A stretch of DNA of 30,385 nucleotides from a virus. A model generated the notes under the pieces. The model saw nothing but the letters and a program-made list of their open reading frames with translations, was not told the origin of the DNA and did no database searches. The position numbers were made by a program, and so were the translations under genes. The first letter of the stretch is position 1, and each line of letters begins with the position of its first letter. Positions 1 to 30,385 of the stretch are shown piece by piece. The DNA lies in IMG/VR virus record IMGVR_UViG_3300017727_000091, positions 1-30,385 of that record; one strand, given 5' to 3'.

Positions 1-164
1 AGAAATTTTCTACCCTTAAGTTTGCTAAGTAAGACCAAGAAAGTCTTGGCTAGGGTAAAACCTAAAAAATTATTTAAGTAATGATGAATATTTTTTTGTA
101 CAAAACTTAGCAATGATGGTGGGAGACAGCCACAATTACTTAACTGTAATTTAAGAGGTTGCTT

Positions 165-180
165 AGGGGCGTAAGCCCCT
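165..180 (+). other. Hairpin in the leader of the first methyltransferase operon
   Basis: AGGGGC-GTAA-GCCCCT forms a perfect 6-bp stem with a 4-nt loop followed by TTTCC, 18 bases before the first gene. It may be the terminator of a gene left of the window or an attenuator in the leader. The T-run is short, so termination is uncertain. The rest of 1-198 holds no gene I can support; CCAAGA-AAG-TCTTGG near 35-50 is another small inverted repeat. Confidence 0.4.
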
Positions 181-198
181 TTCCACAAGAAAGGTAAT

Positions 199-924
199 AT
201 GATAAAACAGGGAAATTGTTTAGAACTTTTAAAAGAATTAGATGATGATAGTATTGACTTGACTATTACAAGTCCACCATACAACATGAATCTAAGGATC
301 AGATATGGTAAATATTTGTTTAGATCCGAGGAAAGCAGCATTTCAACTAAGTACAAGACATCTTTTGATGACAAATTGACTATGGATGAGTATTATGAGT
401 TCCATTTAAGTGTTTTAAAAGAGCTTTTAAGAGTTTCTGACTTAGTTTTTTACAATGTGCAGTTCTTAACAGGCAACAAACGAGCTATATGGCGTATTAT
501 GGGCGAATTAAACGAATATCTCAAAGAAGTTGTTATTTGGAATAAAGTTATAAGTCAACCAGCTATGCAACCACAGGTTATGAACTCTCAGTTTGAAAAC
601 ATTTTAATCTTTGACAAAAACAATGCTATATCAAGACAATTTGTAAATGCACCATTTGATCGTGGAACTTTGCCAAATGTTTGGGACATAAGACGAGAGA
701 AAAGTTACGACAAGAAACATAAAGCAACATTTCCAAAAGAATTAGTAGAGAAGATCTTAGATAACTTCGCGCACCCATATGAAGATCAAACAGTATTAGA
801 TCCTTTTATGGGTTTGGGTACTACAGGTGTAGTTGCACAAGAAAAAAATATGAAGTTTGTAGGATTTGAATTAGACGACTATTATTTTAATGTAGCGAAA
901 AAGAGGTTAAATGAAACTATTTAA
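199..924 (+). CDS. Beta-class DNA methyltransferase (TSPPYN type)
   Basis: This 241-residue protein is a SAM-dependent DNA methyltransferase acting on the exocyclic amino group of adenine or cytosine. The catalytic motif IV is TSPPYN (residues 24-29) near the N-terminus, and the SAM-binding motif I, DPFMGLGTTG (201-210), is near the C-terminus, which is the beta-class order. A KATFP segment lies between, where other members have HPTQKP. SPPY is common in N4-cytosine enzymes but also occurs in N6-adenine enzymes, so the target base and site cannot be told. AAAGG lies 5 nt before the ATG. Its end overlaps the next methyltransferase gene by 14 nt, so the block is probably one operon. The likely role is protection of phage DNA from host restriction. 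Confidence 0.9.
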   Translation: MIKQGNCLELLKELDDDSIDLTITSPPYNMNLRIRYGKYLFRSEESSISTKYKTSFDDKLTMDEYYEFHLSVLKELLRVSDLVFYNVQFLTGNKRAIWRIMGELNEYLKEVVIWNKVISQPAMQPQVMNSQFENILIFDKNNAISRQFVNAPFDRGTLPNVWDIRREKSYDKKHKATFPKELVEKILDNFAHPYEDQTVLDPFMGLGTTGVVAQEKNMKFVGFELDDYYFNVAKKRLNETI

Positions 925-1600
925 TGGGGACTGCTTAGAAGTTATGCAGGATATACCAGATAGTTCTGTTGATTTGATTATTACTTCTCCACCCTATGAG
1001 GATATTTCTGGAGCAGGTTATCAAGCTAACAAAAAAGATATATTATTTCTTAAACTATATTCTGAGTTCTTAGATAAAGTTTTTACCCATTATGAAAGAA
1101 TACTAAAAGATGGTGGGCAATTATTCTTTAACATAAAAAGTAAAACTGCAAACAAGACATTGAGATCTCCACATTGGTTAGAATTTACAGATGCTTTTCA
1201 AAAATTAGATTTTAAAAGTTATATTATTTGGAAATATGCAGGAAGTTTTGATAGCACTAAAGCTAGGTTTCATTTAGATTATGAAATTATTTACCATTTA
1301 TCAAAAGGAGATAATATTTACCTCAACACTGATTGTGGTATTGATGATCCGTTAACTTCTGTATGGTATGTACCACACAATATACCAAAAGCAGAAAGGG
1401 TACACCCAACACAAATGCCTATAGCACTAGCAGAAAGAATATTAACTATTGCTTCTAAAGAGGGAAATACAGTATTAGATAATTTTATGGGTAGTGGAAC
1501 AACAGGTGTTGCTTCTAAAAAATTTGATTTAGACTTTATCGGCATTGAATTAGATGAAAATAATTTTAAATTAGCAGAAAAGAGAATAAATGAAGTTTGA
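911..1600 (+). CDS. Beta-class DNA methyltransferase (TSPPYE type)
   Basis: Second methyltransferase of the block, 229 residues, beginning MKLFNGDCLEVM as is typical of beta-class enzymes. Motif IV is TSPPYE (25-30); an HPTQMP segment follows in the middle; motif I is DNFMGSGTTG (190-199), ending in the usual FIGIELD acidic strand. All catalytic landmarks look intact. It overlaps its upstream neighbour by 14 nt and the downstream one by 11 nt, so translation is probably coupled. It is clearly divergent from its neighbours rather than a fresh duplication. Recognition sequence and target base are unknown. Confidence 0.88.
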   Translation: MKLFNGDCLEVMQDIPDSSVDLIITSPPYEDISGAGYQANKKDILFLKLYSEFLDKVFTHYERILKDGGQLFFNIKSKTANKTLRSPHWLEFTDAFQKLDFKSYIIWKYAGSFDSTKARFHLDYEIIYHLSKGDNIYLNTDCGIDDPLTSVWYVPHNIPKAERVHPTQMPIALAERILTIASKEGNTVLDNFMGSGTTGVASKKFDLDFIGIELDENNFKLAEKRINEV

Positions 1601-2384
1601 AAAAAACAATAACTTTTACGAACTATATTTAGGTAACTGCATTTATATGATGAAGTTACTTCGTCCTAATTCTTACGACATGATATTTGCTGATCTTCCT
1701 TACGGCACAACAAATTGTAAATGGGATGAAGTGATACCTTTTGACAAACTGTGGGAAGCAATTGATTATTGTACAAAAGACGACTCAGCAATAGTTCTTA
1801 CAGCCTCACAACCCTTTACTAGTGCATTGGTTTCAAGTAACTACGAGTGGTTTAGACATGAGTGGGTGTATCAAAAGACAGGTGCAAGTAACTTTGCTCA
1901 GGCCAAATATGCACCTATGAAAGAGCATGAAAGTGTTTTAGTGTTTAGTAAAAAGAAACCAAAGTATTATCCAATCAAAGAGGAAAGAAAAGGTAGTGGG
2001 TTAGCTAGATCTAAATATGCTTACAGTGATAAATCTAGAAAAGCAGTTGGTGAGTTCATGGGGCAAGGAATCAATGAGGGAACACATGATACTAAAAAAG
2101 ACGCAGGAAATGATGAGTTAAGATATCCTAGCTCAGTGCAGCTCTTTAATAATCGTGCAAAAGGTGATCGTGGATTACACCCAACACAGAAACCAGTTGC
2201 TTTGTTAGAGTATTTAATTCAAACTTACACACAAGAAAATGAAAAAGTTTTAGATATGGTAATGGGTAGCGCTACAACAGGGGTTGCTTGTATTAATACA
2301 CACAGATCGTTTACAGGTATAGAACTAGATCCAGAAATCTATACAACTGCAAAAGATAGAATTGAAAATGCTTTACAACAGTGA
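1590..2384 (+). CDS. Beta-class DNA methyltransferase (DLPYG type)
   Basis: Third methyltransferase, 264 residues. Motif IV is DLPYGT (35-40), followed by the NCKWD stretch usual in phage adenine methyltransferases of the DLPYGTT type. HPTQKPVALLEYLI lies near residue 195, and motif I near 219-231 reads VLDMVMGSATTG. The normally invariant GSGTTG is GSATTG here, a conservative glycine-to-alanine change that may or may not affect SAM binding. An N6-adenine target is more likely than cytosine given the DLPY motif, but this is family inference. It overlaps both neighbours within the operon. Confidence 0.87.
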   Translation: MKFEKNNNFYELYLGNCIYMMKLLRPNSYDMIFADLPYGTTNCKWDEVIPFDKLWEAIDYCTKDDSAIVLTASQPFTSALVSSNYEWFRHEWVYQKTGASNFAQAKYAPMKEHESVLVFSKKKPKYYPIKEERKGSGLARSKYAYSDKSRKAVGEFMGQGINEGTHDTKKDAGNDELRYPSSVQLFNNRAKGDRGLHPTQKPVALLEYLIQTYTQENEKVLDMVMGSATTGVACINTHRSFTGIELDPEIYTTAKDRIENALQQ

Positions 2385-3108
2385 TTGTTTAGATGTTTTG
2401 CCAACTGTGGCAGACAATTCAATAGACTTAATAATTGTTGATCTCCCATATAAAGAAACAGGGAACAAGTGGGACAACAAACTTATAGACACAGCTTTAC
2501 TTTTTGATCATCACAGAAGAATACTAAAAGAGGGTGGGTGTATAGCTATGCACTCAACTATGAAATTTGCACAAGAACTTATACGAAATGGTCAAGATTT
2601 ATATAAATATGACATAGTTTGGGAAAAAGATAATGGAACAAATTTTGTCAGTGCTAAATGGCAGCCGATAAGAATACATGAATATGTTTTAATATTCGGT
2701 AAAGGTAGAGTGACTTACGGAAAATCAACTCCGATGAAATATAATCCACAATTTACTCAGGGAGATCCTTATGAGCAATATTCAGGAAAAAGCAGTGAAA
2801 ACTGGAAAGGTGCTCCGTTAAAAAGAACTCTCACAAAGAACGATGGTTATAGATACCCTAAGACAATACAGAAGTTTAAAAGAGACAGAGGACTGCACCC
2901 TACACAAAAACCAGTAGCTCTGGCTGAATTTTTGATCAAGAGTTTCACTGATCCTAATGATGTAGTATTAGATTATTGCATGGGATCAGGAACAAATGGT
3001 GTTGCTGCAATTACTAATGAAAGAAATTTTATAGGCGTAGAAAAAGAAAAGAAGTATTTCGATATAGCAAGAGAAAGGATAATGAATGTCAAAAATAAAA
3101 CTTCCTGA
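2368..3108 (+). CDS. Beta-class DNA methyltransferase (DLPYK type)
   Basis: Fourth methyltransferase of the block, 246 residues from the ATG at 2368. The frame is also open from a TTG at 2362, but MLYNSDCLDVL matches the usual start of the family. Motif IV is DLPY (25-28) followed by GNKWD, HPTQKPVALAEFLI lies near 175, and motif I is DYCMGSGTNG (202-211), where the second T of GTTG is N. It shares the DLPY plus KWD pattern with the preceding gene, so the two may be ancient paralogues, probably N6-adenine enzymes. It overlaps the preceding gene by 17 nt and the following nuclease-like gene by 23 nt. Confidence 0.87.
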   Translation: MLYNSDCLDVLPTVADNSIDLIIVDLPYKETGNKWDNKLIDTALLFDHHRRILKEGGCIAMHSTMKFAQELIRNGQDLYKYDIVWEKDNGTNFVSAKWQPIRIHEYVLIFGKGRVTYGKSTPMKYNPQFTQGDPYEQYSGKSSENWKGAPLKRTLTKNDGYRYPKTIQKFKRDRGLHPTQKPVALAEFLIKSFTDPNDVVLDYCMGSGTNGVAAITNERNFIGVEKEKKYFDIARERIMNVKNKTS

Positions 3109-3667
3109 TAGTTTTATTCACCCAAGATCAAACCAGCCTGCAAAAGGTCACGCAGGAAGGATGGCAGAAGTGAAGTTCTATCATATATTTAAACAGTACA
3201 TAGATAAAAATGTGCGTTGGGCTACAAGAGACGAAAACATTTACAAAAAGTTTGATATTGCCTCATCAATTAAAGATTATGGCAAAATGGACATCAAAGC
3301 TGAGAAAGACGCTTTATCAGATGGTACAGTGTGGATCGAGTATCAAAATGGTGATGGTAAACCAGGTTGGATCTATGGCGAGGCAGATTATATAGTCTTT
3401 GATCTTTACTGGAGATATGTAGCGATAGATAGAATATGGTTGCAGGTGATTACTGATAAGTTAACTAAAGGTAAAGTTTATACAGAACAATTTCAGGTAT
3501 ATAACAAGTATGTTTACAAGAGTCAGGCATTGTATAATCCTTATCGTAGACAAGGCAGAAAAGATATCTTAACTAAAATTAAAACTGAAGATGTTCTTGA
3601 TCGTATGTCTTGGGCAATACCAATACCTAAAGAATTTCATACACAAGATTACCGAACAAATAGCTAG
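3086..3667 (+). CDS. Probable PD-(D/E)XK nuclease
   Basis: This 193-residue protein ends the first methyltransferase operon. A PD-(D/E)XK-like core can be traced: a helical region with EVKFYHIF (28-35), then D57 in KKFDIA, D69-x-K71 in KMDIKAEK, and the strand-rich segment WIEYQNGDGKPGWIYGEADY (83-102), which resembles the end of the core in restriction-endonuclease-like proteins. This is a motif reading, not a search result. AAAGGA precedes the ATG by about 9 nt. Four methyltransferases directly upstream suggest a restriction or anti-competitor function against DNA lacking phage modification, or a recombination or replication nuclease. A terminator hairpin follows at 3692. Confidence 0.55.
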   Translation: MSKIKLPDSFIHPRSNQPAKGHAGRMAEVKFYHIFKQYIDKNVRWATRDENIYKKFDIASSIKDYGKMDIKAEKDALSDGTVWIEYQNGDGKPGWIYGEADYIVFDLYWRYVAIDRIWLQVITDKLTKGKVYTEQFQVYNKYVYKSQALYNPYRRQGRKDILTKIKTEDVLDRMSWAIPIPKEFHTQDYRTNS

Positions 3668-3691
3668 TACTAATAGCTTATAAAGAGAAAT

Positions 3692-3715
3692 GCCCCTCTT
3701 TCGAGGGGCTTTCTT
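3692..3715 (+). terminator. Terminator of the first methyltransferase operon
   Basis: GCCCCTC-TTTC-GAGGGGC is a perfect 7-bp GC-rich stem followed by TTTCTT, 25 bases after the nuclease-like gene stops. Confidence 0.8.
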
Positions 3716-3770
3716 ATGGACTTTCTACCTTATGAGAGAGTTGTAGAATTAACTGATCTCCAGTATAAAA

Positions 3771-3883
3771 CGAGATTGAAAATATGTCCTAATGATAAGT
3801 CAAATATTGTAAGACCAAAAATGTAAAAACGAGATTGAAAATGAGTCTTAATGATGAGTTTTGAGTAGGATAAACGGAAAAAA
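3771..3883 (+). repeat. Repeat locus R1, tandem pair
   Basis: Two copies of the conserved element with the core CGAGATTGAAAAT start at 3771 and 3830. Each core is followed by a variable 4-6 nt and then TAATGATAAGTC or TAATGATGAGTT. The second copy ends in GGATAAACGGAAA. The period here is 59 bp rather than the 54 bp of the other pairs. The pair lies between two convergent terminators (3692 and 3904), so it is not needed as the promoter of a flanking gene. Confidence 0.85.
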
Positions 3884-3903
3884 ATATAGATCTTTTAGAG
3901 CAT

Positions 3904-3928
3904 AAAAAAAGGGGGCATAAAGCCCCCT
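3904..3928 (-). terminator. Terminator of the 3948-4463 gene
   Basis: GGGGGC-ATAAA-GCCCCC stem; on the minus strand it is followed by a run of seven T residues. It is preceded on the plus strand by AGATCTTTTAGAGCA (3888-3902), a flank motif seen elsewhere in the region. Confidence 0.8.
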
Positions 3929-3947
3929 AATTTATATCGAAATTGAA

Positions 3948-4463
3948 TTAGATCGCTACAACCTCCCTTAAATTTTTGTTTAATCCCTCTGTTATATTGA
4001 GATCAATATAATAAGCAATATGGAAGTAATCTATCTGTGAGTCCGATTTATTGAACCACAGATCACCGACACCAGCATCAAAAGGCGCTCTCTTTATAAT
4101 TGTCTCGACCTTGTCCAGAAATTCAATTTGTTCTGGAGTGAACAGAATGTGTATTCTGTCGGCAATATCATAATGCGCCTCCCATTGATCTGGGTTATTG
4201 TCCATCCATTTAATTAATTCTGGATAGACATCTGGTCTATATTGCTTGATCTTGTCGACTGCCAGACCATATTGTGGTTTAAAGCTGTCTCTATAATATA
4301 CATCATCAGTTATAAAGACATTAGACCAATCTATATTGCTTGATTTTATGTCTACGCTAAGGGATGAATGGTGACGGATACGAACACCAAACTTAGATCC
4401 TGGAAACTCTTTTTTTAATGCTTCCCTGATCGCTTTAGATTCTTCTTTATTTATATAAGCCAT
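3948..4463 (-). CDS. Unrecognised phage accessory protein
   Basis: A 171-residue protein starting MAYINKEESKAIREALKKEF. The N-terminal third alternates charged helix and strand (GVRIRHHSSLSVDIKSSNIDW), a pattern I associate with small conserved phage or plasmid proteins of unknown function, but I cannot name a family. No membrane segment or cysteine motif is seen. It has its own sigma-70-like promoter (4499-4526), AGTAATA leader, strong AAGGAG ribosome site and terminator, so it is a self-contained one-gene unit between repeat loci R1 and R2. Confidence 0.8.
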   Translation of the reverse strand: MAYINKEESKAIREALKKEFPGSKFGVRIRHHSSLSVDIKSSNIDWSNVFITDDVYYRDSFKPQYGLAVDKIKQYRPDVYPELIKWMDNNPDQWEAHYDIADRIHILFTPEQIEFLDKVETIIKRAPFDAGVGDLWFNKSDSQIDYFHIAYYIDLNITEGLNKNLREVVAI

Positions 4464-4498
4464 TTTGTAGCTCCTTTTTTTTGTTATTACTAATTTTA

Positions 4499-4526
4499 AT
4501 TATAACTGCATTGCACAGATATGCAA
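4499..4526 (-). promoter_or_regulatory. Promoter of the 3948-4463 gene with palindromic spacer
   Basis: On the minus strand -35 TTGCAT, a 16-bp spacer and -10 TATAAT. The -35 end lies in the inverted repeat TTGCATATCTGTGCAA (4511-4526), a possible operator. AGTAATA begins 7 nt after the -10 box (4485-4491), at the predicted transcript start, then comes AAGGAG and the ATG. Confidence 0.75.
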
Positions 4527-4569
4527 ACTAATTTAAAAAAAAGCACTACTGGATCGTATTCTGCTAAAT

Positions 4570-4675
4570 CGAGATTGAAAACGCCCTTTAATGATAAGTC
4601 AAGAATATGATCATCTACAAAAACGAGATTGAAAATGCCTCTTAATGATAAGTTTTGATTGTGATAATAGAAAAG
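4570..4675 (+). repeat. Repeat locus R2, tandem pair
   Basis: Copies start at 4570 and 4624 (period 54). The first has TTAATGATAAGTC, the second TTAATGATAAGTT, and the second ends in GATAATAGAAAAG. The locus sits between the promoter of the gene on its left and the terminator of the gene on its right, both on the minus strand. Confidence 0.85.
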
Positions 4676-4684
4676 GCCGCAGGT

Positions 4685-4726
4685 AGATCTTTTAGTGCAA
4701 AAAAAAGAGGGGCTAAAAAGCCCCCC
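4685..4726 (-). terminator. Terminator of the 4749-5247 unit, with flank motif
   Basis: GGGGC-TAAAAA-GCCCC stem (4709-4724) followed on the minus strand by a run of T residues. AGATCTTTTAGTGCA (4685-4699) directly adjoins the T-run and recurs, inverted, at other unit ends (10215, 11412). Confidence 0.75.
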
Positions 4727-4748
4727 TATCTTATGTGTTGCAAGATAC

Positions 4749-4919
4749 TTATGCGATCATATCAGGATCATATTTCAGACCTAATTGTTTTCTACACTCG
4801 TCATCTAGAATTAAAATTACATATTCACAATCATCGCAAGTAAGTATATCTTTTCTTTCTAAATCAACTGTAAAGACAATCGCAGTTGTATCACATTTTG
4901 GGCAGTCCACTTCAAACAT
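4749..4919 (-). CDS. Small zinc-ribbon protein
   Basis: A 56-residue protein starting at the internal ATG (MFEVDCPKC). The frame is open further upstream, but this start has a GAGGT ribosome site and overlaps the preceding gene by only 8 nt. Cysteines C6-x2-C9 and C28-x2-C31 form a classic four-cysteine zinc ribbon, which usually binds nucleic acid or protein. It is the second gene of a two-gene unit read from the divergent promoter region at 5282-5316. The exact role is unknown. Confidence 0.75.
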   Translation of the reverse strand: MFEVDCPKCDTTAIVFTVDLERKDILTCDDCEYVILILDDECRKQLGLKYDPDMIA

Positions 4920-5247
4920 TTTTGACCTCAAATTTGTCCAGTCCTTGAATAAAAGCGCCACCATTACCCTCAGGATCTTGCATAAGAGTGATCGAAATGA
5001 TCGATCCTTTACTGTCCACTAACTCAAGAATTGGAAAAGCGACATCATCGCCCCACTCCTCATCGATATTCATTTTCCATTGTGTTTGGATAAAGTAAAC
5101 ATCTTTGATAGATAGTCCTTTAAGTTTCGTTAGGTCTTTGTAATCATTTAGGTTGTGGTCAATATCAACTCTCTTAACGACTTCTCGATAATCAGTTGAG
5201 TCTGTATCACTCTCTATATAATCAACATGTCCGTCTGGTTTACTCAT
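4912..5247 (-). CDS. Unrecognised acidic protein
   Basis: A 111-residue acidic protein (MSKPDGHVDYIESDTDSTDY...) with no motif I recognise. Its N-terminal 25 residues are Asp/Ser/Thr-rich and probably disordered; the rest alternates strand and short helix. AAAGAGG precedes the ATG. It is first in a two-gene unit with the zinc-ribbon gene and is transcribed divergently from the 5352 gene. Confidence 0.75.
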   Translation of the reverse strand: MSKPDGHVDYIESDTDSTDYREVVKRVDIDHNLNDYKDLTKLKGLSIKDVYFIQTQWKMNIDEEWGDDVAFPILELVDSKGSIISITLMQDPEGNGGAFIQGLDKFEVKNV

Positions 5248-5281
5248 TTAATACCTCTTTCTTTTGTATTACTTTCTTTAA

Positions 5282-5316
5282 AGTATAGTTGCAAACCAGT
5301 GATATGCAAGTATAAT
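5282..5316. promoter_or_regulatory. Two face-to-face overlapping promoters sharing one palindrome
   Basis: The inverted repeat TTGCA-N11-TGCAA (5289-5309) supplies the -35 box of both directions. Minus strand: TTGCAT (5304-5309), 16 bp, TATACT (5282-5287). Plus strand: TTGCAA (5289-5294), 16 bp, TATAAT (5311-5316). Each -10 box lies just outside the other promoter's -35 box, so polymerases could not bind both at once. The minus transcript begins near AGTAATA (5267-5273). Confidence 0.75.
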
Positions 5317-5351
5317 AATAAGAAGTATATGTAAAAAAAGCGAGGTAAAAA

Positions 5352-6050
5352 ATGAGTAGGAAAAAAACTACTGATGTAAGACAAGATCCGATCAAAGACT
5401 GGAATATGGATCAAGAGACAAAAGATTTTCTTTTGGATAATGGCGTTTCAGTTTATCACAGTGGGGGTGGTTGTGTTCATCTCTATTATAAAGGTTGGAT
5501 CATAAACCCTAATGAAAGCGTTGAGGGTATTGATGACCTTTACGCTCTTGATCAAGTAAAACTAAATCGAGAGGTTGTATTTTCACAAGTATGGAACGAT
5601 ATGGGTGGTGATGAAACACACTTTTTAAACGACTTAGAAAATGGTTTTAAATTCATTAATCAGTATCAAATATTTGGCGATCAGTTTGCTAACGATAAAG
5701 AGGAAAGTACTGAGAACTCTTTGAAGTGGAAAAGTTGGGGCGACCTTATGGAAGTACAAGGTGGCGAAATGGAGTTAGATGAGGCTGAAAATAGTCAGAA
5801 TTATTTTCTCTGTATGTGGGAAAATAGTTGGTTAGTCTGTAGCGAAAAGCAATTAGTCAAACTTTTCCCTCATGATATCCACGAGGTTGACTTGAGGTGG
5901 GCGATGTATGACACCTTAAGAGGAACTGTAACTATGATCGACACTTTTAATGACGCAGTTGAATTTGTGAAAACTGGTTTAGAGAGACAGTACTTAGGTC
6001 AGTGCGACAATATGCAATTCTCATTAATCAGAGAGAGGTACGAACAATGA
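5352..6050 (+). CDS. Unrecognised phage accessory protein
   Basis: A 232-residue acidic protein (MSRKKTTDVRQDPIKDW...) rich in Trp, Asp and Glu, without recognisable catalytic or membrane motifs. A GCGAGG ribosome site precedes the ATG. It is the first gene of the only plus-strand unit of the accessory region, linked by an ATGA overlap to the next gene, and is expressed from the plus member of the promoter pair at 5289-5316, opposite the 5247 gene. Confidence 0.8.
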   Translation: MSRKKTTDVRQDPIKDWNMDQETKDFLLDNGVSVYHSGGGCVHLYYKGWIINPNESVEGIDDLYALDQVKLNREVVFSQVWNDMGGDETHFLNDLENGFKFINQYQIFGDQFANDKEESTENSLKWKSWGDLMEVQGGEMELDEAENSQNYFLCMWENSWLVCSEKQLVKLFPHDIHEVDLRWAMYDTLRGTVTMIDTFNDAVEFVKTGLERQYLGQCDNMQFSLIRERYEQ

Positions 6051-6361
6051 TCGATCTTTATGAAAGAAAAGAAACTCGCCACACTTATGTGTGGCAGTTT
6101 CGTTTCGATATCAGGAAAAAAAGTATCTTGCAAGATGTTCATTTTGTTACTGTTGTTTCCAATAAAGGAAAAGCATGGGCATACCAACAAGCATACGAGG
6201 AAGTTAGAAAATTGGGTATATGGGGAGTTATGGCGCACTATGAGGATCCAAAAAAATGGTCTCAAGTGTTTGATGACATTTTAGATATAAGAGATACTGG
6301 TATTCAATTAGCTTACGGATATCCAAAAAGAACTAAAACAAGAGAGGGAGTTAAGGTATGA
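6047..6361 (+). CDS. Unrecognised small protein
   Basis: A 104-residue protein starting MIDLYERKETRHTYVWQFRF. The frame is open upstream (from 6002), but the ATG at 6047 makes an ATGA overlap with the preceding stop and follows GAGAGG, so I choose it. Alternating basic and aromatic residues suggest a beta-rich fold; no motif is recognised. It is the middle gene of the plus-strand unit 5352-6654. Confidence 0.75.
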   Translation: MIDLYERKETRHTYVWQFRFDIRKKSILQDVHFVTVVSNKGKAWAYQQAYEEVRKLGIWGVMAHYEDPKKWSQVFDDILDIRDTGIQLAYGYPKRTKTREGVKV

Positions 6362-6654
6362 GTGAGACAAAATTCGACAACGAAATATTCGAGAGAGGTC
6401 AAAGACGAGTTAATCCGTTTAAGAATAGAGAGGAAAACGAAATCTTGATGACGATTAAGCGTCTTGATCCAAGCGATGAATATGGAACAGAGGGTTTAAT
6501 TTTAAAGCTGACGGAAAAAATTGGTGGTCATGTTGTGGCTGAACTAACAGTGAACCACATGGCATTAAGTTACATAGCGAGAGAAATTGACCACTTTCAA
6601 GAGTATGGTTTCAAGCAGGAACTAGATCAGGAAACTGATGATTCATTTAATTAA
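6358..6654 (+). CDS. Unrecognised small protein
   Basis: A 98-residue protein (MSETKFDNEIFERGQRRVNPF...), mixed charged, last in the plus-strand unit and linked to the preceding gene by an ATGA overlap with a GAGGGAG-like ribosome site. No domain recognised. A GC-rich terminator follows at 6703. Confidence 0.75.
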   Translation: MSETKFDNEIFERGQRRVNPFKNREENEILMTIKRLDPSDEYGTEGLILKLTEKIGGHVVAELTVNHMALSYIAREIDHFQEYGFKQELDQETDDSFN

Positions 6655-6702
6655 AATATTAATAGATATTCTTACTCGCAAGTAAGCATATAAAGATCGA
6701 GA

Positions 6703-6729
6703 GAGGGGCTTACAAGCCCCTCTTTTGTA
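6703..6729 (+). terminator. Terminator of the plus-strand unit
   Basis: GAGGGGCTT-AC-AAGCCCCTC followed by TTTTGTATTT. A second small hairpin, CTTACT-CGCA-AGTAAG, lies just before at 6671-6686. Confidence 0.8.
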
Positions 6730-6731
6730 TT

Positions 6732-6838
6732 TGCGATTGAAAATTTGCCTTAATGATAAGTCAATTAGTTGATCATCGCAACAATTGAGATTGAAAATGC
6801 GTCTTAATGATGAGTTTGTAATTGGATACACGAAAAAA
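6732..6838 (+). repeat. Repeat locus R3, tandem pair
   Basis: Copies start at 6732 (TGCGATTGAAAAT) and 6786 (TGAGATTGAAAAT), period 54. As at R1 the pair is sandwiched between convergent terminators, with no promoter of a flanking gene next to it. Confidence 0.85.
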
Positions 6839-6864
6839 AAAGAGGATCCTAAGATCCTCTCTTT
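6833..6864 (-). terminator. Terminator of the 6881-7755 unit
   Basis: AGAGGATC-CTAA-GATCCTCT stem with eight T residues downstream on the minus strand. The stem itself contains two GATC sites. Confidence 0.8.
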
Positions 6865-6880
6865 TCATTAATTGACTGGT

Positions 6881-7411
6881 CTAACTAATTTCACCAGTAG
6901 TAAAATTTACACGATCATAATTATATTGATCGTTAAACTTCTTAACTCTTTCTTTATTCACTTCCTCTATCTTATGATCATAGATCCATTTAAAGTTATG
7001 TAATAAAAACTCGTGAAAGTCTATACCACCTGTAATTGATCTTTCATGCTTGATCCATTTAGATCTAAACTTTTCTAAAGATCCGTCAAAAGTTTCCATA
7101 CCTAAACATTTTCCACAACCGATCAACAACGCGATTGTCATAATGTTTGCATAGTTATCTTTTTTAACTCTAAGATCAAAGATCGTATCATATTGCATAC
7201 GGCTACTTTTTTCTCTACCAGTTTCTAGATCAATACAATTATGAGTATAAGAGGGGTAAAGATCCCCATAAATATTATCAACTTTGATTGGTCTATAACC
7301 TTTTTCATTGTATTCAAGAAATCTAAGATCAACAGTGATCGGCTTAAAGTTTTCTAAAACATTTAAAACCATTGCATATTCATCTTTAGTTAATGAGTGC
7401 GCACCGATCAT
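6881..7411 (-). CDS. Unrecognised phage accessory protein
   Basis: A 176-residue protein (MIGAHSLTKDEYAMVLNVLENF...). Only a mixed alpha/beta pattern can be described. The start codon overlaps the preceding stop (TAATG), so it is translationally coupled to the 7411-7755 gene. The reading frame is dense in GATC tetranucleotides, many of them at codon junctions giving Asp-Leu, Asp-His or Arg-Ser pairs; see the finding on GATC. Confidence 0.78.
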   Translation of the reverse strand: MIGAHSLTKDEYAMVLNVLENFKPITVDLRFLEYNEKGYRPIKVDNIYGDLYPSYTHNCIDLETGREKSSRMQYDTIFDLRVKKDNYANIMTIALLIGCGKCLGMETFDGSLEKFRSKWIKHERSITGGIDFHEFLLHNFKWIYDHKIEEVNKERVKKFNDQYNYDRVNFTTGEIS

Positions 7412-7755
7412 TATTTAACCTTATCCAAAATTTCATTGATCATGTTTGCCTTAACTGGATCTTTAAAGACATCGTAGTTAATTGCTTGTGAAAAACCAAA
7501 AGGATCATTTTTAGATAGATCCTTTTTTAGTATTTCAATATCTTGATCATCTAAGCTAAGATCCTCTATGATCTTTTTTGACATCAACTCATAACTAAAG
7601 TAGTTATCGCTTAAGCCACGATCCTCTAATCTTTTATCCATTAGTACATCGGCTATTTTCTTACCTTGATCCGTTGCAACGGATATGATAATTTCTACAC
7701 CATTATCCATTGACTTCACTAGATAATCATATTGCCACATATTCTTATTTTTCAT
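7411..7755 (-). CDS. Unrecognised small protein
   Basis: A 114-residue protein (MKNKNMWQYDYLVKSMDNGVE...), Asp- and Lys-rich with a repeated KKDLS/DDQD character near residues 65-85. No family recognised. AAAGGA precedes the ATG. First gene of a two-gene unit. About ten GATC sites lie in or just past its 3' part (7406-7671), far above what the base composition predicts. Confidence 0.78.
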   Translation of the reverse strand: MKNKNMWQYDYLVKSMDNGVEIIISVATDQGKKIADVLMDKRLEDRGLSDNYFSYELMSKKIIEDLSLDDQDIEILKKDLSKNDPFGFSQAINYDVFKDPVKANMINEILDKVK

Positions 7756-7772
7756 GATATTCCTTTTTTCGT

Positions 7773-7805
7773 GATTACTAAAACCAGCATATCACAGATT
7801 GGCAA
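7773..7805 (-). promoter_or_regulatory. Promoter of the 6881-7755 unit
   Basis: Minus strand: TGATATGCT is an extended -10 box (TGN-TATGCT, -10 at 7786-7791). AGTAATC (7773-7779) follows 6 nt later. The stretch TTGCCAATCTGTGATATGCT (7786-7805) is nearly identical to that before the 8912 gene, so the whole stretch may be an operator or a shared promoter module. Confidence 0.6.
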
Positions 7806-7867
7806 TTTAGAAAAGTCAATAAAATTAAACTTTTCACTATGGGGATCCGTAAAGATGACAAAACGAA

Positions 7868-7898
7868 ATCGCTTAAATCGGCTCTAAATAGCCTGTTT
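7868..7898 (-). repeat. Second repeat family, copy 1 (inverted)
   Basis: Read on the minus strand this begins AAACAGGCTATTTAGAGCCG and matches the first 31 bp of the elements at 10241 and 12972 with few mismatches. It lies next to repeat locus R4 but in the opposite orientation to the other two. Confidence 0.65.
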
Positions 7899-7903
7899 AA
7901 AAT

Positions 7904-8006
7904 TGAGATTGAGAATTTACCTTAATGATTAGTCAAATATGTGAATATCTAAAGAATTGAGATTGAAAATGAGTGTTAATGATAAGTTAATTATTGGAAA
8001 ATAGAA
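7904..8006 (+). repeat. Repeat locus R4, tandem pair
   Basis: Copies start at 7904 (TGAGATTGAGAAT) and 7958 (TGAGATTGAAAAT), period 54. They lie between the promoter of the 7755 gene and the terminator of the 8062 gene. Confidence 0.85.
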
Positions 8007-8036
8007 AAAGGATCCAGTGGTTAGCTGGATCCTTTT
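8006..8036 (-). terminator. Terminator of the 8062-8912 unit
   Basis: AAAAGGATCCAG / CTGGATCCTTTT inverted repeat with a 7-nt loop. The stem contains BamHI-like GGATCC on both sides. Confidence 0.75.
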
Positions 8037-8061
8037 ATTTTGATTAGTAATCGATTGGAGT

Positions 8062-8781
8062 TTAAATTTTTAGTCCTATGTATTTAGCTCTTAGTTCATC
8101 TTTAGTTGGATACGGACTTACAAATTCTTTAAGTTCACTAACCATATAAGATAATTCACGATCAAATTTAATATTTCCTTTTTTAAACTCTAAGCGATCA
8201 AGTTCTATCATGTTGAATGATCGTGGTTTACTAAATAGTCCAGCGTTAAATCCAATTCTGTATAACGCTCTATATGGATTAGTAAAAGTCATCGGCTTGA
8301 TATCGAACTGATTATCATAGAATTGTAAAGAAAGATCTTTATTTACCTTATTCAAATACAATGGATTTTCTTTAAGGAACCCTTCACTACTTTTATCCTG
8401 TACAAATGTAAATAACTTACCTTTAGGAAATGATTTTATGTTTTTAAGTACGGAAAGTCCTAACTCCAGTACATAATCATCGGACTTAGTAGACTCCCAC
8501 TGTTTAACCAATTGATTTTTCCTACTTAATATTGCTCTAACTAGATCAATTGCTATAGCCTCATCTAAATGAGTAACGCTGTTACTTTTAGATTGAAATT
8601 CACCAGTCCAAAAAGTCTCTAATAGTTCTTTCTGGTAAAGTTCTGGACTTTCATTAATTAATTTAGTGAAGTAATTACTTTTCCAATATCTGTAGTCTCT
8701 AGGAGTTACATTGTTACTGGCACCTTTTATAAATACCTCATTATTTTCTATTTTTATTCTTTCTATAAGTTCAAAACTCAT
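8062..8781 (-). CDS. Unrecognised phage accessory protein
   Basis: A 239-residue protein (MSFELIERIKIENNEVFIKG...) with no membrane segment and no motif I can assign. It is Lys/Glu/Ser-rich and mostly helical in appearance. The ATG forms an ATGA overlap with the stop of the 44-residue gene upstream and follows GGGAGG, a strong ribosome site. Confidence 0.78.
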   Translation of the reverse strand: MSFELIERIKIENNEVFIKGASNNVTPRDYRYWKSNYFTKLINESPELYQKELLETFWTGEFQSKSNSVTHLDEAIAIDLVRAILSRKNQLVKQWESTKSDDYVLELGLSVLKNIKSFPKGKLFTFVQDKSSEGFLKENPLYLNKVNKDLSLQFYDNQFDIKPMTFTNPYRALYRIGFNAGLFSKPRSFNMIELDRLEFKKGNIKFDRELSYMVSELKEFVSPYPTKDELRAKYIGLKI

Positions 8782-8912
8782 ATTTCCTCCCCTATAAAGT
8801 TTTGTATTTCTTTATACAAATCTTTGCTTATCTTTTTCTTTTCGTTTTTTAAGTTATCATTTTCTTTTAAGGCCATACTTAAATACCATTTCATATTATA
8901 AAATTCAGCCAT
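8778..8912 (-). CDS. Very small helical protein
   Basis: A 44-residue ORF, MAEFYNMKWYLSMALKEN..., Lys/Glu-rich in the second half and probably one long helix. It is supported by a GAGGT ribosome site before the ATG, its own promoter with the AGTAATA leader, and the ATGA overlap with the following gene. It may mainly serve as a leader peptide for coupled translation of the 239-residue protein. Confidence 0.65.
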   Translation of the reverse strand: MAEFYNMKWYLSMALKENDNLKNEKKKISKDLYKEIQNFIGEEI

Positions 8913-8930
8913 TGTTTACCTCTTTCATCG

Positions 8931-8963
8931 TATTACTTTTATAAGCATATCACAGATCGGCAC
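8931..8963 (-). promoter_or_regulatory. Promoter of the 8062-8912 unit
   Basis: Minus strand: GTGCCGATCTGTGATATGCT (8944-8963) carries an extended -10 TGN-TATGCT; AGTAATA (8931-8937) follows 6 nt later. TATAAA adjoins it as an alternative -10. Confidence 0.6.
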
Positions 8964-9018
8964 ATATATCTAGATAAATATATATTTTCTGAGGATCAGA
9001 ACTCTTATAGTACAAAAT

Positions 9019-9122
9019 TGAGATTGAAAATCAGCATTAATGAGTAGTCATTTCTATGAACTTAGTAAAAATCGAGATTGAAAATGTCTATTAATAATAA
9101 GTCAATTGAGGGATAAACGGAA
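9019..9122 (+). repeat. Repeat locus R5, tandem pair
   Basis: Copies start at 9019 and 9073, period 54; the second ends in GGATAAACGGAAA. Located between the promoter of the 8912 gene and the terminator of the 9192 gene. Confidence 0.85.
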
Positions 9123-9143
9123 ATAAAAAAAAGGCACAAAAAA

Positions 9144-9173
9144 AAATACCCCAACTGTAAAGCTGAGGTATTT
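9144..9173 (-). terminator. Terminator of the 9192-10104 unit
   Basis: AAATACC...GGTATTT imperfect stem with a long T-run on the minus strand. A related stem pattern (CCAACT...AGCTGGG) is used at 10381. Confidence 0.7.
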
Positions 9174-9191
9174 TCCACGGATCTTTAAGTG

Positions 9192-9860
9192 CTAATAGTT
9201 CAGGATATAACTTTCCCCTAATTCATCGTAAACTTCATCGCCAACTAATTCCTCTACTTCCCACTCGGTATAAAACCAGTGTTCAACAAAGTACTTATCG
9301 AAATAGTCTGATCCAATGTTGCTATCCATAAAGGCAAGCCACTCAATAGTATTTACCTGAACTTCAGAACTAACATGATCTTGTTCAGCTAATTTCCTAA
9401 ACCACTTCTGAAAGATTGGGTTTTCTTTCTTTAGTAGCTCGTTATTAATGAACTGAGGCTCAAGGTTTATAAAGTGGCAATCGCATAAGTCATTTGCCTC
9501 GCAGTCTTTAACCTCGCACTCCCAACTGCAATAATATTGATAATCGCCAGTCATGAACCCTGAGTTCATGCCAGTGTTACAAACCTTGCACTTTCTGGCA
9601 TAGACATAAATTTGCTTTGTGTGATCCTCACAATTATCGCACCATAGTTCAAGCATGCTGTCACTATCACAACAATCTACTTTCTGGCCAACATTACTGC
9701 CGTTGACTTGAACATATCTTGCCTCAGAAATAGAACCCATACTGGAACATTTCTCACAAACTTTAACTGCCTCAGGGCAGTCAGTTCTCAATGTAGCCTT
9801 TTTAGTTTCATCACGACTTATTAAGCCTTTAGCAGTTAGCGTTGAGATATCAGCACTCAT
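9192..9860 (-). CDS. Multi-zinc-finger protein
   Basis: A 222-residue protein with many cysteine pairs. CEKC near residue 35, CC near 63, WCDNC near 73 and CKVC near 94 are followed by GMNSGFMTGDYQYYCSWEC, a zinc-ribbon pattern common in small phage and bacterial proteins, and then a cluster of further Cys residues (DLCDCHF). The C-terminal 60 residues are acidic and aromatic (FYTEWEVEELVGDEVYDELGE). At least two zinc sites are likely, so nucleic-acid or protein binding is inferred. GAGGT precedes the ATG; the gene overlaps the upstream gene by 11 nt. Confidence 0.75.
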   Translation of the reverse strand: MSADISTLTAKGLISRDETKKATLRTDCPEAVKVCEKCSSMGSISEARYVQVNGSNVGQKVDCCDSDSMLELWCDNCEDHTKQIYVYARKCKVCNTGMNSGFMTGDYQYYCSWECEVKDCEANDLCDCHFINLEPQFINNELLKKENPIFQKWFRKLAEQDHVSSEVQVNTIEWLAFMDSNIGSDYFDKYFVEHWFYTEWEVEELVGDEVYDELGESYILNY

Positions 9861-10104
9861 TACAAACCTCTAAACTTCCGTCACTCTTAAAATGTCTTTG
9901 ACAGTCGCCACATAAAGTTGCACCATTTAAGTCATCGCCGATATTGATGATATCGCCAAAATTTAATTCAGCAGCCTCATCATATTGATATCGGTATTTA
10001 GTCGGCACTAATCTATCTGTTAGATAGTCAGCGAAATTCCATACACCATACAACCAAAAACCAATCATGATTGTATTAAATGCTAGAAAAGAAATTGTAT
10101 TCAT
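9850..10104 (-). CDS. Membrane-anchored zinc-ribbon protein
   Basis: An 84-residue protein with one hydrophobic segment (about residues 5-27, FLAFNTIMIGFWLYGVW) and a C-terminal CGDC...CNEC zinc-binding knuckle. It would sit in the host inner membrane; which side the zinc knuckle faces cannot be told. It is coupled to the multi-zinc protein gene, so the two may act together. AAAGGAG lies before the ATG. Confidence 0.72.
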   Translation of the reverse strand: MNTISFLAFNTIMIGFWLYGVWNFADYLTDRLVPTKYRYQYDEAAELNFGDIINIGDDLNGATLCGDCQRHFKSDGSLEVCNEC

Positions 10105-10120
10105 TTCACTCCTTTTAATC

Positions 10121-10163
10121 TATTACTACTAATTAGTATGATCGTTTAGTGCTAGATAATCAA
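10121..10163 (-). promoter_or_regulatory. Promoter of the 9192-10104 unit
   Basis: Minus strand: -35 TTGATT (10158-10163), 17-bp spacer, -10 CATACT (10135-10140), then AGTAATA (10121-10127) starting 7 nt downstream. Confidence 0.65.
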
Positions 10164-10240
10164 GCACCATTTACATTTTTCTGAATTAGCTGAACATGAT
10201 CAGGAGTTGAATTTTGCACTAAAGGATCGGTTTTGGAAAA

Positions 10241-10291
10241 AAAGAGGCTATTTAAACGCGATTTAAGAGCTTAGAATTTTTAGAGCTTAAC
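10241..10291 (+). repeat. Second repeat family, copy 2
   Basis: A 51-bp element beginning AAAGAGGCTATTTAAACGCG and ending TTTTTAGAGCTTAAC. About 80% of positions match the element at 12972-13022. Its start lies 86 bp before the single conserved repeat at 10327; the other copy lies 87 bp before the one at 13059. Confidence 0.75.
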
Positions 10292-10326
10292 CGATATGCC
10301 TGCACATTCAAGCAAATAAGCCAAAT

Positions 10327-10378
10327 CGAGATTGAAAATGCGTATTAATGATTAGTCAATTAAGTGAAAAACGGAAAT
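10327..10378 (+). repeat. Repeat locus R6, single copy
   Basis: One copy, CGAGATTGAAAATGCGTATT then AATGATTAGTC, ending in GAAAAACGGAAAT. The usual partner copy 54 bp upstream is missing; the 51-bp element of the second repeat family lies upstream instead. Confidence 0.82.
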
Positions 10379-10380
10379 AA

Positions 10381-10415
10381 AAAAACCCCCAACTCATTTA
10401 AAGCTGGGGGTTTTT
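10381..10415 (-). terminator. Terminator of the 10433-11339 unit
   Basis: AAAAACCCCCA...TGGGGGTTTTT, a strong inverted repeat with T-runs on both sides, so it may work in both directions. Confidence 0.8.
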
Positions 10416-10432
10416 CCTCGGATCTTTATTTG

Positions 10433-10624
10433 CTAAACTGTATCCATTATTGGACTAAAACCAAATGCAATTCCACGCATATACATGTCTTTGTTTTCGT
10501 TTATCCAATTTCTTGTTTCATCTTTGGCTAACTCTTTAACGGCAGTTACATCAAACATGTTACATAGTCCACTCTCTCTTATGGACTGCAAATCATCAAA
10601 AATTTCAAAATCAACTTCAATCAT
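10433..10624 (-). CDS. Unrecognised small protein
   Basis: A 63-residue acidic protein (MIEVDFEIFDDLQSIRESG...), last in a three-gene unit, with an ATGA overlap with the preceding gene. No motif recognised. Confidence 0.7.
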   Translation of the reverse strand: MIEVDFEIFDDLQSIRESGLCNMFDVTAVKELAKDETRNWINENKDMYMRGIAFGFSPIMDTV

Positions 10625-10908
10625 AGTTTCACCCCCTCAACCTCAATACCTAAATATTTCATTACCATTAAAACATTTACAAAAATATGACCTTTGTTAT
10701 TTGTAAACGGACAATTGTTTTCGTACCACAAATTCTTTTTTTGAGTTTCAACAATTGCCTCATAATATTCTTTACTTCTTATGCCACAACCATATTTCAC
10801 AAAAAGTTTTTCATTATCAACTCCTAACTCAAAATCTTTTTTTTCCTCAATAAAAAGATAGATACAAATACTCTCAATATGTTCTATGATTTTTCTAAAT
10901 TTAATCAT
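10621..10908 (-). CDS. Unrecognised small protein
   Basis: A 95-residue protein (MIKFRKIIEHIESICIYLF...). Hydrophobic residues near 13-19 are too few for a confident membrane span. It is the middle gene of the unit: its start shares bases with the stop of the 11339 gene (TAATG), and its end overlaps the next gene by ATGA. Confidence 0.7.
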   Translation of the reverse strand: MIKFRKIIEHIESICIYLFIEEKKDFELGVDNEKLFVKYGCGIRSKEYYEAIVETQKKNLWYENNCPFTNNKGHIFVNVLMVMKYLGIEVEGVKL

Positions 10909-11339
10909 TAGAGTAATTCCTCTAAAAGAACTTGGTATTGAGCATAAAGTAGTAGAAAATCCTCATTACTTAATTTTCCACCCTCTAACATTGCTCTGGC
11001 AGACTTTTGGATTAAGTCTGTATTCTCATTTCTTACACCAGCAAGATTTGGAAAATAAGTGTCATACCAGAATAACCAATGGTCTGTTCTCATTTTATAT
11101 TTTTCCGTAACTTCCTCATGTATGCTTGAGTACCTTTGTATTGTTGTCCAAAAGTCAGGCTCAGGCTGAGTTAGGCAATTAACGATATAAACTTCCATAT
11201 CCTCAATGCCGTTATTTGAATATTGTTCAAATCTGCTATCAACAAATTCAATCATATTTATTTTATCCAATACAGGTGGGACAAATGCTGATACAACATT
11301 AATTCCGTAGGCTGATTGGGGTTCATTATTTTTAGTCAT
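10908..11339 (-). CDS. Unrecognised phage accessory protein
   Basis: A 143-residue protein (MTKNNEPQSAYGINVVSAF...), first in its unit, with Trp/Tyr-rich helices in the middle and an acidic C-terminus (LSNEDFLLLYAQYQVLLEELL). No family recognised. AAAGGA precedes the ATG. Confidence 0.75.
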   Translation of the reverse strand: MTKNNEPQSAYGINVVSAFVPPVLDKINMIEFVDSRFEQYSNNGIEDMEVYIVNCLTQPEPDFWTTIQRYSSIHEEVTEKYKMRTDHWLFWYDTYFPNLAGVRNENTDLIQKSARAMLEGGKLSNEDFLLLYAQYQVLLEELL

Positions 11340-11354
11340 AATATTCCTTTTTCC

Positions 11355-11396
11355 GATTACTGATTAAATTATATCAAAAGACTATAGATAAGTCAC
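11355..11396 (-). promoter_or_regulatory. Promoter of the 10433-11339 unit
   Basis: Minus strand: -35 GTGACT (11391-11396), 17-bp spacer, perfect -10 TATAAT (11368-11373), then AGTAATC (11355-11361) 6 nt downstream. TGCACTAAAAGATC (11412-11425) lies just upstream and is the inverse of the flank motif at 4685. Confidence 0.75.
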
Positions 11397-11470
11397 TTAA
11401 AAATAAAATAATGCACTAAAAGATCAGTAATCAATTAAAGATCCAAGGACAACAATTTGGATCCCCAAAA

Positions 11471-11577
11471 CGAGATTGAAAATCTGTCATAATGATTAGT
11501 CAATCTTTGGATATGAGGAATAAACGAGATTGAAAATGTGTATTAATGATAAGTCATGAATGTGATCATAGGAAAAG
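11471..11577 (+). repeat. Repeat locus R7, tandem pair
   Basis: Copies start at 11471 and 11525, period 54, with CATAATGATTAGTC and ATTAATGATAAGTC. They lie between the promoter of the 11339 gene and the terminator at 11612. Confidence 0.85.
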
Positions 11578-11604
11578 AAGATCATAAAATGCACAAAAAA
11601 AGGC

Positions 11605-11633
11605 ACAAAAAAAAGAGGGCTGAAACCCTCTTT
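11605..11633 (-). terminator. Terminator of the 11688-12901 unit
   Basis: AAAGAGGG-CTGAAA-CCCTCTTT stem with an extended T-run on the minus strand. Confidence 0.8.
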
Positions 11634-11687
11634 CTCTTGTTGATCTGTGTCTTTATCTTCTAGTCAGTATGTCTATTATTATCCTAA

Positions 11688-11807
11688 TTAAGTCAGACAT
11701 TCAACCCCCTCTTTATCATTACCGACATAAGTGTCATAGCAGGACTGAGTGCAAAAAGGAAACTCCCCATCCTCATTTACCCTGCCACAAACAATGCAGA
11801 TCTTCAT
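11688..11807 (-). CDS. Tiny zinc-binding protein
   Basis: A 39-residue ORF, MKICIVCGRVNEDGEFPFC..., with C4-x2-C7 and C19-x3-C23, a treble-clef-like spacing seen in small phage zinc proteins. The ATG overlaps the preceding stop (ATGA), which strongly supports it as a real gene despite its size. It is last of a five-gene unit. The function is unknown. Confidence 0.7.
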   Translation of the reverse strand: MKICIVCGRVNEDGEFPFCTQSCYDTYVGNDKEGVECLT

Positions 11808-12187
11808 TTCCATCCTCTTAGTTTGTGTAAGATATTGTGATATCTAGCTGAATCCAGTCCTACTTCATCAGGATGTAATTCTTTAGGTTCAACAACTTCA
11901 TTCCACTCAGATAAAGCATCAATTAAGTCCTCTCTATCTTTTTCAGTGAACTCTCTTAAACTTTCAAGTACCTCGTCAGTATAAGAGATAGTAAGTTCAA
12001 CGCTTGATCTTCTTTTACTGCCCAAGAAGTAGTCAAGTTCATCAGGATTATAACCACCTGTTTCCTGCCACTCACTTCTGATCTCCAAAAAACTAGTAAG
12101 GTTGTTTCTAGAATCTCTTAATTCAAAAACAACTGGACTATTTTCATCAGCTAACTCAAGCATCTCTTTAAGTTCTTTTACATTCAT
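11804..12187 (-). CDS. Unrecognised accessory protein
   Basis: A 127-residue protein starting MNVKELKEMLELADENSPV. The frame is also open from a TTG at 12199, but the ATG at 12187 forms an ATGA overlap with the 43-residue gene upstream, so I prefer it. The opening is reminiscent of small phage proteins with a strand-rich core after a short helix, but no family is assigned. Its stop overlaps the next start by ATGA. Confidence 0.72.
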   Translation of the reverse strand: MNVKELKEMLELADENSPVVFELRDSRNNLTSFLEIRSEWQETGGYNPDELDYFLGSKRRSSVELTISYTDEVLESLREFTEKDREDLIDALSEWNEVVEPKELHPDEVGLDSARYHNILHKLRGWK

Positions 12188-12315
12188 GACTTTGGGCAAT
12201 CTTCATATGGAAATTGCTCTTGTTCTTCACATAAACAAAAATTAAACTGCAATATTTGTTCTGTATGTGTTAAGTCAGCCATATCTTGATAGCTATGTGA
12301 TTTTTGTTTAGCCAT
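12184..12315 (-). CDS. Tiny unrecognised protein
   Basis: A 43-residue ORF, MAKQKSHSYQDMADLTHTEQ..., with three cysteines (LCEE, EDC, and one in FNFC). Supported by start/stop overlaps on both sides (TAATG upstream, ATGA downstream) and GGGGGAA near the start. Function unknown. Confidence 0.65.
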   Translation of the reverse strand: MAKQKSHSYQDMADLTHTEQILQFNFCLCEEQEQFPYEDCPKS

Positions 12316-12626
12316 TATTCCCCCTCTGTTTTTTGGATAAATTCTGCAACTTGATCTTCAGTCATTATCTCTAGAGCAATAGATAAAGAGTTATCTTTAA
12401 CTTTCTTTTTCTGATCAGCGTCATAGTTAATCAATTCTCTACCCATATATTTCGCACCTTGATAAAAACCAACATCAAAATCATTGCTTGCTTCTTGGTG
12501 CATCACATTCTCAACAACTTCAGCAAAATCTTTCATGCCGTAGCCTGAATGGTCAGTAAACATATCTCCTTTATGGTCATCTTCTATTTGTTCTATAGCC
12601 TGCGCTACTCTATCTTTTATATTCAT
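12315..12626 (-). CDS. Unrecognised helical protein
   Basis: A 103-residue, mostly helical, acidic protein (MNIKDRVAQAIEQIEDDHKG...). Its start shares bases with the preceding stop (TAATG) and follows GAAAGAGG. An AGTAATA element lies just upstream inside the end of the preceding gene (12640-12646), so an extra internal promoter is possible, although the -10 box there is weak. Confidence 0.75.
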   Translation of the reverse strand: MNIKDRVAQAIEQIEDDHKGDMFTDHSGYGMKDFAEVVENVMHQEASNDFDVGFYQGAKYMGRELINYDADQKKKVKDNSLSIALEIMTEDQVAEFIQKTEGE

Positions 12627-12901
12627 TATCCTCTTTCCTTATTACTTTTCGTAAATACAACATCATTAGTTATATCCTCTCCTCTTTTGTTAACTCTCAC
12701 TGTCGTGATCTCCACTGAGAAACCCAAGTCCTGTAACCAACTCTGTATCTCATTGTGAACCGCTGCAACAATGTTGCTAGGAAGATCCTTAGTTTCATAG
12801 TCCTTGTCTAACTGTAAGTCATGAACTTGTAAGTCAGCGCCACCTAACTCTAAATTCAACTTTAATTCAACAGTCATACCTTTTTGATTCATAGTTTTCA
12901 T
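12626..12901 (-). CDS. Unrecognised small protein
   Basis: A 91-residue protein (MKTMNQKGMTVELKLNLELG...), first of a five-gene unit (12901 to 11688) with start/stop overlaps throughout. A strand-rich N-terminus is followed by a helix (AAVHNEIQSWLQDLGF). No family recognised. TGGAG precedes the ATG. Confidence 0.75.
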   Translation of the reverse strand: MKTMNQKGMTVELKLNLELGGADLQVHDLQLDKDYETKDLPSNIVAAVHNEIQSWLQDLGFSVEITTVRVNKRGEDITNDVVFTKSNKERG

Positions 12902-12915
12902 ATAACTCCATTTCG

Positions 12916-12957
12916 TATTACTAATCTAATTTTAGATCAAGTTCTGAATAAGATCCA
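12916..12957 (-). promoter_or_regulatory. Probable promoter of the 11688-12901 unit
   Basis: Minus strand: -10 TAAAAT (12929-12934), followed 6 nt later by AGTAATA (12916-12922). The -35 region (TGGATC) is weak, so the call rests mainly on the conserved -10 to AGTAATA spacing. Confidence 0.5.
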
Positions 12958-12971
12958 CTACTTTAGAAAAA

Positions 12972-13022
12972 AAACAGGCTATTTAAATCCGATATAAGAG
13001 GTTAGAATTTTGTGAGCTTGAC
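12972..13022 (+). repeat. Second repeat family, copy 3
   Basis: A 51-bp element beginning AAACAGGCTATTTAAATCCG and ending TTTTGTGAGCTTGAC, matching the one at 10241-10291. Confidence 0.75.
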
Positions 13023-13058
13023 TATGTAGCGTAGAGATTATACCTAAAACCCTAAAAA

Positions 13059-13110
13059 CGAGATTGAAAATGTGCGTTAATAAGGTGTCAATTAATGGAT
13101 AAACGGAATT
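13059..13110 (+). repeat. Repeat locus R8, single copy
   Basis: CGAGATTGAAAATGTGCGTT then AATAAGGTGTC, ending in GGATAAACGGAAT. The partner copy is absent, as at R6. It is the last copy found; none is seen right of 13.1 kb. Confidence 0.8.
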
Positions 13111-13149
13111 AGATCATATCTAGATTGTAAGAAAAAAAAGAAGAAAAAA

Positions 13150-13175
13150 AAAGAGGGACTTTCGTCCCCCTCTTT
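13150..13175 (-). terminator. Terminator of the 13192 gene
   Basis: AAAGAGGGAC-TTTC-GTCCCCCTCTTT stem with a T-run on the minus strand. Confidence 0.8.
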
Positions 13176-13191
13176 CTGTAATCGTTTAGGT

Positions 13192-13674
13192 TTAACTTAC
13201 TCTTACTTTTTTGAGTAACCTTTTCATTTCTGTCTGTTGTGTCTTAGTGGTTCGGACATTTATGAAAGGTAGGAACCAATCCTGATATTGTCCGACAATT
13301 TCAGCGATATTTCCATTTTCGTCTAATTTCCATATCCAACGATAAGCGCCCCCACCCCATGAAATCAATAAACCAGAATGAAAACCTTGCTTTCTCTGTT
13401 GGTCATCAATTCTTTCAGCGTCAATAAATTCTAAACCATGAAATTCATAACCCTCTTTTAATTCCTCTTTAATCGTTTTTAAAAAATGTCGCTGGTACTC
13501 TGTACCCTCAACATATAATTTCTCTAAGCTATTCAATTCTTTATCCTTTCCTAGTCCGATTGAGTCAGCAATTTTTGGATACTTTCTTAGAAGTACCCAT
13601 AGTGAACCGAATACAATGGAAGTTAAGCCCAATGCCTCTATCCATGCGTAAAATATAATCTGTTCGGTATTCAT
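13192..13674 (-). CDS. Membrane-anchored unrecognised protein
   Basis: A 160-residue protein with a single N-terminal membrane segment (about residues 7-28, FYAWIEALGLTSIVFGSLWV) followed by a basic KYPK stretch, a coiled helical region and a strand-rich C-terminal part (SGLLISWGGGAYRWIWKLDENG). The positive-inside rule suggests the bulk lies in the cytoplasm. No enzymatic motif is seen. A one-gene unit with promoter at 13708-13735. Confidence 0.75.
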   Translation of the reverse strand: MNTEQIIFYAWIEALGLTSIVFGSLWVLLRKYPKIADSIGLGKDKELNSLEKLYVEGTEYQRHFLKTIKEELKEGYEFHGLEFIDAERIDDQQRKQGFHSGLLISWGGGAYRWIWKLDENGNIAEIVGQYQDWFLPFINVRTTKTQQTEMKRLLKKVRVS

Positions 13675-13694
13675 AATGTTTAACCTTTCTTTAG

Positions 13695-13735
13695 TATTAC
13701 TGATTTAATTATAGTTATTTATTGAGCCTGTACAA
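13695..13735 (-). promoter_or_regulatory. Promoter of the 13192 gene
   Basis: Minus strand: -35 TTGTAC (13730-13735), 16-bp spacer, -10 TATAAT (13708-13713), then AGTAATA (13695-13701) 6 nt downstream and AAAGG before the ATG. Confidence 0.75.
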
Positions 13736-13778
13736 CAAGATTAGAAATAATCTAAGCCGTCAAACCTACCTTTAATAA

Positions 13779-13967
13779 TTATTCTGAAATTTTATTGTAT
13801 AAGTAGGTTACTTTTCGGTCTAATGTCTTAATATCGTTCTCTAAGTCTTGATATAGTAATTTAAATAATTTATAAATATTTATTACTAATAAGACTATAC
13901 AGAAGATCAACGCCACTAATAAAATATTATGTATATTCATTAGTAACCAGATTAATAAACTTTCCAC
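13779..13967 (-). CDS. Small membrane protein
   Basis: A 62-residue protein with a long hydrophobic N-terminal half (about residues 4-30, WLLMNIHNILLVALIFCIVL) and a charged coiled-coil-like tail (LENDIKTLDRKVTYLYNKISE). It starts with GTG, sharing a base with the upstream stop (TAGTG), after GGGGG. Size and topology would fit a holin or a small lysis- or exclusion-related membrane protein, but there is no lysin nearby and the name is not supported. Confidence 0.6.
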   Translation of the reverse strand: MESLLIWLLMNIHNILLVALIFCIVLLVINIYKLFKLLYQDLENDIKTLDRKVTYLYNKISE

Positions 13968-14194
13968 TATGCACCCCCTTTGTTTGTTTTAAGATCAAGG
14001 TCGTCTAGTTCTTGTTTTATAAAACTAGTTAAATCTATAAGGTTCTTTCTATAAATTGCAAATGTGCTTTGCACTTGCTCAAGTTCTTTTTCTAGCGCGT
14101 GCCTCTTGTCAAACTCTGTCGCCACTCTGTCCAGTAGTTCTGATTTATACGCCTTGATTATTCTTTTATTAAACGGCTTAGGTATCTTTTTCAT
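13967..14194 (-). CDS. Small basic helical protein
   Basis: A 75-residue protein from the ATG at 14194 (MKKIPKPFNKRIIKAYKSEL...), highly charged and helical, possibly coiled-coil. The frame is open back to an ATG at 14290 (107 residues), but 14194 is preceded by GAAAGGA and by an AGTAAC leader of the kind seen before other genes here, whereas 14290 has no ribosome site. It is coupled to the small membrane protein gene. Confidence 0.6.
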   Translation of the reverse strand: MKKIPKPFNKRIIKAYKSELLDRVATEFDKRHALEKELEQVQSTFAIYRKNLIDLTSFIKQELDDLDLKTNKGGA

Positions 14195-14215
14195 ATTATT
14201 ATTTTTTCCTTTCAT

Positions 14216-14322
14216 ACTTGTTACTAGTGACAAGTTTTTTAAAACTGTCCCTAATTCTTGCAATCTTTTAATTTTCTTTTCGTTCATCATTAATTACTAG
14301 CGACAAGTTTTTTAAAATGTCC
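14216..14322 (-). promoter_or_regulatory. Duplicated leader segment with a 20-bp near-palindrome
   Basis: TTACTAGTGACAAGTTTTTT (from 14221) and TTACTAGCGACAAGTTTTTT (from 14294) are near-identical copies 73 bp apart, both continuing with AAAA and TGTCC. The first is embedded in ACTTGTTACTAGTGACAAGT (14216-14235), an almost perfect palindrome. Read on the minus strand each contains AGTAA. It may be a duplicated promoter/operator. Confidence 0.5.
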
Positions 14323-14475
14323 GTCAGCTTTAAATTGTTTACCCTGTTTAAATCTGTCTAAATAAACCTTATAAGGTCATTAATTTGTTAAGGGGTAGGG
14401 GGGGGTTAAAAATCGCGATTGCAAAAAGGTGCGTGCATAGTAAGCAGTGCGAGAATTTTTTTCAGATTTTTGAAC
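14323..14475. other. Non-coding stretch with a G-run
   Basis: No gene supported. GGGGTAGGGGGGGG lies at about 14393-14406, the longest G-run in the window. The plus strand then carries ATCGCGATTGC and T-rich sequence. Confidence 0.4.
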
Positions 14476-14648
14476 GCCTATCCTTGATAGGCAGGTTTGT
14501 AAGAAACCTGTTTGCTTTCCGATCTACTAGAGCTAATATAGATCTGTAAGTAAGTAAGAAGTTAAGGCGTTAAAACATGGACATTAACTAACTAGCTTTG
14601 GAATTACATGCAGGACAGATGAAGGGGTAGTTTATCTACCCCTTTTTC
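14476..14648 (+). ncRNA. Candidate structured RNA with terminator
   Basis: Several plus-strand hairpins in series and no ORF: GCCTATC-CTT-GATAGGC (14476-14492), the adjoining CAGGTTT-GTAAG-AAACCTG (14492-14510), GATCTA...TAGATC (14521-14544), and then a strong terminator AGGGGTAG-TTTAT-CTACCCCT-TTTTC (14623-14648). No tRNA T-loop is seen. The upstream promoter is unclear. It could be a phage small RNA or the 3' end of a leader. Confidence 0.4.
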
Positions 14649-14688
14649 GTTATCTCTAGATTAAAATGGTTGTATCTTGCGACCAGTC

Positions 14689-14731
14689 GGCTAGATCTGG
14701 GGGTTTCGCCTCCTTTACCCTGGATCTAGCC
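14689..14731. repeat. Long imperfect hairpin upstream of the terminase small gene
   Basis: GGCTAGATCTGGGG and CCCTGGATCTAGCC form an imperfect 14-bp stem around a 15-nt loop, with a GATC site in each arm. AAACACCCCCC follows at about 14743-14753. The position before the terminase module would suit a packaging site, but no direct evidence supports one. Confidence 0.45.
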
Positions 14732-14809
14732 AGTTTTCTGAAAAACACCCCCCTTGCCAAAATTTCGTTCCGACCACTCCTTTACAATGGTTAAAAGAAA
14801 GGAGGCCAG

Positions 14810-14941
14810 ATGGCTAAGAGGGTAATGTACAAAGGTGTACTCTATGATGATCTTGTTGAGCTAACTACAGTAAACACATTCTGGGAGATCTATGCCTATG
14901 AAATGAAGAATCTGCCTAAATATCCAAATATGTTGTATTAA
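14810..14941 (+). CDS. Tiny unrecognised protein
   Basis: A 43-residue ORF, MAKRVMYKGVLYDDLVELTT..., with a very strong ribosome site (AAAGGAGG, 4 nt before the ATG), the main reason to accept it. Alternating aromatic and charged residues; no family recognised. Probably the first gene of the transcript that runs toward the terminase small subunit. Confidence 0.65.
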   Translation: MAKRVMYKGVLYDDLVELTTVNTFWEIYAYEMKNLPKYPNMLY

Positions 14942-14971
14942 AGACAAAAACTCTTACAGTCTTATTTACAT

Positions 14972-15178
14972 ATGATAAAAACATTAAAACAACTAAGGAA
15001 GATCAGGAAGAAAAAAGTAATTATTGGTTGCTCTTGTGTACATAGGTGTAGTAAGTGCGATGAGTTTATAATGCCTCACCAACCATACTTAATTGCCTTT
15101 AGGAGCGTCTCTGAGAGACTTTCTGGTCATCATGGGACAATCTACTGTGGAGAATGTGTGGCAGATCTGGATACTTAA
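14972..15178 (+). CDS. Small zinc-binding protein
   Basis: A 68-residue protein with a basic N-terminus (MIKTLKQLRKIRKKK), then CSC-x3-RCSKC near 20-29 and CGEC near 60-63, enough cysteines for one zinc ribbon. No obvious ribosome site precedes the ATG. DNA or RNA binding is likely but unproven. Confidence 0.65.
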   Translation: MIKTLKQLRKIRKKKVIIGCSCVHRCSKCDEFIMPHQPYLIAFRSVSERLSGHHGTIYCGECVADLDT

Positions 15179-15437
15179 ATATCCTTTTTCTTACCAGCCT
15201 CTTCCCCTCTATCCGTTAGGATAGGGGTATATATGCTATCTAAGTCAGGAAAAGGGAGAAATAGATACCTCCACAGCGCAATCCTTAATGATATATATTG
15301 AGTTCGCAGATAGGCACTACTTATCCAACCTAGATTCGCAGCCTTTCCTAGATTATCCCCCTATTCTCAGCTTTGCCTAGAGCTTTACCTAGATCTAGCT
15401 GATATTGATCCAAAAGAGCTAAATGTGAGGTAGATCC
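15179..15437. other. Non-coding region before terS with CCTAGA cluster
   Basis: CCCCTCTATCC-GTTA-GGATAGGGG (about 15205-15228) is a terminator-like hairpin after the small zinc protein gene. CCTAGA occurs four times at 15329, 15347, 15376 and 15388, which could be a cluster of protein-binding sites (terminase recognition or operator). No gene seen. Confidence 0.4.
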
Positions 15438-15451
15438 TATAGAATTGGGGT
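15438..15451 (+). promoter_or_regulatory. Leaderless-type promoter of the terS gene
   Basis: -10 TATAGA (15438-15443) ends 8 nt before the ATG, leaving no room for a normal leader; the -35 region is weak. Confidence 0.4.
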
Positions 15452-15961
15452 ATGAGCGATGAAATAGAGATAGTTACAGATTCTAGTGGTAACGGGAATA
15501 CATTAGACACGATCCAGGATCCTGAGGATTTTGATATAGAGATTGTAGGTAGGCCAAGCAAACTGACCAATGAAACTGTACGAAAATTATCTAGTGGATT
15601 AAAGCTGGGATTGTCACAAAAGAAAGCGGCAGACTTTGCAGGGATCTCCGAAACCACCTTTTATAGATGGCAAAGAGAGTTTGTAAAGATAGATAGAGCC
15701 TGTTTAGGCAATCCAGAACGCATAAATAACGCTGATGATCTTAACTTGTGGGAGTTTTGGCAGTCCTTAAAAAAGGCAAAAATAGAGGGCGAGCTTTCTC
15801 ACATAGCAAATATCACTGAAGCAGCGAATAGTGGCGTTTGGCAGGCTAGTGCTTGGTTCTTAGAACGATCTAACCCACAAGACTGGGGCAGGAATGGTAG
15901 AGAACTTGAGGCAACCACAGAAGGTAAGACAATCGAATTTAATATAAAATATAGTTCTTAG
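15452..15961 (+). CDS. terS: Terminase small subunit candidate (HTH)
   Basis: A 169-residue protein. After an acidic N-terminus, residues 33-75 read GRPSKLTNETVRKLSSGLKL then GLSQKKAADFAGISETTFYRW, a helix-turn-helix of the type found in phage terminase small subunits and related proteins. Residues about 112-148 (ANITEAANSGVWQASAWFLE, then RSNPQDWGR) match the conserved tail of the same family. It would bind the packaging site and present phage DNA to the large subunit. The large subunit gene lies 7.5 kb away, separated by the second methyltransferase block. An HTH regulator is the main alternative. Confidence 0.7.
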   Translation: MSDEIEIVTDSSGNGNTLDTIQDPEDFDIEIVGRPSKLTNETVRKLSSGLKLGLSQKKAADFAGISETTFYRWQREFVKIDRACLGNPERINNADDLNLWEFWQSLKKAKIEGELSHIANITEAANSGVWQASAWFLERSNPQDWGRNGRELEATTEGKTIEFNIKYSS

Positions 15962-15979
15962 TTTTCCGACATCGGAAAA
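15962..15979. promoter_or_regulatory. Palindrome TTTTCCGACATCGGAAAA
   Basis: An 18-bp palindrome with a single mismatched central pair, immediately after the terS stop codon. An identical sequence but for one base occurs at 20643-20660. A shared regulator-binding site is the simplest reading. Confidence 0.55.
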
Positions 15980-15998
15980 GTATTACATAAGACAAAAA

Positions 15999-16085
15999 CC
16001 CTCTATTGCTAGAGGGCTTCATGCCAGTAATACGAAAAAAAGGAGTCGTCCTTTGATCTAGAAAGACCGAAGAGGACTCTTTATT
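15999..16085 (+). terminator. Candidate terminators between terS and the second methyltransferase block
   Basis: CCCTCTA-TTGC-TAGAGGG (15999-16016) lacks a T-run. A second inverted repeat (AAAGGAGTC near 16028 and GGACTCTTT near 16075) is followed by ATTTC. One or both may end the terS transcript. Confidence 0.45.
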
Positions 16086-16108
16086 TCATAAGTTAATTTA
16101 AGCACATG

Positions 16109-16143
16109 TTGAAATTAAAGCAAGGGTTTATTATAATATTTTT
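16109..16143 (+). promoter_or_regulatory. Leaderless promoter of the second methyltransferase operon
   Basis: -35 TTGAAA (16109-16114), 17-bp spacer, perfect -10 TATAAT (16132-16137), and the ATG only 6 nt later. Transcription should start at or next to the A of the ATG, and there is no Shine-Dalgarno sequence. Confidence 0.75.
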
Positions 16144-16680
16144 ATGGATTTCCCTGATAAAAAATATAACATCATTTACGCAGATCCACCCTGGTCATTT
16201 AAGAATTTTAGTAAAAAAGGTGAGGGTAGAAATCCTAATCAGCATTATGAAACACAAGACTTGAACTGGATCAAGTCTTTACCTGTAAATGACATAGCTG
16301 ATAAAGATTGTGTTTTATTCCTATGGGTAGTTAATCACTCTTTACCACAGGCATTTGAAGTTATCGAAAGCTGGGGCTTTACTTACAAGACAGTAGCTTT
16401 CAACTGGGTTAAAAAAAATATGAGATCCGAGGGATTCTTCACTGGTTTAGGATATTGGACAAGAGGAAATCCAGAATTATGTTTATTAGCAACAAAAGGA
16501 AAACCAAGCAGAGTTTCTAAAGCTGTAAAAGAATTAGTAATAGAACCTAGATCTAAACACAGCAAAAAACCAGACAGAATTAGAGATGATATCATTGACT
16601 TGTGTGGTGATCTCCCTAGAATTGAATTGTTTGCAAGGAATACGACTAAAGGATGGGATGTATGGGGGAACGAGATTTAA
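16144..16680 (+). CDS. MT-A70 family N6-adenine methyltransferase
   Basis: A 178-residue enzyme with the MT-A70 catalytic motif DPPW (14-17) right after YNIIYA, and the family's conserved flow LFLWV...WGFTYKTVAFNWVK...GLGYWTRGNPELCLLATKG...HSKKPD...RIELFAR...GWDVWGNE. It methylates the N6 position of adenine, in DNA in bacterial and phage members. It starts the second methyltransferase operon and is probably translated from a leaderless mRNA. It is followed by a paralogue that overlaps it by 19 nt. Confidence 0.9.
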   Translation: MDFPDKKYNIIYADPPWSFKNFSKKGEGRNPNQHYETQDLNWIKSLPVNDIADKDCVLFLWVVNHSLPQAFEVIESWGFTYKTVAFNWVKKNMRSEGFFTGLGYWTRGNPELCLLATKGKPSRVSKAVKELVIEPRSKHSKKPDRIRDDIIDLCGDLPRIELFARNTTKGWDVWGNEI

Positions 16681-17210
16681 TACCTTTTCCAGAAAAGAAA
16701 TATAATATTATTTATGCTGATCCACCCTGGTCTTATGATTCAGGTTTTCTTAAAAGAAATTGGGAGGGCAAATATCCTCAGATGAAACCACAAGAGATTT
16801 ACGATCTACCAGTGCAAGATATAGCAGACGACAATTGTATTTTGTTTATGTGGATCACTTATCCTAAATTACTTATAGGTTTGCAAGCTATGGAAAGTTG
16901 GGGATTCAAGTATCGCAGTGCAGCGTTTACTTGGGTTAAAAGGAATAAGAAAGCAGATACTTGGTTTTGGGGCATGGGGCATTGGACTCGTGCTAATGCT
17001 GAGGTCTGCTTTCTGGGTGTAAAAGGAAAACCTCAAAGAGAAAGCGCAGGCGTTCACTCAATCGTTGATGAAAGAATACAAGAACACTCAAAAAAACCAG
17101 ATGTAGTTAGAAATAAAATTGTAGAGCTTTGTGGAGATCTACCAAGAATAGAACTATTTGCCAGACAAAAAGCTGATGGTTGGGATAATTGGGGAAATGA
17201 AACTCTATAA
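16662..17210 (+). CDS. MT-A70 family N6-adenine methyltransferase, paralogue
   Basis: A 182-residue enzyme with DPPW at 20-23 and the same conserved blocks as its neighbour (LFMWI, WGFKYRSAAFTWVKR, GHWTRANAEVCFLGVKGKP, HSKKPDVVRNKI, RIELFAR, GWDNWGNE). I start it at the ATG at 16662, which has AAAGGA about 8 nt upstream, rather than the in-frame ATG at 16653. The two genes clearly arose by duplication but have diverged a good deal, so they may recognise different sites or act as a pair, as MT-A70 heterodimers do in eukaryotes. Confidence 0.88.
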   Translation: MGERDLIPFPEKKYNIIYADPPWSYDSGFLKRNWEGKYPQMKPQEIYDLPVQDIADDNCILFMWITYPKLLIGLQAMESWGFKYRSAAFTWVKRNKKADTWFWGMGHWTRANAEVCFLGVKGKPQRESAGVHSIVDERIQEHSKKPDVVRNKIVELCGDLPRIELFARQKADGWDNWGNETL

Positions 17211-18114
17211 AGGCGACTGTTTAGATTTTATGAAAGAACTAGAGGATGGATCTATAGATCTAATCTTATGTGATCTTCCGTTTGGCCTTATGAAAAACAT
17301 AGGTGAGGATGACGGCAGATTTCAAAATGGCATGCTTGGTAAATTTGATTGGGATGACTCTGTAGATCTTGAAAAGTTTTTCTTCTTGTCAGAAAAGCTA
17401 CTTAGAGAGTCAGGTAGATTAATTCTTTTTGGCATACAGCCGTTTACAACCACTTTGGTAAATCACGCAACATTGAGTTTGCCTTTTGCTTATTCTATGA
17501 TTTGGGAAAAGGATCACTTCGGTGCAGCCTTTCAAGCAAAAAGAGCTCCACTAAACTTTTATGAAGATATATTGGTATTTACTAAAAGATACGATTCAAC
17601 ATTTAGCAATCCACTAAGACAGTACTTTGAATGGTTATTAAAGCATATAGGAAAAAGTAAAGCTCGCTTGATTATGGAATTTGGACAAAAAGCTGATCAT
17701 ACTTTTAGAACTAGAAGTACACAGTTTAAGCTATGTACAGAGGAAACTTATAACGAAATTGTTGAGAAATATCAGATTCAAGATAACGAAAAGTTCATGC
17801 CATACGATCTCCTTAAAAAGATAAACGATCAATACGCGCAAACTTTCAATCTATCTGATGAAGATACATTCAAAAGTAACATACTTAAGTACCCTAGAGA
17901 CAGCGAAAAACACCACCCTACTCAAAAACCTGTTGATCTTCTTGTTAATTTAATTGAAACATTTACAAATGAGGACGATGTTGTAGCTGACTTTACTATG
18001 GGAAGTGGTAGTACTGGAGTTGCAGCTAGGAAAACAAACAGAATATTCTTAGGATCCGAGTTAGATGAGGACTTCTATGATATTGCCTACAAAAGAATAC
18101 AAGGCCAGCTTTGA
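17197..18114 (+). CDS. Beta-class DNA methyltransferase (DLPFG type)
   Basis: A 305-residue enzyme from the ATG at 17197 (MKLYKGDCLDFMKELEDGSI), chosen because that opening is typical; the frame is open back to 17158. Motif IV is DLPFG (26-30), HPTQKPVDLLVNLI lies near 235, and motif I is ADFTMGSGSTG (264-274), ending in LGSELD. It is longer than its relatives because of an insert of about 70 residues between motif IV and HPTQKP (FEWLLKHIGKSKARLIMEFG...), likely the target recognition part. Probably an N6-adenine enzyme. It overlaps the MT-A70 gene by 14 nt. Confidence 0.87.
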   Translation: MKLYKGDCLDFMKELEDGSIDLILCDLPFGLMKNIGEDDGRFQNGMLGKFDWDDSVDLEKFFFLSEKLLRESGRLILFGIQPFTTTLVNHATLSLPFAYSMIWEKDHFGAAFQAKRAPLNFYEDILVFTKRYDSTFSNPLRQYFEWLLKHIGKSKARLIMEFGQKADHTFRTRSTQFKLCTEETYNEIVEKYQIQDNEKFMPYDLLKKINDQYAQTFNLSDEDTFKSNILKYPRDSEKHHPTQKPVDLLVNLIETFTNEDDVVADFTMGSGSTGVAARKTNRIFLGSELDEDFYDIAYKRIQGQL

Positions 18115-18770
18115 AGTTAATTAACGGAGATTGCCTAAAAATAATATCGGAAATGCCAGAAAACAGCGTAGATCATGTTTTTACTAGCCCACCTTACAAT
18201 ATTGGCAGAAGTAGATCATTAGATTCTAAAGCTAAGGGTAAATACAAGCACTTTTCCGACAATAAAGATAACTACTTAGATTGGTGTACAGAAATCATAG
18301 ATCAACTTCTTAGGATCACAAAAGGCTATGTTTTTTGGAATATTCAAGCAAATGCTTTAAATAAAGCTGATGTTTTTAAACTTATTGGTCATTATGCAGA
18401 TGTGTTGGAACAAAACTTTATTTGGTATAAACCTAATGCTACACCTAGTTCAAAGCAGTATTATGTTTCAAATGTTGTCGAATATGTTCTTTGTTTCTCA
18501 GAAAAGAAAGTAAAAGGCAACCAACACTTCTTAAAAAATTATGTAGAGATAAATAAAGGAACTAAGTACATAAAAGATTTAAACGCACAAATGCCAGTAT
18601 CTTTATCTGATCACTTTATTACAAACTACACACAAAAAGATGAAGTTATACTGGATCCATTTATGGGATCTGGCACAACAGGAGTTTCTTGCAGTAATGG
18701 ACAAAGAGACTTTATTGGTATAGAATTAGTTCAAGAGTACTACAAAATAGCAAAGGAAAGACTTACATGA
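18111..18770 (+). CDS. Beta-class DNA methyltransferase (TSPPYN type)
   Basis: A 219-residue enzyme starting at TTG (18111), which overlaps the preceding stop (TTGA). Motif IV TSPPYN (25-30), an NAQMP segment in place of HPTQKP, and motif I DPFMGSGTTG (182-191) are all intact. It resembles the first gene of the window (199-924) in motif IV more than its neighbours. The N4-cytosine versus N6-adenine choice is open. The stop overlaps the next start by ATGA. Confidence 0.88.
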   Translation: MKLINGDCLKIISEMPENSVDHVFTSPPYNIGRSRSLDSKAKGKYKHFSDNKDNYLDWCTEIIDQLLRITKGYVFWNIQANALNKADVFKLIGHYADVLEQNFIWYKPNATPSSKQYYVSNVVEYVLCFSEKKVKGNQHFLKNYVEINKGTKYIKDLNAQMPVSLSDHFITNYTQKDEVILDPFMGSGTTGVSCSNGQRDFIGIELVQEYYKIAKERLT

Positions 18771-20377
18771 GATTAGGCAGCATGTTTGCAGGTATCGGTG
18801 GTGTAGATCTTGGCTTGATTAGATCAGGCTTAGTTACTGATGTTAAATGGCAAGTTGATAACGATGAGTTTTGTACAAAAATTTTAAAAAAGAATTTTCC
18901 AGATAGTTTAGTAATGCACAAAAATGTAGAAGATATAAATACAAAATATTTACCAGAAGTAGATATGATAACGGCAGGTTTTCCATGTCAGCCTGTGAGC
19001 GTGGCAGGAAACCAGAAAGGAGTATTAGATGAAAGATGGTTATGGGATGAGGTCGAAAGATTTATTGATGAGTTACGACCACAAGTCTTCATGTTGGAAA
19101 ATGTCCCCAACATCCTCAGAGCAAGCAACGGAGAGGCAATTCATCGTGTCCTCAAAAGTGTGGCCGAAATGCGCCATTATAGATTTGAATGGCAACTTAT
19201 ATCAGCAAAGTTCGTTGGAGCAAGGCACAAAAGACAAAGATGGGTGGGAGTTGGAATCGTGGGAGACTCCGAACACTATGGATCACTTGCCAGCGAGATC
19301 AGGGGACGCTTTGGAGAGAGCGCTATATCGTGGAGATCCAGAGAGGAAGAGCAAAAGAAAATCTACTGGCAACTTGCGAGAAAATCCGAAAATTTGGCTC
19401 ACACCGACAACAATGGATCAGAAAGAGGACAGCCTGAAACACGCAACGAAACTGATGCAGGGGAAAACGAGGAGAGCTACAGGTCATCGAATACAGAGAA
19501 CATTGAGCGATCAAGTATGGATGGACATGATAGAAAAGGATCCGACCTTGATGGAGTATTACCAGGATCACGAGATAGTCAAGAGACCAATGCTTCCAGA
19601 TCAAATGGAGTTCGTGGATTATCTGAGAAGTCAGACATCAGCAACCAAACTACAGAAGTTGACCAAGATCAAGAAGTCGACAGTGGATCACTGGTTCAGG
19701 AAGGACAAGTACTTCAGTCATCCGACAGTGGATCAGTGGATTCAGATCAAACCACACCTAGAGGAGATCAAGTACGACAAGGAGTTGATGACAGTACAGG
19801 TAATGGAGTGGAAAACCAAAGAGGAGATGGAAATGTGGCCGACTCCCTCGACACAGGACAACGAACACAAGAATTTGGAATTGAACGACAAGGGCAGGAG
19901 AGTAGCAAAGACTGGGGGCGAGAGCAGATCTCTGAACCTAGCAGACAAAGTGCAGGTGAGGAAAAAGGAAACATTTTCGACACCAGCAGCCTCTCAAGCA
20001 TCAAAGCCAGTCAATCGCCATACCCCATCAGCGAGAGCAGGGAAACATGGCTCTACTTTGGAACAGGACATTGGGGAACGAGATCCCACATTGATTGGGA
20101 TGCGCCTCAATCCAGCATGGGTGAACAGACTTATGGGTTACCCAGATGGTTGGCTGAGCTTGGACTAACAAACGATTGGGGAGTTGGTAATGATTGGGAA
20201 GATGGTCAATCTAGAGTTGCCGAAAGAAAAGAAAATGATGTTGATCGACTTAAAGCTCTGGGTAACGGAGTTGTTCCACAGTTTTCTGAACTGGTAGGTA
20301 GATTAATTATTAAATCACTTATTGAGGATACTTTAGTGTTTGATCCAGAGATTGTTAAGGTAGATCGTCCTCACTAA
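18767..20377 (+). CDS. C5-cytosine DNA methyltransferase
   Basis: A 536-residue Dcm-type enzyme. Motif I is FAGIGG (7-12), the catalytic motif IV is GFPCQPVS (71-78, nucleophile C74), motif VI ENVP (111-114), motif VIII RHKRQRWVGVG (153-163), and the late motif RLKALGNGVVPQ (494-505). All catalytic residues are present. The stretch of about 280 residues between VIII and the late motif, where the target recognition domain belongs, is Ser/Asp/Glu/Gln/Gly-rich (VGDSEHYG, NLAHTDNNGSE, NVADSLDTGQR) and overlaps a second long open frame whose translation looks more like a normal recognition domain. Last gene of the operon. Confidence 0.88.
   Translation: MRLGSMFAGIGGVDLGLIRSGLVTDVKWQVDNDEFCTKILKKNFPDSLVMHKNVEDINTKYLPEVDMITAGFPCQPVSVAGNQKGVLDERWLWDEVERFIDELRPQVFMLENVPNILRASNGEAIHRVLKSVAEMRHYRFEWQLISAKFVGARHKRQRWVGVGIVGDSEHYGSLASEIRGRFGESAISWRSREEEQKKIYWQLARKSENLAHTDNNGSERGQPETRNETDAGENEESYRSSNTENIERSSMDGHDRKGSDLDGVLPGSRDSQETNASRSNGVRGLSEKSDISNQTTEVDQDQEVDSGSLVQEGQVLQSSDSGSVDSDQTTPRGDQVRQGVDDSTGNGVENQRGDGNVADSLDTGQRTQEFGIERQGQESSKDWGREQISEPSRQSAGEEKGNIFDTSSLSSIKASQSPYPISESRETWLYFGTGHWGTRSHIDWDAPQSSMGEQTYGLPRWLAELGLTNDWGVGNDWEDGQSRVAERKENDVDRLKALGNGVVPQFSELVGRLIIKSLIEDTLVFDPEIVKVDRPH
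19029..20168 (+). other. Second open frame inside the cytosine methyltransferase gene
   Basis: A 379-codon frame, shifted +1 relative to the methyltransferase frame. Its first part (to about 19259) opposes the conserved catalytic motifs and is probably non-coding. From 19260 it reads WETPNTMDHLPARSGDALER, later WLTPTTMDQ, MWPTPSTQD and FSTPAASQ, and ends LNPAWVNRLMGYPDGWLSLD. Repeated W-x-TP-x-T-x-D segments and a final LNPxWVxxLMGxPxGW are what I know from recognition regions and C-termini of many phage and bacterial C5-cytosine methyltransferases. It may be a separate overlapping gene, a frameshift product, or a relic. Confidence 0.5.
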
Positions 20378-20498
20378 AAGGTTCAAGATCTAATGTGTAG
20401 CCAAGACGATTATTGTAATCCCAGTCGCTTACTCTTTTAAGCATGGCAAGTATCTCTTTAAGAGCAAAGCCACAAATGAAACCAACAATATAATCCAT
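20355..20498 (-). CDS. Tiny membrane-associated protein under a LexA-type box
   Basis: A 47-residue ORF, MDYIVGFICGFALKEILAML then an acidic tail, with a short N-terminal hydrophobic helix that could anchor it in the membrane. It overlaps the end of the convergent cytosine methyltransferase gene by 23 bp. There is no ribosome site; a -10 box TAATAT ends 8 nt before the ATG, directly abutting a GAAC-N4-GTTC box, so a leaderless SOS-controlled gene is plausible. Confidence 0.5.
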   Translation of the reverse strand: MDYIVGFICGFALKEILAMLKRVSDWDYNNRLGYTLDLEPFSEDDLP

Positions 20499-20506
20499 AG
20501 CTGACA

Positions 20507-20535
20507 ATATTAGAACATTTGTTCAGTATTTAAAG
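20507..20535 (-). promoter_or_regulatory. LexA-type SOS box with -10 element
   Basis: GAACATTTGTTC (20513-20524) is a perfect GAAC-N4-GTTC inverted repeat, the core of Gram-positive and actinobacterial LexA sites. On the minus strand it fills the spacer just before TAATAT (20507-20512); TTTAAA at 20529-20534 could be the -35 box. Confidence 0.55.
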
Positions 20536-20557
20536 TCAATTAATGTTAAATATTTAT

Positions 20558-20595
20558 TTCACAATGATGAGTTTTTGTGAAAAATAATTCACAAT
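20558..20595. promoter_or_regulatory. TTCACAA inverted repeat
   Basis: TTCACAA (20558-20564) and TTGTGAA (20575-20581) form an inverted repeat; a third half-site, TTCACAAT, follows at 20588. Possible operator between the divergent genes at 20498 and 20843. Confidence 0.4.
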
Positions 20596-20642
20596 CCATT
20601 GAATTTGTGCATTTGCAAATTACTGATTGCCAATGACTAATT

Positions 20643-20660
20643 TTTTCCGATATCGGAAAA
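20643..20660. promoter_or_regulatory. Palindrome TTTTCCGATATCGGAAAA
   Basis: A perfect 18-bp palindrome, matching the one at 15962-15979 at 17 of 18 positions. A further short palindrome, GTCCTAGGAC, lies at 20714-20723. Confidence 0.6.
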
Positions 20661-20755
20661 TTCACCTATAGCCTATATTTATTGAATTTTATTTTTTTCT
20701 TGTCCGTGTCACTGTCCTAGGACTTCCGTGTCAGGTTCACTCGGATTTCCTGCGC

Positions 20756-20810
20756 TAGAGTAGAGTAGAGTAGAGAAGACTAGACTAGAGTAGACTAGAG
20801 AAGAAAAGAG
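20756..20810 (+). repeat. Pentamer repeat, TAGAG/TAGAC
   Basis: Eleven consecutive 5-mers, mostly TAGAG or TAGAC with AAGAC, AAGAA and AAGAG variants. TATAAT (20813-20818) follows at once and is 24 nt before the first gene of the 20843-21563 operon, so the repeat covers the -35 region and upstream. Because the period is 5, TAG stops occur in all three plus-strand frames. Confidence 0.75.
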
Positions 20811-20842
20811 TATATAATGGGGGGTAGAAAGGGCTAGTAAGT

Positions 20843-20989
20843 ATGAAAAAAATATTAGAATACTTTAAATTAAAAATACTTGTAAATAAATTAATGAATA
20901 GAAGTAACGGACTATTAACTGAAGAAAAAGTTGTACATAAAATTAATGGAAAAGATTACAGTTTTCCAAAATATAAGGAGTTGACATGA
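20843..20989 (+). CDS. Tiny basic protein
   Basis: A 48-residue ORF, MKKILEYFKLKILVNKLMNR..., with a basic helical N-terminus. It has GAAAGGG about 8 nt before the ATG and an ATGA overlap with the next gene, which support it. First in a three-gene operon. Function unknown. Confidence 0.6.
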   Translation: MKKILEYFKLKILVNKLMNRSNGLLTEEKVVHKINGKDYSFPKYKELT

Positions 20990-21366
20990 AAATAATGGTC
21001 ACTTTTGAATTAACGGAAGATTATATTCTTGAAGTTGAGACAGAACAAGAAGCAATAAAAAAAGTACAAAAAATATTTGATTTTAAACAAGAATCTCAGA
21101 ACGATCTATTAAAGCAATATAATATTGATTATAGTTGTGATATAGAAAAAAAGTATATCAATGTTCAAGATGATGAAGTTGTAGAAGAACCACAGCTTGA
21201 TTATGAGATTATATACACCGAAACTGCTGGCAGTCCTGGTGAAGCACTTGAAAAATTGCAGAATAGGATCGTTGGGGCAGATGACTACATAGAGCCTGTA
21301 ATATCACCAGTTTTAAATGAGGAGTATGAAATACTAACTGGGATAAAGGCAGAAGGAACAGCATAA
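20986..21366 (+). CDS. Unrecognised acidic protein
   Basis: A 126-residue acidic protein (MKIMVTFELTEDYILEVETE...). The opening strand-helix pattern (VTFELTEDYILEVETEQEAI KKV) resembles small regulatory or binding modules, but no family is assigned. It has a strong AAGGAG ribosome site, an ATGA overlap with the gene before, and its stop shares bases with the next start (TAATG). Confidence 0.72.
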   Translation: MKIMVTFELTEDYILEVETEQEAIKKVQKIFDFKQESQNDLLKQYNIDYSCDIEKKYINVQDDEVVEEPQLDYEIIYTETAGSPGEALEKLQNRIVGADDYIEPVISPVLNEEYEILTGIKAEGTA

Positions 21367-21563
21367 TGACAGAAATACCTAATTTTCCAGCAGGTACTAA
21401 AAGAGAAGATGCTATTGACGAATTAATATCCGATGGAGATCTTAAAGAAGTTGTTTTAAAACAATTCAACTACATGAGGATCAAAGGCATTAATTTAGTT
21501 CAAGACGCAGACGATCTTGTAAACTTATATTTAAGTATTTGCAAAAAATTTGAAGAGAAGTAA
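21366..21563 (+). CDS. Unrecognised small protein
   Basis: A 65-residue helical acidic protein (MTEIPNFPAGTKREDAIDEL...). Last gene of the three-gene operon, before a strong terminator at 21614. No motif recognised. Confidence 0.7.
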   Translation: MTEIPNFPAGTKREDAIDELISDGDLKEVVLKQFNYMRIKGINLVQDADDLVNLYLSICKKFEEK

Positions 21564-21613
21564 ACTTAATACTGTTCATAGAAAAAGCCTTTCGTGTGAA
21601 CTGAATTAAAGTG

Positions 21614-21646
21614 AAAAGCAGGTGCCAAGACACCTGCTTTTTATTT
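21614..21646 (+). terminator. Terminator of the 20843-21563 operon
   Basis: AAAAGCAGGTG-CCAAGA-CACCTGCTTTT, an 11-bp perfect stem followed by TTATTT. Confidence 0.85.
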
Positions 21647-21679
21647 ACCCAAAACAAAAATCATATAGTCTATTATGGA

Positions 21680-21747
21680 TTGTCGGCTACTAAACCGACT
21701 TCCTCCCATCATCGGCTAACTCTTAGGGGTTAGCCTTATCTTTTTTA
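21680..21747 (+). ncRNA. Candidate small RNA with CU-rich loop and terminator
   Basis: GTCGG-N8-CCGAC (21682-21699), then an apparently unpaired CTTCCTCCCATC complementary to Shine-Dalgarno sequences, then GGCTAAC-TCTTAGG-GGTTAGCC with TTATCTTTTTT (21714-21747). TATTAT (21671-21676) could be the -10 box; no good -35 box is seen. The layout is that of many bacterial small RNAs, but the last stem may simply be a terminator. Confidence 0.35.
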
Positions 21748-21869
21748 ACTACTTTTTGTTCTCTTGCAAGATCTTTTCTGATCTTCTTTGCTAAAAATCT
21801 ACGAGCTTTACGATTTAAAGCTGGTGCATTTTCTTTTGAGACTATCGATAACTTTTTCATAAATCTCAT
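21723..21869 (-). CDS. Tiny strongly basic protein
   Basis: A 48-residue ORF, MRFMKKLSIVSKENAPALNR then KARRFLAKKIRKDLA, with about one third Lys or Arg. No ribosome site is visible. The 3' end overlaps the terminator hairpin of the opposite strand. It could be a small nucleic-acid-binding protein, but it could also be chance; the unbiased support is only its consistent composition. Confidence 0.4.
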   Translation of the reverse strand: MRFMKKLSIVSKENAPALNRKARRFLAKKIRKDLAREQKVVKKDKANP

Positions 21870-21904
21870 GATACATATAAATTTTAAAATTTGAATTTTT
21901 GTGC

Positions 21905-21919
21905 TACGATGTTCTAACT
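21905..21919 (+). promoter_or_regulatory. Probable leaderless promoter of the thioredoxin gene
   Basis: TACGAT (21905-21910) ends 9 nt before the ATG; there is no Shine-Dalgarno sequence. The -35 region is AT-rich without a clear box. Confidence 0.35.
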
Positions 21920-22243
21920 ATGATTAAGAAAATAGATCAATCCAACTTTAACGAAACAATCTCAAGAGACGATATAACTACAATTGTTAAGTTTGAAGCT
22001 GATTGGTGTGTTCCATGCAAAGAGATTACACCAGCAGTAGAGTCCCTCAATGAAGAGTGGAAAGATCAAAAGGTGGAGTTTGTAGCAGTTGATATAGAAG
22101 ATGCTGCAACAGTAACTACTCAATATAATATTTTTGGTGTTCCAACCTTTATCGCATTTCAAAATGGTCAGCCTGTTTCTGAAGTGAGATCAAGAGTAAA
22201 TATTGGAAATATCAAATCTTCTTTTGAAAAGTTCTTAGTCTGA
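21920..22243 (+). CDS. Thioredoxin
   Basis: A 107-residue thioredoxin-fold protein. The redox active site WCVPC lies at residues 29-33 within VKFEADWCVPCKEITP, and the cis-proline motif GVPTF is near 74. Full length for the family, with no signal peptide, so it acts in the cytoplasm. The ATG at 21920 is chosen over an upstream in-frame TTG. Phage thioredoxins can supply reducing power for ribonucleotide reductase or serve as a polymerase factor (T7 recruits the host's), but neither partner is in the window. Confidence 0.9.
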   Translation: MIKKIDQSNFNETISRDDITTIVKFEADWCVPCKEITPAVESLNEEWKDQKVEFVAVDIEDAATVTTQYNIFGVPTFIAFQNGQPVSEVRSRVNIGNIKSSFEKFLV

Positions 22244-22248
22244 TACTT

Positions 22249-22297
22249 ATCAGGATCCCTTAGGTTTTTGTTTGTTTTTCCCTAAGCTGATCCTGAT
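22249..22297. repeat. Hairpin with T-rich loop after the thioredoxin gene
   Basis: ATCAGGATC...CTTAGG and CCTAAG...GATCCTGAT form a roughly 15-bp stem around TTTTTGTTTGTTTTT. No T-run follows the stem, so it is unusual as a terminator, but it is the only candidate between this gene and the next. Confidence 0.5.
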
Positions 22298-22341
22298 GTC
22301 CAAAATAATAATTTTTTTTTAAAATTGTCTTAGATACCTGA

Positions 22342-22355
22342 TATAATTAGTAATT
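22342..22355 (+). promoter_or_regulatory. Leaderless promoter of the 22356 gene
   Basis: -10 TATAAT (22342-22347), then TAGTAATT and the ATG 8 nt after the box. The AGTAAT element known from the accessory region recurs here at the predicted transcript start. -35 TTAAAA is weak. Confidence 0.6.
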
Positions 22356-23447
22356 ATGGGAGAGATAGTAAATACAGAAAATCGTAGGGAATCAACCTAC
22401 ATGCAATTAGCCGATGAGACAACTTTTGAACAATGGTTAGATATCGGATCTAAATTAATACAAACAACACAAAATATTATGTGGTGGCTTGGTGATTGGT
22501 GGAACTTTGGTGAAAGAAAGTATGGTGAGGCAGCAAGTCAAGCTCTTTCTATGGAAATACCTTATTCTACTTTTAGTAAAGCAAGCTATGTTGCTAGGCA
22601 AATAGAAAAAGAAAGACGATTACCAGAAGTTTCATGGTCTATTCATTGTGAGATTGCACAATTAGGTCAACAAGATCAAGATTTATTTTTGTCTAAAGCT
22701 CGTGACGATAATTATAGCGTTTCAAGAACTAGAGAAGAAGTTAAGAAACATAAAGTTCAAGAATTGTTAGATGATAACGATAAAGAAAACATTATGTTAT
22801 ATCAAAACATAAATATCAAATCAAGTAATGTATGGACATTTGGTAAGCCTATAGTCAATTATGGTGTTAATGACGATCAAAAAACACCACCTCAAATGTT
22901 GTTTAATCTTTTTTACTGGTTTGAAGATAGGGATCTAGAAAATCTTTCAAAGGTTGTTGATCTTACTGATAAATATCAAGTAACTTATGATGTTGCTAAT
23001 GATTTTAATTTTGATTGTAATAGTTATGATCTATATCCTCATGCTCAAACTAAAAAAGTTAAAGCTGGTGATTGGACAGTTGATCATTATCCAAAAGAAT
23101 TAAAAGAAGCAGATATTGTAATTTTGAATATTCTTGACTATTTAGACAATGCTGCTGATATAGATCCAGCTAGTTTTATTAGACAGCAGATTATTAATTT
23201 ATCAACAGCTATGAAACCTGGATCTCAGCTATTTTTTATATCCAAAGATCTAGATGATTGTAAATTAGAAAATATATTTTCTTTAATTTATGATGATACA
23301 GACTTTTCAATCATTGATTTCATATCAATTCCAAATAAAGATACTTATAGTAAAGAAGAGGAAGTTCAGGCAATAGCTAATAGAACACTACTTAACAAGT
23401 TTGGTTATGTATTTGTTTTAAGAGTTATTGATGACTCAGATCATTAA
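22356..23447 (+). CDS. DNA-binding protein fused to a degenerate methyltransferase-like domain
   Basis: A 363-residue protein just before the large terminase gene. Residues about 20-135 (WWLGDWWNFGERKYGEAASQ, then TFSKASYVARQIEKERR, then VSWSIHCEIAQL) are of a DNA-binding type I know from phage and actinobacterial proteins with an YG-E-Y-x-A pattern. Residues 160-300 follow a DNA methyltransferase layout: WTFGK...TPPQMLFNLFYWF, then VVDL...TYDV...YDLYP, then EADIVILNILDY...MKPGSQLFFIS. The SAM-binding glycine motif (DPFAGxGTT) and the DPPY catalytic motif are both replaced, so it is probably not an enzyme. It may serve in packaging or regulation. Confidence 0.6.
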   Translation: MGEIVNTENRRESTYMQLADETTFEQWLDIGSKLIQTTQNIMWWLGDWWNFGERKYGEAASQALSMEIPYSTFSKASYVARQIEKERRLPEVSWSIHCEIAQLGQQDQDLFLSKARDDNYSVSRTREEVKKHKVQELLDDNDKENIMLYQNINIKSSNVWTFGKPIVNYGVNDDQKTPPQMLFNLFYWFEDRDLENLSKVVDLTDKYQVTYDVANDFNFDCNSYDLYPHAQTKKVKAGDWTVDHYPKELKEADIVILNILDYLDNAADIDPASFIRQQIINLSTAMKPGSQLFFISKDLDDCKLENIFSLIYDDTDFSIIDFISIPNKDTYSKEEEVQAIANRTLLNKFGYVFVLRVIDDSDH

Positions 23448-23467
23448 GCTGTGTTAGACTTCAATGG

Positions 23468-24724
23468 ATGGAGTCTAAAACTAGTAAACTAGAAATTAAA
23501 GTCGGTTCTGATACTTTTGTTATCGGATTCCCTGCATTACACGAAGCTCAACAAGAAGTTGCTAATAGCGATGCTCGTTGGAAAATACTTTGTGCAGGCA
23601 GAAGGTTTGGTAAATCAAGACTTGGTGTTCAATTGTGTATGCAAGCAGCACTTCAAGGTAAAAGAGCTTGGTGGGTTGCACCTACTTACTCTATTGCTCG
23701 TATTGGTTGGAGAGATATACAAGAAAGTGCTAGATCTTTTCCAGAAACATTAGAACCTAATATTTCTTTGGTAAACATGGAAGTTAAGTTTGAACAAACT
23801 GGTGGATCTATAGCAGTAAGATCTGCTGATACTCCACATAGACTTCGTGGTGAGGGTTTGGACTTCTTAGTTATGGACGAGGCAGCATTCGTAAAGCCAG
23901 ATGTTTGGCAACAGGTATTAAGACCTACTCTAACTGAAAGAAAAGGTGGTGCTTTGTTTATCTCCACTCCAATTGGTATGAACAATTGGTTTTATGAATT
24001 ATGGGAAATGGCTGAAGGTAAAGGTGATTGGGAAAGGTTTCAGTTTCCAAGTTGGTCAAATCCTTTAGTTGATAAGGAAGAAGTAGAACAAGCAAAAACA
24101 GAAGTAGGATCTATTGTATATGCACAGGAATATTTGGCAGAATTTGTTGAAGCTGGTCAAGGTTTACTAAAACCTGAATGGCTTAAGTACTTTAAAGAAA
24201 AAAATGGTCGTTACTTTACTGGAAGTGAAAATGTTAGTTTAGATGAATGTACAAGATTTGCTACAGTAGATCTAGCAACAAGTGTTAGTGAGACAGCAGA
24301 CTATACAGTCATTGCAAGCTGTGCCGTAACACCACAAGGTAAGATTTTGATCCTAGATGTTGATAGACAGAGAATGCAAGCACCTGATATAATACCTCGA
24401 ATAAGACAAAAAATGAAAGAATATGATTTACAATGGGTTGGTATGGAACGAGCTGGTTTCCAGCTTTCACTCATACAGTTTGCAAAAAGAGATGGATTAG
24501 CTGTCAAAGAACTGAAAGCTGATAAAGATAAGATTTCTAGAGCAATGCCACTTGCCGCAAGAATGGAAAGTGGTGATATATACTTTAGACAAGGAGCCAT
24601 GTGGCTACCTGATGTGGAAAGAGAATTAATGACATTTCCAGTAGGTCATCATGATGACATAGTGGATGCAATAAGTTATGGGGTTTTATGCGCCCAAGTG
24701 AGAAGAGAATGGATCGCTTTTTAA
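23468..24724 (+). CDS. terL: Terminase large subunit
   Basis: A 418-residue packaging motor with ATPase and nuclease. Walker A is CAGRRFGKS (42-50), Walker B LVMDEA (134-139), with an ISTP motif near 166. The C-terminal RNase-H-like nuclease has FATVDLATS (D268), a middle acidic residue in GMERAG, and HHDDIVDA (394-401). All domains are full length. It drives phage DNA into the prohead and cuts it. The stop is directly followed by the portal start. A TAGACT box 7 nt before the ATG could be another leaderless promoter, but the -35 region is poor. Confidence 0.95.
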   Translation: MESKTSKLEIKVGSDTFVIGFPALHEAQQEVANSDARWKILCAGRRFGKSRLGVQLCMQAALQGKRAWWVAPTYSIARIGWRDIQESARSFPETLEPNISLVNMEVKFEQTGGSIAVRSADTPHRLRGEGLDFLVMDEAAFVKPDVWQQVLRPTLTERKGGALFISTPIGMNNWFYELWEMAEGKGDWERFQFPSWSNPLVDKEEVEQAKTEVGSIVYAQEYLAEFVEAGQGLLKPEWLKYFKEKNGRYFTGSENVSLDECTRFATVDLATSVSETADYTVIASCAVTPQGKILILDVDRQRMQAPDIIPRIRQKMKEYDLQWVGMERAGFQLSLIQFAKRDGLAVKELKADKDKISRAMPLAARMESGDIYFRQGAMWLPDVERELMTFPVGHHDDIVDAISYGVLCAQVRREWIAF

Positions 24725-27358
24725 ATGGCAGATAACAAATCAAGATTTCGTAAGGCTGTCGACTTCTTAAATAGTCCTACGAAAAGACAAGAACAAAAGT
24801 ACAGTAGATACAATCAACAAACAAGTTTAGACAGAGCCGTATACGGATATAACACAGACGCAGGTTATTGGCCAGCTTCAGAATTAGATGATATTGGAGA
24901 TGGATCTAACAACTCAGCAGTTGTAGCCTGTCTTAATGTTCTCTCTACTTCTTTTGCAGAACCAAGAACAGTTCTTATAAACGATACAGGTGAATTGCAC
25001 AATGAAAGAATTAAAAAACATCCTGTTTTAGATTTATTAAACAGACCTAATCCATACACATCAGGAGTTTTGTTAGCACATTACATCATAGTTTCTTTAT
25101 CTGCTCATGGTGATGCTTATTTGTACAAAAACCGAAACAGTGATGGAAATGTGGTAGAGCTTGTACCTCTAATGCCAGATATGGTAGAACCCAAAGGTAA
25201 CGAAACAGATTTGATAACTCATTATAAATACGATCCTTATGGTGGTTTGGGAAGTAATAGTATAGTCGTTCCAACTACTGACATAGTGCATATCAGACAA
25301 GGCATAGATCCAAATAACCATAGGAGAGGTTTTGCTCCATTAAAATCTGTATTAAGAGAAATCTTAGGAGATGAGGCGGCAGGACAGTATGCAGCAGCAC
25401 TCTTAAATAATATGGCTGTACCAGGTGTCATACTCTCACCTAAAGATGACTCTATGGGCGGTCCATCGAAAGAGGAAGCTGAGGCTATCTCTGCGATGTA
25501 CAAGCAAAAGTTCGGTGGTAAGAACAGAGGTGCGCCAATGATTTTATCAGGCGCTATGAATGTAGAAGTCATCTCTTTCTCACCAGATCAGATGAACCTG
25601 ACTGAACTTAGGAAACTGCCTGAAGAGAGAGTTTCGGCTGTTTTAGGTGTCCCAGCAATATTGGCTGGACTCGGTGCTGGTTTAGACGCAGCGACATACA
25701 ACAACACTCGTGAATTAAGAGAATTTTTTACAGAACAAAAACTTGTTCCATTATGGAAAACTGTAGCTGCTGAACTTACACATCAATTACTAAGAGTAGA
25801 TTTTCCTTCATCATCTGAATTATCAATCAAGTTTGATCTTGAAGATGTAAGGGCTTTATCTCAAGACAAAGATGATCTATATAAGCGTATGAACACAGCC
25901 GTACAAGGTGGTTGGGTAACAATCGGAGAGGCTAGACAAGCAGTCGGACTTGATGTTGAGTCTCATCATGAGGTGTATTTAAGACCTATGAATATGATCG
26001 AAACAATACCAGGTCAATCAAATGCTCCAAAACCAGATAAGGAAGATCCTGTTGTAGATATTGCTAAACAGCTCATTGATAAAGTATTAACTACTGGTAG
26101 TGGCTTAGTTGAACCTACACGAAGCGAAGTTTTAAAACCTACTCCAACATATTTGAATGAAGAAAAATATGTCGCAGAGATGCCTAATGGTGCATGGTGC
26201 ATACTTAATCATGAAGACAATCAAGTAATTGAATGTTATGAAAATGAAGATCAAGCTAGAAGTGCTTTAGATCGCATGAAAAAACCAAAAAAAGAATTAA
26301 AGAAAGCAAAAGAAGTAAAAGCACCAAAGGTAACTAATTTTCCTAGTTCAGGGGATGACCAGACGATCTCTATCAGCAACTCTAAATTTAAGCAATTTCC
26401 AGATTACAACTATGTAAAAAATCTTAAAGAAGAATGGCCTGAGATATGGCGTAGGGCTGGTACAGGTGGTAATCCACCAACCTCGTTTACTGGTAATGAT
26501 GCTTACAACAGGTGGACAAAATATAGATCTGGTGATAGATCAGAGTCAGTTTTAAACTGGGTTAAAAGACGAGAAAGTTTTATGGCTAGACACTCTGGTA
26601 ACACAAAATTAAATGGTTACATAGCTGTGATGAAGTGGGGTGGTGTCACCAAAACTGGTGCAAGTGCCATGAAAAAAACAGTTAACGAGTATAAAAAAGT
26701 AATTCGTGAAAGAAGAAAGATACAAGAAGAATTACTTTTAGAAATAGAATCCAAAGCATTAAGTGAAGCTACTAGAACAGCTTTAAAAAATAAAGTTGAG
26801 GAACATAACTCTAAAAACCCTAAGCACAGAGCAACACTAAGAATGTTGACTGCTTGCTACAACAGAGGTTTAGCAGCTTATCAAAACAATCCAGGATCAG
26901 TTCGTGGTAATGTTGCTGGTCCATCCCAGTGGGCAATGGCCAGAGTTAATGGACTATTAAGAGCTTTGAGAACAGGTAAGTTCAAAAGAACTGCTTATGA
27001 TACAGATCTTTTACCTAGTAGTCATCCTTTGAGTTCTAAAAAAGTTGCTGGAAGTGTTATTGAGGAAATAAATGTTTCTACCGAAGAGGCAGAGGCTTTA
27101 TCAGAAGTTGAAATGAACTCAGCTAGATCTGAAAAGGCTAAATCTGTAAAAATTGGAGATGCAGTCTCATGGAGTATAAACAAAGATCCAGATCCACCAT
27201 CAACTGTTCATGGCATTGTCACTTCAGTAAATAATGAAAAAGAAACTGCAACAATGATGGTTTGGGCAATTATGGAAGATGGTACGCACAAGAAAACTGA
27301 CAGGTCAGTCGTGCAACCAATCTCTGCATTAAGAAAGATAAAAGATTTTAGAAGCTAA
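24725..27358 (+). CDS. Portal protein with a long multi-module C-terminal extension
   Basis: An 877-residue protein, about twice the usual portal length. Residues about 40-440 are an HK97-family portal (NNSAVVACLNVLSTSFAEPR, HPVLDLLNRPNP, GDAYLYKNR, HIRQG...RRGFAPLKSV, LPEERVSAVLGVPAILAGLG, YNNTRELREFF). After this come further modules: a short WCILNHEDNQVIECYENEDQ segment near 490, a Lys-rich linker, a region with WPEIWRRAGTGGNPPTSFTG and WVKRRESFMARH, then NNPGSVRGNVAGPSQWAMAR with AYDTDLLPSSHPLSSKK, and finally a small beta-barrel-like segment (VSWSINKDPDPPSTVHGIVT). I know similar modules in other phage head proteins but not their functions. Confidence 0.9.
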   Translation: MADNKSRFRKAVDFLNSPTKRQEQKYSRYNQQTSLDRAVYGYNTDAGYWPASELDDIGDGSNNSAVVACLNVLSTSFAEPRTVLINDTGELHNERIKKHPVLDLLNRPNPYTSGVLLAHYIIVSLSAHGDAYLYKNRNSDGNVVELVPLMPDMVEPKGNETDLITHYKYDPYGGLGSNSIVVPTTDIVHIRQGIDPNNHRRGFAPLKSVLREILGDEAAGQYAAALLNNMAVPGVILSPKDDSMGGPSKEEAEAISAMYKQKFGGKNRGAPMILSGAMNVEVISFSPDQMNLTELRKLPEERVSAVLGVPAILAGLGAGLDAATYNNTRELREFFTEQKLVPLWKTVAAELTHQLLRVDFPSSSELSIKFDLEDVRALSQDKDDLYKRMNTAVQGGWVTIGEARQAVGLDVESHHEVYLRPMNMIETIPGQSNAPKPDKEDPVVDIAKQLIDKVLTTGSGLVEPTRSEVLKPTPTYLNEEKYVAEMPNGAWCILNHEDNQVIECYENEDQARSALDRMKKPKKELKKAKEVKAPKVTNFPSSGDDQTISISNSKFKQFPDYNYVKNLKEEWPEIWRRAGTGGNPPTSFTGNDAYNRWTKYRSGDRSESVLNWVKRRESFMARHSGNTKLNGYIAVMKWGGVTKTGASAMKKTVNEYKKVIRERRKIQEELLLEIESKALSEATRTALKNKVEEHNSKNPKHRATLRMLTACYNRGLAAYQNNPGSVRGNVAGPSQWAMARVNGLLRALRTGKFKRTAYDTDLLPSSHPLSSKKVAGSVIEEINVSTEEAEALSEVEMNSARSEKAKSVKIGDAVSWSINKDPDPPSTVHGIVTSVNNEKETATMMVWAIMEDGTHKKTDRSVVQPISALRKIKDFRS

Positions 27359-27580
27359 TTAGCTACTTTCAAAATATCTAGTATTTTCTTTTGGATCATA
27401 TTCGATCCCAGCTTTTTTAAGTTTATTGATTAATTTAGTCTGCTCATCTGATCCTAAGAAAACTAACCATTCTGTAATAATTTTATTACGATTTGGTTTC
27501 TGTGCCTTAGCAAGATTATCCATAAACATGTTAAATGGATTGTCTACTTTTGAGCTTCTTTCAACTCCGTTATCAGCCAT
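27359..27580 (-). CDS. Unrecognised small protein
   Basis: A 73-residue Lys- and Asn-rich helical protein (MADNGVERSSKVDNPFNMFM...) on the strand opposite the head genes. Its stop codon directly abuts the portal stop (GCTAATTAGC), with no spacer. It overlaps the 27786 gene by 37 nt. Function unknown. Confidence 0.6.
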   Translation of the reverse strand: MADNGVERSSKVDNPFNMFMDNLAKAQKPNRNKIITEWLVFLGSDEQTKLINKLKKAGIEYDPKENTRYFESS

Positions 27581-27786
27581 TTTAGTAATCCGTTCCTATC
27601 CTCAGCGCCATACTTAAAGTCTTTAGCACTGAAATTATCTGATACTTCTATTTTACTTGTATCCAAAGATACTTCTAATTCCTTGTCAAAAATATCTAAT
27701 TGACCTGTGCCGTCATCTTTGCAAAGCAAAGTAAAGGTACCAGATCCATTATGCAAAGTCGATATTAAGACTGTATCTTTTTCCAC
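27544..27786 (-). CDS. Unrecognised acidic small protein
   Basis: An 80-residue acidic protein starting at GTG (MEKDTVLISTLHNGSGTFTL...), strand-rich at the N-terminus and helical at the C-terminus. A -10 box TATACT (27793-27798) ends 6 nt before the GTG, so a leaderless mRNA is likely. First gene of a two-gene minus-strand unit inserted within the head module, in the manner of a moron. Confidence 0.6.
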   Translation of the reverse strand: MEKDTVLISTLHNGSGTFTLLCKDDGTGQLDIFDKELEVSLDTSKIEVSDNFSAKDFKYGAEDRNGLLKWLITELKEAQK

Positions 27787-27929
27787 ATATTTAGTATAGC
27801 ACTCATCGGCAATCTGTTAGTGGCTATCAGAAATACACTAACTTTTATTTTTTTTATATAAAATACTAATGTTTACTGTTTACAGTAAATTTTTGCGCAC
27901 ATGGGTAAGTTAGGAGATTGGAATCTTGT
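27787..27929. promoter_or_regulatory. Region between the moron and the protease gene
   Basis: Holds the minus-strand TATACT box (27793-27798), an AT-rich stretch, and TTTACTG-TTTA-CAGTAAA (about 27871-27888), an inverted repeat followed by TTTTT that could be an operator or weak terminator. AGGAG (27912-27916) precedes the protease start. Confidence 0.4.
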
Positions 27930-29378
27930 ATGTCTGATGAGTATAAAAAAATTGATGTAGAGTTCAGCAAAGCTGAAGGGGAAGAGGGTAAAGTCAAAGC
28001 AGTTTTTTCTGTTTTTAACGATGTTGATAGTGATGGCGATGTAGTATTGCCAACATCAATCAAGTCTGGTTTTGATCCCAACAATGAAGAAGTACCAATG
28101 GTCTGGGCGCACCAGTGGGATAAACCAATTGGCAGAGGTAAAATTGTCAAAGATGGTGAAAAAGCAGTTTTTGATGGTGAGTTTTTTATGGACACTGATA
28201 GTGGATCCGAGGCTTACAAACTTGTCAAGAATATGGGAAATTTGCAACAATGGTCTTTTGGTTTTAGAGTAGATGACTCTGAGTATGGAAAATTTAAAAA
28301 AGCAGATCAAGACGATGAACAAGAAGTTCGTTATCTCAAAAGTTTATCAGTATATGAGGTTAGTCCAGTTTTGGTTGGAGCTAACCAAGATACATTCACT
28401 ATGGCAATCAAGACACAAAAAACTGATACTGATGAAAAGAGTGTTCTTACATCAGATGATTTTCAAAGTGCAGAACAAGATCCAAAGGCAGAAGAAGAAA
28501 AAGTTGCCTTAGCAAACGATATGTTTGACAATCCAAAAGAAGCTGAAATGAGAGCTTTGGAATTAGGTTGTTCAGGATTTCATACACATGAAAGTGACGG
28601 AAAGCAAGTTTTCATGCCTTGTGCCACACATGATTCATATGAATCACAGATCAAGAAAAGCAATACTTCGATAGCTTATCTAAGTGAAATTGCTGTAAAT
28701 ATAAAAGAAGTTTTAAAATCTATCCCTACTGACCAAGAAACAATTGATCGTCTAAAGCAGATCAATATCGCAATTCGTGGTCTAAATAGTAGTGATGATG
28801 AAGTTTCAGAGAAAAGCGCCAGCGTGCAAGGCAAAAAGCGATTTTCTGATGAGGTAAAAGATGTGCTTGCTGCATTGAATAACCTAGTCGCAAGAGTTCA
28901 AGCTATAGGTGAACTCAGACAAAAGAATGGTAGGAAGTTGGGGGTTTCAGCAACAGAAGCTCTCAGAACAGTTCAAGAAAGTGTCTCTGATGCTTTTGAT
29001 GAACTAGATAAATTCGTAGAAGAATTTGGAAGTGAGGGCGCATTGGAAGTTGAAACACAAGAAGTGCCAACTGAGACTGAAGTACCAGTCGCAGAAACCG
29101 AAACTGAAGTATCAGAACCAGAAGTTGAATTATCTGATCCTGAAGCAGTAACAGAGGAAGTTGTAGACGCGCAAGCTGAAACAATGACTGAAGATCCTGC
29201 TGATGAACCAGAAATCGATACTGGCGATGAGAGACAAGTTGAGGATCCTGTTGATCAGGTAGAAACAGTAGAAGTTGATACTGAGTTAGACAATCTCTGG
29301 CTTGAAAGCCAAGAGATCCTAGCAGAAATCACAGTAGTTGATACTGAAATAGAAGAAGAAGTAGAAGTAGATATTTAG
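27930..29378 (+). CDS. HK97-type prohead protease with long acidic tail
   Basis: A 482-residue protein from ATG 27930 (AGGAG lies 13 nt upstream, farther than usual; a TTG at 27918 is an alternative). Residues about 5-160 are a caudoviral prohead serine protease: VFNDVDSDGDVV, His61 in VWAHQWDKPIG, Ser109 in QQWSFGF, and VYEVSPVLVGAN (141-152). A Cys/His segment follows (C214, H218, H220, C231, H234; ELGCSGFHTH ... MPCATH), then about 240 residues of helical and extremely acidic sequence. The tail probably acts as a scaffold for the prohead and is removed by the protease itself. Confidence 0.88.
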   Translation: MSDEYKKIDVEFSKAEGEEGKVKAVFSVFNDVDSDGDVVLPTSIKSGFDPNNEEVPMVWAHQWDKPIGRGKIVKDGEKAVFDGEFFMDTDSGSEAYKLVKNMGNLQQWSFGFRVDDSEYGKFKKADQDDEQEVRYLKSLSVYEVSPVLVGANQDTFTMAIKTQKTDTDEKSVLTSDDFQSAEQDPKAEEEKVALANDMFDNPKEAEMRALELGCSGFHTHESDGKQVFMPCATHDSYESQIKKSNTSIAYLSEIAVNIKEVLKSIPTDQETIDRLKQINIAIRGLNSSDDEVSEKSASVQGKKRFSDEVKDVLAALNNLVARVQAIGELRQKNGRKLGVSATEALRTVQESVSDAFDELDKFVEEFGSEGALEVETQEVPTETEVPVAETETEVSEPEVELSDPEAVTEEVVDAQAETMTEDPADEPEIDTGDERQVEDPVDQVETVEVDTELDNLWLESQEILAEITVVDTEIEEEVEVDI

Positions 29379-29387
29379 GAGATATAT

Positions 29388-30385
29388 ATGAGTAACGAAA
29401 TTTCAAAAATTCGTGAGAACATAGCTAAAGAGTCTGCCGATTTAAAAGGACTTTTTGAGACAATTGAGTCACAAGAAGGACCTTCTACTGCTGAGCAAAA
29501 AAATGCAGTTATCTCTAATAACGAGAAACTAGCATCTTTAAGAGATGATCTTAAAGTCGCAGAAGCAAAAAGCAAGTTAGATTTATCTGACAGTGCAGTA
29601 GCAAGCATCCCTAACCCATCAGAAGAACCAGCTAAAGTTGGATCCTTTGGTGCAGAGGTGTTAAAATCAGCAGCCTACAAAGGCTATACTGAAAATGGTG
29701 CTAAGAATATTCAAAGCACAATTCCTTTTGAAGTTAAGACAAACTTAACTACAACTGGATATCCACCAGAGTCTTTAAGACAACCTGGAATATTGGAAAC
29801 AGCTCTTCGTGATCCTAATGCAGTTATTAGTTTGTTTGATCAAATTCAAACAGATCAAAACGCTTTCGTTTATTTGGAAGAAACAACTTTCACAAACAAC
29901 GCAGCTGAAGCCGCAGAGGCAGCAGCAGTTGGTGAAGGTGCATTAGCATTTACCGAGAACACAGCAACAATCTCAAAACTTGGTGTTAACATACCTGTTA
30001 CAGACGAGTTAATGCAAGATGTTTCTGGCTTAGAGGGATATTTGAACTCTAGACTACAAACAATGATGAGATTAAGGTTAGACGGCCAGTTAATCGCTGG
30101 TAATGGTACTTCACCAAACCTTGAAGGTCTATTAGACGCAGGAAAATCCTCAGTTGGATCAACTGCTTATGGATCATACTCAGGTGGTTTGGGAAGAATC
30201 GGAGCTATCTATGGAGCGATCACTGACATTCGTGTCAACGCTTTCACAGAGCCAGATGCCATCGTTATCCATCCAAATGATTGGGCGCAAATCGTCCTTC
30301 AACTAGATGATGACTTTGCTGGTGATGCTACAGCAGGATATGCAGCTAAATCACCTGTATTTATGAGTGCAGGCGGATTTGGTGG
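29388..30385 (+). CDS. Major capsid protein, HK97 fold (partial)
   Basis: Starts MSNEISKIRENIAKESADLK after a strong AGGAG site; about 332 codons lie in the window and the 3' end is missing. The N-terminal 75 residues are a charged helical delta-like domain, probably removed by the protease. The body reads as HK97-type capsid: FTNNAAEAAEAAAVGEGALA, KLGVNIPVTDELMQDV, LRLDGQLIAGNGTSPNLEGL, and DAIVIHPNDWAQI. Directly follows the protease gene. Confidence 0.92.
   Translation, partial: MSNEISKIRENIAKESADLKGLFETIESQEGPSTAEQKNAVISNNEKLASLRDDLKVAEAKSKLDLSDSAVASIPNPSEEPAKVGSFGAEVLKSAAYKGYTENGAKNIQSTIPFEVKTNLTTTGYPPESLRQPGILETALRDPNAVISLFDQIQTDQNAFVYLEETTFTNNAAEAAEAAAVGEGALAFTENTATISKLGVNIPVTDELMQDVSGLEGYLNSRLQTMMRLRLDGQLIAGNGTSPNLEGLLDAGKSSVGSTAYGSYSGGLGRIGAIYGAITDIRVNAFTEPDAIVIHPNDWAQIVLQLDDDFAGDATAGYAAKSPVFMSAGGFG

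Follow-up and report, generated by a model that had tools for sequence, protein, structure and literature searches.

Over most of its length, a cytosine methyltransferase gene in a marine phage reads as protein in two frames at once. Are both readings used and, if so, what does each contribute? In the window, that is the whole 30,385-nucleotide stretch of viral DNA that was analysed, the main frame of the + strand holds an ORF of 536 amino acids plus stop at 18767–20377, the large subunit of a C5-cytosine methyltransferase, which we call alpha. Fully nested within it, in the +1 frame of the same strand, a second ORF (beta; 19029–20168, 379 amino acids plus stop) encodes a putative subunit for target recognition and motif IX, so that the two overlap by ~1,140 bases. 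A first-pass annotation had drawn attention to 19260–20168; it had the right place, but the +1 ORF begins 231 nt further upstream. Prokaryotes rarely have long overlaps on one strand with both encoded proteins conserved, and such cases are often disputed. Here there are ~1.1 kb of overlap, an internal start that can be placed to the base and about 70 diverged clusters to compare. We consider it highly probable that the locus is a split two-subunit C5-methyltransferase made from fully nested genes, with beta translated independently from an internal ATG and Shine-Dalgarno (SD) sequence.

Four more DNA methyltransferase genes, two of the MT-A70 and two of the N6/N4 type, lie immediately 5′ of alpha (window 16144–18770). 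The alpha ATG shares bases with the stop codon of the last of them (ATGA, 18767–18770), an overlap that suggests translational coupling of alpha to this preceding gene. On the 3′ side of the methyltransferase, a noncoding stretch contains short tandem units (agtagag/actagag; window 20740–20800). Comparison of terminases did not place the phage or its host lineage, the closest terminases being only ~25% identical.

Alpha carries most of the hallmarks of a C5-cytosine DNA methyltransferase (PF00145). Its residues 1–255 match this Pfam family with E=4.5e-45, residues 1–514 match phrog_363 in PHROGs, residues 2–159 match M.HhaI in the PDB, and motifs I, IV, VI, VIII and X are all present. Motif I (FAGIGG, 18785–18802), motif IV (GFPCQP, with its PCQ; 18977–18994), motif VI (LENVP, with its ENV; 19094–19108) and motif VIII (RHKRQRW, 19223–19243) are invariant in 50 alphas, as are G499 and N500 of motif X (RLKALGNGVVPQ, 20246–20281). 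Motif IX is absent from alpha and sits on beta, in the +1 frame; alpha is not of the monomeric C5 form, in which motif IX and the TRD are part of the chain that carries motifs I–VIII. Between R158 of motif VIII and R483, not one residue is invariant among the 50 alphas. A structural model of alpha is confident for most of residues 1–200 and near motif X, and pLDDT lies below 50 over beta, at residues 212–300 and 302–487. Judged by conservation and by this model, the alpha overlap at 19241–20168 is an unconserved, predicted-disordered linker.

Beta holds what alpha lacks. Near its C-terminal end lies LNPAWVNRLMGYPDGW (20106–20153), which is near-invariant among 55 betas. The first-pass annotation had recognized here a C-terminal pattern of cytosine methyltransferases, and the sequence is indeed C5-methyltransferase motif IX; because this motif is present in the +1 frame and absent from the main frame, however, the frames complement each other rather than encoding two versions of one domain. 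Further upstream, W/F-x-TP segments are spread over 19260–19988 (WETP at 19260, WLTP at 19395, WPTP at 19836 and FSTP at about 19974; residues 78, 123, 270 and 316), and a helix-turn-helix (HTH)-like module occupies 19584–19779 (residues about 186–250). The position of the W-x-TP region between motifs VIII and IX, together with its variability, suggests that it may contact DNA. The HTH-like module shares 52% identity with part of an unrelated enzyme, an N6/N4 DNA methyltransferase of a Staphylococcus phage, where it is read in frame; this supports, independently, a real domain in the +1 frame.

Searching databases with the +1 translation, as had been proposed at the outset, returned a profile match to phrog_1008, annotated ‘DNA methyltransferase’ (E=2.3e-6, best stretch residues 262–376), as well as relatives in viral contigs and GTDB genomes; 22 beta relatives are 66–100% identical. 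We found no sequence relatives of beta in the PDB. Modeled alone, beta reaches a mean pLDDT of 48, and the HTH-like module is its sole confident part (residues about 187–255, pLDDT about 75–88). The poor model elsewhere is as expected for an obligate subunit, though no proof of one. We do not claim a fold for beta beyond the HTH-like module, as structure matches in the PDB were weak (best E=0.37) and only that module was modeled confidently.

A protein with a HTH-like module might instead be a separate DNA-binding or accessory protein that was overprinted in alpha and is no methyltransferase subunit; an HNH endonuclease encoded out of frame within a phage methylase provides a published precedent (PMC11855218). 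We give this reading a slight probability. Beta carries motif IX, exactly what alpha is without, and matches phrog_1008 under the name of a DNA methyltransferase. Moreover, in five loci (L031, L033, L034, L159 and L189) the C-terminal part of beta shares its frame with alpha or with motif X.

The low-complexity character of alpha over the same bases follows from the genetic code. TGG-CCN-ACN-CCN encodes W-P-T-P and, read one base earlier, (V/L/M)-A-(D/N/H/Y)-(S/T/A/P). Words such as ‘VADS’ in alpha are thus a mechanical shadow of beta. The VADS/WPTP pair that had first been noticed on shared bases is present at 19836, and LAHT/WLTP at 19395 and VGDS/WETP at 19260 are in register in the same way. 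For the 216 W/F/L/Y-x-TP segments in 74 beta clusters, the commonest alpha-frame readings are VADT, VADS, VADA, VANT, VAHA and the like.

Which of the two frames does selection see? We counted substitutions between the window and a related locus, L004, by alpha codon position, with alpha position 1 corresponding to beta position 3. Upstream of beta (18767–19028, 88 codons), the changes at alpha positions 1/2/3 number 8/0/26, mostly at third positions, and downstream of it (20169–20374) they number 7/5/31. Where the beta N-terminus lies over alpha motifs VI–VIII (19029–19240, 70 codons), the counts drop to 3/1/3; alpha third positions changed in 26 of 88 codons upstream and in 3 of 70 here (Fisher p=2.5e-5). 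Over 19241–20168 the pattern switches to 54/12/6, that is to changes at beta third positions (p=2e-16). Comparison with loci L008–L022 shows the same codon-position pattern. These counts indicate that selection acts on alpha in the flanks, on both frames in the doubly constrained segment 19029–19240, and mainly on beta in 19241–20168. Protein identities agree with this division: over 19241–20165, beta is 97% identical to that of L004 and alpha 81%, and in L008–L022 the values are 73–78% for beta versus 51–58% for alpha. Constraint in a single frame, which the first-pass annotation had named as evidence against its proposal, is therefore found in half measure: over 19241–20168 nearly all amino-acid constraint falls on the +1 frame, and stops are kept out of the main frame.

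This openness is far from what chance would give. When the beta protein was recoded with synonymous codons, a mean of 32 alpha-frame stops was expected, and when beta codons were permuted within the gene 14 were expected; none is observed, and none of 2000 shuffles reached this absence. The original observation of two protein-like frames over 19260–20168 is borne out by these numbers. At the level of codons, T is used at the third position in 0 of 73 beta codons where it would create an alpha stop, versus 48 of 141 elsewhere. Conversely, recoding the alpha protein over 19028–19240 yields 5.6 stops in the +1 frame (3.1 when permuted), against none observed (p about 0.0005). Across 74 clusters a stop count of zero is built into the way the ORFs were defined, and the weight accordingly rests on the recoding test in the window and on 188 loci with an unbroken alpha. 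One could suppose that function requires beta and the two ends of alpha alone, with the alpha frame over 19241–20168 decaying or bypassed by skipping or splicing, and open by coincidence. Such a reading would sit well with a linker that is unconserved, predicted to be disordered and faster evolving than beta over the same bases. Yet it would have to account for zero stops where 14–32 are expected, for the complete avoidance of synonymous codons that make stops, and for an alpha that stays open from the N-terminus to motif X in 188 loci, and we regard it as very improbable. Rather, on this comparative evidence, the alpha frame is kept open across beta by selection and is otherwise drifting over 19241–20168. 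Since motif X lies 3′ of beta, the alpha overlap must stay open as a linker.

The start of beta can be located to the base. Inside the alpha codons for QKGV lies an SD sequence, AAAGGAG (19016–19022), 6 nt before the ATG at 19029; AAAGGAG followed by 6 nt and an ATG is a canonical bacterial start. Among 20 relatives, alpha third positions are free to vary up to 19015 and invariant from AAA GGA (19016–19021) onward, and the beta ATG itself is invariant. In 54 of 72 clusters, the first beta ATG is preceded by at least 4 nt of SD-like sequence, compared with 18% of 501 control ATGs taken from the other frames (p=8e-22). A programmed +1 frameshift near 19240 was also conceivable, and had been put forward in the first-pass annotation as a way of swapping recognition domains: it would fuse the catalytic N-terminus of alpha to the recognition region of beta and so make a second form of the enzyme. 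That beta always occupies one and the same (+1) frame would suit such a shift, as would the third positions around 19211–19260, which are invariant too. However, a programmed frameshift would bring second-frame constraint from the shift site onward and have no separate start, whereas constraint on the beta frame begins at the SD and ATG (19016–19031) and not at a shift site, more than 200 nt before the first W-x-TP segment. In addition, SDs are enriched at first beta ATGs across clusters in general, and the fused product would be without motif X, which remains in the alpha frame. We therefore place very little credence in a frameshift. Because beta constraint begins at a conserved SD and ATG, a pattern left unexplained by a shift near 19240, the sequence evidence identifies dual coding by internal initiation at the ATG at 19029; dual coding, the other option offered initially, was the right one, given selection on both frames and the conserved internal start.

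The arrangement is not peculiar to this phage. A search profile built from ten betas turned up more than 500 relatives among viral contigs and 211 among the species genomes of GTDB, the taxa including Paenibacillus, Brevibacillus, Clostridia, Roseovarius, Bacteroidota, Desulfobacterota and Planctomycetota. We assembled 209 loci, nearly all collected through similarity to beta and a few by way of alpha matches in named phages, and classed them with alpha and beta HMMs; an earlier classing by regular expressions had missed diverged forms of motif IV. In 200 of the 209, alpha and beta overlap, beta being in the +1 frame; in the 188 loci mentioned above, alpha runs unbroken from its N-terminus to motif X, the median overlap being 792 nt. 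The 200 nested loci form 74 clusters at 50% identity, so their number does not stem from one lineage. Nesting common to about 74 diverged clusters also refutes the notion that the gene had lately switched frames. Of 369 genomes sampled separately from one class, 11 had beta, and in all 11 it lay +1 over alpha. In one of these (L230, 947–1733) an in-frame stop splits alpha into two pieces while beta is open, possibly through decay or a sequencing error. One uncultured Roseovarius chromosome (OX638333.1) holds five copies of the region with the nested pair (L136–L140) with identical match statistics, possibly several related prophages.

A few loci are built differently. In L031, L033 and L034, the alpha frame itself contains motif IX as well as a WRTP segment, and a shortened, beta-like N-terminal ORF is kept in the +1 frame; these constitute a third architecture. 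In L159 (2308–3607) and L189 (2238–3522), a short alpha with motifs I–VIII overlaps a beta-frame ORF that extends to motif X, resembling M.AquI. This arrangement suggests that nested and AquI-type splits interconvert.

Close relatives also differ by whole modules. L024 is without two W-x-TP units that L023 has, one W-x-TP unit is missing in L018–L022, and the HTH module is missing in L023 and L024; the length of the alpha linker follows the loss of beta modules, from 336 to 187 amino acids. The proposal that recognition modules are shuffled in both frames at once thus holds for gain and loss of whole modules, but repeats do not obviously drive it: only three short two-copy DNA repeats were found at the locus, which leaves repeat-driven shuffling unsupported. 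We tentatively entertain, with somewhat less than even confidence, a history of reciprocal overprinting. The beta N-terminus would have arisen over alpha’s old catalytic motifs and the alpha linker over beta’s old recognition domain, with W-x-TP units and the HTH cassette (which an adenine-type methyltransferase also has) being gained and lost in DNA that is read both ways. If so, specificity would change by cassette exchange, and the other frame would only need to stay open; few of the same-strand dual-coding gene pairs known from phages and bacteria would be as long or as widely conserved.

How might the two chains work together? Comparative sequence analysis directly supports selection on both frames, a conserved internal beta start, the division of motifs between the frames and their wide conservation. 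In the split enzyme that we favor, alpha would supply catalysis and cofactor binding (motifs I–VIII and X), and beta, read from its own internal start, would supply the target-recognition region and motif IX. To get to motif X, alpha would be read through the entire beta gene, its overlap serving as a flexible, disordered linker selected mainly for the absence of stop codons. We infer that beta is translated, that alpha and beta chains assemble into one active enzyme, and that this enzyme methylates phage DNA at sites set by beta. The nested arrangement would explain both the long low-complexity ‘VADS/VAHT’ linker and the missing motif IX in many phage cytosine methyltransferases. Taken for single genes in cloning or annotation, such enzymes would seem to lack activity, and gene callers with a penalty on overlaps drop the recognition subunit.

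Homologues of beta have been annotated before. They include the phrog_1008 proteins and the ‘internal gene’ pairs of Paenibacillus larvae phages (such as SHELLY_55/SHELLY_56), where SHELLY_56 is already recorded as ‘g55 internal gene’ within Shelly’s cytosine methyltransferase, its role being unstated in the record. Among the matches listed, roughly half of 60 phage records have two features under the match, several of them two methyltransferase genes. Those passages found in two P. larvae phage genome papers contain no discussion of the nested ORF. A published account of phage-wide nesting was not found in the open literature searched, which is weak evidence of its absence.

Three known systems bear comparison. 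Lee et al. (1995) reportedly found that, in the two-polypeptide enzyme M.EcoHK31I, the coding sequence of the small subunit overlaps that of the large subunit in an alternate frame. The phage-encoded HNH endonuclease mentioned above (ShiLan domain) likewise lies out of frame within the methylase gene of a phage, whose own frame is kept open (PMC11855218), but it is a mobile homing endonuclease and no methyltransferase part. M.AquI (CYCGRG) is, like the enzyme proposed here, a C5-methyltransferase in two chains split near the recognition region; its small subunit carries motifs IX and X (PMC3404938), whereas motif X stays on alpha here (20246–20281) and the genes are nested. In M.EcoHK31I (YGGCCR), the large chain carries motifs I–VIII and X and the small chain motif IX, and the predicted TRD was placed on the large subunit (PMC3404938). 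By that description, alpha, with motifs I–VIII and X and no IX, corresponds to the large chain, and beta, with IX, to the small one. By contrast, the recognition-like region (W-x-TP, HTH-like) is on beta here. A search of E. coli genomes with a nested gammaproteobacterial pair gave no match to an EcoHK31I-like pair. Because TRD placement differs, we do not file the locus as a member of the M.EcoHK31I type, the EcoHK31I TRD assignment being itself a prediction. Rather, by analogy, the locus appears similar in its working to M.EcoHK31I, the closest of the known systems, and would represent a variant of it.
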